Shown in pieces: positions 1 to 64,000 of a stretch of DNA of 64,000 nt. A program made the position numbers and the translations under genes. The stretch comes from Loigolactobacillus coryniformis subsp. coryniformis KCTC 3167 = DSM 20001. GTDB taxonomy: Bacteria > Bacillota > Bacilli > Lactobacillales > Lactobacillaceae. The stretch spans positions 558,001 through 622,000 of the forward strand of contig NZ_CP017713.1 in NCBI RefSeq assembly GCF_002706425.1. The letters are read 5' to 3'. Position 1 is the stretch's first letter. Every line of letters begins with the position of its first letter. Below the pieces are notes generated by a model, which worked only from the letters and a program-made list of their open reading frames with translations, was not told the DNA's origin and searched no databases.

Positions 1-1685
1 GATTGTATGCCAATCAAGATGAAAGAATTTATGGTTGTGGTGAACAAATGTCCTATTTTAATTTACGGGGCAAACATTTTCCTTTATGGACTTCGGAACC
101 TGGTGTTGGGCGCAACAAGGAAACTCTTACAACTTTCTGGGCAGACGTAAAAGATAAGGCTGGAGGAAATTACTACACAACTAATTATCCTGAACCAACT
201 TTTATTTCAACTCAAAAGTATTACTGCCATACAACTTCATACCAATATGCTGATTTTGATTTTAGGAATACTAATTTTCATGAATTACAATATTGGGGTA
301 TCCCAGATCAAGTGATTTTTGAAACAGCAGATAATTATATTGATTTAGTTGCTAAACTAACTAATTTGTTAGGCCGGCAACCTGTATTACCTGAATGGAC
401 GGATAATGGGGCTTTATTAGGTGTTCAAGGTGGTTCAAAACGAGTTGAAGAAATTACCCAAAGAATGCTTAAAAAAGGTGTTAAATTAGCGGGAATATGG
501 TGCCAAGACTGGGAAGGTATTAGAATGACAAGTTTTGGTAAACGTCTATTTTGGAATTGGGAATCAAATGAAGAACTGTATCCAAACTTAAAAGAGAAAA
601 TAAAAGCTTGGAAAGGTAAAAATTTAAAGTTTCTTGCATATATCAATCCATATGTTGCTAATGATACAGAAATGTATAAAAAAGCGGATACGATGGGATT
701 CTTTGCTAAAAATAAGGCTGGAAATACTTATTTAGTTGATTTTGGTGAGTTCTATTGTGGCGTCGTTGATTTTACAAATCCCCAAGCATTCTCATGGTTC
801 AAAAGTATCATCAAGAAGAACCTTATTGATATTGGAGTTGTTGGTTGGATGGCTGATTTTGGCGAATATCTACCAACCGATATCGTGTTGAATGATGGAT
901 CTAATCCAATGGTTGCTCATAATGAATGGCCAATGCTGTGGGCTAAATGTAATTATGAAGCAGTTAAAGAGTCTGGAAAATTAGGCGAAGTTGTTTATTT
1001 TATGCGTGCGGGTGCAACGGGAAGTCAAAAGTATTGCACGTTACTCTGGGCAGGGGATCAGAGTGTTAATTGGAGCCTAGATGATGGACTTGCTTCGACA
1101 ATTCCTGCAGCTTTATCAGCAGGAATGACTGGGAATGGATTAAGTCATAGTGATATAGGTGGATATACTAGTTTGTATGGAAATATTCGCTCCAAAGAGT
1201 TATTCATGCGCTGGGCAGAAATGGGGAGTTTTTTACCTTTTATGCGTACACATGAAGGAAATCGCCCGTCCGAAAATTTTCAAGTGTACGATGATGATGA
1301 AGCTATAGATCATTTTGCAAAATGCACTAATGTATTTGTTGATTTAACGGAATATCGTCATAAAATTATTGAAGAAAATGCAACTAAGGGAACTCCAGTT
1401 CAAAGACCGTTATTTATGCAGTATGAAAAAGATGATGAAGCTTATGAGGTTCAGTATGAGTACTTATTTGGACCAGATGTTTTGGTTGCACCGGTATATG
1501 AAGAAGGTAGGACAGATTGGTCTGTCTATCTACCAAATGATGAATGGATTCATCTTTGGAGTGGTAAAGAATATTCTGGTGGAGAAGTGAATATTGATTC
1601 ACCATTAGGAAGAATTCCAGTATTTTATCGTAAAAAGTCTCGATTTAGCGATTTATTTAAAAGCATAACTAAAAAATATCAATAA
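1..1685 (+). CDS. yihQ: Sulfoquinovosidase, GH31 family (5' end outside window)
   Basis: Retaining alpha-glycosidase predicted to release sulfoquinovose (SQ) from sulfoquinovosyl glycerol or lipids. Frame is open from the window edge (first full codon at base 3), giving 560 residues. From memory of E. coli YihQ (678 aa) the alignment runs with a constant offset of 120, so about 120 N-terminal residues are missing. Every key YihQ residue falls in place: SQ-binding Gln (visible residue 168, in IWCQDW), Arg 181, Trp 184 and Tyr 388, nucleophile Asp 285 (WMADFGEY) and acid/base Asp 352 (WAGDQ). This separates it from ordinary alpha-glucosidases and xylosidases. No signal peptide can be judged. 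First gene of a module with the sulfonate exporter and SQ transporter downstream. Its TAA stop lies at the IS982 insertion point but is intact. Confidence 0.93.
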   Translation, partial: LYANQDERIYGCGEQMSYFNLRGKHFPLWTSEPGVGRNKETLTTFWADVKDKAGGNYYTTNYPEPTFISTQKYYCHTTSYQYADFDFRNTNFHELQYWGIPDQVIFETADNYIDLVAKLTNLLGRQPVLPEWTDNGALLGVQGGSKRVEEITQRMLKKGVKLAGIWCQDWEGIRMTSFGKRLFWNWESNEELYPNLKEKIKAWKGKNLKFLAYINPYVANDTEMYKKADTMGFFAKNKAGNTYLVDFGEFYCGVVDFTNPQAFSWFKSIIKKNLIDIGVVGWMADFGEYLPTDIVLNDGSNPMVAHNEWPMLWAKCNYEAVKESGKLGEVVYFMRAGATGSQKYCTLLWAGDQSVNWSLDDGLASTIPAALSAGMTGNGLSHSDIGGYTSLYGNIRSKELFMRWAEMGSFLPFMRTHEGNRPSENFQVYDDDEAIDHFAKCTNVFVDLTEYRHKIIEENATKGTPVQRPLFMQYEKDDEAYEVQYEYLFGPDVLVAPVYEEGRTDWSVYLPNDEWIHLWSGKEYSGGEVNIDSPLGRIPVFYRKKSRFSDLFKSITKKYQ

Positions 1686-1692
1686 TTATGTT

Positions 1693-2675
1693 ACGTGTGG
1701 TGCTAGTTTGTAACATTTAGAAATTTAACAAAAAAGTCCAACCCAGTTAGACTCATAAGTGACAAAACTTAAAAGGAGTAATAACTGTGTTGAACCACCT
1801 CAAGTTTAAGCAAAATCGTCACGAATTACAAGTTAGTTTCCATTACTTTTACCAGTTATGTTCATTGCTTTATCAGCGTTATTGTCCGCGTAGCGTCATT
1901 GAGCGGCGCAACGTTGAACATACTAAAATTACTGATATTAAACTTTTAGCTTTACTGTGCTTACAAGTCACACTGGGAATTCAATCGCAACGCCGCTTCT
2001 ATTATCTGATGGCAGCGTTTATGCCGCGGCAAATGGTGGTATCACGTTCACGTTTCAACCGCCGCGCGCAACAATTACTGGCAGTAGTCAATGCCATTCG
2101 CTCAGGTATCACTAAGGATTATGCTCATTCGGGCGACCTAGCGATTATCGACAGTTTACCCAACCCACTATGTGCCAAAGTTCGTAATTTCAGAGTTAGA
2201 ATTTTTGCTGGGAAGGCCAACATTGGCTATAATGCCACCAAGAAAATGCCATTTTATGGGTTTAAAACCCACATGGTCGTCACGGCTAATGGCTATATTC
2301 TGAATTATGTGATCACGGCAGCCTCAGTTCATGATGCTAAGGTAGCGCCTGAGCTAATTAGCGGTTGTCCTTGTCCCAATATTTTGGCCGATGTTGGTTA
2401 TGTTGGGAAAAAACTCAAGACCAGTTTTAGGGCCCTAGGCTATAACTTATGGACGCCTTATCGTTCTAATATGAAAGGTGCTAAACAGCATAATAAGCGT
2501 CAACTCAAGGCGTTACGGCGGACAATAGAGTCACGCTTTTCAATTTTAGCCCAGCAATTTGGGATTGAAACCAATCTCACCCGTAGTCTATTTGGTTTTC
2601 AATTAAAGATTGAATTGACGATATTGGTATACAATTTAGGCTTTTTTGATTTTATGACGAACTAGCACCACGCGT
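1693..2675 (+). mobile_element. IS982-family insertion sequence with 9-bp target duplication
   Basis: Complete 983-bp element. Terminal inverted repeats read ACGTGTGGTGCTAGTTTGT at the left and, as reverse complement, ACGCGTGGTGCTAGTTCGT at the right. The 9-bp target AATTATGTT is duplicated at 1684-1692 and 2676-2684. The duplication includes the last two bases of the sulfoquinovosidase stop codon, so the ORF keeps its TAA. Without the element the exporter start would lie only about 25 bases after that stop, so the IS splits a former operon. Contains one intact transposase. Confidence 0.95.
1787..2665 (+). CDS. IS982-family transposase
   Basis: DDE transposase of 292 aa, usual length for IS982, starting at GTG preceded by AAAAGGAG. 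The DDE_Tnp_1-type core shows IIDSLPNPLC (first Asp), the YGFKTHMVV segment and the LADVGY Asp followed by the RRTIESRF Glu region. It fills the element and has no internal stop, so it looks active. GC-richer codon use than the exporter gene next to it fits an independent origin. Confidence 0.92.
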   Translation: MLNHLKFKQNRHELQVSFHYFYQLCSLLYQRYCPRSVIERRNVEHTKITDIKLLALLCLQVTLGIQSQRRFYYLMAAFMPRQMVVSRSRFNRRAQQLLAVVNAIRSGITKDYAHSGDLAIIDSLPNPLCAKVRNFRVRIFAGKANIGYNATKKMPFYGFKTHMVVTANGYILNYVITAASVHDAKVAPELISGCPCPNILADVGYVGKKLKTSFRALGYNLWTPYRSNMKGAKQHNKRQLKALRRTIESRFSILAQQFGIETNLTRSLFGFQLKIELTILVYNLGFFDFMTN

Positions 2676-2702
2676 AATTATGTTATTTGAAAGTAGGTCG
2701 TA

Positions 2703-3446
2703 ATGGATAATATAATAATTTCTATCGCGATTTTTTGTTTGGTTATTATCTGTTCCAATATAATTCAGGGAATTACTGGGTTTGCAGGTACTTTAATAGC
2801 AATGCCATTTTTAATTATGTTAGTGGATTTAGAAACTGCCAAGCAGGTTTTAAATCTACTAGGAATTTTGGCAAGTTTGATGATTGTTGTTAAAGACTAT
2901 AAATTAATAAAAAAAAAGCAACTTCTAATAATTCTATTTTGGATGACAATAGGGCTAATCATAGGAATGATAATTTACAAAATTGCACCTAGAAGAATAT
3001 TGTTAATTATTTTTCCGCTATTTGTTTTAGCAGTAGGTATTAAAGGTATTTTGAAAAATAATAATGGGACTACGGTTGACTCAAATAATGATAAGACAAC
3101 AATTATCGATGCCCTTTTGTTATTATTTGCAGGGATCATACACGGTTTATTTGTAGCAGGTGGGCCATTATTAGTTATTTATGCCACAGAAAAAATAATG
3201 GAAAAGAATTCTTTTCGTGTGACATTATCTGCAGTTTGGATTTTTCTAAATAGTATTATGTTGATTCAAGCGATTACAGCCAATACTATAACAGTTTCAA
3301 TATCAAAATATATGTTAATTTCGATTATACCAATGTTTGCTGGTGTAATTATTGGTAATTATCTGCTAACTAAGTTAAGTCAACGATTTTTTATGAAGTT
3401 ATCATATACACTATTGATTTTGTCAGGTATTAGTTTATTGCTGTAA
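2703..3446 (+). CDS. TauE/SafE-family permease, probable sulfonate exporter
   Basis: Hydrophobic 247-aa protein with about eight membrane helices in two halves separated by a polar loop near residues 121-133. The N-terminal QGITGFAGTLIAMPF motif and the second-half GIIHGLFVAGGPLL motif are typical of the TauE/SafE (DUF81) family. In sulfoglycolysis clusters this family exports the C3 sulfonate end product (sulfolactate or dihydroxypropanesulfonate). The placement between a sulfoquinovosidase and a YihO-like transporter supports that role; the actual substrate is inferred. Strongly AT-rich compared with the core genome. IS982 lies immediately upstream and IS30 downstream, so it may have lost cotranscription with its partners. 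Confidence 0.85.
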   Translation: MDNIIISIAIFCLVIICSNIIQGITGFAGTLIAMPFLIMLVDLETAKQVLNLLGILASLMIVVKDYKLIKKKQLLIILFWMTIGLIIGMIIYKIAPRRILLIIFPLFVLAVGIKGILKNNNGTTVDSNNDKTTIIDALLLLFAGIIHGLFVAGGPLLVIYATEKIMEKNSFRVTLSAVWIFLNSIMLIQAITANTITVSISKYMLISIIPMFAGVIIGNYLLTKLSQRFFMKLSYTLLILSGISLLL

Positions 3447-3469
3447 CTCTATTTTATTTACACGCGCGT

Positions 3470-4628
3470 TTTATAATCAAGTTAGCCAAATACTTTTAGC
3501 TAATTGATAAAATAAAAAACACCAAGACAAATCTCTGTTATCATTGATGTTCCTACACAAACAATGAAAGAGGTTATTGTCTTGATGCAAGAACAGAATA
3601 CCACAGTCAGAAAAAAAGGTCAGCACCTAACTTCGTTTGAACGAGGCAGAATTGCTACGCTGCACAGCCAAGGCTATTCCAATCGTGCAATTGCCAGAGC
3701 GCTTAATGTTTGTCATCAAACAATCAATAATGAATTGTGCCGCGGCGAGATCGACCAAGTAAAAAAAGTGAATGGTCAACGCCAATATTACGCTGTATAC
3801 TCACCAGAAACAGCACAAGCTAAGTACGAAGCTAATCGAGCCCACTGTCATCGGCCTTTGAAACTCGTCGGTGTCGCTGATTTTATCGACTATTTTACGA
3901 CTCATTTGCGTCAAGATGGTTGGTCGCCTGATGCAGCAGTAGGACGGGCCAAACTTGAAGGCTTATATCAACCTGAGGAGATGGTCTCGACCAAGACGCT
4001 ATACCACTATATTGATGCCCAGTTACTTGAAGTCCGTAATCTTGATCTACTCGAAAAAACGCGCCACCGTGCTAAACATCATCACTCGATCAAGCACAAG
4101 CGTCTGGCCGGACGGAGTATTGATGAACGGCCTAAAAGTATCGACCAGCGCCAAGAGTTCGGCCATTTCGAATTGGACACCGTGGTGGGCAAGCGCAACG
4201 GTCAAGAGAGTGTGATCTTAACGCTGATCGAGCGTCAATCCCGCTGCCAAATTCTACGTTTGATCGATGGTCGTGATGCCGATTCAGTCAACTATGAGCT
4301 GGCCAAGATCTGTCAAGAATACGGATCAATCATGAAGTCAGTTACTGCCGATAATGGCGCTGAGTTCTCGGAAGTTGGCGCTGTACTTACCGGTGTCGCT
4401 GACCTTTATTATGCCCATCCATATCGTTCCTCTGAGCGTGGGACTAACGAAGCGCATAATCGAATGATCCGCCGCGATGTACCCAAGGGTCTATCCATGG
4501 ATATTTTGGGTCCTCATGATATCCAAGCAGTTGAGTCAAAGCTAAACAATTTACCGCGCCGGCAAACTGGCTATCAAACACCCAAAGAGCTTTTCTCCGC
4601 TGCTTCCGCCGGTTAAGTTAAGTCCATA
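3470..4628 (+). mobile_element. IS30-family insertion sequence (ends approximate)
   Basis: An IS30 transposase gene with short non-coding flanks sits between the exporter and the transporter genes. I could not resolve convincing terminal inverted repeats or a target duplication, so the borders are estimates: the element starts after base 3446 and ends before the small ORF at 4633. Confidence 0.6.
3585..4616 (+). CDS. IS30-family transposase
   Basis: Transposase of 343 aa from ATG 3585, chosen because AAAGAGG lies about 12 bases upstream; an earlier in-frame ATG at 3564 precedes that ribosome site. N-terminal HTH_38-like region (LTSFERGRIATLHSQGYSNRAIARAL) is followed by an rve/DDE core with ELDTVVG, TADNGAEF and RGTNEAHNR supplying the two Asp and the Glu. 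Intact, with no stops. Distinct from the second IS30 transposase at 51346, which has different sequence throughout. Confidence 0.92.
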   Translation: MQEQNTTVRKKGQHLTSFERGRIATLHSQGYSNRAIARALNVCHQTINNELCRGEIDQVKKVNGQRQYYAVYSPETAQAKYEANRAHCHRPLKLVGVADFIDYFTTHLRQDGWSPDAAVGRAKLEGLYQPEEMVSTKTLYHYIDAQLLEVRNLDLLEKTRHRAKHHHSIKHKRLAGRSIDERPKSIDQRQEFGHFELDTVVGKRNGQESVILTLIERQSRCQILRLIDGRDADSVNYELAKICQEYGSIMKSVTADNGAEFSEVGAVLTGVADLYYAHPYRSSERGTNEAHNRMIRRDVPKGLSMDILGPHDIQAVESKLNNLPRRQTGYQTPKELFSAASAG

Positions 4629-4632
4629 AAAT

Positions 4633-4770
4633 ATGAATATTAATGAAAATACTGATTTAATAGGATTTATCGTGTGGCTAATTTGTTCTTGCAATTTGGG
4701 TATTTTATTTACATCTCTCATCATGATAATTCTAAAAGTTATGGAAAGGATGAACTTTAATGGATATTAA
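4633..4770 (+). CDS. Small one-helix membrane protein upstream of SQ transporter
   Basis: Short ORF of 45 codons overlapping the transporter start by 11 bases. Layout: polar N-terminus (MNINENTD), one hydrophobic helix about residues 9-34, then a basic tail. The size, topology and overlap resemble the OadG-related small subunits annotated beside some sodium- or proton-coupled sugar transporters. The overlap suggests translational coupling. No good ribosome site is seen upstream, perhaps because the IS30 insertion replaced it. I do not recognise the sequence as a characterised protein; it may be a chance ORF. Confidence 0.4.
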   Translation: MNINENTDLIGFIVWLICSCNLGILFTSLIMIILKVMERMNFNGY

Positions 4771-6160
4771 AGCACAGAATGTTGAGGAGCCAACGGAATT
4801 TCCAAAGGTTCTTAGTTTGAAAGAGAAGATTGCCTATGGTGTGGGTGATTTAGGCAATAATTTTCTATTCGATATGGGTCAATTATATTTACTGAAATAT
4901 TTCACGGATGTTATTGGGCTGCCCGCAGCGGCAGCAGGCGGTGTTTTTGCTATTGCAAAGATATGGGATGCTTTTGCAGATATAACGGTCGGCACTTGGG
5001 TGGATAATCGAAAAAAAATTGGAAAACGGGGTAAATTTCGACCGTTTATATTATGGGCATCATTGCCTTTGGCGCTATTGTTGATTGCAAACTTTGCTGT
5101 ACCAGACTTTTCTATTACAGGTAAACTGATTTGGTCGTATATTACCTATATGATTTTTGGTACTGTTTATAGTATTTCAAATGTGCCGTTTGGATCAATG
5201 CAACCGTCAATGACAAAGAATAGCGATGAAAGATCTGAATTGGCCTCTTGGCGTAATATAGGTTCTAATTCAGGTGTTTTAATTGCGACTGTTGCATTTA
5301 TGCCTATTGTATTAATGTTTCCAACTGAGAAAATTGGTTATACTATTACAGTCGTCTTTTTTGCTATTGCTGGTGTAGCTTGTCAGTTATTTTGTTATAA
5401 AAACGTTAAAGAGAATTATCAAGTATTACCTAAGGATCCAGTGGGTGAGAAGCGTAGCATTAGAGAAATATTTTCAGGATATAAAGCAGTATTTAAAAAT
5501 GGTCCATTATTAATTCTCTGCTTGGCCAATTTATTTACGTTTTCTGCTTACAATGTTAAATTAGCAGTTCAATTCTATTTTGCGCAATATGTATTACATG
5601 ATATAAAAATTGTTTCCTATATGAGCTTTTTCACAGTTGGTTTTTCAATTTTAGCAGCAGTAGTAATGCCGTCAATTGTGAAAAAAATTGGGAAAAAACA
5701 TACTTATATTTTAGGAAGCCTTATCTGGCTTATTTCTGATTTAATTGGATTCTTTGTAACTAACTCAGGACTGACATTTGCAATTTTTACAAGCATCTCA
5801 TATTTTGGTAATGGTATTCTTACTGCTTTGAATTGGGCGCTTATTTCTGATGTTGTGGAATATGGGGAATGGAAAACGCACGTTCGTTCAGAAGGAATTG
5901 TTTATTCTTCATATACTTATTTTCGCAAGTTAGCAACGGCCGCTGCTGGTTTTATCCCAGGCGTGATTCTGTCTGTTGTTGGGTATGTTCCTAATCATGA
6001 ACAAACAGCACAGGCACTACTAGGTATTAGAGGAATTACCTTTATTTATCCTGTTATTGGTGCGGCACTTACAATAATATTAATGTTGTTTTATCCAATT
6101 ACTGAACAGAAGTATTCTGAAATTATTGCAGAATTGAGAACAAGACACCAAAATGATTGA
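4760..6160 (+). CDS. yihO: GPH/MFS sulfosugar:cation symporter, YihO-like
   Basis: Twelve-helix transporter of the glycoside-pentoside-hexuronide family, 466 aa, with GGAAAGGATG upstream of ATG. Matches E. coli YihO, as I recall it, along its whole length: LKEKIAYGVGDLGNN start, GKFRPFILWAS, SMQPSMTKNSDERSELASWR, the KLAVQFYFAQYVLHDI segment and ALNWALISDVVEYGEWK near residue 380. YihO and YihP import sulfoquinovose or sulfoquinovosyl glycerol. With the sulfoquinovosidase and the TauE exporter this completes an uptake/hydrolysis/export set. Substrate specificity between SQ and its glycoside cannot be read from sequence. Confidence 0.85.
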   Translation: MDIKAQNVEEPTEFPKVLSLKEKIAYGVGDLGNNFLFDMGQLYLLKYFTDVIGLPAAAAGGVFAIAKIWDAFADITVGTWVDNRKKIGKRGKFRPFILWASLPLALLLIANFAVPDFSITGKLIWSYITYMIFGTVYSISNVPFGSMQPSMTKNSDERSELASWRNIGSNSGVLIATVAFMPIVLMFPTEKIGYTITVVFFAIAGVACQLFCYKNVKENYQVLPKDPVGEKRSIREIFSGYKAVFKNGPLLILCLANLFTFSAYNVKLAVQFYFAQYVLHDIKIVSYMSFFTVGFSILAAVVMPSIVKKIGKKHTYILGSLIWLISDLIGFFVTNSGLTFAIFTSISYFGNGILTALNWALISDVVEYGEWKTHVRSEGIVYSSYTYFRKLATAAAGFIPGVILSVVGYVPNHEQTAQALLGIRGITFIYPVIGAALTIILMLFYPITEQKYSEIIAELRTRHQND

Positions 6161-6219
6161 TAAAAAATGAGTATATTCAATTAACTAGGTATAAATTGTC
6201 CCTAATGAGGAATGGTAAT

Positions 6220-6543
6220 ATGATTAAAACCGATATAGCTACAAATTTAATTAATGAGATTGAACATTTATTAGGCCAGGCAAATGAACTTTGCAACTCA
6301 GTAGTCATGAATAATACGCTAATTCAAAGCCGATTAATTCTTCTAAAGTTGCAGGAGCTTATTGTTGATACGGATAATGATCAACTTATGAAGGCGTTTA
6401 TTGAGTTTTGTGCATCATTTGATAAATACAGTGATGAAGCTTTTATTATTATAAACGAGCCTTTATTTCGTGATTATGATAATTTTAATAATAGATTCAA
6501 GGAGTTTATGTCTGCTTCTAAAGAGCTCAGGATATCCTTATAA
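6220..6543 (+). CDS. Hypothetical helical protein after SQ transporter
   Basis: Predicted 107-aa acidic, largely helical soluble protein, not recognised. Start chosen at ATG 6220 because ATGAGG lies upstream; the frame is also open back to a TTG at 6157 that overlaps the transporter stop but has no ribosome site. No Cys-rich, HTH or membrane motif is visible. Position directly behind the transporter and before a strong terminator suggests it is the last gene of the SQ module. Low-GC like its neighbours. Confidence 0.6.
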   Translation: MIKTDIATNLINEIEHLLGQANELCNSVVMNNTLIQSRLILLKLQELIVDTDNDQLMKAFIEFCASFDKYSDEAFIIINEPLFRDYDNFNNRFKEFMSASKELRISL

Positions 6544-6649
6544 TCTTACTATGGCTGTTGAAGTGAGTATAGCAGTTTAGTCAAAATGAAGGAACCATAT
6601 GTTGTTTTTAGTGTTAGCCTTGGATATAAAATTAGGATACTAATGAATA

Positions 6650-6689
6650 AATAGGAGTCCCTTAATTTTAATGTTAAGGGGCTCCTATT
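6650..6689. terminator. Rho-independent terminator closing SQ module
   Basis: A 16-bp near-perfect stem pairs AATAGGAGTCCCTTAA with TTAAGGGGCTCCTATT around an 8-base loop. It is followed by a T-rich run and could work for both the SQ module and the minus-strand remnant. Confidence 0.8.
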
Positions 6690-6776
6690 ATTTTCTGACT
6701 ATTGATAAAAGTGATAATCACTCAAATTTTATAATGTAATTAATACTTATTTTTAGGATATGCAGGTGCGTAATTC

Positions 6777-6897
6777 TTAATCTTCGTTTTTCTCCAACGC
6801 TTCCCACAAGCCATTAAGATACGTAATACCAAGCGCACGATCATACAATCCATATCCAGGTCGACCATCTTCACCCCAAATATTGGGAGTGTCAAGA
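6777..6897 (-). pseudogene. uxuA: 3' remnant of mannonate dehydratase-like gene
   Basis: Minus-strand frame running out of the IS256 end gives about 40 codons ending in TAA (6777-6779). They contain [18 protein letters not shown] and [11 protein letters not shown]. This is how I remember the C-terminus of Gram-positive mannonate dehydratases (UxuA, hexuronate catabolism). The 5' part is missing: the frame meets the IS256 inverted repeat at 6898. Identification rests on a short stretch, so another sugar-acid enzyme is possible. Confidence 0.5.
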
Positions 6898-8213
6898 AGT
6901 TTGTGTAAATGAAAATCCCTTCTCCTGGCAAAATAATGTATTAATCGAAAAGTGATTCTAACGTGTCTTTGACTTGACCAAATCCGCGATGGCTACGATT
7001 GAAGTACTTTTCGTTATAGCTTATGACTTGAACTCCAATGAAATTGTCTAAAGATTTTTCGTTTGGAAATTGTTCCTTTGGTTTGGTCTTGCGTTTGATT
7101 CTTTTGTTCAGTGATTCTAAGATATTGGTTGAATAAATTGTTGGTCGAATGGCCGGGGGAAAACTCAGGAAAGCTAATAGTTCATTTTCAATGGATTTAA
7201 GTTGCTGGATCAGATTGGAATACGATTTCCCCCATGCACCATAAAAATCATTTAAGATCTTGTGTGCTGCAGTTACATCGGTCGCTGAATGCAACTCTTT
7301 AAAGTCATTTAAGATCGCCTCACGATCTTTTAAACGCACATGCGAACCAATATTGCGCATAACATGTACTAGGCATCTTTGAAATTTAGCTTTCGGGAAA
7401 GCGTGCAATAATGCTGGCTGCAGACCAACCATTCCATCTGCAATGATCAACTGGACTTGTTCTAATCCACGTTTTTTAAGATCTTCTGCCATTTCTGACC
7501 AAACTCCTGCATTTTCACTTGGAGCGATTCGATAATCAAGAACTTCTTTGATGCCGACAGATGTAATACCTAAAGCAATATAGACCGCTTCTCTTTGAAC
7601 TTAATCGCGGCGCAAAGGTAAGTAAGTTGCATCTAAGAAAAGACAAACATAGTTTGCCTTAATAGTTCGTTGATGAAAAGCTTCAATCTGTTTTGTTACC
7701 TGAGCAGTGATATTAGAAACAGTAGTAGGTGAATACTAAGAGCCATACATTTTTTCAATCAAATCTGTAATTTCACGGGTCGTAACGCCCTTGGAATAAA
7801 GCTGAATGATTGTTGTTGCTAAAGCGTCCTGACGACGAGAATAGGCTGGAAGCAGGTGGTTATGAAAATGGCCTTTACGGTCACGCGGCACAGCAATTTT
7901 CAACTTACCATATTCAGAGTCAATTAAACGATAATACTGGCCATTACGAGAATTGCCAGTATTAAAGCCACTGCGGTCATAAGGATCATAACCAAGTAAG
8001 GCCGTTAGTTCAGCTTGCAAGATGTGATTAATAGCCGTTTCGAGTTGTTGACGAAAAAGTTCTTTAACATCGCCATTTGACAATAGAGTTTTGGTTAGAT
8101 TTTTGGTAAACTGATCCATGGGGAATTCCTCCGTTTTGGTTTGATTTGGATGATTTAATCATACGGGGAAGGGATTCCCTTTTCAACAGGACTTTTATTC
8201 ATTTACACAAACT
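6898..8213 (-). mobile_element. IS256-family element, degenerate, no target duplication
   Basis: A 1316-bp element bounded by inverted repeats beginning AGTTTGTGTAAATGAA on both ends. The bases flanking it (GTGTCAAG before, ATTTTATA after) do not match, so no target duplication is present. The left flank is the 3' end of a minus-strand gene and the right flank is the 3' half of a plus-strand gene. Both would have had their missing 5' parts on the IS side. Transposase is broken by two nonsense codons. Confidence 0.88.
6941..8119 (-). pseudogene. IS256 (mutator-type) transposase with two in-frame stops
   Basis: One continuous minus-strand frame of about 392 codons, the normal length, starting MDQFTKNLTKTLL. 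It is interrupted by TAG at 7736-7738 (after EKMYGS) and TAA at 7601-7603 (after LPLRRD). Between and after the stops the protein reads on without frameshift ([54 protein letters not shown]). Point nonsense mutations rather than indels caused the loss. GGGGAATTCC-type sequence lies before the start. Confidence 0.9.
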
Positions 8214-8872
8214 ATTTTATACTCTCGGAAACTAAGGGAGGCAACTTTTTAGCAGAAGCAACATTACCTAAGTGGAAAGAAAACGTCGTATACTTTGTTT
8301 TTGTCGTTGCTGTTATTGGTATGCTTTTCCAAGGTAAAATTGGAGATGCTGGTTATGCAATTGCAGGACTCTCAGTGGGCGTTATTCTTGTAATTGGCGT
8401 TTTGAACTTTGATGAGATTCGCGATGCAATAGCAGCCCCAATTATTCTGATGTCCGCTGGTGTCATTGGTGTTGCAAATGCTTTAGGTAGTACTGGTTTA
8501 ACGAAACTGGTCGGTAAAACTGTTGCCGGACTGCTTGGTACTAATATCAGTGCTTTTGCCTTAGTTTTTATTTTCTGTATCCTGACGAGTTTATTAGCAA
8601 CTCTGACTGGCACTAATATTGGAACTGTTTATGTCTTTGCACCTCTAGTTATTGCTACTTGCCACAGCCTTGGTTTTGATCCTAGGGCGGCTGCTAGTGC
8701 AGTAGTTCTTTCTGCATGGTGTGGGCATTTTCTGCCAATCGATGGGATGCCAGCTTTAATTCTTGGTACCGAGAAATATTCGGCTAAAGAGTTCTGGAAA
8801 TTCACGATCCCACAGTATTTTATACGGTTACTTTTCCTGACGGTTGGGTCACTCTTAGTCTTTCCGGCGTGA
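8214..8872 (+). pseudogene. 3' half of SLC13/anion-permease-type transporter
   Basis: Frame is open from the IS256 border to the TGA at 8870-8872. About 219 codons encode roughly five or six membrane helices with a GTNIGTVYVFAPLV segment and SAWCGHFLPIDGMPALILG. This arrangement fits the C-terminal half of SLC13/DASS or related ArsB/NhaD-type carriers, usually 400-450 aa. The N-terminal half is absent because the reading frame runs into the IS repeat. An internal ATG at 8321 is unlikely to rescue function. Substrate unknown. Confidence 0.65.
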
Positions 8873-9092
8873 GTATTGCGAATGCAAGTGATCGTTACTT
8901 ATCTTAAGATTAAGGGATACGTTTAAATACGGTGCTTTTCATTATAAATTAGTATTTACAGCGATTCTTTAAAATGTGAAATTTATTTAAATTCGACTAC
9001 CTACTGGTTGGCAGTTATCATGTTTCTGCCAAATGCTGGTAACTTTCTTAACTTTTAAATCCATTCGCCACCAATTTCACATTTAACTTCAG

Positions 9093-9118
9093 ACTCAGGA
9101 CAAAACCTGAGTTTTTTG
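9093..9118 (+). terminator. Terminator after transporter remnant
   Basis: Stem ACTCAGG / CCTGAGT with a 6-base loop followed by TTTTTT. It lies about 220 bases downstream of the truncated transporter. I see nothing coding in 8873-9092. Confidence 0.75.
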
Positions 9119-9250
9119 GTATCTGAAAAACATAAATATGTACTGATTAATACAGCTATAAATAGGTAAGCACCCAATAACAGACCGACTATAAATAGCG
9201 TATCGGCTGCGGTATGATAGCCTCATCATAAGAAATGGTGAGGTGTTTTT

Positions 9251-9430
9251 ATGCTCAATAAACCGGAAATCGTTCAAGTTAAGCTGGACGACGGTCAACG
9301 ACAGCCAAGTCCAATATCAAAGGCCTTTCAAATCAAACGTAATGAACATGAAACAATCATTGTTTACAATCATATCAATGGATATATTTTAGACGCCCTA
9401 GTCAAGGCGGTGTTCACTGATGCTCATTGA
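9251..9430 (+). CDS. tnpA: IS66 accessory protein TnpA (short form)
   Basis: Small ORF of 59 codons with GGTGAGGTG ahead of ATG. It overlaps tnpB by 11 bases (the ATGCTCATTGA junction), the translational coupling usual in IS66 elements. It is shorter than Gram-negative IS66 TnpA proteins and I recognise it mainly by position. The C-terminal segment GYILDALVKAVF may be the dimerisation part. Confidence 0.7.
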   Translation: MLNKPEIVQVKLDDGQRQPSPISKAFQIKRNEHETIIVYNHINGYILDALVKAVFTDAH

Positions 9431-9779
9431 TTTACGCCAACTCAAGGGTATTTATTTGATTTGTGGCAAAACTGACTTGCGGCGTGGAATCGATGGTTTA
9501 GCCGCTACGATCACTGATCAGTATGAACTTGACCCCTACAGCCGGGCGTTATTTCTTTTTTGCGGTACCCGTAAAGATCGTTTTAAGGCCCTATATTGGG
9601 CCGGTGATGGCTTTCTCTTACTTTATAAACGAATCGAAAATGGCCGCCTGCAATGGCCAACCAATCAAAATGAGGTGAAGCGACTACACGCCAAACAATT
9701 ACAACGTTTATTATCTGGCTGGGGGCTTGAAGCAACCGTGCATCAGACCAACCGACCCAAAAAAGCTAGGCTTAGCTGA
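9420..9779 (+). CDS. tnpB: IS66 family accessory protein TnpB
   Basis: 119-aa protein with the IS66 Orf2 signature: YLICGKTDLRRGIDGLAA near the N-terminus, LFLFCGTRKDRFKALYW in the middle and GFLLLYKRIENGRLQWP after it. Required for IS66 transposition together with TnpC, but its biochemical role is not settled. Intact; ends 29 bases before the GTG codon of the tnpC frame. Confidence 0.93.
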   Translation: MLIDLRQLKGIYLICGKTDLRRGIDGLAATITDQYELDPYSRALFLFCGTRKDRFKALYWAGDGFLLLYKRIENGRLQWPTNQNEVKRLHAKQLQRLLSGWGLEATVHQTNRPKKARLS

Positions 9780-9826
9780 CTAATCATGGTACACTCAGGA
9801 CAATCCTAGTGAATGAAGGCGATTCC

Positions 9827-11380
9827 ATGGCAACGACCGTCGAACAACTTAAGCAAGCCCAAGCGCAGAATCGTGAGTTACTCAAAGAAATAAAGGCCTT
9901 GACCGCAACTGTCCAAACTTTGACGGAAGAAGTCGCCTTTTTTCAGCGCCAACTTTTTGGCAAGCATTCGGAAAAAATAACTGATCCTAACCAGTTATCC
10001 CTATTGGCAGATGACAATGGGGTTTTTACCGACCCAGAGCAAACTGGGAACCAAAGCGAAACGACAGTAACAACAGTCGTCCATAAGCCAAAGCGTAAGC
10101 GTTGCGAATCAGTTGATCCCAATCTACCGATCGAGACCACCGTGATCCGCCGCGAGAACTTGAGTTGCGATCATGGTCATCAACTGATACCAGTGGGCAA
10201 GCACTTTGTGCGTGAAGTCGTGCATCAAATTCCTGGTCGCCTCTATCGCGAACAGATCTTTGAACAAACGTATAAATGTGCCGCTTGTGAAACGAATGAT
10301 GGCGTTTCACACTTATATCAGGGGACTGCGCCGCAGGCGCTGATCCCCCATAGTTTAGCGACCTCATCGTTAGTCGCTGAGTTGTTGTACCAAAAATATG
10401 CCTTAGGGACACCACTTTATCGTCAAATGAAAGCCTGGCGGCGGGCTGGTTTGATTTTAAGTGAAACGACCATGACGAATTGGGTGATCAAAGCAGCGAC
10501 GATCGTTCAACCGCTGTATACATTACTGCACGAACAATTATTAACGCAACCTTACCTGCAAGGCGATGAAACACCGTTTCAAGTCTTGCGTGAGGTGGGT
10601 AAAACCGCGCAAAGCAAGTCTTATATCTGGATTGCTCGGAGTATTCGCTTAGCTGCGCATCAAGTTGTCTATTATACGTATAGCGACAATCGTGCCGGCA
10701 AAACTGCCCAACAACTTTATGGTGATTTTACGGGTGTCCTACAATGTGACGGTTATTCTGGCTATAATCTACTGGGCGCGACGGTGACGCGGGTCGGTTG
10801 TTGGGCGCATGTGCGGCGAAAATTCTTCGATGATGCCTGCAAGATCAAGGGGCAACCGACGATAACGCCACCCTTAAAATTGCTTGATCAAATGTTTCAC
10901 CTAGAACGGGGCTGGCGTGATCTAACACCAACCAAGCGCAAAGAACTGCGCCAGGAACAATTAAAGCCAGTGATCAAGCAATTTTGGCAGTGGTGTGATC
11001 AAGCGGTGGCCACCCCGAAATCACGTTTAGGTCGTGCTTTGACCTATGCCCAAAACCAACGGTCTGCACTTGATCGTGTGCTCGATTACGGCGAAATTGA
11101 TCTAAGCAATAACGCCACCGAACGAAATGTGAAGTCCTTCGTGATCGGACGCAAGAATTGGCTTTTCGCCACCAGTCCCGCAGGGGCACAGGCTAATGCG
11201 ATTTGGCTGACCTTGATTGAAACTGCGAAGGCTAATGGATTGGATCCACGGCAATATCTCGAATATCTGCTTAATCAATTAGGGCAACTACCCGTTTTTC
11301 CAACTGAGGAAGAATTGGCGGTCTATTTGCCATGGCAACAAGTGCCAGACAAAAAGGTTTGGCGTGATCAAGAAGCGTAG
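9827..11380 (+). CDS. tnpC: IS66 family transposase TnpC
   Basis: Transposase of 517 aa. ATG 9827 is preferred over GTG 9809 because GAAGG lies about 8 bases ahead. Order of parts: leucine-rich coiled coil (about 1-45, LKQAQAQNRELLKEIKAL), basic linker, zinc-binding segment with CDHGH and CAAC, then the DDE core with LQGDETPF (Asp), LQCDGYSGYN (Asp) and NNATERNVK (Glu), and a C-terminal IS66 domain. No stops or shifts, so the element should be mobile if tnpA and tnpB work. Confidence 0.94.
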   Translation: MATTVEQLKQAQAQNRELLKEIKALTATVQTLTEEVAFFQRQLFGKHSEKITDPNQLSLLADDNGVFTDPEQTGNQSETTVTTVVHKPKRKRCESVDPNLPIETTVIRRENLSCDHGHQLIPVGKHFVREVVHQIPGRLYREQIFEQTYKCAACETNDGVSHLYQGTAPQALIPHSLATSSLVAELLYQKYALGTPLYRQMKAWRRAGLILSETTMTNWVIKAATIVQPLYTLLHEQLLTQPYLQGDETPFQVLREVGKTAQSKSYIWIARSIRLAAHQVVYYTYSDNRAGKTAQQLYGDFTGVLQCDGYSGYNLLGATVTRVGCWAHVRRKFFDDACKIKGQPTITPPLKLLDQMFHLERGWRDLTPTKRKELRQEQLKPVIKQFWQWCDQAVATPKSRLGRALTYAQNQRSALDRVLDYGEIDLSNNATERNVKSFVIGRKNWLFATSPAGAQANAIWLTLIETAKANGLDPRQYLEYLLNQLGQLPVFPTEEELAVYLPWQQVPDKKVWRDQEA

Positions 11381-11396
11381 ACCCTTGGCTAATTTA

Positions 11397-11459
11397 AAAT
11401 CAAACAGCGCTACTGATTCGAACCAAAAAGTTTCGGATCAGTGGCGCTGCTTTTGATTA
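11397..11459. repeat. Long hairpin at 3' end of IS66
   Basis: Imperfect inverted repeat. AATCAAACAGCGC with ACTGATTCGAAC pairs with GTTTCGGATCAGT and GCGCTGCTTTTGATT, separated by a short A-rich loop. It probably acts as a transcript end or as shielding against read-through inside the element. Only a weak T run follows. Confidence 0.6.
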
Positions 11460-11769
11460 CGGTTGTTTATTGGGTGCTTACATAAATAGTCAGTTGTACA
11501 CGGATTCAGTCACCGCATCCTGCTTAGTTTGTGTTCCATTATGCAAATAAGGGAAAATACCAATTAAAAAATGCGAGCAAAAAAAGATTACAAACAAAAT
11601 GGAATCGGTGATGACAGCACTCTCATTTACCCCCTTCGGCATAAAATTTTACCCCATTAAGCGAAGAAATTGACCAAGTTCTGCAAAAGAGATTGACCAG
11701 CCCTAAGGTACCTCTTGTATAATGTGATAGCGCATACATTGCGTAATTATATTATACAGGAGGTTTTCT

Positions 11770-13332
11770 ATGTCCATTCAGTATCGTAAGATTCTTGAGC
11801 TCCATGCTCAAAAGGTCGTACAACGAAATATCGCCGCAGCTACAGGTAATTCACGCCCTAAGATTGCAGAGATCGTCAAACGGGCAAAAGAAGAAGCGTT
11901 AGTACCACCGTTCACTGATGAAATGGATGACGAATGGTTCGAAGCGCTACTTTTCCCGCATAAAAAGCGTGAGGCTAAAGGTAGACAACTGCCAGATTTT
12001 GAACATATTCATACAGAACTAGCTAAGTCTAATGTGACGTTGTCACTACTACATTATGAATATGAGGCAATTTGCCGTCAAAATAATGTTATTCCCTACG
12101 CTTACCGCACATTTTGTCAGTATTATCACGAATATGCACAAAAGTATAAAGCGACTATGCGCATAAAGCGTAAGCCGGGAGAAACTATGGAAGTAGATTG
12201 GGCAGGTACAACATTGTCTCTAACTGATTCAGATACAGGAGAAATTGTTAAAGCTTATTTATTTGTCGCCACACTACCGTGTAGCCAATATGGCTACTGT
12301 GAGGCTCGCTTGTCAATGAAACAAGAAGATTGGTTAGTTAGTCATATTCACGCTTATAAGTACTTTGGTGGGGTTACGGAAATCCTTGTCCCAGATAATT
12401 TAAAAACTGGTGTTACCAGGCACCAAGCTGGAGAAGCTGTGCTTAATTCGACTTACCGCGAATTGGCAAGTCACTATAACACGATTATATTGCCGGCACG
12501 TGTCCGAACACCTAAAGATAAGGCCAACGTCGAGGGTAGTGTAAAGATCCTTTCAACTTGGATTATCGCTGCGCTACGTAACGAAAAGTTTTTCACATTA
12601 ATAGAATTAAATCAGGCTGTTAGGGAAAAATTAGATGAGTTTAATTTGCGACCATTCACCAAGAAATATAAAAAAGGTAACCGTAAAGACGCTTTTATTA
12701 GCGAAGAGCAGTTCGCATTACAGCCTCTACCACGGGTACCTTATAAAATGGCAACCTGGAAAACTGCCACTGTACAATTAGATTACCACACTAATGTGGA
12801 GAATATGTTTTATTCTGTTCCTTACGAATATATCCAGAATAAAGTTGATATTAAAGTTACGAAAGATCTCGTTGAGATCTTTTACAAAGATAGTCGTATT
12901 GCCTCACACAAACGACTTTATGGCAAGCTTGGTCAATTCTCGACTAATCATGATCATCTACCAGAGAACCACCAGTTGTATCTTGATTACACCCCAAAAG
13001 AAGCAATTAAGTGGGCCGAAAGTATTGGTGAAGCAACAACGGAAGTCGTTCGTTATTTGCTTAAATCGGCAAAAGTGGAAAAGCAAGCACTGAAAGCAAC
13101 CCTTCGTTTAAAGAATTTTGGCCGTAAGTACTCCAGTGAAGCGATTGAGCAGGCTTGCCAAGATATTATAAAAATTGCCTCAGCACCAACGGTGCCAGTA
13201 ATCGAGCGTTTATTACGCAGTAACCAACAACAGGAGCAACCTCACAATGCAAGTGCACAAAACACTTATGGCTTCACGCGTGGCGCAGCCTATTTTGGAA
13301 TCGAAGGGGAAAAAGATAATGACATCAGATGA
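11770..13332 (+). CDS. istA: IS21 transposase IstA
   Basis: 520-aa transposase with ribosome site AGGAGG six bases ahead of ATG. N-terminal HTH (QRNIAAATGNSRPKIAEIVKRA), rve integrase core with METMEVDWAG-type first Asp (EVDWAG), LVPDNLKTGV second Asp and KDKANVEGSVK Glu, and C-terminal Mu-type beta-barrel region (YSVPYEYI). It overlaps istB by 14 bases. Intact. Confidence 0.95.
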   Translation: MSIQYRKILELHAQKVVQRNIAAATGNSRPKIAEIVKRAKEEALVPPFTDEMDDEWFEALLFPHKKREAKGRQLPDFEHIHTELAKSNVTLSLLHYEYEAICRQNNVIPYAYRTFCQYYHEYAQKYKATMRIKRKPGETMEVDWAGTTLSLTDSDTGEIVKAYLFVATLPCSQYGYCEARLSMKQEDWLVSHIHAYKYFGGVTEILVPDNLKTGVTRHQAGEAVLNSTYRELASHYNTIILPARVRTPKDKANVEGSVKILSTWIIAALRNEKFFTLIELNQAVREKLDEFNLRPFTKKYKKGNRKDAFISEEQFALQPLPRVPYKMATWKTATVQLDYHTNVENMFYSVPYEYIQNKVDIKVTKDLVEIFYKDSRIASHKRLYGKLGQFSTNHDHLPENHQLYLDYTPKEAIKWAESIGEATTEVVRYLLKSAKVEKQALKATLRLKNFGRKYSSEAIEQACQDIIKIASAPTVPVIERLLRSNQQQEQPHNASAQNTYGFTRGAAYFGIEGEKDNDIR

Positions 13333-14077
13333 AACTAAGCGTAAATTACGAGAAATGCGACTCAACGCTATGGTTGAGATTTTAGAAGTTCAGGAACAGC
13401 AACCAGAATACCAACAAATGGATTTTGAAGATAAGTTTGAATTAATTGTCGATGGTGCTTATGCCAGACAGCAATCTAATAAGCTTAGTCGGCTATTACA
13501 CAGCGCTGATTTTCCGAGTATAGAGCCTGCGTTAGCCGAAATAGATTATTTGCCAGATCGCAAATTGGATCGTAAGCTAATCCAAAAACTAGCAACAGGG
13601 AACTACATTCGTGAGCATCATAATATTATTTTGATGGGCGCATCTGGCAATGGTAAAACTTGGCTCGCTAATGCCTTAGGCATAGAAGCATGTCGCCAAT
13701 TTTATAAGGTGAAGTATGTTCGGCTGCCAGAACTTTTAGACGACTTAGCTGTAGCTAAGCATGAAGCTAATGGAAATTTTCATAAAATATTAGCTCGCTA
13801 TAAAAAAGTTGATGTTTTAATCATTGACGAATGGTTGTTAACGGAGTTGTCTTTAGAGCAGTCTACCTATGTTTTAGAGCTAGTAGAAAGTCGATTACAT
13901 CAATCATCAACCATTTATTGTTCACAGTTTGCGCCAGATGGATGGCATAATAAACTAGGTAATCCACAAATAGCCGATGCAATCCTTGATCGCATTATCC
14001 ATGATGCCTACCCGATTTTAATTCAAGGCGATAAATCAATGCGTGAACGCTATGGATTACGAGGTGACTCTGTATGA
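13319..14077 (+). CDS. istB: IS21 helper ATPase IstB
   Basis: 252 aa from ATG 13319, preceded by AAGGGG; a longer open frame upstream lies inside istA. AAA+ ATPase with Walker A GASGNGKTW, Walker B VLIIDEW, and the DnaC-like C-terminal QFAPDGWH and DRIIHDAY segments. It stimulates IstA and directs target choice. Ends in an ATGA overlap with the next small ORF. Confidence 0.95.
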   Translation: MTSDETKRKLREMRLNAMVEILEVQEQQPEYQQMDFEDKFELIVDGAYARQQSNKLSRLLHSADFPSIEPALAEIDYLPDRKLDRKLIQKLATGNYIREHHNIILMGASGNGKTWLANALGIEACRQFYKVKYVRLPELLDDLAVAKHEANGNFHKILARYKKVDVLIIDEWLLTELSLEQSTYVLELVESRLHQSSTIYCSQFAPDGWHNKLGNPQIADAILDRIIHDAYPILIQGDKSMRERYGLRGDSV

Positions 14078-14259
14078 TTCCAGAAGATGTGCGCAATCGG
14101 CTCGCTAGTTACTACTTTCTTAACTCGATAGAAGAAAGCTTTGAAAATAAATTGGTTGATCGGTTAACAATGGCCATGCTTCAAAGCAATGAACAAATTA
14201 GTGAGAATGAGCTCGTTGATATTGGTATTAAATTGATCAAAGAATACCTAGAGCAATAA
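14074..14259 (+). CDS. Small hypothetical protein, third ORF of IS21 element
   Basis: 61-aa acidic helical protein (MIPEDVRNRLASYYFLNS start). Its ATG overlaps the istB stop by 4 bases and GAGGTG sits 8-10 bases ahead, so it is very likely translated. Not recognised. Most IS21 elements carry only istA and istB, which makes this a possible passenger or regulator. A terminator follows directly. Confidence 0.6.
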   Translation: MIPEDVRNRLASYYFLNSIEESFENKLVDRLTMAMLQSNEQISENELVDIGIKLIKEYLEQ

Positions 14260-14267
14260 CAATGTTT

Positions 14268-14292
14268 GAACCCACTTTAGTGGGTTCTTTTA
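14268..14292 (+). terminator. Terminator inside IS21 after third ORF
   Basis: Perfect 8-bp stem GAACCCAC / GTGGGTTC with a 4-base loop and TTTT tail, just behind the small ORF and before the right-end binding boxes. Confidence 0.85.
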
Positions 14293-14527
14293 GTCGTATG
14301 GTCAATTTTCTTCGCATAAGTTGGTCAATTCTTTCGCCGAGTGTGGTCAATTTTTACGCTCACTTGGTTAATTCACGATGCCGCCTTCAATCGGTTACAA
14401 TTAGGCTGGTTATCGTATTAGAAGTAATTTGTATTGTTTCAGATATTAGTTTTTGAGCGACTGTTGGTAAATTCAAATTTAGGCTAATGAACAACTACGT
14501 TTTAGGAAGTAAAGGAGGTCCAGTATC

Positions 14528-16066
14528 ATGCATTGGGGTTTATTTATAACGGCATTATTACCGATAATTTGGTTGATTTTTTCATTAGGCGTTCTTAAGA
14601 TGGCTGGTAGCAAAGCTTGTACGATTGGACTTGTTTTAACTATTTTACTCGCAATATTTATTTTTAAGATGCCAATTATTGATAGTCTAACGGCGGCGCT
14701 GGAAGGTGCAGTGATGGGTATTTGGCCGATCGTTTATATTATTATTGCGGCGGTATTTACCTATAATTTAACCACAGCTAGCGGTAGTATGACGACAATT
14801 CGGCAAGGTCTATCGGGAATCACTAGCGATAAACGGTTGTTAGTATTGATCATTGCTTGGGGTTTTGGTGGCTTTTTGGAAGCAATCGCTGGTTTTGGTA
14901 CGGCGGTGGCGATTCCGGCAAGTATTCTGATTGCTTTTGGGGTCAACCCGATTTTATCGGCCACAATTTGTTTGATCGCTAACACGACGCCGACTGCTTT
15001 TGGTGCGATTGGGTTGCCGGTGACTACTTTAGCACAGATCAGTGGGCTGGATGTGCTGCATTTATCTTACTTAGTGACGATTCAGTTGTTACCTTTGATC
15101 GTGATCATCCCGTTTGTAATGGTAGCGTTGATCGGTGGTGGTGTCAAAGCGATTCGTGAGGTCTGGGCACCAACGTTAGCTGCTGGTTTGGCCTTTGGTG
15201 TTCCGCAAATTTTTGTCGCGCGTTTTCTGGGAGCGGAATTGCCAGCAATCATTGGCTCGATCGTTTGTATCATTGTAACGGTTTGGTTTGCCCGGCGTTA
15301 TGAGCGGCGCCATCCTAGCGCACAAAAGGCGGCGGTGGAAACGCCAAGTGTTAATAATTTTGTGTTGGCAGCAATGCCGTTTATTTTAGTCTTTGTTTTC
15401 GTGATGTTGGCGTCACCGTTAGTGCCGCCACTGAATCATTTTTTGACTGGCATTAAATCCGCACTTACCATTTACACGGGTGCTGGAGCCAATCCGTATG
15501 TGTTCAATTGGGTATCAACGCCAGGAACATTGATTATTTTAGCAACGATCATCGGTGGTTTGGTGCAAAAAATGAAGCTGGGACAGATCTTCAAAATTTT
15601 AGGTAAAACAGCGGTACAAATGGTGCAGACATTGATCACAGTGTGTGCGATCGTCGCTTTGGCAAAAGTGATGGGTTATAGTGGGATGATTGCAACGATC
15701 GCCGCGACTTTGGTAGGTTTATTGGGTGCTTTTTACCCAGTTGTGGCACCATTGATCGGCGCACTGGGCACCTTTGTTACCGGCTCTGATACTTCAGCCA
15801 ATGTGTTATTCGGTAATTTACAACGGCAAGCGGCAGTGGCACTGCATGATAGCACTTATTGGGTTGTGGCTGCCAATGCGGTAGGGGCAACTGCTGGTAA
15901 AATGATTTCACCACAAAGTATTGCTGTGGCTTCGGCAGCAACCAACTTGCAAGGTCAAGAAGGCGAGATTCTCAAACAGAGTATGAAATATTTCTTGGGT
16001 TATTTGGTGGTGATTTGTATTTGGATCTTTGTTTCGGGCTTATTTATCCACGCGCTGCATATCTAA
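14528..16066 (+). CDS. lctP: L-lactate permease
   Basis: 512-aa LctP/GlcA-family lactate:proton symporter with about 12-14 membrane helices; strong AAAGGAGGTCC ribosome site. Family segments: GGFLEAIAGFGTAVAIPASIL (about 113-133), ANTTPTAFGAIGLPVTTLA (about 152-170), a long central loop near 255-275 and the C-terminal GSDTSANVLFGNLQ. In a lactic acid bacterium it may export or re-import lactate. First intact core gene to the right of the IS zone and followed by its own terminator. Confidence 0.93.
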   Translation: MHWGLFITALLPIIWLIFSLGVLKMAGSKACTIGLVLTILLAIFIFKMPIIDSLTAALEGAVMGIWPIVYIIIAAVFTYNLTTASGSMTTIRQGLSGITSDKRLLVLIIAWGFGGFLEAIAGFGTAVAIPASILIAFGVNPILSATICLIANTTPTAFGAIGLPVTTLAQISGLDVLHLSYLVTIQLLPLIVIIPFVMVALIGGGVKAIREVWAPTLAAGLAFGVPQIFVARFLGAELPAIIGSIVCIIVTVWFARRYERRHPSAQKAAVETPSVNNFVLAAMPFILVFVFVMLASPLVPPLNHFLTGIKSALTIYTGAGANPYVFNWVSTPGTLIILATIIGGLVQKMKLGQIFKILGKTAVQMVQTLITVCAIVALAKVMGYSGMIATIAATLVGLLGAFYPVVAPLIGALGTFVTGSDTSANVLFGNLQRQAAVALHDSTYWVVAANAVGATAGKMISPQSIAVASAATNLQGQEGEILKQSMKYFLGYLVVICIWIFVSGLFIHALHI

Positions 16067-16107
16067 GTGTAGTAACACTAAGTCCTATATAGTAGGCGTA
16101 ATTACTA

Positions 16108-16140
16108 GGTACCAGGCTGCTAAGTGCTGGTACCTTTTTT
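16108..16140 (+). terminator. Terminator of lactate permease gene
   Basis: Stem GGTACCAG / CTGGTACC, 11-base loop, followed by TTTTTT. Confidence 0.88.
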
Positions 16141-16231
16141 ATGTGTGGGTAATTCGCGGTGATCACGGCTTTTAAGTTGGTGCAAAAGTTAGTATAATTG
16201 TAAACAAATCAAGTGATCAGGTGGAATGAGC

Positions 16232-17098
16232 ATGGAAATAACGGAGAAGGCACCGGCAAAAATTAATTTAAGTTTAGACGCCCTTTTTCAGCATGCCGAT
16301 GGTGAGCACGAATGGAAAATGGTGATGACCTCAGTCGATTTGGCCGACTATGTTGAACTATCAACGGTAGCGACGCGCCAGATCACAGTGACCACAGATA
16401 GTGGCTTCTTACCGGTTGATCAGCGCAATCTTGCTTTTCAGGCGGCCCGTTTATTGCAGAAAAAAGCGGGCGTGACTTACGGCGCACGAATCCACATCCG
16501 TAAACAGATTCCAGTCGCTGCTGGGCTAGGTGGTGGCAGCTCGGACGCTGCGGCCGTGTTGCGCGGTTTGAATCGATTATGGCAATTGAATTGGTCACTG
16601 GCTGATTTAGCCCACTTAGGCTTAGCGATTGATTCTGATGTGCCTTATTGTGTGTACTCGCAAACGGCGTTGGTGACAGGTCGTGGGGATGAGATCACGT
16701 TGTTGCCGAAATTACCGCCATTTTGGGTGGTACTGGCTAAGCCAAGCGCTAGCGTCTCGACACCAAGTATTTTACGGTCAATTTCGTATGATAAGCAACT
16801 TTATCATCCACCGATCGATCAAATGGTCGCGGCAATTCACGCCAATGATTATCCGCAGATTTTGGCGAATATGGGCAATACATTAGAGGAGATCACCAGT
16901 CAGCGTTATCCGCAGATCAAGCAATTACGCCAACAAATGCAACGTTTTGGTGCGGATGCGGCCCAGATGAGCGGCAGTGGGCCGACGGTTTTTGGTTTAT
17001 GCGCCAAATATTCGCGGGCGCAACACGTCTTTAATAGTATGAAAGGTTTTTGCCACGAGGTTTATTTAGTTCGTCCGTTGTTAAACGGCCTAGGCTAA
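16232..17098 (+). CDS. ispE: 4-diphosphocytidyl-2-C-methylerythritol kinase
   Basis: GHMP-family kinase, 288 aa from ATG 16232; this start leaves a proper gap after AGGTGG, while ATG 16226 is too close. Features: EKAPAKINLSLD N-terminus, glycine-rich ATP loop PVAAGLGGGSSDAAAV near residue 95-110 and C-terminal MSGSGPTVFGL. In the MEP pathway it phosphorylates CDP-methylerythritol. Many lactobacilli use mevalonate yet keep an orphan ispE beside purR; no other MEP gene is visible here, so the real role is unclear. Bacillus has the same ispE-purR order. Confidence 0.9.
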   Translation: MEITEKAPAKINLSLDALFQHADGEHEWKMVMTSVDLADYVELSTVATRQITVTTDSGFLPVDQRNLAFQAARLLQKKAGVTYGARIHIRKQIPVAAGLGGGSSDAAAVLRGLNRLWQLNWSLADLAHLGLAIDSDVPYCVYSQTALVTGRGDEITLLPKLPPFWVVLAKPSASVSTPSILRSISYDKQLYHPPIDQMVAAIHANDYPQILANMGNTLEEITSQRYPQIKQLRQQMQRFGADAAQMSGSGPTVFGLCAKYSRAQHVFNSMKGFCHEVYLVRPLLNGLG

Positions 17099-17200
17099 AA
17101 GCGCTGATTTTATCGGCGCTGCGATTTTTGAAGCCCGATTTAGGCCATATTTAGAATTTAAATCCAAGCTCTTTCCCGTTTTTATCGGCTTTTGACAATA

Positions 17201-17265
17201 AAAAACGAACTATTTTACTTAAACAGCGATAAATGCTAGTTTTTTTAGGGTAAAGTCTATATAAT
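17201..17265 (+). promoter_or_regulatory. purR promoter with PurBox-like site
   Basis: AAAAACGAACTAT at 17201-17213 differs at one position from the Firmicutes PurBox (AWWWCCGAACWWT). Downstream lies TATAAT (17260-17265) with a weak -35 about 17 bases ahead. The site suggests purR autoregulation. A second inverted PurBox, usual for strong regulation, was not found. Confidence 0.5.
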
Positions 17266-17299
17266 AGACAAGCGAATGTCTTGAAATGAGGTGGATTAA

Positions 17300-18127
17300 T
17301 TGAAAATAAGACGAAGTGAACGATTGATCGACATTACCCGTTATTTATTGGAGCGGCCCCATACATTGGTCCCGCTAACTTATTTTGCTAAGCGTTATGA
17401 ATCAGCTAAATCCTCGATCAGTGAAGATTTAGGTATTGTACGGCGGACCTTTCAAAGCCGTGGTACTGGTATTTTGGAAACGATCCCAGGTGCTGCTGGT
17501 GGTGTCCGTTTTATCCCGACAATCAGTAAGGATGAAGCAACCGAATTTATCGATGAGATGACGACAGAATTATCTGAACAAAGCCGATTATTACCTGGAG
17601 GCTACGTTTATTTATCTGATTTATTGGGTCAACCAGATGTATTACGTACCGTGGGCCGCTTGATTGCCACGCAGTACGTGGAACAACAAGTTGATGCGGT
17701 AATGACGGTTGCAACCAAAGGGGTACCAATTGCGCAAAGTGTTTCTGCTTATTTAAATGTACCGTTTGTGATCGTGCGGCGTGATTCAAAGATCACTGAA
17801 GGTTCAACGGTAAGCGTCAATTATGTTTCCGGATCATCGGAACGGGTAGAAAAAATGGAATTATCCAAACGCAGTTTAAAGCAAGGCTCGCGTGTTCTAG
17901 TCGTCGATGACTTTATGAAAGGCGGCGGCACTGTCAACGGGATGAAGAGCTTGATCGAAGAGTTTGAATCTGAATTAGTTGGTGTGACTGTTTTTGCTGA
18001 ATCAGCGTTTGCTGGTGAACGAGCGATTGCCGACTACACAGCGCTGTTGTCGGTCGATAAAGTCGATAGCCGCGATAAGACGATCCACGTGGCACCGGGT
18101 AACTATTTAGCGCGTACTTTCAAATAA
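17300..18127 (+). CDS. purR: Purine operon repressor PurR
   Basis: 275-aa regulator starting at TTG with GAGGTGG ahead. N-terminal winged helix (residues 1-75, KIRRSERLIDITRYLLERP), then a type I phosphoribosyltransferase domain with the PRPP loop VLVVDDFMKGGGTV (about 195-208). It binds PurBoxes in tandem and is released by PRPP when purines are scarce. Its place after ispE is conserved across Firmicutes. A PurBox-like site sits in its own promoter. Normal length. Confidence 0.95.
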   Translation: MKIRRSERLIDITRYLLERPHTLVPLTYFAKRYESAKSSISEDLGIVRRTFQSRGTGILETIPGAAGGVRFIPTISKDEATEFIDEMTTELSEQSRLLPGGYVYLSDLLGQPDVLRTVGRLIATQYVEQQVDAVMTVATKGVPIAQSVSAYLNVPFVIVRRDSKITEGSTVSVNYVSGSSERVEKMELSKRSLKQGSRVLVVDDFMKGGGTVNGMKSLIEEFESELVGVTVFAESAFAGERAIADYTALLSVDKVDSRDKTIHVAPGNYLARTFK

Positions 18128-18131
18128 GCCG

Positions 18132-19271
18132 ATGCGTGCCTATTTATATCCGATCAAAATCGCCATATTGGTATTTCCGTTCCTGGCTTTAGTAATTACG
18201 ATTCCGTTTTTGGTTCGCCAATATCGTAAGTATGGTGCGTTAACTGGGTGGCAAGCTTTTGTTTTGTATACATTCGTCTTTTACTTGTTGACGGCGTATT
18301 TTTTAGTCATTTTACCGTTGCCACCACGGCATTTAGTTGCTTTATATACATCAGCACACTATAATTTGGACCCCTTTATGTTTGTCCGGGAATTTGTCGA
18401 TAAAACGGTATTGCAGTGGCAAGTGCCACACACTTATTTGCCAGCGTTGAAGCAGGCTGCATTTGTGCAGCCGACGTTTAATGTGATTTTGACGATTCCA
18501 TTTGGTGCCTATCTGCGGTATTATTTTGGCCGTCGTTTTCCGCAAGTACTGGCGTTGAGCTTTGCGTTGACTTTATTTTTTGAGACCACACAGTTATCGG
18601 GATTATATGGCATTTATCCGCGGCCATACCGGCTATTCGATGTTGATGATTTAATGCTAAATACGCTGGGCGGCGTGATTGGCTATGGACTGGCGCCATT
18701 TCTGACTCAGTTATTCCCAACTTCGCGGCAAATGATGGCGGCAGCTTTCGCTAAAGGCCGCCGGGTTAGTTTCAGTCGCCGTTTTGTGGCTTTTGTGGTC
18801 GATTGGCTTTGTTTGGCGTTAGTCACGGCAGTAGTCAGCCTGCTTAGTCGCCGGTTACCTTACGATATTACCAGCACACCGGCGATCTGGTATAGTTTGG
18901 AAGTGCTCGGCTATTTTGTACTTTTGCCGGGATTGTGGCATGGGACAACCTTAGGAAAACGGTTGGTGAAAATTAAAATTACTGCTGCGCTACCAGTACC
19001 ATTACATTGGTGGCAGTTGATCTGGCGACAGCTTTTATTGTATGGTGCGGTGGTACCAACGTTTATTTTGCCAGTGATTCTTTTAAATGGCCTGAGTCAG
19101 GCACCACGTGCGCAGTTCGATTACTATTTATTAGCGTTACTGGTTGTGGGTGTCGTTTTAGCAGTGTTTTGTCTACATGCGCTGCTGACAATGCTATTTC
19201 GGCGTGATCGGTTATTCTACGAACGACTGAGCCACACCAAAGAAGTCAGTACGCTAGATCGTGCACAATAA
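18132..19271 (+). CDS. VanZ-like/RDD two-domain membrane protein
   Basis: 379-aa membrane protein starting 4 bases after purR. N-terminal VanZ-like domain (about 1-200) with five or so helices and a PRPYRLFDVDDLMLNTLGG motif. C-terminal RDD domain (about 210-370) begins SRRFVAFVVDWL and contains TTLGKRLVKIKI. VanZ domains are linked to teicoplanin tolerance and RDD domains to transport or ion tolerance; the function of this fusion is unknown. Tight spacing implies cotranscription with purR. Confidence 0.82.
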   Translation: MRAYLYPIKIAILVFPFLALVITIPFLVRQYRKYGALTGWQAFVLYTFVFYLLTAYFLVILPLPPRHLVALYTSAHYNLDPFMFVREFVDKTVLQWQVPHTYLPALKQAAFVQPTFNVILTIPFGAYLRYYFGRRFPQVLALSFALTLFFETTQLSGLYGIYPRPYRLFDVDDLMLNTLGGVIGYGLAPFLTQLFPTSRQMMAAAFAKGRRVSFSRRFVAFVVDWLCLALVTAVVSLLSRRLPYDITSTPAIWYSLEVLGYFVLLPGLWHGTTLGKRLVKIKITAALPVPLHWWQLIWRQLLLYGAVVPTFILPVILLNGLSQAPRAQFDYYLLALLVVGVVLAVFCLHALLTMLFRRDRLFYERLSHTKEVSTLDRAQ

Positions 19272-19321
19272 TTTAGCTAACACAGTCTAATTATTGTGTG
19301 TGGAAATATTTGTTTAAATTA

Positions 19322-19352
19322 GCGTCACGAATTAATTTTCGTGGCGTTTTTT
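19322..19352 (+). terminator. Terminator after VanZ/RDD gene
   Basis: Stem GCGTCACGAA paired with TTCGTGGCG and a TTTTTT tail. The rest of 19272-19573 upstream of glmU holds no ORF or motif I recognise. Confidence 0.85.
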
Positions 19353-19573
19353 CGTCGCGCGATACTTGTCAGTAATTCAGGACTAAGCTATGATTGATGG
19401 AGTAAATGCCATCCACTTGCATGATTGGTCTAGAGTGGTTTAAAAACTGTTCAGTGATATGATTTAGAATTGCGGCATATTTTGACCGAGCGTAGCTGCA
19501 GCGGAGTGGAAAATAGTTGTTTATTGGCATCACTGCTAATCGATAACTTTAATTTTAGAATAGAGGTAAAAAA

Positions 19574-20953
19574 ATGACAGCAAAATATACGGTGATTTTG
19601 GCCGCTGGTCAAGGCACCCGCATGAAATCAAAGTTAGCTAAAGTCTTACATCCAGTTTGTGGTCGGTCAATGGTGGAACATGTTTTAACTCAGGCGGAAC
19701 AGTTGCACCCCGATCAGATCGTAACGGTCATTGGTCACGGCGCAGATGCCGTCAAAGCTACTTTAGGTCAACGGACAGACTATGCGTTGCAGGCGGAGCA
19801 GAATGGTTCCGGCGATGCGGTTTTACGCACTGAGGCGTTGCTAGGCGCTAAAGACGGTATGACCATGGTCGTTAGTGGTGATACACCATTATTGACCGCG
19901 AAAACTTTTGAGCAGTTATTTGAATACCATAAAGAAAAAGGCGCTAAAGCCACCGTTTTAACGGCAACGGCTGCTGATCCCGCCGGTTATGGTCGCATCG
20001 TGCGCAACGAATTAGGTGTCGTTGAAAAAATCGTTGAGCAAAAGGATGCTAATCGTGAAGAAGCTGCGATCACGGAGATCAATACCGGCGTTTATTGCTT
20101 TGATAATCAGGCGTTGTTTGCGGCATTGCACGAAGTCGGTAACGATAATGCGCAAGGTGAATATTATTTAACTGACGTGATCGGTATTTTGAAGGCTAAA
20201 GGTGAGATCGTTTCGGCTTACCGGATGAAAGATTTTACGGAATCATTAGGCGTCAACACGCGCGCTGCCTTGGCTCAGGCAACAGTGATCATGCAGCAAC
20301 GGATCAATGCGGAACATATGGCTAACGGTGTAACGTTGATCGATCCAGCAGCAACTCACATTGATGTTGGCGTTAAGATCGGCGCGGACACCACCATTGA
20401 AGCCGGTGTGACCTTGAAAGGCAAGACAGTGATCGGTAGTGATTGCTATATCAGTTCTGGCTCTGCTTTACGGGATGCAACGATCGGCAATAATGTGCGG
20501 ATCACTAGCTCAACGATCGAAGAATCGATCATGCGTGACCACAGTAATATCGGGCCGATGAGTCATTTGCGGCCTCAATCTGATATCGGCGAATACGTTC
20601 ATGTCGGTAATTTCTGTGAAGTGAAAAAGGCTAAACTAGGTGCGTACACCAAGATGGGCCACTTATCCTATGTTGGTGACGCCACGTTAGGCGAACATAT
20701 CAACATTGGTTGTGGCGTTGTGTTTGTCAACTATGATGGTTTGAATAAGCATCATTCAACAGTTGGTAATTGGGCCTTTATCGGTAGTAATGCCAATATT
20801 GTTGCGCCGGTTAAGGTTGCGGATCACGCATTCGTTGCCGCTGGTTCAACGATCACAGCAGATGTTGATTTTCACGATATGGCCATTGCCCGTGCGCGTC
20901 AGGTCAATAAAGCAGATTATTGGGATAAGTTACCCCACGAACCTGAAAATTAG
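19574..20953 (+). CDS. glmU: Bifunctional UDP-N-acetylglucosamine pyrophosphorylase/acetyltransferase
   Basis: 459-aa cytosolic enzyme making UDP-GlcNAc for peptidoglycan and teichoic acids. N-terminal nucleotidyltransferase ([20 protein letters not shown], residues 8-27) and C-terminal left-handed beta-helix of hexapeptide repeats (about 255-440) with [16 protein letters not shown] and [14 protein letters not shown]. Ribosome site AGAGG ahead of ATG. Followed by prs as in Bacillus. Full length. Confidence 0.97.
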
Positions 20954-21069
20954 GCTTTCATGAAAATAGCGTAAGTTTTCGCAGTCACGCTTGATTTGTA
21001 CGACTAAATTACCTATTATTTATAATGTGGGTTTAACTTAAACGACATTAAATTAAAATGGAGGCTCTC

Positions 21070-22050
21070 ATGTCAGAACATTATTTTGATCCAAAGCTTA
21101 AAATCTTTGCTTTGAATTCAAACAAGCCATTGGCGCAAAAAATTGCCGATGAAGTTGGGGTCGAGCTTGGTAAGACCACGGTCGATCGTTTTAGCGATGG
21201 TGAAATTCGCATTAACATCGAAGAAAGTATTCGCGGCGATAACGTTTACGTCATTCAATCAACTTCAGCACCAGTTAACGATAATTTAATGGAATTGATG
21301 ATCATGATCGATGCATTGCGGCGGGCTTCGGCTGCTTCAATCAATATCGTGATCCCTTATTACGGTTATGCACGGCAAGATCGTAAAGCTCGTTCACGGG
21401 AACCAATTACCGCTAAATTAGTCGCTAACATGTTAGCAATGGCGGGTGCAACACGGATTTTGGCTTTAGATTTGCATGCAGCTCAGATTCAAGGCTTCTT
21501 CGATATTCCAGTGGATCATTTAATGGGCGCACCATTGATCGCAGATTATTTCTTGACGCGTGGTGTTGACGATGATGCTGTTGTTGTTTCACCAGATCAT
21601 GGTGGGGTAACGCGGGCCCGTAAATTAGCTGAATTCTTAAAAGCACCATTAGCGATTATCGACAAACGGCGGCCTAAAGCTAACGTTGCCGAAGTGATGA
21701 ACATCATTGGTGACGTTAAAGGCAAGAAGTGTATCTTGATTGACGACATGATTGATACGGCTGGTACGATCACATTAGGCGCACAAGCCTTGATGGATGC
21801 CGGTGCTACTGAAGTTTATGCGAGTGCGACCCACGCAGTGCTTTCTGGCCCAGCTATTGAGCGGATCTCCAATTCACCGATCAAACAATTGGTGGTTACT
21901 GATTCAATTCAGCTAGCCCCAGACAAATTGATCGATAAAGTGGTACAAATTTCAGTTGGTCCATTGATCGGTGATGCGATCAAACGGATCCATGAAAACA
22001 AACCAGTTAGTCCTTTATTCGAAAATAAGTTCCACACAGATACTAAATAA
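21070..22050 (+). CDS. prs: Ribose-phosphate pyrophosphokinase
   Basis: Makes PRPP from ribose 5-phosphate and ATP. Start set at ATG 21070 (326 aa) because the in-frame ATG at 21058 is itself part of the ribosome site ATGGAGG. Family motifs: [18 protein letters not shown] near 35-52, the ATP-binding [10 protein letters not shown] loop, and the PRPP loop [14 protein letters not shown] near 220. The product is also the ligand sensed by PurR encoded just upstream. Confidence 0.96.
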
Positions 22051-22066
22051 TAAATGAACTTAACCT

Positions 22067-22116
22067 GAGTGTGCTAAGCTAGCGGCAACGTCGCTGGTTT
22101 TAGTGCACTCTTTTTA
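22067..22116 (+). terminator. Terminator of prs
   Basis: Outer stem GAGTGTGCTAA / TTAGTGCACTC encloses an inner AGCG..CGCT hairpin and is followed by TTTTT. In Bacillus prs is followed by ctc and pth; here the transcript ends. Confidence 0.85.
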
Positions 22117-22182
22117 ATATCGTGGTCACGTTCCAACTTAACGTGAATCACCTTAGTAGTGGGATACGAAGGAGGGATGCCG

Positions 22183-23118
22183 ATGTGGTGGCTGCTAAGT
22201 TTATTCGGTACGGGGTTACTACTTGCTTATTGGCGGCGTTACTTTTGGCTGGCCGGTTATTTGTTAACGCTAGTTGGTGGATTGGTTGGCTGGTATTTGG
22301 CTGATGAGTTGGCATTACTGAACTGGTTACTGAAGTTACAAATGATTATGTACGGTTTAGTTAGCGTGGTATTGTGGGGTGTCGGCGGCTGGTTTTGGCG
22401 CTTTGCCCACCAACTGCTACGCCGCCGGGGTGAAAGTATGGCTTACCGTGGTTTACAATTAGTGGCGATAATTTTGCTAGTGTTGCCAGTTATCACGCTA
22501 GGGTGGCAAACTAAGATGATACAACTACTTTGGTTAAGCGTTGGCTATTTTGCGATTGGATTGGTGGCCTATGTTGTGGGGTCATTGTTATTACTGAGTT
22601 ATCCACGGCAACGTCAAGTACAGTATCTGATCGTATTGGGGTCAGGTATACGAGCTGATGGCCAGTTGACGGCGACTTTACGCCGTCGCGTGCAACGCGC
22701 TGCAAAAATTTATCATGGCGATAAAACACAATATCTCGTAGTTTCTGGTGGTCAAGGGTCGGATGAGCCAATTAGTGAAGCTCAAGCGATGGCGTCTGCT
22801 TTGCTCAAATTAAATGTGCCGCACAATGCCATTATTTTAGAAGCCCACGCTACTTCAACGCGAGAAAACTTACAATTTTCGTTAGCCCAGTTGCCGGCTA
22901 CCGCGACAGTGGGAATGTTGACCAATGATTTTCATCTTTTGCGCGCGGCACTATATGCCCGACGATTAAGGCGACCATTTAGCTATTATGGTGCAACAAC
23001 GCCACTAACTTATTTGCTACGCGGCGCATTACGTGATTATCTTGCTTTACTAGTCATGACCCGCTGGGCGCAGTTAGTCGGATGGTTAGTGTTACTGGGA
23101 CTGGAAATTTGGCTATGA
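22183..23118 (+). CDS. YdcF/ElyC (DUF218) membrane protein
   Basis: 311 aa from ATG 22183, which sits 7 bases after AGGAGG; ATG 22177 is too close. About five membrane helices in residues 1-135, then a DUF218 domain with YLIVLGSGIRADGQLT, TLRRRVQRAAKIY and VVSGGQGSDEPISEAQAM, followed by a final membrane helix. Related proteins (SanA, ElyC, YdcF) act at the envelope, and some bind S-adenosylmethionine; function here is not known. Confidence 0.8.
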   Translation: MWWLLSLFGTGLLLAYWRRYFWLAGYLLTLVGGLVGWYLADELALLNWLLKLQMIMYGLVSVVLWGVGGWFWRFAHQLLRRRGESMAYRGLQLVAIILLVLPVITLGWQTKMIQLLWLSVGYFAIGLVAYVVGSLLLLSYPRQRQVQYLIVLGSGIRADGQLTATLRRRVQRAAKIYHGDKTQYLVVSGGQGSDEPISEAQAMASALLKLNVPHNAIILEAHATSTRENLQFSLAQLPATATVGMLTNDFHLLRAALYARRLRRPFSYYGATTPLTYLLRGALRDYLALLVMTRWAQLVGWLVLLGLEIWL

Positions 23119-23120
23119 AA

Positions 23121-23147
23121 AAGGCCTACGTGATCAGCGTAGGCCTT
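23121..23147. terminator. Convergent terminator between YdcF-like gene and mscL
   Basis: Perfect 10-bp stem AAGGCCTACG / CGTAGGCCTT with a 7-base loop. On the minus strand it is followed by TTTTT, so it best serves mscL. It starts 3 bases after the plus-strand stop. Confidence 0.85.
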
Positions 23148-23153
23148 AAGTCA

Positions 23154-23540
23154 TTACTTATTTTGTTGTTGGGCTAAAAGGTCGCGGATCTCTTTTAAGT
23201 ATTCTTCTTCCTTCGTTGGAACTGGTTCTTCAGTAACGGTCTCATGGTGTCCAAGTTCACGGAGCTTGGTAATTCCTTTGAGTAATAAGAAAATCACAAA
23301 GGCAATAATAACGAAGTTGATCACGTCATTCAAAAACGAACCAACTTTAAAACGGGCGGTGCCGAGAGTCAAAACGATCCCCGAAAGGTCGACCTTGCCG
23401 ACGAACAAGGCTAATAATGGATTGATCAGATTGGTGGTCAGTGATTTGACGATCGTGGTAAAGGCGCCGCCAACGATAACGGCAACGGCCAGATCCATTA
23501 CGTTACCGCGTAATAAAAATTCCCGAAATTCTTTGAGCAT
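23154..23540 (-). CDS. mscL: Large-conductance mechanosensitive channel
   Basis: 128 aa from ATG at 23540; a GTG four codons earlier lies in the ribosome region. Two membrane helices: the first begins at RGNVMDLAVAVIVGGAFTTIV (about 11-32), the second near residues 65-85. It ends with an acidic cytoplasmic helix. Opens under membrane tension to release solutes on osmotic downshift. Typical length. Confidence 0.95.
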   Translation of the reverse strand: MLKEFREFLLRGNVMDLAVAVIVGGAFTTIVKSLTTNLINPLLALFVGKVDLSGIVLTLGTARFKVGSFLNDVINFVIIAFVIFLLLKGITKLRELGHHETVTEEPVPTKEEEYLKEIRDLLAQQQNK

Positions 23541-23702
23541 GATTATCCCCACTTTCTATAATAATTATAATTATAGCGAAAAGCCGCTAGAAACCCAATT
23601 GAAACCGGCTCTTTTTGCAGGTAAACTTGAATTAGCTTGCGCCCAACGCTGAGGTAGGCTAACATAGGCGTATTGTGAACGCATGAAAACGGAGGCAGTA
23701 TA

Positions 23703-24779
23703 ATGGTAAAAACGTCCATTTATGGATTGAACAAACAGGATTTAATTAATTGGTTTATTGAACATGGCGATAAAAAGTTCCGCGCAACGCAGGCTTGGGA
23801 TTGGCTATACGTTAAGCGAGTTGCTAGCTTTGCGGAAATGACAAACTTGTCAAAGGCCACCATCGCGTCGTTAGAAGAAAATTTTGATTTCAGTCCGTTA
23901 AAACCTTTGGTCGTTCAAGAAGCTAAAGATGGCGAGACAACGAAATATTTATTTGAATTAGAAGATAAATTAATGATCGAAACCGTACTGATGCGTCATG
24001 ATTATGGATTGTCAGTTTGTGTAACTACACAGGTCGGCTGTAATATCGGCTGCACCTTCTGCGCTAGTGGTTTAGTTAAAAAGCAACGTGATTTAACGGC
24101 TGGTGAAATTGTTGCGCAAGTGGTTCAGATCCAGCGTAACTTAGACGAACAAAACAAGGGTGAGCGGGTCAGTCATATTGTCGTCATGGGCATCGGGGAG
24201 CCATTCGATAACTTTGACAACGTCATGAAGTTTTTGGAGATCGTCAATGATCAAAAAGGCTTAGAGATTGGTGCTCGCCATATCACAGTTTCGACTAGTG
24301 GCTTAGCTAACAAGATCCGTGACTTTGCTGACCGTGATACACAAGTCAACTTGGCAATTTCATTGCATGCACCGAATGATGAATTACGCAGCAAGATCAT
24401 GCGGATCAATCGGACTTGGAATTTGGAGAAGTTATTCGCTGCGGTGCATTATTATTTAGATAAAACTAACCGCCGAATCACCTTTGAATATATCATGTTG
24501 AATGATGTTAATGATCATACCGAAGAAGCGTTGCAATTAGCGGCGTTGCTTAAGGATATTCGCCACTTGGCCTACGTGAACTTGATTCCGTATAATCCAG
24601 TAGCCGAGCATGATCAGTATTCACGCAGTCCGAAAAAACATGTAACGGCATTTTATGATACGTTGACGAAACAAGGTATCAATGTGCAAATTCGCCGTGA
24701 ATTTGGTACTGAAATTGATGCGGCTTGTGGACAACTACGGACTGAAAAAATGAAAGAATTAGATCAATTGAAAAAGTAA
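23703..24779 (+). CDS. rlmN: 23S rRNA (adenine2503-C2)-methyltransferase RlmN
   Basis: Radical-SAM enzyme of 358 aa that methylates A2503 of 23S rRNA and A37 of some tRNAs. The iron-sulfur motif CNIGCTFC lies near residue 113-120, GEPFDN is the SAM-binding glycine motif and the catalytic C-terminal Cys is in IDAACGQLR near 340. GGAGG ribosome site. Complete; its own terminator follows, so it is probably monocistronic. Confidence 0.96.
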
Positions 24780-24794
24780 GCTAAAAATTAGACA

Positions 24795-24840
24795 AAGCGA
24801 CTTATATTCTGCGTTATGCAGAATATAAGTCGCTTTTATT
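24795..24840 (+). terminator. Terminator of rlmN
   Basis: Perfect 18-bp stem AAGCGACTTATATTCTGC / GCAGAATATAAGTCGCTT with a 5-base loop and a short T run. Confidence 0.9.
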
Positions 24841-24945
24841 ATAAACAATAATTTTAATTTATTTTTAATCTAATATTCATTTTTAGCTAGCTACTTAAGC
24901 GCAGTTCGGCTACAATATAGGTAATTTCAAAAGGGGGGTAAGTTC

Positions 24946-25398
24946 ATGGATGAAATTGTGTTTGGTGAACGTGATCCTAAATTGACTTATAAAACCCGTA
25001 TTGGTGCCTATGTGGTAGTGCCGGATGCAGCGCAAAAACAAATTTTAGTCGTTGAACCACCTAATCATTCGTATTTATTACCAGGTGGTGGTATTGAGCC
25101 TGGCGAATCTGATGTTGAAACGATTGTCCGCGAGTTGATCGAAGAAGTTGGTGGTACCATGCAAATTACGGATTATTTAGGCCGCGCTAGCGAATATTTT
25201 TACTCGACTTGGCGCAAGCAGGCCTACTATCATCCTGCTCACTTCTATGCGGGTACTGGCTTGATCAAAACGCAGGCACCATTGGAAGGTGATTTTAACC
25301 AGATCAAATGGATGCCGCTTGAGGAAGCCGCCGCAGCTTTAAAACGACCGACACATCGGTGGGCTTTGGCTAAATGGCGCCAACAACATCACTGTTAA
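24946..25398 (+). CDS. NUDIX hydrolase
   Basis: 150-aa protein with AAAGGGGGG-type ribosome site. The Nudix box is complete: GGIEPGESDVETIVRELIEEVGG (positions about 47-70) with the conserved Gly, Glu, RE and EExG. N-terminal TRIGAYVVVPD strand. Members hydrolyse nucleoside diphosphate derivatives; this subfamily resembles MutT-like 8-oxo-dGTPases but substrate cannot be assigned. Its stop overlaps the convergent HD gene by 4 bases. Confidence 0.88.
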   Translation: MDEIVFGERDPKLTYKTRIGAYVVVPDAAQKQILVVEPPNHSYLLPGGGIEPGESDVETIVRELIEEVGGTMQITDYLGRASEYFYSTWRKQAYYHPAHFYAGTGLIKTQAPLEGDFNQIKWMPLEEAAAALKRPTHRWALAKWRQQHHC

Positions 25399-26741
25399 GG
25401 CACTAGTGTTCCATTTAAAATATGACTTTGAAATTCTTGGTAAGTTGCGGCAAATAAGTTGTCGGTAGTTTCCTGACGTAGCATCTCTTTGGGGAAAAAG
25501 AAACGTTCGTCGCCGGTCATTTTGCCACTGATCGCGGCAACGATATCACTCAATGCGGATAACTCAATCAAGCTACCATCCGGTTGGCTGATCTCGATTT
25601 GCGTTTTTGGATTAGCTGAATGCGGATTATAGGCATCGTAGGGGAGATCGTAACTGTTGTTGATCGCGGTATAGTAGGTTGTATCATAACCAACCGCTGC
25701 AATCAATTGGCGCATTTTAGGTAGTAGATTTTGCGTTTTTTCGGTGACACTCACTGATTTTAATGGCCGCCGATTTAAGAAACGACTTGCCAAGTCGCTA
25801 AGGATCGGGTCATCGAAATCTTGCCAGTGAATGAAGTAAGTCGTCAGTACGCCATCATCTAATTTTAAATAATCAGCTAAGGTGAAATCGTTCTCCAAAA
25901 ATGGTAGCAACAGATGAGGCACGGCTTCTGCTGGCAATGCATTTTCTTCATAAAGCGTTTTGACCCGCTGAAGCAAGTGCTGCAAGATGACTTCCATTGA
26001 GCGAGAAACGGGATGAAAATAAACTTGTAAATACATCTGAAAACGACTAAGAATGTAGTCTTCAACAGCGTGCATACCGTCCATGGAAAACGCAATACCT
26101 TCCTTGTAGGGCTGCATAACACGTAAAATACGAGTCAAATCGAATTTACCATATTCAGTGCCAGTATTGTAGGCATCGCGTAATAAATAATCCATCCGAT
26201 CAGCGTCGATTTGACTTGAAATCATCTGGACGACCTGTGGATTAGGATAGTCATGGGTGATGACGCTGGCAACTTGTTCGGGAAATTCCGGACTCACACG
26301 CCGCAAAACCGCGTTGACTTCAGTTGCTGGATCAGTCAAGATCGCGACGGTCACTTGCTCGTGATTGGTGGCAAAAATATGCTCAAATGTGTGTGAGTAG
26401 GGACCATGGCCAATATCATGTAATAACGCGGCACAGAGGGCGACTAAACGTTCATGATCGTCCCACAAGCCATCACCAGGTTGTTGCGTTGGAAAATTAC
26501 GCTGGAAATTATCACATATTTGGCGGGCAATTTCGTAAACGCCAACTGAGTGGCTAAACCGACTATGTTCAGCGCCGTGAAAGGTAAAAGAAGCAGTGCC
26601 CAATTGTTTGATGCGGCGTAAGCGCTGGAATTCTTTTGTATTGATCAAATCAAGGATCACTTGATGTTGTACGTGAATGTAGTTGTGCACAGGATCGCGG
26701 AGAACCTTTTCCCGTGGCAATATTTGATTACGATAGTCCAT
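25395..26741 (-). CDS. HD-domain phosphohydrolase, YwfO/dNTPase-like
   Basis: 448-aa protein starting ATG with AAAGGAAG ahead. The HD metal site is complete: RFSHSVG (His 64), HDIGHGPYSH (His 108, Asp 109) and the later DADRMDYLLRDAYNTG. This architecture matches the dGTPase-like YwfO/SAMHD1-related proteins of Firmicutes, which hydrolyse dNTPs. Located beside ywiB/rpoE/pyrG as in Bacillus, suggesting a nucleotide-pool role. Confidence 0.88.
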   Translation of the reverse strand: MDYRNQILPREKVLRDPVHNYIHVQHQVILDLINTKEFQRLRRIKQLGTASFTFHGAEHSRFSHSVGVYEIARQICDNFQRNFPTQQPGDGLWDDHERLVALCAALLHDIGHGPYSHTFEHIFATNHEQVTVAILTDPATEVNAVLRRVSPEFPEQVASVITHDYPNPQVVQMISSQIDADRMDYLLRDAYNTGTEYGKFDLTRILRVMQPYKEGIAFSMDGMHAVEDYILSRFQMYLQVYFHPVSRSMEVILQHLLQRVKTLYEENALPAEAVPHLLLPFLENDFTLADYLKLDDGVLTTYFIHWQDFDDPILSDLASRFLNRRPLKSVSVTEKTQNLLPKMRQLIAAVGYDTTYYTAINNSYDLPYDAYNPHSANPKTQIEISQPDGSLIELSALSDIVAAISGKMTGDERFFFPKEMLRQETTDNLFAATYQEFQSHILNGTLVP

Positions 26742-26917
26742 GGTTAACTTCCTTTTGAATTTAAATTGCGAACCGTTGTTTGCTGTTTATTGTTTTATTA
26801 TACCTTTTCCACTGAAACACTGCAGTAAGTTGTGGATCATCAAATCACTAAGGTACGCAGAAATCAATGGGACTGATATAATAGGGTTATACAAATTGAA
26901 AAAAGGTGGCATTAATT

Positions 26918-27364
26918 ATGGATCTTTCAACAAGCTTGCCGATCATGATTCATTTAGAAACGGTTGTACAGCAGGACGGCGAGTCCACCCAGCACATTTT
27001 TGATGAACCCGGACAGCTCGTACAAGTGGGGCGCTCGCTATATATTCGCTATAAGGAAACTTCTGAAGATGACGGTACACCGGTGCCAGTAACCATGAAA
27101 TTAGAAGCGGATGGTGATGTGAAGTTAACTCGTGGCGCTAAGGAAGGCAATCAACGACTGCAATTACATTTTAGTCGCAATACTCGCGTGATTGCCCGCT
27201 ACCAAACGCCATATGGGGTGATTCCGATTGAAACTGTTACGCCGCGTCTGGATATTCGAATCAAAGAACAACCAGTGTCTGGCGAAATTTATATTGAATA
27301 TCAATTATTTGGCGGCAATGATCATCTCGGTGATTATCAATTACGACTTGTTTTTACTGCATGA
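26918..27364 (+). CDS. DUF1934 family beta-barrel protein, YwiB-like
   Basis: 148 aa from ATG 26918, with AAAAGGTGG ahead. Beta-rich lipocalin-like sequence (IHLETVVQQDGES, LYIRYKET, VTMKLEADGDVKLTRG, GEIYIEYQLFG) typical of DUF1934. Function unknown. Divergent from the HD gene and upstream of rpoE, the same neighbourhood as in Bacillus. Confidence 0.85.
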   Translation: MDLSTSLPIMIHLETVVQQDGESTQHIFDEPGQLVQVGRSLYIRYKETSEDDGTPVPVTMKLEADGDVKLTRGAKEGNQRLQLHFSRNTRVIARYQTPYGVIPIETVTPRLDIRIKEQPVSGEIYIEYQLFGGNDHLGDYQLRLVFTA

Positions 27365-27427
27365 TATTGCTTTTTCGAATTTAGCATAGTATGATGTAGG
27401 ATAGACTGCTGAAAGGACGTGTACCTG

Positions 27428-28042
27428 TTGGAACTCGACGTTTTTAAAGGACAGAAAAAAAACGAATTATCAATGATCGAAGTGGCGCATGCGATCTTAG
27501 AGCAAAAGGGTGATGTAATGCCTTTTGCTGACTTAGTCAATGCCATTCAAAAATATTTGGATGAAAGTGATGAGGAAGTCCGCAATCGTCTGTCGCAATT
27601 TTATACAGATTTAAACGTTGATGGTAGCTTTATTTCATTGGGCGAAAACGTTTGGGGTCTACGCTCGTGGTACCCATTCGATTCAGTAGATGAAGAGGTC
27701 AACCATCCAGAAGACGAAGAAGATCAGCCACAGCGCAAACGACGCAAGAAAGTTAATGCTTTCTTAGCTGATGTCAGTGATGACGATGATGTGATTGATT
27801 ATAACGATGACGATCCTGAAGACAATGATGACGATTTAGACGCTGAAGAAGATTATGTCGATGATGACGACGTTAGTGGCGATACGGATCATGATTTATT
27901 GGCTGATGTTGACGCTGATAGCGACGATGCACCAGACGAAGATTTGCCTGATGGTATCGAAGGTGAATTAGCTGAATTCGATGATGATGACGATAGCTTC
28001 GCGGATGATAGCGATTCAGATGATGACGACGATAACGCTTAA
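27428..28042 (+). CDS. rpoE: DNA-directed RNA polymerase delta subunit
   Basis: 204 aa from TTG 27428, 10 bases after AAAGGA; the GTG at 27419 would leave no spacer. N-terminal HARE-HTH domain (residues 1-85, [13 protein letters not shown] and [13 protein letters not shown]), then a basic KRRKK patch followed by about 110 residues made mostly of Asp and Glu. The acidic tail displaces nucleic acid and speeds polymerase recycling. The pyrG leader begins just after the stop. Confidence 0.95.
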
Positions 28043-28065
28043 TTTATTTCATTGCAATTGAGTGC

Positions 28066-28180
28066 TTGACGCTTAAGTGATTTCCATGTATTATATTGCT
28101 TGGGCGCTTTACAAGTATTTGTAAAGCCAATGAACGGTTATGATAAGCTCCCTATTCTAAGGAATGGGGAGCTTATTTTT
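28066..28180 (+). promoter_or_regulatory. pyrG promoter and CTP-sensing attenuator leader
   Basis: TTGACG (28066-28071) and TATTAT (28089-28094) are spaced 17 bases. Seven bases on, transcription would start at GGGC (28102-28105). In Bacillus pyrG, slippage on an initial GGGC under low CTP adds extra Gs, which pair with the C/U-rich 5' strand of the terminator and prevent termination. The same parts are here: initial GGGC, a hairpin (CTTTACAA / TTTGTAAAG, 28107-28126) and a terminator whose 5' strand contains GCTCCC. Mechanism is inferred by analogy. Confidence 0.78.
28144..28180 (+). terminator. pyrG leader attenuator/terminator
   Basis: Stem TAAGCTCCCTATTC / GAATGGGGAGCTTA (one mismatch region) with a 4-base loop and TTTTT. 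The CTCCC stretch in the 5' arm could pair with a slippage-made poly-G 5' end. Confidence 0.88.
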
Positions 28181-28246
28181 ATTTTGAGAGTGTATGTTTT
28201 ATGCGACCTGATTAAGTGTAGTGGCTGTAACCAAGTTAGCGTAAAC

Positions 28247-28358
28247 GTGTTTTGAAAGGTAGGTTATTGCGTATAGTTACGCTTTCTGAACGATCCGCTG
28301 TGCGTATCTTATCAGCAAGCTAGACTATACTTCATAACCTGAGCACCTTTCAAAACAC
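28247..28358. repeat. Long imperfect inverted repeat between attenuator and pyrG
   Basis: Three consecutive paired blocks. GTGTTTTGAAAGGT (28247-28260) pairs with ACCTTTCAAAACAC (28345-28358). AGGTTAT (28261-28267) pairs with ATAACCT (28334-28340). GTATAGT (28271-28277) pairs with ACTATAC (28324-28330). TACGC / GCGTA pair inside. The result is a 112-base hairpin with 28 outer base pairs and small bulges, ending 39 bases before pyrG. No T run, so not a simple terminator. Could be a MITE-like element or structured leader. Confidence 0.75.
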
Positions 28359-28385
28359 TCTCATGTGTTCCCCGAATAATATTGA

Positions 28386-29999
<1,614 letters not shown>

Positions 30000-30016
30000 A
30001 AATAAACGCATCAAGG

Positions 30017-30049
30017 TAGGGAATTGCAGTAGTGCGATTCTCTATTTTT
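30017..30049 (+). terminator. Terminator of pyrG
   Basis: Imperfect stem TAGGGAATTGC / GCGATTCTCTA followed by TTTTT. Confidence 0.65.
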
Positions 30050-30349
30050 GTACATAGATCACGCAATGTGTATAATTCTAAATAATGAATCATGACGAGT
30101 AGCGAAGTACAAGCGCAAGTGTAGTTAGATAATCGTGCGTTTCATATTACATTAGATGACAATTATTAAGAATTTGTAAAATCCTAAAGTTGCTTAAAAG
30201 GCCTATTTTTAGGTATAGTTGACCTAGCTAGGCTTTATGGCTGTAAAGAGATTGTTAGAAATTACTAACCAATTCGGCTAAGGTATTGTATTTTTAGGTT
30301 ACATTCTTTATCATTGAAATGATTATAATTGAAGTGAGGAAAGTAGCAT
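30050..30349 (+). other. Intergenic region upstream of murA
   Basis: About 300 AT-rich bases between the pyrG terminator and murA. I see no ORF with a ribosome site and no convincing stem-loop. A murA promoter is presumably here but could not be placed with confidence. Confidence 0.5.
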
Positions 30350-31639
30350 ATGAAGAAAATGAGGATCCAAGGTGGCAAACCGCTATCCGGCACGGTGACG
30401 ATCGGGGGCGCGAAGAATAGTACCGTTGCGCTAATCCCCGCATCGATCTTAGCTGATACGCCGGTAACACTGGATGGGGTACCTGATATTCGGGATGTAC
30501 ATAATTTAATGTCGATCTTGGCATCGATGCACGTGACCTCAACGTTCACTGCGGATATCCTCAAAATCGATCCCACACAAATTGTGCCAACGCCACTACC
30601 TAATGGGCGAATCAAGAGTTTACGCGCTTCATATTATTTTATGGGCGCTTTGTTAGGTAAGTTTGGCGAAGCTATTGTTGGTTTGCCTGGTGGTGATGAT
30701 ATTGGACCACGGCCAATTGATCAGCATATCAAGGGGTTTGAAGCGCTCGGTGCCCAAGTAACGAATGAGCATGGTGCAATGTATATCAAAGCTCCCGCTG
30801 AAGGTTTACATGGTGCACGGATCTTTTTGGATATGGTTTCTGTCGGTGCCACGATCAATATTCTATTAGCCGCAGTACGGGCCAAGGGACGGACGATCAT
30901 TGAAAATGCCGCTAAAGAACCAGAAATTATTGATTTAGCCACCTTTTTAAATAATATGGGGGCGCAGATTCGTGGCGTGGGGACCGATATTATTCGGATC
31001 GACGGCGTGGATCGTTTAGAAGCACACAATTCGCATACGATCATTCCTGACCGCATTGAAGCGGGCACTTATTTAGCGATGGCTGCGGCAATCGGGGATG
31101 GCGTGTTAGTTAAAAATATTATTCCCGAGCATTTGGATGCTTTCCTCGCTAAAATGGAGGAAATGGGTGTTCAACTAGACTATCACGAAGATAGCATCTA
31201 TGTGAACCCATCAGATCATCTGAAAATGGTACAGATCAAAACATCGCCTTATCCAGGTTTTGCGACTGATTTGCAGCAACCGATTACGCCCTTATTGTTA
31301 AAAGCACGGGGCGAAGGGCTGATCATTGATACGATTTATCCGAAGCGAGTCAAACACGTCCCAGAACTGATTCGGATGGGGGCGGATATCACGATCGAAA
31401 ACGATGTGATTATTTTGCATCATGCCGATCAGTTATTTGGTGCCGAAGTTTCAGCTGATGAAATTCGGGCCGGCGCTTGCTTAATGACTGCTGGTTTAAT
31501 GGCGCAAGGCGAGACCGTGATCAGCAACGTAGAGAATATTTTGCGTGGTTACGATCGGGTGGTTGATAAATTGCATAGTTTAGGTGCGCAAGTCGAAATT
31601 ATCGATGATGTCGAACAAATTTCGATCACTTCGCGCTGA
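30350..31639 (+). CDS. murA: UDP-N-acetylglucosamine 1-carboxyvinyltransferase with Asp active site
   Basis: 429-aa enolpyruvyl transferase for the first committed step of peptidoglycan synthesis; GAGGAAAG precedes ATG. The MurA/EPSP fold motifs [16 protein letters not shown] (Lys 22) and [16 protein letters not shown] are clear. The residue after LPGG, Cys 115 in E. coli, is Asp 116 here ([11 protein letters not shown]; codon 30695-30697). Fosfomycin acts by alkylating that Cys; Asp variants are catalytically active and naturally resistant in mycobacteria and chlamydiae. Position before rho matches the Bacillus murAB (murZ) paralogue. Confidence 0.95.
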
Positions 31640-31655
31640 TCATGTTAATGGGACG

Positions 31656-31710
31656 AAGGGCGGCTAGCTTCGCTAATAGACTGAAGCAGCGTTTTTCGCC
31701 CTGTTTTTTT
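31656..31710 (+). terminator. Terminator of murA
   Basis: AAGGGCG pairs with CGCCCT across a long loop that holds an inner AGCTTCGCT/TGAAGCAGC pairing; TTTTTTT follows. Confidence 0.7.
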
Positions 31711-31758
31711 GTGGCATGACCTTTCTGACACGCGACTTTTAATGAACGGAGCAACATA

Positions 31759-33051
31759 ATGAGTGACTTTTTGACTATGGGTGAGTTGGAAAACCAAACC
31801 CTGAAAGAGATTTATAAATACGCACGTGATTTCAAGATTCCTTATTACAGTCAAATGAACAAGAAAGAATTGTCGTTGGCAGTTTTGCGAGCACAGGCTA
31901 AGAAACAAGGTTTTGTTTCAATGGAGGGTGTTTTAGAAATTGTCAGCAACGATGGTTTTGGCTTTTTGCGGCCGATCAATTATGGTCCATCGCAAGAAGA
32001 TATTTATATTTCAGCTTCCCAGATTCGCCGTTTTGGGTTGCGTACCGGTGATAAAGTGGTTGGCCGTGCGCGGCCGCCAAAGCCTAGCGAACGTTACTAT
32101 GGCTTGATGCACGTTGATACAGTTAATGGCAAAGATCCAGAAGAAGCTAAGCAACGACCGCATTTTCCAGCGTTGACTGCTCTATACCCAGAACGGCAGT
32201 TACATTTAGAAACGACAGAGCAACAATTAGCAACACGCTTGATCGATGCGTTTGCGCCGATTGGCTTTGGACAACGAGGTTTGATCGTAGCGCCACCTAA
32301 GGCCGGTAAAACTAGTCTGCTTAAAGCAATTGCTGCAGGTATCGCTAAAAACTATCCTGACGCTTATTTGATCGTTTTATTGATCGATGAGCGGCCAGAA
32401 GAAGTTACCGATATTGAACGTTCGGTTAAGGGCGATGTGGTCTATTCAACGTTTGATCAGCAACCAGCTAATCATGCTCGCGTTTCAGAATTGGTTTTGG
32501 AACGGGCTGAGCGCTTGGTTGAAGATAAGCAAGATGTGATTATTTTGCTTGATTCGATCACGCGGTTGACCCGGGCGTATAATTTGACGACGCCTTCCAG
32601 TGGGCGTACCTTATCTGGTGGTTTAGATCCGGCAGCGTTCTATCGGCCAAAGCGCTTCTTTGGTGCGGCACGGAATATTGAAGAAGGTGGTAGTCTAACG
32701 ATTTTGGCGACGGCCTTGGTGGATACTGGTAGTCGGATGGACGATGTGATCTATGAAGAATTCAAAGGTACTGGCAATTTAGAATTACATTTGTCCCGCG
32801 AACTATCAGAGCGGCGAATATTTCCGGCATTGGATATCAAACAATCAGGAACGCGCAAGGAAGAGTTACTGTTGGCTAAAAATGATTTGGAAGCCATTTG
32901 GAAGATTCGCCGTTCAATGACTGGTGATGCATTAGATTATACTGAGCAGTTGTTGCGCTTCATGCAGCGAACTTCGGATAATCGAGCATTTTTTAAAAAC
33001 TTAAATAAATTAGAATTTAAACAGCATCGGCCAAGAAATTATCATCGCTGA
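31759..33051 (+). CDS. rho: Transcription termination factor Rho
   Basis: 430-aa hexameric RNA-dependent ATPase. Rho_N domain ([16 protein letters not shown]), cold-shock-like RNA-binding domain (about 50-120, [13 protein letters not shown]), then the ATPase with Walker [13 protein letters not shown] (about 178-189), Walker [12 protein letters not shown] and the [15 protein letters not shown]-loop region. Normal length without the insertions found in actinobacteria. murA upstream and rpmE2 downstream match Bacillus. Confidence 0.97.
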
Positions 33052-33208
33052 TTGCAAAATCAAATCGCACATGGTATTATTTATTGGTTGTGTAACCAAA
33101 TTATCTCTGTTTCGCAGGCTAGCTTAGGTTTAACTAGTTAGGCTGTTTCCGGCTAACGACGTTAACACGCTAATGTTAGTATGATTCAGGGCAAAGGAGC
33201 GAATAGTA

Positions 33209-33481
33209 ATGAAAAAAGGAATCCATCCAGATTACCATCCCGTTGTTTTCCGTGACTCTCAGACAGGTTTCCAATTCTTGTCTGGTTCAACGAAAACATC
33301 TGACCAAACGGTTGAATGGGAAGACGGTAACACTTATCCATTGGTTTTAGTTGAAATCAGTTCCGACTCACATCCTTTCTACACCGGCAAGCAGAAATTT
33401 ACGCAAGCCGACGGTGCAGTCGATCGTTTCAACAAAAAATATGGTTTTACCGATGCCAATGCTGCACCGGCCAAAGACTAA
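33209..33481 (+). CDS. rpmE2: 50S ribosomal protein L31 type B
   Basis: 90-aa protein with AAAGGAGCG ribosome site. It has the type B (zinc-free) pattern: [30 protein letters not shown] and [10 protein letters not shown], without the CxxC of type A L31. In many Firmicutes the C-minus form replaces L31 under zinc limitation. The 157-base leader after rho has no motif I can identify as Zur or an L31 leader. Confidence 0.96.
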
Positions 33482-33492
33482 GCAATTGCTAT

Positions 33493-33536
33493 GGACGCTT
33501 GATAAAACTTTTGTTTTGTCAGGGGTCTTATTTTTT
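33493..33536 (+). terminator. Terminator of rpmE2
   Basis: GAC-CTTGA-AAAAC pairs with GTTTT-TCAGG-GTC around TTTT, with a long T-rich tail. Nothing else is recognised before 33741. Confidence 0.7.
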
Positions 33537-33740
33537 TGCACTAGAATAGAATAGGTTAAAATAAAGATAAATGCTGGTTTAAGTTGTGGTATGCTTTTTG
33601 CTGCAAGAAACACGGCAACGCGTCACGTGTTCTATGCGTCAGCGAATGGAACCTAATTGATTTAGTTTAAACATGAGCGTTCCGCTAAATAAAGGAGTCC
33701 CAGCCGCTCCCATTATTAAGTGAGATAGAGGTGAGGTTTA

Positions 33741-34421
33741 GTGAAAAAATGGCGTATTTATAATTATTTGTTAGCTTTTATTTTGATTTCAATGATCTTA
33801 TCGCTGACTTTTACTGTTGTGGCGGTTTCAACAGTACCAGCAACCGGCCGTGGCAAGCAGCTGTTCTTGTTAGTGGAGATTGTGTTAGGGATCGTGATTC
33901 TGTTGTTACCGCAATGGATCGCTAAGTTAGGTAATTTTAAATTACCTGAAGTACTATACGTTTTATTCTTACTGTTCATTTATGGTTCCGTTTATCTAGG
34001 AACGGTTTATCAGTTTTATAGCCGCATTCCGTATTGGGACAAAATTTTACACGTTGGTAGCGCCATGTTACTAGGTTGTCTCGGTTATGCTTTGATCGGG
34101 GTATTTGTTCGTGGTGAGCAGCTGACGCATTTGTCGCCGTTGTTTATGGGGATTTTTGCGTTTACTTTTGGTTTGTCGATCGGTGTATTCTGGGAATTTT
34201 ATGAATTTACTTTTGATGGCTTGCTAGGGCTAAATATGCAGCGTTATATGAGCCACGGCGTCTTGTTGCAAGGCCGTGCGGCATTAATGGACACGATGGG
34301 TGATTTGATTGCCGATGCGCTGGGCACTTTCGCAGTTGCCGCAATCGGTTATATTGGTATTAAGCGCGATATTCACTGGTTAGATAAATTTATGTTCCGC
34401 AAAATAGCACCAAAAAAATAA
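33741..34421 (+). CDS. DUF2238-like membrane protein
   Basis: 226-aa integral membrane protein starting at GTG after GAGGTGAGG. Six or so helices. Conserved-looking features include RIPYWDKILHVGSAMLLG, WEFYEFTFDGLLGLNMQ and DTMGDLIADALG, which match the YjdF/DUF2238 family. Function unknown. Ends in a terminator shared with the convergent transporter gene. Confidence 0.7.
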   Translation: MKKWRIYNYLLAFILISMILSLTFTVVAVSTVPATGRGKQLFLLVEIVLGIVILLLPQWIAKLGNFKLPEVLYVLFLLFIYGSVYLGTVYQFYSRIPYWDKILHVGSAMLLGCLGYALIGVFVRGEQLTHLSPLFMGIFAFTFGLSIGVFWEFYEFTFDGLLGLNMQRYMSHGVLLQGRAALMDTMGDLIADALGTFAVAAIGYIGIKRDIHWLDKFMFRKIAPKK

Positions 34422-34451
34422 TCGTCAGCTTATTGCTGGCGATTATTTTTT
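34421..34451. terminator. Bidirectional terminator, DUF2238 gene / MFS gene
   Basis: Stem ATCGTCAGC / GCTGGCGAT (one G-T pair) with a 5-base loop and a T7 tail on the plus strand; A-rich sequence on the other side serves the minus strand. Confidence 0.85.
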
Positions 34452-35662
34452 TGCTTTAAACGTAGTGGTTTGGTACTGCGCCAAACCCAAACGAAATTGA
34501 TAAATTCTAATGCAGCGGTGGTAAAGAAAACACCATTATAGCCGAGAAAACCGGAGATTCCTGAACCAATTAATGGCCCAGAAACCTGACCAACTGATTG
34601 GAAGGATTGATTATAACTGAAAATTCGGCCGGCTATTGTATGCGGTGAATACTTGGCTAGAATTGTTTGGACGGCGGGTAATAACGCCGCATCGGAAATG
34701 CCGACAAAAACACGTAAAACGGCTAATTGCCAAACGTTAGTGACGAAACCTTGTGGCAAGTAGACGATAGTGGCGAAAATTAGTCCTAATAACAAGATCC
34801 GTTGTGTCCCAATCCGATCACCAAGTTTACCGAATTGGGGTGCGGCAATTAAAGTGGCGATCCCAGGTAAAGCAGCCACGATACCACTGATCAATGGCAC
34901 ATTACCATTACCATGCATTAATTCGCGCACGAATAAGGCAATGATTGGGCTGATTGAGTTATTGGCGGCCATGATAAACATGGTCGTGACAAACATCCCG
35001 ATAATTAATTGCGGCTGCGGTAATTGTTGAATAATTGCCTTGGCTGGTTGTTGTTGCCCTTTTTCAACAGGTTCAAAGGTTTCATGAACGAAGAATAGGC
35101 ATAATAAGAAACTAGTGGTCAGTAGCAAAGCAGTGATCAAAAAAGTGACCCGATACCCGAAAAAGCCGGCGATTGATCCGCCAAGTAAGGGGCCAATCAT
35201 TTGACCAGTGACACCGCCAGTCGAAAGTGTGCCTAGTGCTTGTCCACTTTTGTTACGTGGTGCGGAAGTGGCAATTAGGGCATTAGCGTTACTGATGAAG
35301 CCAGAAACGACCCCCTGCAATGCGCGTAAAGCAACTAGCTGATAAACGTTAGTGACAAAGGCCATGGACCCAATGATGATCGCCATCCCTGCAGAAGCAC
35401 GTAGCAACATTAATTTACGACCTTTACGATCGGCCAAGCGCCCCCACCAAGGGGAGACAATCGCAGTCACTAGATAAGTTGCGGAGTAAGTCAAACCACT
35501 CCAAAAATTAAGCTGCATATGAGTGAATTTTCCTAGTGTATCCACATATAATGACATAAAAGGTAGGACTAAACTAAAACCCATCCCGGTCATGAAACAA
35601 CCAAACCATAAGACATAAAGGTTTTGTTGCCATTGCGGGCGTTTGCGCTGAACCGAGTTCAA
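34430..35662 (-). CDS. MFS multidrug-type efflux transporter
   Basis: 410 aa from TTG at 35662, preceded by GAAGGTGAG; the frame is open upstream to an ATG without a ribosome site. Twelve membrane helices, the first-half motif A GRLADRKGRKLMLL after helix 2 and its second-half equivalent GKLGDRIGTQRILLL. Resembles MdtG/YkuC drug:proton antiporters. Substrate unknown. Stands alone on the minus strand. Confidence 0.85.
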   Translation of the reverse strand: MNSVQRKRPQWQQNLYVLWFGCFMTGMGFSLVLPFMSLYVDTLGKFTHMQLNFWSGLTYSATYLVTAIVSPWWGRLADRKGRKLMLLRASAGMAIIIGSMAFVTNVYQLVALRALQGVVSGFISNANALIATSAPRNKSGQALGTLSTGGVTGQMIGPLLGGSIAGFFGYRVTFLITALLLTTSFLLCLFFVHETFEPVEKGQQQPAKAIIQQLPQPQLIIGMFVTTMFIMAANNSISPIIALFVRELMHGNGNVPLISGIVAALPGIATLIAAPQFGKLGDRIGTQRILLLGLIFATIVYLPQGFVTNVWQLAVLRVFVGISDAALLPAVQTILAKYSPHTIAGRIFSYNQSFQSVGQVSGPLIGSGISGFLGYNGVFFTTAALEFINFVWVWRSTKPLRLKQKNNRQQ

Positions 35663-35882
35663 GCGCTCACCTTCTTTCTGAAAAACGAGATAATTATATG
35701 GTAGCACGATTACGAAAAAATAAAAGGGGGCTATCCCACTATAAGCTGATCGTTAACTCGTAAGCGCCGAGACTAATTTAAAATAATGTAGACCAATCAA
35801 CAATTTAGGCAGATTTTTTGCCTAATGCATCAATACTTTACTACAGTTTGGTTATATCCGAATTTTTGCGCTACGCTCTTAA

Positions 35883-35911
35883 TTGACAAGTTGAATCGTA
35901 TCTGTGACAAT
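35883..35911 (+). promoter_or_regulatory. lemA promoter
   Basis: Consensus TTGACA (35883-35888) and GACAAT (35906-35911) with a 17-base spacer, 40 bases before the lemA start. Confidence 0.6.
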
Positions 35912-35950
35912 TAATGCAAATGAATAATAAAAAAGAAAAGAGGGTTTGCA

Positions 35951-36511
35951 ATGCTGTGGATTATTTTAATTGCGATTTTATTAGCAGCGGTGGTCGTGAT
36001 CGGTTACATTAGTTTCTATAATGGGCTGGTGCGAAGCCGTAATTGGACCGACGAAGCTTGGAGCCAAATCGATGTTCAACTCAAGCGGCGTAATGATTTG
36101 ATTCCTAATTTAGTAGAAACGGTTAAAGGCTATGCTAAACATGAACAAGGAACCTTGGAAAACGTTATTGCCAAGCGAAATCAATTGGCGGCAGTCCCTA
36201 GTGACGATCATGAACAAACCATGGCCGTTTCTAACCAGCTCTCAGCGGGATTAAAGGATATTTTTGCCTTAGCGGAAAGCTACCCCGACTTGAAGGCTAA
36301 TCAACAATTTGGTCAATTAATGGATGAACTGACTAACTCGGAAAACAAGATTGCTTATGCACGCCAACTCTATAATTCAAGTGCTGTAAATTATAATAAT
36401 AAGATCGAAACTTTCCCAGGCAACGTGATCGCACCAGCGCATAATTTCCAGAAAATCAATTATCTGGAGACGCCGGAAGCAGAAAAAGCAGTACCTAAAG
36501 TTTCGTTCTAG
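35951..36511 (+). CDS. lemA: LemA family protein
   Basis: 186-aa protein: one N-terminal membrane helix (LWIILIAILLAAVVVIGYIS) and a helical-bundle domain with RNWTDEAWSQIDVQLKRRND, LIPNLVETVKGYAKHE and the C-terminal FPGNVIA segment. Ribosome site GAGGG. LemA is usually followed by the htpX protease; here a strong terminator and an unrelated gene follow. Role unknown, possibly envelope stress. Confidence 0.93.
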   Translation: MLWIILIAILLAAVVVIGYISFYNGLVRSRNWTDEAWSQIDVQLKRRNDLIPNLVETVKGYAKHEQGTLENVIAKRNQLAAVPSDDHEQTMAVSNQLSAGLKDIFALAESYPDLKANQQFGQLMDELTNSENKIAYARQLYNSSAVNYNNKIETFPGNVIAPAHNFQKINYLETPEAEKAVPKVSF

Positions 36512-36531
36512 AGATAATTAAGTTTATTTGC

Positions 36532-36568
36532 TAACTACCACATAATTAATTTTATGTGGTAGTTTTTA
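36532..36568 (+). terminator. Terminator of lemA
   Basis: Perfect 13-bp stem AACTACCACATAA / TTATGTGGTAGTT, 7-base loop, then TTT. Confidence 0.9.
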
Positions 36569-36658
36569 TTAGGTAGCGGCTTGTTTTTTAAGTGGCTTTC
36601 CATTCTTTTCGTAGTACAATGTAGTAAGTATTGGTTAAAAGTGATGTGGAGTGGGATC

Positions 36659-37432
36659 ATGAGTGTGAATGTTGTCTACGTTCATTTAGAGACGGTTTCT
36701 AATTTAATATTGTCTTACGGAATCAGTTTGCAGGATTTTGCTGGTGCGCTGCAACGCGTGCCGCATCATTTATTGCTACTGACGCCAGTCGATCTAGATG
36801 ATGATGTTGATCCCCATACTGGGTTCAATGTTATTTCTGGTGCACCGGCGATTGCCGCATATTTTACCGATCCACATTTAACGACGCATAAGTGGATCGA
36901 TTTTGCGCATGAATTGTATTTAGATCAGGTGACGCCAAATGAGGTGGCGCAGCTGCTTTATTTGGGGCACGCTTATACACATTTAGAATCACCATTTTAT
37001 TATAAATTGCAGAACGATTATGTTTATTTAGATTTACCTGATGGCACGGTTAAAACCTACTACCGCCACTTACCGCAATTTTATGCCGTCTTGAATCGGA
37101 GCCTAAAGCGTCATTTACAGGAAAAATACCCGGATATGCGCTTCTTATTCCGGCGGCGCTCACTGATTCAAGATATTGATCCAGTGATCCTACAGCAATT
37201 GCAGCCATTATTCATCGATGGGGCGTTGTTCTCATTTGAAGATATTGACAGCCGGCAAAAGGAGATCCATATTCCAATTTTGTCCTTAAATAGTCGTTTC
37301 AAACTAGTTAATGACGACTGGCACAGTGCTGATCAAGAACGAGTAGCAGAATTAATTTATGATCATGGTATAAAAAAATGGCGTTTAAATGTGATCAATG
37401 AAGCAGCTTTTGCTAATCAAGGCTTGCTTTAA
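36659..37432 (+). CDS. Hypothetical protein before ddl
   Basis: 257 aa from ATG 36659 with GTGGAGTGG ahead; the open frame runs 26 codons further upstream but lacks a ribosome site there. Soluble mixed alpha/beta sequence. A conserved-looking middle is LDQVTPNEVAQLLYLGHAYTHLESPFYYKL, about residues 90-119, and a late segment is EIHIPILSLNSRFKLV. I do not recognise a family. It lies between lemA and ddl on the same strand with about 100 bases to ddl. Confidence 0.75.
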   Translation: MSVNVVYVHLETVSNLILSYGISLQDFAGALQRVPHHLLLLTPVDLDDDVDPHTGFNVISGAPAIAAYFTDPHLTTHKWIDFAHELYLDQVTPNEVAQLLYLGHAYTHLESPFYYKLQNDYVYLDLPDGTVKTYYRHLPQFYAVLNRSLKRHLQEKYPDMRFLFRRRSLIQDIDPVILQQLQPLFIDGALFSFEDIDSRQKEIHIPILSLNSRFKLVNDDWHSADQERVAELIYDHGIKKWRLNVINEAAFANQGLL

Positions 37433-37530
37433 GCAAATGAAAGATAGAAAGTGTAGATCAATGACTCAAATTTAATGCACTGAGTCAGATGCGCTGGCGC
37501 ATTTTCTACACTTTAGAAAGCAGGGCACGT

Positions 37531-38607
37531 ATGCAGATTTACCTACTATATGGCGGTCAAAATGCCGAACATGATCTATCGATCGCTTCGGCGTTTGCAG
37601 TTATTCGCGCAATTTATTTTAAATATTATTCAGTGTGTCCAATCTACATTACGCAATCTGGTGAATGGTTGCGTGGGGCAACGCTGCATGAACCTTTACC
37701 TAGTGCTGCCACTTTACAGCTAGTGGCCGGTGATATAGCTAAATTTAATGAAAACAGTCCGTCGGTTGGTGTAGCGATTCGGCCTGGTGAATTAACGGTC
37801 AAAGACTCAATTGTTTTTCCAGTTATGCACGGTCAAAATGCTGAGGACGGTACGATTCAAGGCTTATTGCAGTCACTGGGGGTGCCTTACGTTGGTGATG
37901 GCGTCTTAGCTAGTGCAGTGGGGATGGATAAAATCGTCAGTAAAATGCTGTTTCAGCAAGCTGGTATCCCACAAGCACCTTATGTGCCCGTGTTAAAAGC
38001 GCAGTGGCAAGCAACCGCCGATAAAATTTTGGCTCGTTGCGAAGGCTCACTACTTTACCCGATGTACGTTAAACCAGCTAATTTAGGTTCAAGTTTAGGT
38101 GTTAGTCGAGTTAATGATCGCGCATCGTTAATTGCTGCAATTGAAAAGGCCTTTGAGTTTGCTTCGCGCGTTTTAGTTGAGCAAGGAATCGTTGCCCGTG
38201 AGATCGAATTGGGCTTATTAGGCGACGATACCTTGAAGTTTACCGTTCCCGGTGAAGTACTCAAAAAAGATAATTTCGTTGATTACGGTGCTAAACAATC
38301 GCGGGCAGCCTTGGCTTTGGACATTCCGGCCCAGATCAGTGCGGAAGTGATCACCAAAATGCAACAGTACGCACAACAAGCGTACGCGATCATGGACGGT
38401 TCTGGTTTAGCGCGCTGTGATTTCTTTTTGACAGCCAATGGGGATGTCTTGTTAAATGAGATCAATACCATGCCACTGTTTGATCAGTACGCAATGTATC
38501 CACAATTGTGGCAGAAAATGGGCCTTAACAGTGGCGATTTAATTGAAGAATTGATCCAATTAGCGTTGAAACGCTTTAAGCGACAACGTGCGCAACAGAA
38601 TTTTTGA
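37531..38607 (+). CDS. ddl: D-alanine-D-alanine ligase-like protein with altered substrate residues
   Basis: ATP-grasp ligase, 358 aa from ATG 37531. It occupies the canonical place before murF. Catalytic elements kept: AEHD Glu, HGQNAEDG His 100, GSSLGVSR loop, LARCDFF Arg and NEINTMP Asn 312. Two substrate positions are not: the omega-loop DYGAKQ has Gln 256 where Y or F decides D-Ala or D-Lac use, and Leu 316 replaces the usual Gly of NTxPG. It may make a different depsipeptide or dipeptide, or be losing activity. A second ligase lies at 42284. Confidence 0.85.
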   Translation: MQIYLLYGGQNAEHDLSIASAFAVIRAIYFKYYSVCPIYITQSGEWLRGATLHEPLPSAATLQLVAGDIAKFNENSPSVGVAIRPGELTVKDSIVFPVMHGQNAEDGTIQGLLQSLGVPYVGDGVLASAVGMDKIVSKMLFQQAGIPQAPYVPVLKAQWQATADKILARCEGSLLYPMYVKPANLGSSLGVSRVNDRASLIAAIEKAFEFASRVLVEQGIVAREIELGLLGDDTLKFTVPGEVLKKDNFVDYGAKQSRAALALDIPAQISAEVITKMQQYAQQAYAIMDGSGLARCDFFLTANGDVLLNEINTMPLFDQYAMYPQLWQKMGLNSGDLIEELIQLALKRFKRQRAQQNF

Positions 38608-38688
38608 TTAGACTAGCCATGTTTAGACTGATTTTTGGTGAATACTAATGTAGTAGCGACTTCAAAATAGGATCTGAAGTTGCACTAT

Positions 38689-38952
38689 CCGTAACCTCAA
38701 AATTATTAGCGTATCTGGCTAATAACTACCTTAATTGTGAAGTAGGGCCATGTTTCTTGCGGTACGATTTTTGCCACAAGAATGGACACCGTTCGTAACC
38801 TCAAAATTATTAGCGTATCTGGCTAATAATTACCTTAATTGTGAAGTAGGGCCATGTTTCTTGCGGTAAGGTCTTTGCCACAAGAATGGACACCGTCCGT
38901 AACCTCAAAATTATTAGCGCACTTGCTAATAATTACCTTAATTGTGAAGTAG
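38689..38952 (+). repeat. Triplicated 104-bp leader repeat upstream of murF
   Basis: The unit beginning CCGTAACCTCAAAATTATTA starts at 38689, 38793 and 38897, an exact 104-base period; the third copy is cut at GAAGTAGG just before murF. Each unit has a palindrome (ATTATTAGC..GCTAATAAT) and, in the two full copies, a TTCTTGCGG / CCACAAGAA hairpin. Each full copy also carries GAAGTAGGG followed by ATG, opening small ORFs at 38750-38869 (39 aa) and 38854-38952 (32 aa). The second ends within the murF ribosome site. Confidence 0.92.
38854..38952 (+). CDS. Putative 32-aa upstream ORF ending at murF ribosome site
   Basis: Begins MFLAVRSLPQ after GAAGTAGGG and ends in TAG, whose bases are the start of the murF ribosome site TAGGAG. 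Such an arrangement could couple translation of the two. It arises from the 104-bp duplication, and a sister ORF (38750-38869) arises from the first copy in the same way. Translation is inferred from ribosome-site spacing only. Confidence 0.3.
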   Translation: MFLAVRSLPQEWTPSVTSKLLAHLLIITLIVK

Positions 38953-38965
38953 GAGTTTTTTATTT

Positions 38966-40348
38966 ATGAAAATGCAACTTGCAGAAATTGCGCAGGCAGT
39001 AGCCGCGGAAAATGACTATTCACGTTGGCAAGATTTAGAAATTACCAGCGTTCACTTTGACTCACGCAAATTAAAAGCTGGGGCTCTTTTTGTGCCGTTA
39101 GTCGCCGCTAATGATGGCCACGACTATATTGGTAACGCTCAGCAAAACGGAGCCGTTGCTGCTTTTTGGCAATTAGGTCATCCCGGCAAACCAACTGATT
39201 TTCCAGTTTTGGAAGTTCGTGACCCGTTGAAAGCCTTGCAACAATTAGCGAAATACTACCTAAATAAAGTAGATCCCCGTGTGATCGCAATCACCGGTAG
39301 TGATGGTAAAACGACGACTAAAGACATGACTGCCGCAATTTTGGCGCCACATTCTAATGTGGTTAAAACCCAAGGTAATTTCAATAATGAAATTGGTGTA
39401 CCGATTACTATTTTAAATATGAGCACTAACACTGAAACTTTGGTGATCGAGATGGGGATGGATCGTCCAGGACAACTGGATTTTCTTAGTCGGTTGGTCG
39501 CACCAGATGTTGCAATCATTACGATGATTGGTGAAGCACATATTGAATTTTTCGGCACTCGGGATAAGATCGCCGATGCAAAAATGGAGATCACGCACGG
39601 CCTAAAAGAAGATGGTGTGTTGATCTATGATGGTGATGAGCCATTATTACGGGAACGAACAGCCGATTTGGCACAGCGGACGAAGACTTTTGGTCAGCAA
39701 GATAATAATGATTTATATCCAACTGAGGTCACTGCTGGTAGTAAGCAGATTGATTTTAAGCTGAATCAATATCCGGATACAGAATTTAATTTACCGTTGT
39801 TGGGCGCATACAATGTTAATAACGCCATGGCTGCACTCACAGTTGGGAGTCTGTTCCAAATCCAACCGCAGCAGATGCAAGCAGCACTGGCAAATTTGCA
39901 ATTGACCAAAAATCGGACGCAATGGCTGACTGGCGCACAAGGTGAACAGATTTTAAGTGATGTTTATAATGCAAATCCGACGGCAATGATGGCCGTGCTA
40001 CGCGCGTTTGCGGCGGTACCAGTTAAAGGGCAACGAATCGCGGTACTCGGCGACATGTTAGAACTTGGCGAGCAAGCACCCGCATTGCATGCTGGGATAG
40101 CAACGGCCATCGACCCAACTAAAATAGAACAAGTTTATCTACTTGGGCCGATCATGCAAGCTTTGGCAACCGAACTAGCTAGAAATCCAGCATTTAAGGG
40201 GCGTGTTCATTATTACCCGCTTAATAAAAAATTAACATTGATCACTGATTTATTAGCAACAGTCACTGTCGATGACGCAGTATTGTTGAAAGCCAGTAAT
40301 GGGCTACATTTGGATGAAGTTTTACGGGCATTACAAAATAAAGATTAG
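38966..40348 (+). CDS. murF: UDP-MurNAc-tripeptide:D-alanyl-D-alanine ligase
   Basis: 460-aa Mur ligase that adds the terminal dipeptide (or depsipeptide) to the peptidoglycan precursor. N-terminal UDP-binding domain, ATP loop ITGSDGKTTTKD (109-120), central NNEIGVPITILN and EMGMDRPGQLDFL, C-terminal domain with LGDMLELGEQAPALH. TAGGAG lies 10 bases ahead of ATG. Its leader is the 104-bp triplicated repeat. Order ddl-murF-cshA is typical of lactobacilli. Confidence 0.96.
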   Translation: MKMQLAEIAQAVAAENDYSRWQDLEITSVHFDSRKLKAGALFVPLVAANDGHDYIGNAQQNGAVAAFWQLGHPGKPTDFPVLEVRDPLKALQQLAKYYLNKVDPRVIAITGSDGKTTTKDMTAAILAPHSNVVKTQGNFNNEIGVPITILNMSTNTETLVIEMGMDRPGQLDFLSRLVAPDVAIITMIGEAHIEFFGTRDKIADAKMEITHGLKEDGVLIYDGDEPLLRERTADLAQRTKTFGQQDNNDLYPTEVTAGSKQIDFKLNQYPDTEFNLPLLGAYNVNNAMAALTVGSLFQIQPQQMQAALANLQLTKNRTQWLTGAQGEQILSDVYNANPTAMMAVLRAFAAVPVKGQRIAVLGDMLELGEQAPALHAGIATAIDPTKIEQVYLLGPIMQALATELARNPAFKGRVHYYPLNKKLTLITDLLATVTVDDAVLLKASNGLHLDEVLRALQNKD

Positions 40349-40355
40349 TGAGTTG

Positions 40356-40388
40356 AAGACTACAGTTAAGGCTGATAGTCTTTTATTT
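40356..40388 (+). terminator. Terminator of murF
   Basis: AAGACTACAG pairs with CTGATAGTCTT (one bulged A), loop TTAAGG, then TTATTT. Confidence 0.8.
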
Positions 40389-40601
40389 CGGCTGTGATTA
40401 TTGACCAACGGAATGCATAATAATGATGGCTAGAACGATTTCATGAAAATGAATTGATACAAAAGTTTGTTTTTAATTAACTTTCGTGATAACATAGTAA
40501 AGATGCAAATTAGAAAGCATTAAATATTTTTTGCAAGGCAGACGCGAATGGGATCGGGAACTGTTTTGCAAATTGTTTAACAGACCCGAGGAGGAAACTA
40601 T

Positions 40602-42149
40602 TTGAAATTTACAGATTTAGGTTTAGATCCAGAGCTATTAAAAGCAGTACGCCGTCAAGGCTTCGAGGAAGCAACCCCAATTCAGGCGGAAACTATTCCG
40701 TTGGCCTTAACTGGCGTCGACGTTATCGGCCAAGCCCAAACTGGTACCGGTAAGACTGCTGCTTTTGGCTTAGCAATTCTACAAAAAATCGATCTTGAAA
40801 ATCCTAATGTACAAGCATTAATTATTTCACCAACTCGTGAATTAGCTGTACAAACACAAGAAGAACTTTATCGCTTAGGCCAAGACAAAAAAGTCAAGGT
40901 TCAAGCTGTTTACGGTGGTGCTGATATTGGCCGCCAAATTCGTTCGCTAAAAGATCATCCACAAATTATCGTTGGTACTCCTGGTCGTTTACAAGATCAT
41001 ATCAACCGGCGGACGATTCGTTTGGACCACGTTCAAGTATTGGTTTTAGACGAAGCTGATGAAATGTTGGATATGGGTTTCTTGGAAGATATTGAAAAGA
41101 TCGTCCAACAAGTCCCTGATACTCGGCAGACGTTATTATTCTCCGCAACGATTCCGGCAGCAATTCGTAAAATTGCTGATCGTTTCATGCACGATCCCAA
41201 AATGGTTCAAATTAAAGCCAAGGAATTAACGGCTGATTTATTGGATCAATACTTTGTTCAAACTAAGGAATTTGAAAAGTTTGACGTCATGACTCGTTTG
41301 TTTGATGTTCAACAGCCTGAGTTGACGATCGTTTTCGGTCGGACTAAGCGTCGGGTTGACGAATTATCTAAAGGTCTACGTGCCCGTGGCTATAACGCCG
41401 AAGGCATCCACGGTGATCTATCCCAGCAAAAACGGATGAGTGTTCTACGCTCATTTAAGGCTGGCCGTTTAGACATCTTGGTTGCGACTGACGTTGCTGC
41501 TCGTGGCTTGGATATTTCTGGGGTAACTCACGTATACAACTACGATGTCCCACAAGATCCTGATAGTTATGTTCATCGTGTTGGTCGTACGGCTCGCGCA
41601 GGGCATAAAGGAACTTCAATCACATTCGTAACACCTAATGAAATGGGCTACTTGCGGACGATTGAAAAACTAACGCGCCTGAAGATGCAACCATTGAAGG
41701 CACCAACGGCTAAAGAAGCGCTTCAAGGTCAATTGTCTTCAGCAATCGAATCAATTCAAGAATTGATCGATAACAAAGACTTAAGCAACTATGAAGCACA
41801 AGGTGAAAAATTGTTAGATAGCTATACGCCATTGCAATTGGCAGCCGCTTTGTTGAAAGTAACCAGCAAAGATGATGCTTCTGAAGTGCCAGTTAAGATC
41901 ACGCCAGAACGGCCATTACCACGTCGTAGTGCTGGTGGTCGTGGCGGTAACGGTCGTCGTAGTGGCGGTTATCGTGGCGGTCATCGTAATGATCGTGATC
42001 GTCGTGGCGGTAACGGTGGTGGCAGTCGTAATGGCGGCCATGGTCGTTCACGCGACAGTCACGAAGGCGGCGGTCGTTATGATCGTAAAAAGCGTTTTGA
42101 TAAAAAAGATGGCGGCAAGCGTAACTATACTATTCATACGCACGCTTAA
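40602..42149 (+). CDS. cshA: DEAD-box ATP-dependent RNA helicase CshA
   Basis: 515 aa starting at TTG after GAGGAGG. All DEAD motifs are present: Q motif ([10 protein letters not shown]), AQTGTGKT (I), PTRELA (Ia), [13 protein letters not shown] (II), SATIP (III), and [12 protein letters not shown] and [10 protein letters not shown] (V, VI). The tail from about 435 is rich in Gly, Arg and Ser (RGG-like) for RNA binding. CshA works in the RNA degradosome and cold adaptation. A 210-base 5' leader has no ORF. Confidence 0.96.
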
Positions 42150-42156
42150 TTAGACT

Positions 42157-42189
42157 AAAAAAGTCTGCGAATCTGCGCAGACTTTTTTA
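42157..42189 (+). terminator. Terminator of cshA
   Basis: Perfect stem AAAAAAGTCTGCG / CGCAGACTTTTTT with a 6-base loop. Confidence 0.92.
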
Positions 42190-42227
42190 TTTACTTGAAA
42201 GTACGATAATGGGAAGTCAATACAAAT

Positions 42228-42281
42228 AAAAAATCATCAGTACTGCACGTAGATTTGCGCGCCAATACTGATGATTTTTTT
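42228..42281. terminator. Terminator of second ddl (minus strand)
   Basis: AAAATCATCAGTA pairs with TACTGATGATTTT around a 22-base loop; A and T runs on both sides permit either direction. Immediately follows the minus-strand ligase stop. Confidence 0.85.
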
Positions 42282-42283
42282 GC

Positions 42284-43327
42284 TTATTTTGCTTCGTATA
42301 AGGCTAATTTGCCTTTAACGATCTGTTCACATAGATCAGGATAACTGATTCCTGCCGCTGCTGCTTCTTGTGGTAATAAGGAGAGTGGCGTCATACCTGG
42401 TAGTGAGTTACCTTCGATCACATAGATACCATCTTCGTTCCAGAAGAAGTCAATGCGACCATAGTTTGTCAGCCCTAAAACAGTCATTGTCTTAAGCGCG
42501 ATAGCCTGCATTTCTGTGTGTACGTCATCTGGAATATCTGGTGGCGTTTGGAAAGTCGTTTGGTTTTCTTGGAATTTGTGTTCGAAATCGTACCAACCAT
42601 CATTGACAATGATCTCAATTGCTGGCATCGCAACACCATTAACAACGCCCATCGAAAATTCGCGGCCTTTGATGAATTCTTCGATCACTACTTCGTCATC
42701 AAAGCGGTAAGCATCAGGTAGCGCAGCTTCTAATTCGGCTTGGTCATTGGCAATTTTCATCCCAATGCTGGAGCCACCATTGGAAGGTTTAACAACAACT
42801 GGAAAGCCGAAGTCGATTTGTGGCGTTGGTTCACCTTTTTTGACTGACACGTAGCCAGCCGTTTTGATGTGGTTGTGCAATAGTAATTCTTTGGAGATTT
42901 TCTTGTCCATGGTAACGCCTGAAGCCAGCGAACCACTACCGGTGTAACGAATACCGAATAGGTCAAAGGCAGCCTGCACTTTACCGTTTTCGCCATCTTC
43001 ACCATGCAAGCCGAGGAAAACAATGTCAGCAGCAGCACAAATTTCTAAGACGTTTTTACCAAATAAACCTTTGGTGCCATCAGTGCGTAATGCATCGATG
43101 GCTTCGTCGGTCAAAATTTCGTCGCTGATCGCATAGTTTGTCGTCGTTGCATCCCGTTGGAACACATCAGCAACGTTTTTAACGTCGCTTAAGTCATCGC
43201 CTAAAAATAGATCGATCAAAACGGCTGCGTGACCTTTTTCGCGCAACGCGGTGGTGATCTTAGCGCCGGATGATAGGGAAACATTACGTTCTGGGCTACG
43301 TCCGCCCGCGAGTACAACAATCTTCAT
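42284..43327 (-). CDS. ddl: D-Ala-D-Ala/D-Lac ligase, second clade
   Basis: 347 aa from ATG 43327 with GGAGG nine bases ahead. ATP-grasp ligase of a different lineage from the one at 37531, with the compact start [20 protein letters not shown]. Catalytic His 109 (LHGEDGENG), GGSSIGM loop, GRIDFFW Arg and [12 protein letters not shown] are intact. The omega-loop reads WYDFEHKF, with Phe 252 at the position where Tyr marks D-Ala-D-Ala and Phe marks D-Ala-D-Lac ligases in lactic acid bacteria. It is therefore a candidate for the true precursor ligase and for intrinsic vancomycin resistance. Inserted against the direction of cshA and acpS. Confidence 0.88.
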
Positions 43328-43513
43328 TAAATTAAGCCTCCGTATTGTATTGAACCTAAAGTTTACCACAAAATCGCATTAATCGGTAGTTGAAAGCGCT
43401 TTAAATTACCTTAAAAGTTTTTATCGGCTGATAACCGTAGTTTTTTGCAGCTAAACTAAAAATTTGCTAGAATGTACAAGTACATTATTTTTTAAAAAAG
43501 TGAGGCGACGCGG

Positions 43514-43873
43514 TTGATTTATGGTATTGGTGTAGATATAACAGATATTGCACGTATTCAAGCAGCTCAAGCTAAGAATGCACAATTTAAAGCGCGGGTA
43601 TTAACTGCGGCTGAGCTAGCGATTTATGAACAGTTAACGCCAAAGCGCCAAGCAGAATACCTAACTGGGCGCTTTTCTGCCAAAGAATCTTTCGGTAAGG
43701 CGTTAGGCACTGGAATCGGCCGCGTTAGTCTACTTGATATTGAAATATTGGATGATGAACTAGGCAAGCCAGTGGTGACTAAAAATCCATTTGCTGGTCG
43801 TGCGCTAGTTTCAATTTCGCACACCGATACATTGGTGATGTCGGAAGTTATTTTGGAAAGAGGGACCGACTAA
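43514..43873 (+). CDS. acpS: Holo-[acyl-carrier-protein] synthase
   Basis: 119 aa starting at TTG after GTGAGGCG. Transfers phosphopantetheine from CoA to acyl carrier protein. Motifs: GIGVDITDIARI near the N-terminus, FSAKESFGKALGTGI around 55-70 and ISHTDT near 100. Its TAA overlaps the alr ATG by one base, showing tight coupling. acpS-alr-mazEF is a standard Firmicutes order. Confidence 0.96.
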   Translation: MIYGIGVDITDIARIQAAQAKNAQFKARVLTAAELAIYEQLTPKRQAEYLTGRFSAKESFGKALGTGIGRVSLLDIEILDDELGKPVVTKNPFAGRALVSISHTDTLVMSEVILERGTD

Positions 43874-45003
43874 TGGTAAGTGGGTTACATCGACCGACAA
43901 AATTAGTGATCGATCGGCAAGCAATTAAAGCAAATATTCAGCAAGAAATGCAAACATTGCCACAAACAACGGAATTGTGGGCAGTCGTTAAAGCAAATGG
44001 TTACGGTCACGGAATGGTAGAGGTAGCAGCCACCGCAAAAAGCGCTGGTGCCACTGGTTTTTGTGTGGCTATTTTGGACGAGGCACTAGCGCTACGACAG
44101 GCTGGATTTACGGAGCCTATCCTGGTGCTTGGTATTACTAGTCCTACATACGCTAAAGTTGCAGCAGCGGCGCATATTTCGTTAACCGTCGGCTCACAGG
44201 AATGGTTAGCAGCTGCTTTACCAATTTTACAAAGTGGGGCCCTAACGACTAAATTGGCTGTTCATTTTGCGGTCGATAGTGGTATGGGACGAATCGGTTT
44301 TCGTGATGCGGCTGGATTGCAAGCTGCCGATACTTTTTTACAGCAGCACGTTGAATTTGAATTAGAAGGTTTATTTACGCATTTTGCCACCGCTGATGAA
44401 AAGGATACGACTTATTTTAAGCAACAGGTGGCTAAGTTCCAGCAAATGCGTCAAGCCTTGGCAACCGAACCGCGATACGTGCATGTCTCCAATTCCGCAA
44501 CTAGCTTATGGCATGCTGCTTGCAATGGCAATATGGTGCGTTTTGGCGTCGCTTTATACGGACTGAATCCCTCAGGAACAGCTCTGTCAGCACCATACCC
44601 CTTGCAACCGGCACTGACCTTTGAATCTGAGCTAGTTTTTGTTAAGCAAATGCAAACCGGCGATGCAGTTAGCTATGGCGCAACATACCATGCTAAACAA
44701 GCTGAGTGGGTCGGCACGCTTCCCGTCGGTTATGCCGATGGTTGGCAGCGTCGCTTACAGGGCTTTCACGTGTTGATCAATGGTCAGTACTGTGAAATCA
44801 TCGGTCGCGTGTGCATGGATCAGATGATGGTTCGCTTACCAGCGCAGTTGCCAGTGGGGACGAAAGCCACTTTAGTCGGTGAAAATGGTGGCCAGACGAT
44901 CAGTTTACAGGATGTGGCGGACTACGCCCATACGATCCATTATGAAATTGCTTGCAACCTGACAGACCGGGTGCCACGGACTTATTTACCTGAAAAGTCT
45001 TAG
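43873..45003 (+). CDS. alr: Alanine racemase
   Basis: 376-aa PLP enzyme supplying D-alanine for the cell wall. The PLP lysine is in AVVKANGYGHG (Lys 40); the second catalytic Tyr is in SYGATYHAK near 265; VCMDQMMV lies around 315. Supplies substrate for the two ligases in the window. Full length. Confidence 0.97.
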   Translation: MVSGLHRPTKLVIDRQAIKANIQQEMQTLPQTTELWAVVKANGYGHGMVEVAATAKSAGATGFCVAILDEALALRQAGFTEPILVLGITSPTYAKVAAAAHISLTVGSQEWLAAALPILQSGALTTKLAVHFAVDSGMGRIGFRDAAGLQAADTFLQQHVEFELEGLFTHFATADEKDTTYFKQQVAKFQQMRQALATEPRYVHVSNSATSLWHAACNGNMVRFGVALYGLNPSGTALSAPYPLQPALTFESELVFVKQMQTGDAVSYGATYHAKQAEWVGTLPVGYADGWQRRLQGFHVLINGQYCEIIGRVCMDQMMVRLPAQLPVGTKATLVGENGGQTISLQDVADYAHTIHYEIACNLTDRVPRTYLPEKS

Positions 45004-45094
45004 TAAAAAGAATTTAACTTTTCTTTCCCGTGTAAGCGTGGTACTATAATGTGGATAATAACTTGTATTGATGGGCTTTTTGGGGGTCACAAAC

Positions 45095-45346
45095 ATGGAA
45101 ACACAAATAAAACAACGCTTATCTGTCGTTTGCGATAAGGCAATGTTGAACAAAGTTGACTTATTTTGCGACTATTACGGCATCAAAGAAAATGATTTAG
45201 GCAATGATAAGATTGCGTTTTTTAAAGCGCATCAAGCAAAACTAGATTCTCTCGCGCAAGGTTACGCCGAGATGGCATCTTTGAATACAGAAATTTGTGC
45301 GGAATTTTGCAATTGTGAAGAAGAAGCTGCTTTACGTATTCATTAA
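45095..45346 (+). CDS. mazE: MazE-type antitoxin
   Basis: 83 aa from ATG 45095 after GGGGGTC; the frame also opens at 45068. Acidic and helical, with DLFCDYYGIKENDLGNDKIAFFKAH and an unusual cysteine-rich end (EICAEFCNCEEEAA). Sits directly ahead of mazF and after alr, the usual place of MazE/EndoAI. Sequence similarity to Bacillus EndoAI is weak, so the call rests mostly on context. Confidence 0.72.
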   Translation: METQIKQRLSVVCDKAMLNKVDLFCDYYGIKENDLGNDKIAFFKAHQAKLDSLAQGYAEMASLNTEICAEFCNCEEEAALRIH

Positions 45347-45374
45347 AGTAAGGGAATCGGTTAGGGGGTGCTGA

Positions 45375-45731
45375 TTGGAGCTAGTTGTTAAGCGCGGTGA
45401 CATATTTTTCGCTGATCTTTCACCAGTGGTGGGATCAGAACAGGGGGGCATGCGCCCTGTATTGGTGATTCAAAATAATATTGGTAATCATTACAGCCCA
45501 ACTGTGATCGTTGCGGCAATCACCGCAAAAATTCAGAAGCCGAAAATGCCGACGCACGTTGGGATCAAGGCGCGACAGACAGGGATCGAGAAAGATTCCG
45601 TGATTTTATTAGAGCAGATTCGAACAATTGATAAACAGCGCTTACGCGATAAAGTGACTCACTTAAGTGATGAAGTGATGGCACACGTTGATGACGCGCT
45701 GGCAGTCAGTATTGCGCTAAAAAATCTATAA
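45375..45731 (+). CDS. mazF: mRNA interferase MazF (EndoA)
   Basis: 118 aa starting TTG after AGGGGGTG. PemK/MazF fold: [21 protein letters not shown] at the N-terminus with the substrate-binding RGDI and GSEQGG loops, then [12 protein letters not shown] and [16 protein letters not shown]. Sequence-specific endoribonuclease inhibited by the upstream antitoxin. Normal length. Confidence 0.95.
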
Positions 45732-45741
45732 TACTTAATGG

Positions 45742-45774
45742 CGAATTACAATTAAAGCGACTTTGTAATTCGCA
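45742..45774. repeat. Hairpin after mazF
   Basis: Perfect 11-bp inverted repeat GCGAATTACAA / TTGTAATTCGC around an 11-base spacer; no T run, so probably transcript processing or stability. Confidence 0.65.
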
Positions 45775-45793
45775 GCAGTTTAATTTACTTATC

Positions 45794-45836
45794 AAGGGCA
45801 ACAGCCGATATATCCCGGCTGCTGTCCTTATTTTTA
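45794..45836 (+). terminator. Terminator of alr-mazEF unit
   Basis: AAGG-CAACAGCCG pairs with CGGCTGCTGTCCTT, loop about 8, then ATTTTT. Confidence 0.85.
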
Positions 45837-45885
45837 TGATCAAAAGAATAGCAAAACTCGTGCCATAAATTTAGATTTCTGAAAA

Positions 45886-45931
45886 TGTAACACAAATGTA
45901 ACTTATGCAGCGCGTCTATTTTATGTATACT
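45886..45931 (+). promoter_or_regulatory. Promoter with 11-bp-spaced TGTAAC direct repeat
   Basis: TGTAAC at 45886-45891 and 45897-45902 repeat with an 11-base period, directly ahead of a -35-like TTATGC and a TATACT -10 (45926-45931). One helical turn between copies is the pattern of a dimeric activator such as PhoP. Regulator not identified. Confidence 0.45.
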
Positions 45932-45976
45932 GACTAATGTTGCTTAAAAACAGAAATTGTGAAATAGGAGATAATT

Positions 45977-46486
45977 ATGCCACGTAATTTGAAAGAAGAA
46001 ATTGTTTTTACAGCTATTATGGCTGGCTTGATGGTGTTCGTTATGGTTTGCTATAACGTTGTATTAGTTCAAGGATTTACTGAAGGGTTCTTATTGAACT
46101 CGATCAAGGAATATCCTGGTGGTTTGCTTGTTGCGATTATTTTAGATCTATTAATCGTTGGCCCCATTGCCAAGGGATTAGCCTTTAAATATATCATTAA
46201 CGATTACATGAAGAAAAATGTAGTTCTGATTGGGATCACGATCTCAGTTATGATGGTTCTAGGTATGGTTTCATGCATGTCATTATTCGGGATGATCATG
46301 GCACATAACTTAGGTGGCAATGTATTAGCCACTTACGGTCATACTTGGATCTTCAACTTAATTATGGCTTTGCCATTACAATTGATTGTCGTTGGCCCAA
46401 TTGCTCGCGGTGTTTTAGGTAAAATGCAAGCTGCTGCTGACAAAGCCAGCGCACCACAAGAAAAAACTGATAAAGAAATTGACTAA
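45977..46486 (+). CDS. DUF2798 tandem-repeat membrane protein
   Basis: 169-aa membrane protein after AGGAG. Four helices arranged as two DUF2798 units, each ending in a similar motif (LDLLIVGPIAKGLAF and LQLIVVGPIARGVLG). Charged C-terminal tail. Function unknown. Its terminator has been split by the IS3-family insertion. Confidence 0.82.
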   Translation: MPRNLKEEIVFTAIMAGLMVFVMVCYNVVLVQGFTEGFLLNSIKEYPGGLLVAIILDLLIVGPIAKGLAFKYIINDYMKKNVVLIGITISVMMVLGMVSCMSLFGMIMAHNLGGNVLATYGHTWIFNLIMALPLQLIVVGPIARGVLGKMQAAADKASAPQEKTDKEID

Positions 46487-46527
46487 CTAGCCGCGCTGTT
46501 GTCTTTAGAGACAGCGGTTGATCATAT

Positions 46528-46541
46528 GAAAAAGCCCAAGC
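46528..46541 (+). terminator. Left half of terminator split by IS3-family insertion
   Basis: GAAAAAGCCCAAGC here and CAGCTTGGGCTTTTTTT at about 48240-48256 form one stem when the IS and one target copy are removed (loop TTGTC). The rejoined hairpin would end both the DUF2798 gene and the convergent CBS gene. The insertion lies in its loop. Confidence 0.85.
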
Positions 46542-46614
46542 TGTTGCGATAATCCCTTTATGGTTGTCAGATGAAATACAATAATTCATCTAACAACTAT
46601 GGAGGGATTTTTGT

Positions 46615-47289
46615 ATGCCCAGATCTAAACATACGGTACTCGAAAAATTAGCAATCTTAAAGGAACTTACCCAATCAAAAACTGGACTACGGCCGGTGGC
46701 CAATCGTCATGGCATTGATCACAAGACGCTAGAACGTTGGCGAGATCGATACTCCCGTGATGGAATTAATGGTCTAAAGGAGGCTAAGAAAAACAAACAC
46801 TATTCGAAAGAACTCAAACTTAAAGTAGTCCACGCATATCTTATAGGTGAAGGCACCTTTGATGAACTTGCAAATAAGTTTGGACTTCGTGGATCGCAGC
46901 AAGTCGTAGACTGGGTGAACAAGTATAATGGGGATAAACCTTTGACGGCGTCGCCGTCCAGAAAGCAGGTTCCCACTATGAGTCGTAAAACAACCTTGGA
47001 AGAACGCATTGAAATTGTCGAGTATGTCACCAAGCTGAAGCATTCATACACAGAGGCCGCTGAACACTTCCAAGTCTCTTATCAACAAGCACGTTCATGG
47101 GTGATCAAGGCCGAACACGGCGGCTATGAGGCACTCGTGGACAACCGTGGCCATCACAAAGAACAAGCTGAACTGACTGAACTCGATAAAGCCAATCTTG
47201 AAATCAGGCAGCTCAAAGCACAGCTCGCAGACAAAGAGCTTGTGGAGGCATTCGCAAAAAAATTGCTGGAACTCCAGCGCAGGGGGTGA
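46615..47289 (+). CDS. IS3-family transposase OrfA
   Basis: 224-aa DNA-binding protein with GGAGGG ahead of ATG. Two helix-turn-helix units (about 5-55 and 120-175, e.g. RPVANRHGIDHKTLERWRDR) and a C-terminal coiled coil (LDKANLEIRQLKAQLADKEL). Near the end the run of seven A at 47256-47262 is a likely -1 slippage site that would join OrfA to the OrfB frame, which is open from there on. Confidence 0.92.
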   Translation: MPRSKHTVLEKLAILKELTQSKTGLRPVANRHGIDHKTLERWRDRYSRDGINGLKEAKKNKHYSKELKLKVVHAYLIGEGTFDELANKFGLRGSQQVVDWVNKYNGDKPLTASPSRKQVPTMSRKTTLEERIEIVEYVTKLKHSYTEAAEHFQVSYQQARSWVIKAEHGGYEALVDNRGHHKEQAELTELDKANLEIRQLKAQLADKELVEAFAKKLLELQRRG

Positions 47290-48179
47290 GTAAACAACAT
47301 CGACTGTCTTACTTCGCAATTAATGAGGTCAGTCAAGGCAAGCGCGGTGCAGTATCTACGCTGTTGGCCGTTGTCGGTGTAAGCCGGCAGGCTTACTACA
47401 AAGGGTTAAATCGAGAAGAAACTGCTTGGGAAACCCGTAATCGTCAGCTCAAGGAACGGACACAATACTGGTTTGATTTTCATCATCAAGGTATCGGTGC
47501 TGGGAATCTTTTAGTGAATCTTCAACATGATGAACTAATTGACTTCCCCGTTACTTTCAAGATGGTACGTCGTGTGATGCGGGAGCTTGGCTTGACATGT
47601 CAAATTCGGGTCAAGAAGCACAGTCGACATAAGGAGAACGAACAGCACATTCAAGACAATGTGCTCAATCAGAACTTCGACGTCGACAGTCCTAATCAGG
47701 TCTGGTTATCCGATTCGACGGAACTGACTTACGGCGTAAATAATAAGTATAAGGTGCGCTTGAGTGGCGTCCTTGATCTCTACGGCCGACGTTTGTTGTC
47801 CTACAATTTGAGCGCTACTGAAACATCAGCAGCAGAAATCGAGGTTTTCCAACGAGCCTTTGAGGCTTCTGGTGACGTCCACCCATTGGTTCACACTGAT
47901 CGAGGATCAGCCTACACCTCTGGTGCCTTCAACAACTTTCTTGGTCGTTACAACGTCACACGTAGCATGTCTCGACCAGGAACACCATACGACAATGCAC
48001 CAATGGAGCGCTGGTGGAACGAATTCAAGTTACGGTGGATGGCTCGCCATCCACTAGCAAAGACTTGCGAAGAGCTTGTGAGACTGGTTGAGGAAGGAAT
48101 CGAATATTTCAATCACCACAATCGCTCAGCACAAAGAAACGGCCTCACCCCAGATGAATACTGGAGTGAAGCCGCTTAG
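47286..48179 (+). CDS. IS3-family transposase OrfB (integrase core)
   Basis: 297-aa frame in -1 phase to OrfA, overlapping its stop by 4 bases. HTH_21 segment, then the rve core with VWLSDSTELTYG (Asp), LVHTDRGSAYTS (Asp) and APMERWWNEFK (Glu). Expressed either from GTG 47286 or, more likely, as an OrfAB fusion by frameshifting at the A7 run. No internal stop, so the element looks functional. Confidence 0.93.
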   Translation: MSKQHRLSYFAINEVSQGKRGAVSTLLAVVGVSRQAYYKGLNREETAWETRNRQLKERTQYWFDFHHQGIGAGNLLVNLQHDELIDFPVTFKMVRRVMRELGLTCQIRVKKHSRHKENEQHIQDNVLNQNFDVDSPNQVWLSDSTELTYGVNNKYKVRLSGVLDLYGRRLLSYNLSATETSAAEIEVFQRAFEASGDVHPLVHTDRGSAYTSGAFNNFLGRYNVTRSMSRPGTPYDNAPMERWWNEFKLRWMARHPLAKTCEELVRLVEEGIEYFNHHNRSAQRNGLTPDEYWSEAA

Positions 48180-48258
48180 AAACAGATTCAACTTTATATT
48201 ATTTCATTTGTCAACTTGACAGGGCCTAGTGCTGTTGTCCAGCTTGGGCTTTTTTTAC

Positions 48259-48897
48259 TTATTCGACGCGTAGATCTTCGACTTCGGGAACCGTGAATTC
48301 TTTGCGCTGTAAATGATCAATGATCTTATGCAGGGTTTCTTCAGAAGTGCCTGAAGGAAGCGTGAATAAAGTCCGGCGAATCAATTCACCAGGTTCTGAA
48401 TCAAGCGTGATGCAGTTGGCGATGGACACATAGCGCGAAATAATTCGTGACATATCGGTTAGATCGCCGCGTTCGCCGGTGGAAACAACGGTTAGCACAT
48501 AACTACCAACATTAACGTTCCAAGATTGCGATAACATGGTCATCAAATGATTATGCGTTAAAATACCGTAAAAGTAGTTTTGCTGATCCAAAACTGCCAC
48601 GTAAGGTAAATCTTTGATTGTAAAGAAGACTTTGAAAAAGGGTGCGTCAACTGGAATATATTTAGTAGCATTTTTAAGTAAATGCGTCACTGGCAGATCC
48701 ATGGCACCGCCGCGGGATTTATGGCGGTAAATATGCATTTTGTAAATATTGCCGCGAAAAATCTGACCAGATTCATCGAGGATCGGGACGCAGCGATAAC
48801 CAGTGTCCTCAAGGATGGTCAATGCTTCAGCCAAAGTTGCTGTTTCCTTGATGCTGGTGATTTGTTCTTTAGTTTGCACCATTGATTTTAATAACAT
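48259..48897 (-). CDS. CBS-pair protein with C-terminal regulatory domain
   Basis: 212 aa. Two CBS motifs (residues about 5-60 with TLAEALTILEDTGYRCVPILDESGQ, and about 70-125 with LPYVAVLDQQNYFYGILTH), then a C-terminal ACT-like half (NVGSYVLTVVSTGERGDL..). Such CbpA/AcuB-like proteins sense adenine nucleotides, and some bind cyclic di-AMP; ligand here is inferred at most. Monocistronic on the minus strand. Lost half of its terminator to the IS3 insertion. Confidence 0.8.
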   Translation of the reverse strand: MLLKSMVQTKEQITSIKETATLAEALTILEDTGYRCVPILDESGQIFRGNIYKMHIYRHKSRGGAMDLPVTHLLKNATKYIPVDAPFFKVFFTIKDLPYVAVLDQQNYFYGILTHNHLMTMLSQSWNVNVGSYVLTVVSTGERGDLTDMSRIISRYVSIANCITLDSEPGELIRRTLFTLPSGTSEETLHKIIDHLQRKEFTVPEVEDLRVE

Positions 48898-49019
48898 GGT
48901 TTTGCCTCCAGATTAAATAATTCTCATTTTACGTCTAGCATATCATAATATATAATCGAATAATAGACTACTATTCAGTTTGAAAAATTAGAGAACCTTA
49001 ATGAAAGCAGGCAATTAAT

Positions 49020-49685
49020 ATGCACAATGAAATGATGCATCGTCCGGTGGTCAAACCTGCAGTGCTAGATTTTTTACGTCAAGGTACGACACAGTTAACG
49101 GGAGCACTCGGTGAATTAGAACAACAAGCCCATGAAAAAGGGGTTCCGGTGATTCCTCACGAAACGGTCACGTTTATGCAGACCTTGTTTAATCTGAAGA
49201 AGCCACAAACAGTTTTAGAGGTCGGTACAGCGATCGGCTTCTCGGCCAGTTTGTTTGCCACTTGTATGGGTGCTACAGGGCGTGTGACCTCGATTGATCG
49301 CTACCCGCTAATGCTGGAACATGCTAAAGAAAACATCGCGCATTTAGGCTTAGAAGGGCAGATTAAGTTACTGGCTGGTGATGCGGCGGATATTTTACCG
49401 ACATTGACCCCCAGTTACGATTTGATTTTTATGGACAGCGCCAAAGCTAAATACCTTGATTTTCTAGATGATTGTTTACGGTTATTAGCGGCCGATGGGG
49501 TGCTGTTGATTGATGATGTCTTGCAAGGGGGAACCGTTTTTGCTGATGCAGCGACGGTCCCACACCGCAATAAAGCTATTTACCGCAAACTAAATCAATT
49601 GCTGACCCGTGTTTTCAATGATTCAACGTTAGTGGCGACCTTGTTACCATTAGGTGACGGTGTCTTGATGATCACCAAAAAATAA
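49020..49685 (+). CDS. trmR: SAM-dependent O-methyltransferase, TrmR/YrrM-like
   Basis: 221-aa class I methyltransferase (Methyltransf_3 family). SAM loop VLEVGTAIGFSASLFA (about 60-75), DLIFMDSAKAKYLDFL and VLLIDDVLQGG metal-binding Asp region. Most similar in layout to B. subtilis YrrM (TrmR), which methylates 5-hydroxyuridine at tRNA wobble position 34. It is not next to the usual yrrN/yrrO peptidase genes here, so the specific role is less sure. Confidence 0.78.
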   Translation: MHNEMMHRPVVKPAVLDFLRQGTTQLTGALGELEQQAHEKGVPVIPHETVTFMQTLFNLKKPQTVLEVGTAIGFSASLFATCMGATGRVTSIDRYPLMLEHAKENIAHLGLEGQIKLLAGDAADILPTLTPSYDLIFMDSAKAKYLDFLDDCLRLLAADGVLLIDDVLQGGTVFADAATVPHRNKAIYRKLNQLLTRVFNDSTLVATLLPLGDGVLMITKK

Positions 49686-49696
49686 ATTAAGATAAC

Positions 49697-49735
49697 AAAA
49701 GAGCCACGACAGATAATTTCTGTCGTGGCTCTTTT
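49697..49735. terminator. Bidirectional terminator, trmR / L,D-transpeptidase
   Basis: Perfect 17-bp stem AAAAGAGCCACGACAGA / TCTGTCGTGGCTCTTTT with a 5-base loop. Confidence 0.93.
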
Positions 49736-49741
49736 ACATCA

Positions 49742-51118
49742 TTAGAAGATAACAACTGGCGTGCCGGTATCAACGAGTGAATATAACTTAGCCATTGTGG
49801 TTGGTGGAGTATTAACACAACCATGTGAGCCATGTTCTTTATACCAATCGCCGCCAAATTTAGGTTGCCATGAGGCATCGTGAATCCCAACGCCAGTATA
49901 ATCGACAGGCATCCAATAGCTGACAGGTGAGGCATAAGCAGAACCGTCATCGTTAGTACCTTTCAAAGTAGCATTGGTTTGTTTGTTCCAGATAAAGTCA
50001 ACACCAGATGGCGTATCCTGACCAGGTTTACCAGTCACTACATCGGTATCAAGTACTAACTGACCATCTTTGTAATACCACATATGCTGATTAGTTTTAT
50101 CAACTTCAATGTAAGTATTACCGATATCGTTTTTGTCCGTGCTATAACCAGAGCCTTGCACAATTGGTGTCCGGGTAAAGTCTTTACCTGCTAACACTTT
50201 AGCGCTAAGTGCGGTCACTTCACTGGCAGTGTTGATGCTCCAACCGTAAGTTCCGGCTGGCACTGTAACCGTACCACGCTTAGTACTCTTGAACTGGCGA
50301 TCTTTATTAATTGTTGCATACTGTTTGTTGAGGCTAACAATATAAGCCTTAACTTGCGCTGCATCTAGACTGACTTTACCGTTTGTGTAAGTTAGCCAAC
50401 TATAAATTGTTGCCTTTGGTACAGTCACTTTATCGCCGTTGATCGCATAAGTGATCTTTTCGTTATGCAATTTTTCTAGCTTGGTGACTGCTTGCTTGAG
50501 ACTGCTACTATCAGCGTTCACCGTAGGCTTAGCGTAAGCTGTCTTAACCGCAATCTGACCATTACTTGACGCTAGCCCTTGGCGAATCGTTGTTTTCAGC
50601 TGTTTAGCGGAAAGTCGATTACCGCTGACTGCACTGCTGATGGTAAAACTGCCATTCTTTTTAACGATTGTGGCGTTTTTACTAGCGGTGCGTCCTTGGT
50701 TGAGCTGTGTGATCGTTTTATCAACAAACTGATTGAATGTTGTTTGATCAACTGTCAGGCTTTGGCTGGCTTGTGCCATACTTGTACCCTTTACTAAATG
50801 CCATGGCCATGACCAAGGATTTTGTTGTTGCTTTAAACTAGCCAACTTTTGAGTGAACTCTGGCTTAACACCAGCTGTTTTCCCCGTGAAGCTCACTAGT
50901 TTCTTAGTGCCATCAACTAAGGTGAATTTTTGCTGTTCGAAATGCTTCTGTAATAACTGATTGGCCTGGGCTTCAGTTTTACCGCCTACATCTACGCCGG
51001 CAACATTGGTGCGTGGTAGATAGGTGTCACGGTAACGCTGACTTTGAAAAATATAAAGTCCGAAAACCGCAATGAGTATCACGCTGATAGTAATCACCAT
51101 TCGACTGCGTTTTTTCAT
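49742..51118 (-). CDS. L,D-transpeptidase (YkuD domain) with peptidoglycan-binding repeats
   Basis: 458 aa with one N-terminal signal-anchor helix (MVITISVILIAVFGLYIF). The middle carries two PG_binding_4-like domains (about 35-150 and 180-300). The C-terminal YkuD catalytic domain has IHD, HGSHGCVNTP with Cys 434 and His 432. Forms 3-3 crosslinks or attaches proteins to peptidoglycan; such enzymes do not need the D-Ala-D-Ala end and resist most penicillins. Extracytoplasmic. GGAGG start region. Confidence 0.92.
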   Translation of the reverse strand: MKKRSRMVITISVILIAVFGLYIFQSQRYRDTYLPRTNVAGVDVGGKTEAQANQLLQKHFEQQKFTLVDGTKKLVSFTGKTAGVKPEFTQKLASLKQQQNPWSWPWHLVKGTSMAQASQSLTVDQTTFNQFVDKTITQLNQGRTASKNATIVKKNGSFTISSAVSGNRLSAKQLKTTIRQGLASSNGQIAVKTAYAKPTVNADSSSLKQAVTKLEKLHNEKITYAINGDKVTVPKATIYSWLTYTNGKVSLDAAQVKAYIVSLNKQYATINKDRQFKSTKRGTVTVPAGTYGWSINTASEVTALSAKVLAGKDFTRTPIVQGSGYSTDKNDIGNTYIEVDKTNQHMWYYKDGQLVLDTDVVTGKPGQDTPSGVDFIWNKQTNATLKGTNDDGSAYASPVSYWMPVDYTGVGIHDASWQPKFGGDWYKEHGSHGCVNTPPTTMAKLYSLVDTGTPVVIF

Positions 51119-51244
51119 TGGATACGGTCCTCCTATTAATTATTCTTTAGCTGAGTGTAGCATTCGTGCAGTGAAAATGATAGCGAACGAACCTTTAATT
51201 TAGCTTAAGTATACAGCAAATAATACCAAACTTTGTTTATTTTA

Positions 51245-52299
51245 GGTAGATTGTAAAATTTAAGTTGAACATATTAGTGGACAGAAAAACCCGTAAAGGT
51301 CTTTAATGGTGTCACCACAACATTCCACTAGAAAGAAGGACCTTTATGGGCACCACTATTTTATCATTTGAAGACCGCGTTGTCATCGAAACACTTCATC
51401 ATGAAAAGCACTCACTTCAATATATTGCCGATTATTTAGGCTTTAGTAAAACCACTATCTTTAATGAGGTTCATCGCTTAGCTGGTGAGTATCACGCAGT
51501 TAAGGCTCAAACTGACCATGAAGTTAAACTTAGTCATCGTGGTCGTAAAACCATCTTAACGACTAACCTAAAGCGATTGATTGAAGAAAAAATCAAGATC
51601 CAAAAATGGTCAATTGAACAAGTGGCTCATGTAGTTAGAATTGCCTACAAAACCATCTATAACTGGATTGATCAGGGACTACTGGATATTAATGTGACTG
51701 ATTTACCTGACCATGGTATTCGTCGCAAACGATCTAAAGAAACCCGTGGTAGTTTTAGTCATGGACGTTCCATCGAAGATCGTCCAGCTGAAATTTCTGA
51801 TCGTAATACTTCAGGTCACTTCGAAGCTGATACAGTTTTATCTGGAAAACGTAAAGGTCAAGCAGTAGCTACGTTTGTCGAGCGTAAGAGTCGGCTTACC
51901 ATCGTTAAACGGCTTAATGGACGAGATAGTACTTCAATGACCAAGGCTATTTTAGAATTGGCTAACCAGTTAGGAGATAATCTCAAGACCCTTACTGTTG
52001 ACCATGGGAAAGAATTCGCCAACTACAATTTGATTGAAGAACAGGCCGGTGTTCCGCTGTACTTTGCGCACGCTTATTCGCCACATGAACGAGGCAGTAA
52101 TGAAAATCGCAACCGAGTACTACGCCGCTTCATTCCCAAAGGTCAACCGATTGATGAGATTACCGATGATGAATTGATTCAAATTAACTGGTATTTGAAT
52201 TCCCGACCACTCAAATGTTTAAATTGGCGAACACCGATTGAGATCTTTTTGCGTAATCTGCGTTACTAAATTTGTTCAAGTTATTTCTTGCAATCTGCC
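51245..52299 (+). mobile_element. IS30-family insertion sequence (second, different)
   Basis: 1055-bp element with ends GGTAGATTG..AAGTTGAACA and, inverted, GGCAGATTG..ACTTGAACA, alike over about 34 bases with some mismatches. No clear target duplication (TTA against ATA). Inserted between the L,D-transpeptidase promoter side and the EIIA terminator. Confidence 0.85.
51346..52269 (+). CDS. IS30-family transposase
   Basis: 307 aa, GAAAGAAGGACC ahead of ATG. HTH region (EDRVVIETLHHEKHSLQYIADYLGFSKTT) then the DDE core: HFEADTVLSG (Asp), LTVDHGKEF (Asp), ERGSNENRNR (Glu). Shorter than the copy at 3585 and only family-level similar. Intact. Confidence 0.94.
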   Translation: MGTTILSFEDRVVIETLHHEKHSLQYIADYLGFSKTTIFNEVHRLAGEYHAVKAQTDHEVKLSHRGRKTILTTNLKRLIEEKIKIQKWSIEQVAHVVRIAYKTIYNWIDQGLLDINVTDLPDHGIRRKRSKETRGSFSHGRSIEDRPAEISDRNTSGHFEADTVLSGKRKGQAVATFVERKSRLTIVKRLNGRDSTSMTKAILELANQLGDNLKTLTVDHGKEFANYNLIEEQAGVPLYFAHAYSPHERGSNENRNRVLRRFIPKGQPIDEITDDELIQINWYLNSRPLKCLNWRTPIEIFLRNLRY

Positions 52300-52313
52300 A
52301 TATTTTTTAAATA

Positions 52314-52348
52314 AAAAAGAACTTGAACATGATTGTCCAAGTTCTTTT
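52314..52348. terminator. Terminator of PTS EIIA gene
   Basis: AAAAAGAACTTG pairs with CAAGTTCTTTT around a 12-base loop; lies 22 bases beyond the minus-strand stop. Confidence 0.85.
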
Positions 52349-52370
52349 GGTATTAATGGTCAAAGCATAA

Positions 52371-52769
52371 TTAATTATTTACTTTTTCAGCACCTAAACG
52401 CTGAGTAAAGTTCTTAGAAATAACAACGAGATCGTCTGCGTAATCGCGCAAAGAACGATAACTATTGTAAGTAGCTTCCATTAACGAGCCAATATTACAA
52501 CCAGTGACAACTTGCACTTTGTCGTTATGATAAGCTAATTCGGCGCAAACTTTAAATGGTGTACCACCGAAGATATCAGTGAACAATACGGTTGGTTCGC
52601 CTGGTTTAACTTCCTTAGCTAAAGCCTTCTTATAGTCAGCTTCGGCCATACCATTTTCAAAATTTACGAATTTATAATTATCGGGAATAATTGAAAGTAG
52701 GTTGAGGGTATTTTTGATCCCATCTGCGAAACTGCCGTGACCTGTGATAATTGTTGTGTATTGTGCCAT
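52371..52769 (-). CDS. PTS mannose-family EIIA domain protein (orphan)
   Basis: 132 aa from ATG 52769; the in-frame ATG at 52784 is part of the ribosome site ATGGAGG. EIIA-Man fold with the phosphorylated His in ITGHGSFADGI (His 10) and LFTDIFGGTPF. Full systems need IIB, IIC and IID; none is adjacent, so this may phosphorylate a distant transporter or a regulator. A perfect cre site overlaps its promoter region. Confidence 0.9.
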   Translation of the reverse strand: MAQYTTIITGHGSFADGIKNTLNLLSIIPDNYKFVNFENGMAEADYKKALAKEVKPGEPTVLFTDIFGGTPFKVCAELAYHNDKVQVVTGCNIGSLMEATYNSYRSLRDYADDLVVISKNFTQRLGAEKVNN

Positions 52770-52872
52770 AATGCATTCCTCCATTTTACTTTAGCCTATA
52801 GGAGTCGGTTTTTAAGTTTTAAAAACTGGCTTGTGATTCCTATACTCTTATGAAAGCATTTTTATGAATAAA

Positions 52873-52886
52873 TGTCAACGCTTACA
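52873..52886 (-). promoter_or_regulatory. CcpA binding site (cre) and -35 of EIIA gene
   Basis: On the minus strand TGTAAGCGTTGACA fits the cre consensus TGWAANCGNTNWCA at every position. Its last six bases TTGACA form a consensus -35 about 100 bases before the EIIA start. CcpA bound here should repress when glucose is plentiful. Downstream, the leader holds a TATAGGA..TCCTATA inverted repeat. Confidence 0.75.
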
Positions 52887-52959
52887 CGATTTATTAAACG
52901 GTTTTTTGCAAGATTGTAATGTGGAATTAGCTTGGTACAGCAACCGATTACACTAATTT

Positions 52960-53009
52960 AAATAAAAATATCGTCTTGCAGCTGGCGGCGACCAAACGCA
53001 AGGCGATAT
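52960..53009 (-). terminator. Terminator of ldh
   Basis: On the minus strand ATATCGCCTTGC pairs with GCAAGACGATAT (one wobble) around an 18-base loop, then TTTTTATTT. Confidence 0.82.
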
Positions 53010-53037
53010 CTGAAAAATCATTTAATTTTCATGAATA

Positions 53038-54054
<1,017 letters not shown>

Positions 54055-54056
54055 TC

Positions 54057-54085
54057 ATCATAGCATACCCAGTTTGATTTGCCTA
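54057..54085 (-). promoter_or_regulatory. ldh promoter
   Basis: Minus strand TAGGCA (54085-54080) and TATGAT (54062-54057) with a 17-base spacer, about 35 bases ahead of the start. The rest of 54086-54240 is AT-rich without ORF or clear structure. Confidence 0.5.
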
Positions 54086-54246
54086 AGAAAAAGTGAAAAA
54101 TCTAATGAAAATGCAAAGATTTAACTTAAAAGTTATTTTAGGATAAAATTATAGTTTATCTTTTTGCGGTTCCTGTTAACGAAAAACTAATATATGATGA
54201 CTTCTAAATTCCATGTACCAACAGCACAGTAATGCGTTAGTGGGTA

Positions 54247-54255
54247 TGTTATAAT
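54247..54255 (+). promoter_or_regulatory. pth-mfd promoter, extended -10
   Basis: TGTTATAAT is a perfect extended -10; no good -35 is seen. A hairpin ACCGGCAA / TTGCCGGT (54278-54300) follows in the leader with only a weak T run, so it may be structural rather than a terminator. Confidence 0.5.
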
Positions 54256-54360
54256 AGCCAATAATAATTCTGTTGTAACCGGCAATTTAATTTTGCCGGT
54301 CGTTTTCGTGTCATGATTTTTAAGAACGCGAAAAATATAGATAAGGTGGAGAGTTCACAA

Positions 54361-54927
54361 ATGAAAATGATCGTTGGTTTAGGTAATCCTGGCAAAAAAT
54401 ATGAACAAACTAAACATAATGTTGGTTTTATGACTATAGATCGAATGGCAGCAGCACATCAGGTCACGTTTAGTCATAATCAATTTGAAGCAAATTACGC
54501 CACTTACTTTGAAAATGATGAAAAAGTTTACTTAGTTAAGCCGCAGACTTTTATGAATGATTCTGGGCGAGCAGTTAAGCCATTGATGACCTACTACCAG
54601 ATCCAGTTGGCTGAGCTGATGGTGGTTTATGATGATATGGACTTAGTGCCCGGACGTCTGCGCTTACGGGAGCATGGTTCAGCTGGTGGTCATAACGGCA
54701 TTAAAAGTTTGATCAGTTTCTTGCAGACATCTGATTTTAATCGCGTACGGATTGGTACAGGGCATCCTGAACGGCGTAGCGTGGTCGATTGGGTCCTATC
54801 ACCCTTTAGTGATGAGGCACGGCCATTAGTTGATCGGAGTATTGATACCGCCATCGAGGCACTTGAAGATTGGGTCAAAGGCGCTGATTTCATGCAGGTA
54901 ATGAATCATTACAATCGGAAGGGATAG
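54361..54927 (+). CDS. pth: Peptidyl-tRNA hydrolase
   Basis: 188 aa from ATG 54361 after AAGGTGG. Frees tRNA from aborted peptides. Motifs: VGLGNPGKKYEQTKHNVGFM with the catalytic His, KPQTFMNDSG (Asn), YDDMDL (Asp) and GGHNGIKS. Two bases separate it from mfd. In Bacillus it follows prs-ctc; here prs is 32 kb away. Confidence 0.96.
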   Translation: MKMIVGLGNPGKKYEQTKHNVGFMTIDRMAAAHQVTFSHNQFEANYATYFENDEKVYLVKPQTFMNDSGRAVKPLMTYYQIQLAELMVVYDDMDLVPGRLRLREHGSAGGHNGIKSLISFLQTSDFNRVRIGTGHPERRSVVDWVLSPFSDEARPLVDRSIDTAIEALEDWVKGADFMQVMNHYNRKG

Positions 54928-54929
54928 TT

Positions 54930-57900
54930 ATGGATTTAACAGAACTGCTTTTACAAGCACCGAAAATTAAAGATTGGCTAGGTCAGGTGACACCGCATAG
55001 TCGGCAGTTAGTTACTGGTTTACAGGACTCGGCGCGCTCATTATTGCTCAGTGCTATTTTACGAGCTAAGAAGCAGCCAATGTTAGTGGTAACAAATAGT
55101 TTATTTAATGCGAGTCAGTTAGTGGATGATTTGACGAATTTATTGCCGGAAACACAGGTTAAATTATTCCCGGTAGACGAAGTGATGGCGGCACAAGTAG
55201 CAGTCAGCTCACCTGAATATCGGAGTGAGCGGGTACAGGCGCTGACTTTTTTGGCGCAACAGCAGCCGGGGATCGTGGTTGCTTCTCTAGCTGGAATTCG
55301 CCAATTATTACCAACACCGGAAATGTGGCGGGCTAGTGCTTTGACCATCAAACCTGGCGGCGAGTTAGATCCGTTGCAATTACGGCAACAGCTAGTTGGC
55401 ATGGGCTATACCCGCGAACAGCTAGTTGGTCGTCCTGGTGAGTTTGCGATGCGTGGCGATATTATTGATATCTACCCATTGACAGCCGCCAATCCCGTGC
55501 GAATTGATTTATTTGATACGGAAGTCGACTCATTACGGTATTTTGAAGCAAGCACGCAACGCAGTATTGAAAATTTATCTGAGTTTACCTTGTTGCCAGC
55601 AACGGATTTTTTGGTGACGCCAGAATTACTGCAACAGGCGGCACCGACAGTCAAAAAAGCCTATCAAACTGAGTTAGCCACTTTGAAAGAAGCCAGTGAA
55701 CGGACTGCCCTGACGGATCATTTAACGCCAGTGATCGCAGCCCTAGAAAAGGGCGAAGTAGTCCCTGAATTAGTGCGTTATCGCGATTTGATCTATGCAC
55801 CGGCCGCTAATTTAACCGATTATCTACCGGATGATGGCTTAGTGATTTTAGATGATTATCCGCGGATGCAAGAAAGCGAAACTGAATTAGCAGCGGACGC
55901 AGCACAATGGTTATCCGAGGAATTAGCTAATCAGCGAATGCTGCACAGCCAAAGCGTCAGTACAGAGTTGAAAACTTTGTTACGTAAAAATAAGCACACG
56001 CATCTTTATTTGACCTTGTTCCAAAAAGGGATGGGTAATTTACGTTTAGATCAGATCCTTGACTTACAAAATCGCGACATGCAACAATTTTTTGGCCAAA
56101 TGCCGCTCTTAAAGGCGGAAATTGATCGTTGGCAAGTGCAGCAGCAAACGGTTGTGGTGATGGTTGGCGATGATGAACGGCGGGAACGTGTCGGTCGTAT
56201 TTTGCGTGACTTTAAGATGCAAGCCACGTTGGCAAAACCCGATACACTGCAGCTGCAACAAGTACAGATCGTTGCCGCAACGCTACAAAATGGATTTGAA
56301 TTACCTGATGCCAATCTGGTTGTGATCACCGAAAAAGAATTATTCAATCAACCAATTAAGAAGCGAGTGCGGCGGCAAACACTAGCTAACGCTGAACGAA
56401 TCAAAAGTTACAATGAGCTGAATCCTGGTGATTACGTAGTTCACGTTAATCACGGGATCGGTAAGTATGTGGGGATGCAGACGCTAGAAGTTGATGGTGC
56501 GCATCAAGACTACATTACGATCTTGTACCAAGATAACGCTAAACTGTTCATTCCAGTTAGCCAGCTCAATTTGGTTCAGAAATATGTTGCCTCAGAAGGT
56601 AAAACGCCGCGGGTCAATAAACTTGGCGGTAGTGAATGGGCTAAAACCAAACGCAAAGTCAGTTCCAAAATCGAAGACATTGCGGATGATCTGATCGAAT
56701 TGTACGCGCAACGAGAAGCCGAAAAAGGGTATGCATTCTCACCAGATAATGAATACCAGCGCGAATTTGAGGACGCTTTTCCCTACACGGAAACTGATGA
56801 CCAACTGCGGAGTGTAGCTGAGATCAAGCACGATATGGAGCGGCCGAAGCCAATGGATCGACTGTTGGTCGGTGATGTTGGTTTTGGTAAAACTGAAGTG
56901 GCTTTACGGGCGATTTTTAAAGCAATTCAAGACGGCAAACAAGCGGCCTTTTTAGTACCGACAACAATTTTGGCGCAGCAGCATTTTGATACAATGATGC
57001 AACGCTTCGCTGATTTTCCGGTGCAAGTCGAATTGTTATCGCGTTTCCGGACGGCCAAGCAGATCAAGGCTTCGTTAGCGGCAATCAAAAGTGGTCAAGC
57101 CGATGTAGTTATCGGGACTCACCGTATTTTATCGAAGGACGTTGAATTTCGAGATCTTGGCTTGCTAGTGGTTGATGAAGAGCAGCGTTTTGGTGTTAAG
57201 GCCAAAGAACGGCTAAAAACATTGCGTTCTAATGTCGATGTATTGACGATGACCGCGACGCCGATTCCTCGGACGTTGAATATGTCAATGGTTGGGGTGC
57301 GTGATCTATCCGTGATCGAGACGCCACCAGCTAATCGGTATCCAGTGCAGACTTATGTAATGGAACAAAATGCAGGGGCACTACGTTCTGGAATTGAACG
57401 CGAATTGGCGCGTGGTGGTCAAGTGTTCTATTTGCATAATCGAGTGGAGGATATTGAACGAACAGTGGCCAATATTGAGGCACTAGTGCCGGAAGCAACC
57501 GTCACTTATGCCCATGGTCAGATGACTGAGGCACAGTTGGAGAACACGTTATATGAATTTGTGCATGGTCAGTATGATGTGATCGTGACTACGACAATCA
57601 TCGAAAACGGTGTTAATATGCCGAATGTCAATACATTATTTGTAGAAGACGCTGACCATATGGGCTTGGCGCAGCTATATCAGTTGCGGGGTCGAGTTGG
57701 TCGGAGCAGCCGGGTAGGCTATGCTTATTTCATGTACCGACAGGATAAGGTGTTAACTGAAATCAGTGAGAAGCGGTTAGCAGCGATCCGAGATTTTACT
57801 GAACTAGGTTCCGGCTTCAAAATTGCTATGCGTGACTTGTCGATTCGCGGTGCTGGTAATTTATTAGGTAAGCAGCAGCACGGTTTTATTGATTCAGTTG

Positions 57901-58451
57901 GCTACGATCTGTACTCGCAGATGCTGGCGGATGCTGTCGCCCAGAAACAAGGCAAAGCCGTGCAAGCTAAAAGTGATGCTGAACTTGATTTAGGTATCGA
58001 GGCTTATTTGCCTAGTGAGTACATCACTGATCAACGGCAGAAAATTGAATTGTATAAGCGTGTGCGCGAATTATCTAGTCCGGCTGACTTGGAAGAATTG
58101 CAGGCTGATCTGTTTGATCGCTTCGGGGATTATCCGGATCCAGTTGCTCATTTACTGGCGATCGGCTTATTGAAAGTCTATGCGGATCAAGCGTTAGTTG
58201 AACGTATTCGCCACGTCGACCAACAGTTGCGGGTCAAATTATCGGCTAAAGGAACGCGCCAGATCGCACCAGAAGATGTGTTTAAGGCGTTAAGTAAAAC
58301 TAAATTAAAGGCCACTGTTAAAATGGATGGCGATAAATTAGTGATCACCTTGATCATTCAGCCGAAAATGCGCCAACCGGATTGGCTGGAAGAACTAACT
58401 CAGTTCTTAACGGGTCTGGCTGCCATCGTTCAACAGGCGACACCTGCATGA
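54930..58451 (+). CDS. mfd: Transcription-repair coupling factor
   Basis: 1173-aa ATPase that removes stalled RNA polymerase at lesions and recruits UvrA. UvrB-like N-terminus (about 1-400), RNA-polymerase interaction domain (about 490-555, LNPGDYVVHVNHGIGKY), helicase with GDVGFGKTEVA (Walker A, near 650), VVDEEQRFG (DEEQ box) and TATPIPRTL, and C-terminal TRCF domain. Full length. The partner gene spacing implies cotranscription with pth and the flippase gene. Confidence 0.97.
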   Translation: MDLTELLLQAPKIKDWLGQVTPHSRQLVTGLQDSARSLLLSAILRAKKQPMLVVTNSLFNASQLVDDLTNLLPETQVKLFPVDEVMAAQVAVSSPEYRSERVQALTFLAQQQPGIVVASLAGIRQLLPTPEMWRASALTIKPGGELDPLQLRQQLVGMGYTREQLVGRPGEFAMRGDIIDIYPLTAANPVRIDLFDTEVDSLRYFEASTQRSIENLSEFTLLPATDFLVTPELLQQAAPTVKKAYQTELATLKEASERTALTDHLTPVIAALEKGEVVPELVRYRDLIYAPAANLTDYLPDDGLVILDDYPRMQESETELAADAAQWLSEELANQRMLHSQSVSTELKTLLRKNKHTHLYLTLFQKGMGNLRLDQILDLQNRDMQQFFGQMPLLKAEIDRWQVQQQTVVVMVGDDERRERVGRILRDFKMQATLAKPDTLQLQQVQIVAATLQNGFELPDANLVVITEKELFNQPIKKRVRRQTLANAERIKSYNELNPGDYVVHVNHGIGKYVGMQTLEVDGAHQDYITILYQDNAKLFIPVSQLNLVQKYVASEGKTPRVNKLGGSEWAKTKRKVSSKIEDIADDLIELYAQREAEKGYAFSPDNEYQREFEDAFPYTETDDQLRSVAEIKHDMERPKPMDRLLVGDVGFGKTEVALRAIFKAIQDGKQAAFLVPTTILAQQHFDTMMQRFADFPVQVELLSRFRTAKQIKASLAAIKSGQADVVIGTHRILSKDVEFRDLGLLVVDEEQRFGVKAKERLKTLRSNVDVLTMTATPIPRTLNMSMVGVRDLSVIETPPANRYPVQTYVMEQNAGALRSGIERELARGGQVFYLHNRVEDIERTVANIEALVPEATVTYAHGQMTEAQLENTLYEFVHGQYDVIVTTTIIENGVNMPNVNTLFVEDADHMGLAQLYQLRGRVGRSSRVGYAYFMYRQDKVLTEISEKRLAAIRDFTELGSGFKIAMRDLSIRGAGNLLGKQQHGFIDSVGYDLYSQMLADAVAQKQGKAVQAKSDAELDLGIEAYLPSEYITDQRQKIELYKRVRELSSPADLEELQADLFDRFGDYPDPVAHLLAIGLLKVYADQALVERIRHVDQQLRVKLSAKGTRQIAPEDVFKALSKTKLKATVKMDGDKLVITLIIQPKMRQPDWLEELTQFLTGLAAIVQQATPA

Positions 58452-58514
58452 GCTATATTGTTAGCGTGGGTGTAGCCGTCAAGCAAGTTGCTAGATGCGG
58501 AGTAGAGGTGAGTG

Positions 58515-60089
58515 ATGCAAAATAAACAAATGAAGCACGTCGTCAATGGCGCATTTATCTTATCGCTGGCAGCCCTGATTGCGAAGATCTTGAGCGCTGT
58601 GTATCGCGTGCCCTTTCAAAATTTAGTTGGGAATACTGGCTTTTACGTTTACCAGCAGATCTATCCGTTATACGGAATTGGTATGACCTTTGCGTTATCT
58701 GGCTTACCCGTTTTTATTTCCAAACTGATTGCCGAACAAACTGATTCTGGGTGGCAACGTGAAACGTTGCGCCGTAGTGCCGTACTTTTGACATTTCTAT
58801 CGGTGCTAATTTTCATCGGTTTACAAGTTGGCGCAGAGCAGATTGCGCAGTCAATGGGTGACCATCAGTTAGCGCCATTGATCGATGCAGTCGCATGGAT
58901 GTTTCTTTTTATGCCATGGTTGGCCGTTAGTCGTGGCTTTTTCCAAGGTCGTTTTATCATGGTACCGACGGCGTTGTCACAAGTCATTGAGCAGATCGTA
59001 CGCGTGGCCGTTATTCTGATTGCTGCAGTTTGGGCAGTGCAGGGGCACTGGTCTGTTTATAAAATGGGAACCTGGGCGATGAGCGGTGCGGCTTTTGGGG
59101 CATTGGCTTCTAGTGGTGTGCTGCTTTATTTTTGGTGGCGGCGTGAACGACAACCACAGGGCAATATGAGTGAAGTAGCGGTCCCGCGTTATCGCGATTT
59201 ATTGCGTCGCTTCTTAGCTGAAGGTGGTTCGTTGTGCCTATTTGCATCGTTGATCGTCTTGCTACAGTTAGTCGATTCCTTTTCAGTTAAAAATAATTTA
59301 GTTGTGGCTGGGCTCGGTCAAGCGGCGGCTAAAAGCTTAAAAGGGGTATATGATCGTGGGCAGCCATTAGTTCAACTTGGTTTAGTCTTGGCAACGGCCT
59401 TATCCACGTCACTGTTGCCTAGTTTGACCAGAGCGCTACAACGACAACGGCAAAATGAGTTTTATCGACAAGCAGTGATGATGATTCGATTGAGCTGTGC
59501 GTTTTCTGTGGCGGCCGCTGGTGGGTTGATTGCCTTGATGCCCGGTGTTAATCGATTATTATTTGGGGATACCCACGGTGATCTTGCGTTAGGCCTATAT
59601 ATGTTGAGTATTGTTTTAGTCGCCTTGATCTCAAGCTACAGCAGTGTTTTCCAAAGCTTAGGTGAATACCATTTACCCACAGTGGCTTTACTACTTGGGT
59701 TAGTCGTCAAATTAGCGATCAATGGCTGGGCAGTGCGACAGTGGCAGATCAATGGGGCCAGTGGCGCAACAGTTTTCGCATTGGCAGTTATGTTTTGGCT
59801 GCTTTGGTGGCATTCGCGTAATTATATTCGCCAGGCACTATTCCGGCAGAATTTTTTAGGTAAGCTATTTGTCTGCACTGGTGGGATGGTACTAGTAGTT
59901 GGTGTTTTGTACGCACAACTTGTACAATGGTTACAACCTGGCCGTTTAGCCACCGGAGGCTTAGTTTTACTTTGTGTTGCATTAGGTGGCGGCGTGTTCC
60001 TTTTTCTGGCGCGTAAGTTGCGCCTGCTAACTATTCGTGAATGGTTGGCGTTGCCATTAGGTAAGAAATTTTTACGCCGATTCAAATAG
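58515..60089 (+). CDS. MATE/MVF-type polysaccharide flippase, YabM/SpoVB-like
   Basis: 524-aa membrane protein with about 14 helices; GAGGTGAGTG before ATG 58515. Begins [30 protein letters not shown], the SpoVB/MurJ (PF01943) pattern, with a [23 protein letters not shown] segment. Homologues at this locus in Firmicutes (YabM) flip cell-wall or polysaccharide lipid intermediates. Specific substrate uncertain; lipid II is possible. Confidence 0.86.
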
Positions 60090-60150
60090 TAGTACATCGC
60101 GCTGTATTTTTGACATAAAATTAACCACTATTGAGAGGAAGTTAAATATT

Positions 60151-60414
60151 ATGCGTTTAGATAAGTTTTTAAAAGTATCGCGGATCATCAAACGACGGAC
60201 CGTTGCTAAGGAAATTGCCGATAAAGGTCGTATTTTGATCAATGACAAAGTGGCAAAATCTTCCACGGACGTTTCGGTTGGTGATATCATCACAATCAAA
60301 TTTGGCAATAAAACGTTGACGGTTAAAGTCAATGCCTTGTTGGAAACAACTAAAAAGGATGCGGCTGAACAAATGTATGAAATCGTTTCAGAAACTTTTG
60401 CCGAAAAGTTTTAA
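60151..60414 (+). CDS. rqcP: S4-domain RNA-binding protein RqcP
   Basis: 87-aa protein after GAGAGGAAG. The N-terminal S4 domain is complete: [22 protein letters not shown] and [21 protein letters not shown]. Bacillus YabO/RqcP stabilises peptidyl-tRNA in the P site while RqcH adds alanine tails to stalled chains. Conserved between the yabM-type flippase and divIC. Confidence 0.93.
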
Positions 60415-60767
60415 GCATACGGGCTGGAAGCTAATAACGTTATTAGCAAAAAACACTAATATTAATTGAATTTTATGAAATAATAGTTGTTTCTGCGTGG
60501 ACACTACGAGGAAAGCTTGCTATACTTTGGGTAGAAATCAGGTGTGGTTTAGAACACCGATGGAACAGCAGTTTAAGGCTGCCTAGAGTGTGTGAAAAAT
60601 TGATACTGCGTCAGTATTTATGCTTTAATTTAGCGTAAACGTGGTTGAAAAAATAGATTATGAGCTACGTTAAGTCAAAGATCTTATTGATTAGACCGGC
60701 TGTCGGTCATGATTTAAGCACTTTTCCAACACACTTGCATACTTTGAATGAAAGTGAGGATGCGGTT
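60415..60767 (+). other. Long divIC leader with possible structured RNA
   Basis: 353 bases between rqcP and the divIC start. ACACTacgAGG (60501-60511) can pair with CCTagAGTGT (60582-60591), closing a domain with at least three small hairpins: AAAG/CTTT, GGTGT/ACACC (60541-60558) and GCAG/CTGC (60568-60582). An open frame in phase with divIC covers 60660-60767 but lacks a ribosome site. Not recognised as a known riboswitch. Confidence 0.4.
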
Positions 60768-61187
60768 ATGTTGCTTACTCAGAAAAAAAAGCCAACTAAA
60801 CAATCAGCTAAAGCGACAGTTGACCCCTATACTGAGATTGAACGTGCACGACAACAAAAGCAAGCGCGGACGCATTATGTGCATCGGGTGCACAAGCGAC
60901 GAATCATATTGTTGTTTGCGTTATTAGCCGCAATCTTTTTGGTATGTGGCGTGCAGATCTATCAAGCACGACAATCGTTAGCAACAACTAATGCCCAAGT
61001 TGCCACCAAAAAAGTTAAACTTAAAAAAAATCAAGCGCAGCAACGTAAATTAAAATTACAGGAATCACAGTTGAAAAACGATGATTATTTACAACAGGTC
61101 ATTCGGCAAAAGTACTATTATTCAAAGAATAATGAGACTATTTATAGTTTGCCACAGGATAAAGCCCCGACGATCTCAACAAAATAA
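60768..61187 (+). CDS. divIC: Septum formation initiator DivIC/FtsB family
   Basis: 139 aa from ATG 60768, 8 bases after GTGAGG; the frame is open 36 codons upstream but those codons do not resemble the family. Basic cytoplasmic part, single membrane helix (RIILLFALLAAIFLVCGVQIY), then an extracellular coiled coil (about 75-115) and the DDYLQQVIRQKYYYSK motif typical of DivIC. Part of the DivIB-FtsL-DivIC division complex. Confidence 0.9.
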   Translation: MLLTQKKKPTKQSAKATVDPYTEIERARQQKQARTHYVHRVHKRRIILLFALLAAIFLVCGVQIYQARQSLATTNAQVATKKVKLKKNQAQQRKLKLQESQLKNDDYLQQVIRQKYYYSKNNETIYSLPQDKAPTISTK

Positions 61188-61266
61188 AACCATTGTAAGA
61201 CGCTTGCAACGACCCTTTCCTGTGCTATACTTATGAGTACATGATTTAAGGAGGAAAAACTTTTTT

Positions 61267-61770
61267 ATGTCAATTGAAGTCGGAGCTAAAGTTTCTGGTA
61301 AGGTTTCTGGAATCACGAATTTTGGTGCGTTTATCGATTTAGGTAATCGTAAGACAGGCCTAGTTCATATTAGTGAAATTTCGGATAGCTATGTTAAAGA
61401 TATTCATGATGTTCTTTCTGTTGGCGATGAAGTCACAGTTAAGGTTATGTCCGTTGGTGATGACGGTAAGATCGGTTTATCGATCCGCAAGGCGGTTGAT
61501 AAGCCGGCTACTGAACACCAAGAGCACAACAATCATCACGCACCACATCGTTCAAATGATTCTAATCCGCGGCAGAATAATCGTTCCAATCATACTAGCT
61601 CACATACATCAGGTCGAGCTAATGGTGGTCGGCGCCATTTTCAAGAAACCAAGAAGGAAGACTTTGACGATCTTTTATCCGATTTCCTTAAAGACAGTGA
61701 AGCACGTTTAACTGACTTAAAGCGAAATACTGAAGGCAAGCGCGGTGGCCGTGGCGGTCGTCGTAGTTAA
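61267..61770 (+). CDS. S1-domain RNA-binding protein, YabR-like
   Basis: 167 aa after AAGGAGG. N-terminal S1 domain (residues 1-72: GAKVSGKVSGITNFGAFIDLG and KTGLVHISEIS), then a His/Asn/Ser-rich linker and a basic RGGRGGRR tail. Family is general stress protein 13/YabR, found after divIC in many Firmicutes. Likely ribosome- or mRNA-associated; exact function unknown. Confidence 0.9.
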   Translation: MSIEVGAKVSGKVSGITNFGAFIDLGNRKTGLVHISEISDSYVKDIHDVLSVGDEVTVKVMSVGDDGKIGLSIRKAVDKPATEHQEHNNHHAPHRSNDSNPRQNNRSNHTSSHTSGRANGGRRHFQETKKEDFDDLLSDFLKDSEARLTDLKRNTEGKRGGRGGRRS

Positions 61771-61783
61771 TATACAAAGTCAG

Positions 61784-61813
61784 CGAGCTCGGGATTTCCT
61801 GAGCTCGTTTTTT
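61784..61813 (+). terminator. Terminator of divIC-S1 unit
   Basis: CGAGCTC pairs with GAGCTCG, with an inner GGA/TCC pairing, and a TTTTTT tail. Confidence 0.88.
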
Positions 61814-61839
61814 AGTTGAGTGAAAGTGAGGTGGTTTAC

Positions 61840-63195
61840 ATGCAAGACGCATTTACGGCCCATATCGAGCAATTGCAGTTGTGGCGTGCGCAGACACCAG
61901 TATTAGTGGCGGTATCAACAGGAGCGGATTCAATGGCGTTACTCGACTTACTAGCGCATTTACCAGTAGCACTACGCCCGCAAATCAATGTCGTTCATGT
62001 CAATCATCAGTTACGAGCAGCCAGCGTGCGCGAAGCCGCTTTTTTGACTGATTATTGTGCTAGGCATGGCTGGCCACTTTATCAGACCAAGTGGCCAATG
62101 GCGGAACATCCAGTACACGGTACTGAGGCGGCGGCACGGGCGTTTCGCTATGCTTATTTTGCTCAGGTCTTACAGCAACAGAAGATTTCAGTATTGCTGA
62201 CGGCACATCACGCGGATGATCAGTTAGAGACGCTATTGATGCGTTTAGTGCGTGGTGGTGATATCCAGCAATTAGCGGCGATCGCAACGCAGCGTCCCTT
62301 TCACCAGGCAAAGTTGGTGCGACCACTATTACCATTTACGCGGCAACAATTACGTACTTATGTAGCCGCGCGAAAGCTGACTTTTTTCGAGGACGAGACG
62401 AACCAAGATCCGCGATTTACGCGTAATCGTTTGCGGCAACGGGTGGTGCCGGTATTGAAACAAATGCAACCATTGGCGGCTGAACATGCGGCCGATTATG
62501 TTGTGCAACTGCAACGGTTATTACGGGTAAATCAGCGCCAAATGGATCAGGTTCTAGCTGATTGTGGTGATTTTTTAGCGATTGGCTATCGGGGCGATTT
62601 GACTCAGTGGCAGCAATTAGATACTGACGTTCAGTATCTGGCATTGGAGCGACTCTTAACACGTTTGTTGGTGCAACAAGGCATCACGGTTAAGCAGCGG
62701 CAAAAAAAAGAATTGCAGCAATTGTTGCAGCATTCGCGCGCGCAGACAACTTTAAATTTAGCCGCTGGTTGGCAATTTGTGAAAAGTTATCAGGCGTTTA
62801 CGATCATGCCCGCTACAACAGCAGTGGGCCAAACGAGTTACACCTTGGCACCAGGAGCGACTTGCCAAGTGAACGGGCTGCAAGTGAGTTTACAGGCGGG
62901 AACCGCTACTGTATCAGAAGCTGACGATAGTTTAGAGGTTTGGTTAGCATCGGCTGAACTACCGCTAAAAATTCGCCACCGACAACCAGGCGATCGCTTA
63001 TCATTGCGCAATGGTCATCAAAAAATTAACCGAATTTTGATCGATCAAAAAATTCCGCAGCAGCAACGGGACCGCCTGTGGTTGATCACAACGCAGCAAA
63101 ATACCGTACTTTGGCTACTAGATGTGAAAAAATCGCAATTGTTTAACCCGCAACAAACTGATAAAATACATTACAGACTAATTATTAAAAAATAA
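61840..63195 (+). CDS. tilS: tRNA(Ile)-lysidine synthase
   Basis: 451 aa from ATG 61840 after GTGAGGTGG. Converts C34 of the AUA-reading tRNA-Ile to lysidine. N-type ATP pyrophosphatase loop AVSTGADSMALLD (Ser-Thr-Gly-Ala-Asp-Ser instead of the common SGGxDS), HVNHQLR, TAHHADDQLET and FFEDETNQDPRFTRNRLR; C-terminal TilS domains end with KIRHRQPGDRL and KINRILIDQKIP. Essential; hpt follows as in Bacillus. Confidence 0.96.
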   Translation: MQDAFTAHIEQLQLWRAQTPVLVAVSTGADSMALLDLLAHLPVALRPQINVVHVNHQLRAASVREAAFLTDYCARHGWPLYQTKWPMAEHPVHGTEAAARAFRYAYFAQVLQQQKISVLLTAHHADDQLETLLMRLVRGGDIQQLAAIATQRPFHQAKLVRPLLPFTRQQLRTYVAARKLTFFEDETNQDPRFTRNRLRQRVVPVLKQMQPLAAEHAADYVVQLQRLLRVNQRQMDQVLADCGDFLAIGYRGDLTQWQQLDTDVQYLALERLLTRLLVQQGITVKQRQKKELQQLLQHSRAQTTLNLAAGWQFVKSYQAFTIMPATTAVGQTSYTLAPGATCQVNGLQVSLQAGTATVSEADDSLEVWLASAELPLKIRHRQPGDRLSLRNGHQKINRILIDQKIPQQQRDRLWLITTQQNTVLWLLDVKKSQLFNPQQTDKIHYRLIIKK

Positions 63196-63343
63196 GGTTG
63201 ATTGCCTGTGTTTATGGTAAGCTGTTTGTTGAGTACTACTGCTAATAAACAGCTTAAATGTGTCTAGAAATAGTGTGAAAAAGATACTGTCTCAAAATGG
63301 ACAATTAAGGCGCAACTAGTGTAAATTGGAGAGGAGTTTACTG

Positions 63344-63886
63344 ATGCATCAGGATATTGAAAGTATTCTGTACGATCAAGAAGCAATTGCCCAAGTAACC
63401 GCGCGCTTAGGACAACAATTGACCACTGATTATGCAGGAAAAAATCCACTGGTGATCTGTGTTTTAAAGGGTGCGATGCTATTTATGGCGGATCTTGTCC
63501 GGCAGATCGATACGCATTTAGAGATGGATTTCTTAGATGTTTCCAGTTATCAAGGTGGTACAGAGTCGACTGGTGAGGTCAAGATCATTAAGGATCTTGA
63601 TACGCCGATCAAGGATCGTGACGTTTTGATTGTGGAAGATATTGTGGATACGGGACGCACTTTGAATTATTTGGTTGACCTACTTAAGTATCGTCAAGCT
63701 AAATCAGTTAAGATCTGTACTTTATTGAATAAGCCAGAGACCCGTGTTGTTCCTGTTGAAGCAGACTATGTCGGTTTTAAGGTGCCTAATGCCTTTTTAG
63801 TTGGTTATGGTCTAGATTATGCTGAACAATACCGTAACTTACCGTACATTGGTATTTTAAAAGCTTCAGTTTACCAAAATAAATAA
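63344..63886 (+). CDS. hpt: Hypoxanthine phosphoribosyltransferase
   Basis: 180 aa from ATG 63344 after GAGAGGAG. Purine salvage enzyme with the PRPP loop [14 protein letters not shown] (about 97-110), [12 protein letters not shown] and [11 protein letters not shown]. tilS-hpt-ftsH is a conserved Firmicutes order, and ftsH would be expected just beyond the window. The last 114 bases hold no ORF. Confidence 0.96.
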
Positions 63887-64000
63887 AGCATTTTTAGTGT
63901 CACACGGTAGTGATTCGTACATAAAAGGTTGAACGATCATAATCTTGGTAGATCACTGCACAAACTGATACTAAGCTGGTGCATAAAATCTGAATGCTTT

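Follow-up and report, generated by a model that had tools for sequence, protein, structure and literature searches.

The chromosome of Loigolactobacillus coryniformis subsp. coryniformis very probably carries an operon for fermenting sulfoquinovose (SQ) through the reductive sulfo-TAL (transaldolase) pathway, as judged from its genes. The operon runs from upstream into the 64,000-nucleotide stretch analysed here (the window) and encodes, in order, a ROK regulator, the transaldolase SftT, a DUF4867 protein (SqvB/SftX), the isomerase SftI, a sulfolactaldehyde reductase, a GH31 sulfoquinovosidase (SQase), a TauE exporter and a GPH importer, with an IS982 copy preceding the exporter and an IS30 copy preceding the importer (Table 1). 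All pathway genes share one orientation and span ~11.5 kb. The first-pass annotation, made from the window alone, had suspected that the core enzymes lay upstream of base 1. Extension in that direction recovered SftT, SftI, the DUF4867 protein and the reductase directly before the window, so this genome does encode sulfoglycolytic enzymes, and their type is sulfo-TAL; apart from the SQase, the operon enzymes lie entirely before base 1. The published sulfo-TAL pathway, as described in PMC11489063, PMC11659671 and PMC8397734, has the same enzyme set, and the predicted product is 2,3-dihydroxypropanesulfonate (DHPS).

Table 1. Operon features and neighbouring reading frame in the window.
Feature	Position	Strand	Evidence
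GH31 sulfoquinovosidase (YihQ/SftG)	1..1685	+	~675 aa, first 342 bases before the window
IS982 transposase gene, between sulfoquinovosidase and exporter	1787..2665	+	NF033520 257 bits, cut-off 130; short words common to both flanks
TauE-family exporter, probable DHPS exporter	2703..3446	+	PF01925 92.9 bits; family broad
IS30 transposase gene, between exporter and importer	3564..4616	+	NF033563 244 bits, cut-off 80; short words common to both flanks
GPH-family cation symporter, probable importer of SQ or its glycerol glycoside	4760..6160	+	TIGR00792 462 bits, cut-off 231
128-aa open frame	6157..6543	+	no family at E 0.001

The window begins inside the GH31 gene, whose visible open frame (3..1685, 560 aa) runs on upstream (mechanical ORF L004:1613-3685, L004 being the upstream stretch); we placed the start by choice at the ATG at L004:1658. 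The visible part scored 901.5 bits against PRK10426 (cut-off 553). Its best six PDB sequences scored 683-881 bits, four of them named YihQ and the others 'Glycosyl hydrolase, family 31' (8r56) and 'Alpha-glucosidase' (6pnr), and the next GH31 sequence followed at 155 bits. The YihQ residues compared are Gln262, Gln288, Arg301, Trp304 and Tyr508 together with the catalytic Asp405 and Asp472. All seven were identical in the alignment, as Gln142 (YihQ Gln262), Gln168, Arg181, Trp184, Tyr388, Asp285 and Asp352 in visible numbering. The first-pass annotation had called the protein a sulfoquinovosidase rather than a generic alpha-glucosidase and had named these residues except Gln142; the call is borne out and the six positions are correct. 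Arg301 is a variable residue, because its position is Gln in 42 of 63 rows from outside the Lactobacillaceae. The SQase is closest to those of lactobacilli (62-64% identity).

Among the upstream enzymes, SftT has as its nearest solved relative by sequence the sulfofructose transaldolase 8bc3 (BmSF-TAL; 322.6 bits, full length), and its score against the fructose-6-phosphate aldolase model (203 bits) is below the curated NCBIfam cut-off of 246. Many loci with homologues of SQase and SftI encode a transaldolase sharing 67-68% identity with this SftT. The sole family match of SftI is the SQ isomerase model NF048012 (576.5 bits over the full length, cut-off 700); its Glu/Asp/His residues are invariant in 80 of 80 rows, and its identity is 44-49% to Bacillaceae proteins (best 49%) versus 38-42% to those of lactobacilli. 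The DUF4867 protein passes the gathering score of PF16161 (236 bits, cut-off 28.7) and is nearest to a solved DUF4867 protein; PMC11968277 reports a solved structure for SqvB of B. megaterium. The reductase, whose best identity is 54-55%, is related to homologues beside clostridial sftT genes and scored 150 bits against NF012005, below the cut-off of 348; the 2-hydroxy-3-oxopropionate reductase model scored it higher, at 201 bits, itself below its cut-off of 341, and identity to YihU is only 28.6%.

A TauE-type exporter and a YihO-like importer had also been proposed as companions of the SQase, and the two genes match the TauE and GPH family models (Table 1). The exporter shares 47-50% identity with TauE genes lying close to three sftT genes of Caloramator. 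The importer is 55-61% identical to the symporter of other Lactobacillaceae clusters where that is whole, and in pieces it shares 40-46% identity with two stretches adjoining yihQ in an E. coli yih cassette. In its tree the importer groups with those of other lactobacilli. SftI took no supported position in its own tree. All trees were quick searches with SH-aLRT only, and in those of SftI, SftT, reductase and importer the window's row carried a long-branch flag. Holding this SftI together with those of sulfo-TAL Lactobacillaceae was rejected (p 4.5e-8). However, on adding three SftI-like rows of sulfo-EMP2-type clusters, 23 rows already formed one side of a branch (support 46.8), so these three seem to account for the rejection, and we do not claim another source for SftI. 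The open frame downstream of the importer may lie outside the operon; its best Pfam match at E 10 is below the cut-off, and no homologue was found in 17 related clusters.

Taking activities, transport direction, NADH use and regulation from families characterised elsewhere, and gene content and residues from this genome, we infer the following route. The GPH symporter would take up SQ or SQ-glycerol, from which the sulfoquinovosidase would liberate SQ. SftI would convert SQ to sulfofructose, perhaps after ring opening by the DUF4867 protein, and SftT would move a three-carbon unit to glyceraldehyde-3-phosphate, yielding fructose-6-phosphate for glycolysis and sulfolactaldehyde. With NADH, the reductase would turn sulfolactaldehyde into DHPS, which would leave through the TauE protein, the ROK repressor probably being in control. 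The 20 kb upstream gave no Rfam match at the gathering score; a promoter scan found 8 candidates, no better than the 10.6 expected from shuffles, and no terminator was found. We rejected a plasmid origin: the cluster lies on a single 2.95-Mb contig, the SQase matched 37 plasmid records, all below 60% identity, with no Lactobacillaceae in the 10 of 14 organism names listed, and 24 kb of the window gave no match to plasmids.

The sulfo-TAL pathway itself is already known from bacteria of gut and soil, and its presence here extends it to lactic acid bacteria as far as the literature searched goes. That literature, whose coverage was without Frommeyer 2020 and the supplementary tables of PMC8397734, yielded no study of sulfoglycolysis in Lactobacillaceae, in line with the earlier remark that it is not a characterised trait there. 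The reductive pathway of Eubacterium rectale forms DHPS and is also reported in Clostridium symbiosum; by description in PMC8397734 and PMC11968277, E. rectale shares the SQase, SftI, SftT, sulfolactaldehyde reductase, DUF4867 protein and exporter, but the present host is a member of the Lactobacillaceae with SQase and importer closest to lactobacilli. The extended sulfo-TAL cluster of Enterococcus gilvus, as described in PMC11489063, likewise has SqvU, YihQ, SqvD, SqvA, YihU and TauE in one neighbourhood, but there it adjoins HpfGHDE, HpfX and HpfYZ. None of these was recognised among the listed, partly family-searched open frames from 20 kb before the window to 12 kb into it. The oxidative, sulfolactate-forming sulfo-TAL of Bacillus megaterium and B. 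aryabhattai belongs to the Bacillaceae, which have the nearest SftI by identity, and shares SftT of up to 68% identity and DUF4867, but has a sulfolactaldehyde dehydrogenase where the window's operon has a reductase.

Relatives sought through SftI gave 22 stretches, none confirmed, and we therefore made a second scan with an SftT alignment (8 rows). SQase, close SftT and SftI occurred in the same 18 of 397 Lactobacillaceae genomes, from 6 of 40 genera; of the 8 genomes in the window's own genus, 1 is among them. Treating genomes as independent, although they are not, the probability that two sets of 18 coincide by chance is 1.6e-31. Related clusters in Levilactobacillus, Secundilactobacillus and Ligilactobacillus ubinensis fit the first reading of the DNA as lactobacillus-type. 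Like the window's operon, the other 17 clusters all hold SftT, SftI and a GPH importer, and mostly an SQase (15 of 17 in the sequence retrieved around each) and DUF4867 (13 of 17). In contrast, all 17 have an aldehyde dehydrogenase, which suggests sulfolactate as their product, their SftI is only 38-42% identical, and none has a homologue of the window's reductase, TauE or ROK protein (E 1e-8).

Two genomes of the same genus hold an apparent sulfo-EMP2 set instead of sulfo-TAL; its kinase resembles PPi-PFK and its ABC importer is of sulfonate type, and part of this variant also occurs in one genome from a different genus. The window's genome did not show the sulfo-EMP2 pair of a PFK-family sulfofructose kinase (SqiK) and a class II sulfofructose-1-phosphate aldolase (SqiA): with one query, the PFK of a sulfo-EMP2-type cluster (L066), no relative appeared at E 1e-30, and the class II aldolase upstream (L003:13498-14460; ~38% identical to SqiA-like genes) adjoins a fructose PTS. 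Onward processing of DHPS by glycyl radical enzymes is possible in principle, but neither of the two encoded elsewhere in the genome reaches the cut-off of either DHPS dehydratase model (best 563, cut-off 1000). One is pyruvate formate-lyase and the other is of the PFL2-3 type; the latter, whose neighbours are a fructose-6-phosphate aldolase gene and a DeoR-type regulator, is encoded ~80 kb away from the cluster.

With two insertion sequences inside the operon, expression of importer and exporter may depend on other promoters. The enzymes could be the right ones in a silent or failing operon, with exporter and importer cut off from their promoter and the trait being lost from an IS-rich genome. 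Further upstream, an IS701-type transposase gene appears to split a regulator (L003:8179-8769, 8836-10209 and 10196-11536), and an oxidoreductase frame is broken (L003:5409-5954, with PF01408, and 5984-6355). Among related clusters, the SQase is in pieces in L050, with an ISL3 transposase inside, L056 and L061, and lacks its N-terminal part in L065. Nonetheless, every pathway frame of the window's genome is full length, both IS copies are intergenic, and both transposases read in the operon direction, which would permit read-through; we consider a silent operon unlikely.

The main substrate might instead be a related sulfosugar, with the chemistry unchanged. The divergence of SftI and the reductase and the unsupported tree position of SftI would allow for this, but the complete YihQ residue set and the likeness of SftT to transaldolases of loci with SQase and SftI homologues make it improbable. 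Least credible of all is an operon built around a generic alpha-glucosidase, including a transaldolase but having no sulfosugar connection: although the NCBIfam name of the GH31 model is merely 'alpha-glucosidase' and TauE and GPH are broad families, YihQ enzymes and a sulfofructose transaldolase are the closest solved structures, and SftI, DUF4867 and the reductase stand alongside.

On a wider reading, which we regard as evenly balanced, Lactobacillaceae are overlooked SQ fermenters with three variants: reductive sulfo-TAL making DHPS (the window's genome), oxidative sulfo-TAL making sulfolactate (17 genomes) and SQase-less sulfo-EMP2. If so, the window's operon would be a mosaic in which SQase and importer are of lactobacillus type, and reductase and exporter of clostridial type. 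Sulfoquinovose is the sulphur-bearing sugar of green plants, and lactobacilli that use it would turn it into DHPS or sulfolactate in green-plant food and feed fermentations; silage, beer and similar plant fermentations would, under the three-variant reading, release these products. Published work describes DHPS as a substrate that Bilophila turns into sulfite and hydrogen sulfide. Lactobacilli would also be food-grade, easily grown hosts for studying the pathway, and reductive and oxidative variants within one family would test what determines the fate of sulfolactaldehyde.

The first-pass annotation had read the start of the window as a sulfoquinovose (SQ) utilisation module and had suggested that its core enzymes may lie upstream. 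That reading was right, and the adjoining 20 kb contained genes for a sulfofructose transaldolase (SftT), a DUF4867 protein (SqvB/SftX), an SQ isomerase (SftI) and a candidate sulfolactaldehyde reductase, all of which, like the gene of a ROK regulator, end before window base 1. Judged from sequence, the host genome (1 contig, 2,951,508 bases) holds a complete predicted gene set for the reductive branch of the transaldolase-type SQ pathway (sulfo-TAL) in a lactobacillus. Within the window, the genes had been described and placed correctly: the GH31 gene, cut by the window start, leads on to a TauE-family protein that has an IS982 transposase before it and an IS30 transposase after it; then come a GPH symporter and an open frame of 128 aa, for which family searches gave no match at E 0.001.

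By analogy with the published sulfo-TAL pathway, as set out in PMC11489063, PMC11659671, PMC8397734 and PMC12890257, SQ would be isomerized to sulfofructose, from which a three-carbon unit would be moved to glyceraldehyde-3-phosphate. The resulting fructose-6-phosphate would enter glycolysis, and sulfolactaldehyde would be reduced to 2,3-dihydroxypropanesulfonate, then exported. The palindrome directly 5′ of sftT is a possible ROK operator, and the unit before the operon may terminate at a hairpin that follows the upstream aldolase gene; a terminator scan reported no terminator.

Features of the SQ operon and its surroundings (L003, G000:C1:538001-558000, the 20 kb upstream of the window, which is G000:C1:558001-622000; window coordinate = L003 coordinate minus 20000)
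Feature	Coordinates	Strand	Details
PRD/EIIA regulator pieces and IS701-type gene	L003:8179-8769 / 8836-10209 / 10196-11536		
Fructose-type PTS region	L003:8179-14460		
Hairpin	L003:14519-14547		
ROK regulator	L003:14708-15964	+	PF00480 64.3 bits; NagC-like 90.5 bits (cut-off 650)
AT-rich palindrome	L003:16034-16062		14-nt arms, 86% complementary
SftT	L003:16076-16741	+	221 aa
DUF4867 protein	L003:16751-17407	+	218 aa
SftI	L003:17411-18757	+	448 aa
Reductase	L003:18760-19644	+	294 aa counted from GTG
SQase (GH31) start	L004:1658		342 bases ahead of the window; chosen within mechanical ORF L004:1613-3685
GH31 gene, cut by window start	window 3..1685		560 aa visible
DASS-type piece	window 8321-8872		183 aa

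Among PDB sequences, the best solved match of SftT was 8bc3 ('BmSF-TAL'; 322.6 bits, full length); two further matches, named transaldolase only, scored 316–320 bits and the next 160 bits. Against the fructose-6-phosphate aldolase model SftT reached 202.8 bits, under the cut-off of 246, and its Lys89 was invariant (90/90 rows). SftI had a single NCBIfam match, the sulfoquinovose isomerase SftI model (576.5 bits, cut-off 700), and no PDB sequence match at E 1; Glu288, Asp290, Asp313 and His328 were invariant in 80/80 rows. The DUF4867 protein matched PF16161 (236 bits) and the PDB sequence 9gyy (185.8 bits). PMC11968277 describes the structure of Bacillus megaterium SqvB, a member of this family, whose role it treats as unproven.

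The reductase is a member of the 3-hydroxyisobutyrate dehydrogenase family. It scored 150 bits against the sulfolactaldehyde reductase model (cut-off 348), was outscored there by three other models of the family (174–201 bits, all under cut-off), and among its PDB matches the Escherichia coli sulfolactaldehyde reductase (6sm7) ranked only 18th. We name it a candidate sulfolactaldehyde reductase because of its context and its 43–54% identity to homologues adjoining sftT elsewhere, with which it has VKSK and YVGG motifs in common in most of the 7 rows shown.

The GH31 protein, already called a sulfoquinovosidase (SQase), was identical in alignment to E. coli YihQ at 7/7 residues, which we take to be substrate and catalytic positions (Gln262, Gln288, Arg301, Trp304, Asp405, Asp472 and Tyr508). 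All seven except Arg301 were invariant in 79 other SQase rows; position 301 was Arg in 16/16 Lactobacillaceae rows. Non-Lactobacillaceae SQases beside sftT carried Gln (42/63) or Arg (21/63) there.

To map the distribution, the same 397 Lactobacillaceae genomes were searched with three proteins. SftI was found in 43 at E 0.001 (21 with at least 36% identity), SftT in 29 at E 1e-30 (18 with at least 59% identity) and SQase in 18 at E 1e-60. These 18 were the same genomes that had close SftT, and all had SftI; they span 6 of 40 genera, including 1 of the 8 genomes of the window's genus. G294, G297 and G307, all among the 18, were 6–8% contaminated, and the count within the quality limit was 15/377. 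At E 1e-60, SftT occurred in 3/395 genomes sampled from the order, all Lactobacillaceae, in a sample evidently without the known Enterococcus gilvus. The best 80 named SftT loci of 559 relatives include Ligilactobacillus ubinensis, four Levilactobacillus and four Secundilactobacillus records.

Comparison of 14–20 kb around all 17 other clusters (homologue threshold E 1e-8) pointed to another variant. SftT, SftI, GPH and an aldehyde dehydrogenase were present in 17/17, the DUF4867 protein in 13/17 and SQase in 15/17, lying on a separate contig in the other two; the reductase, TauE protein and ROK regulator of the SQ operon had homologues in 0/17 of these stretches. In the 2 clusters scanned and in L066 (a stretch of genome G170), the dehydrogenase resembled succinate-semialdehyde dehydrogenases, under all cut-offs shown. 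From its place we infer a sulfolactaldehyde dehydrogenase, and sulfolactate would be the expected product of these clusters. SQase genes were interrupted, split or short in four (L050, L056, L061 and L065); in L050 (11378-14992) an ISL3 transposase gene breaks the SQase, and the trait may therefore be decaying in some strains.

Close SftI only was found in G147, G170 and G276. In G170, from the window's own genus, the SftI homologue shares a cluster (L066:7050-14777) with an SsuABC-like sulfonate transporter, an aldehyde dehydrogenase like that of the 17 sulfo-TAL clusters, a class II aldolase and a PFK-family kinase, the last scoring 372 bits against the PPi-PFK subfamily model (cut-off 273). 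G147 has the same genes at 73–88% identity, and the searches of the 397 genomes found neither SQase nor close SftT in either. By gene content, this cluster in the window's own genus looks like the sulfo-EMP2 (PFK/class II aldolase type) enzyme set, given as PF00365 kinase and PF01116 aldolase in PMC9594981. Within the 20 kb fetched, G276, of another genus, had isomerase, aldolase and binding protein only; in G123, a third same-genus genome, the PFK-family kinase lies close to the end of a contig.

Quick maximum-likelihood trees put the window SQase together with 10 rows from Lactobacillaceae (SH-aLRT 100) and the GPH importer with 17 (SH-aLRT 99). The reductase, on a long branch, joined non-Lactobacillaceae rows in a set of 7 (SH-aLRT 99), and the operon may therefore be a mosaic; SftT and SftI took no supported position in the trees, and gene presence is the only firm part. 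The IS982 and IS30 copies are both intergenic, leaving every pathway frame whole, and 8-base words common to both flanks of each copy, in AT-rich surroundings, are consistent with target duplications. An IS-rich stretch of 9.7 kb matched 97 plasmid records (59 Lactiplantibacillus, 11 Loigolactobacillus, 27 others); among the 25 listed, 17 reached 90% identity, of which 9 belong to Loigolactobacillus backii and 1 to L. coryniformis, these including the best-covered one. The host is thus likely a Loigolactobacillus, although insertion sequences pass between species. Upstream of the operon lies a fructose-type PTS IIABC with its own class II aldolase, and the PRD- and EIIA-domain regulator ahead of it seems to be broken in two by a transposase gene of IS701 type. 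In the window, a piece that covers just the C-terminal portion of a DASS anion symporter model, close to transposase-like frames, is probably a truncated anion transporter. Elsewhere on the contig (L154, G000:C1:468841-470802), a PFL2-3 type glycyl radical enzyme adjoins a fructose-6-phosphate aldolase gene and a DeoR-type regulator.

The word-start 'lactobacill' was absent from the main text of the sulfoglycolysis papers examined, a search that misses names like Levilactobacillus; lactobacilli may have been listed before. PMC12330013 describes a sequence variant of Ligilactobacillus that gained in relative share with SQ, its absolute number falling, and judges SQ degradation unlikely; PMC11790720 lists sulfoquinovosidases among GH31 activities for Lactobacillus genomes; according to PMC8674285, GH31, for which sulfoquinovosidase is given as a member, is prevalent in the metagenome of green olives in which Lactobacillus dominates; and PMC12967013 has sulfoglycolysis in chicken gut microbiota as a predicted pathway only. 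The sulfo-TAL pathway itself is already known; what appears to be new is the host group and its variants.
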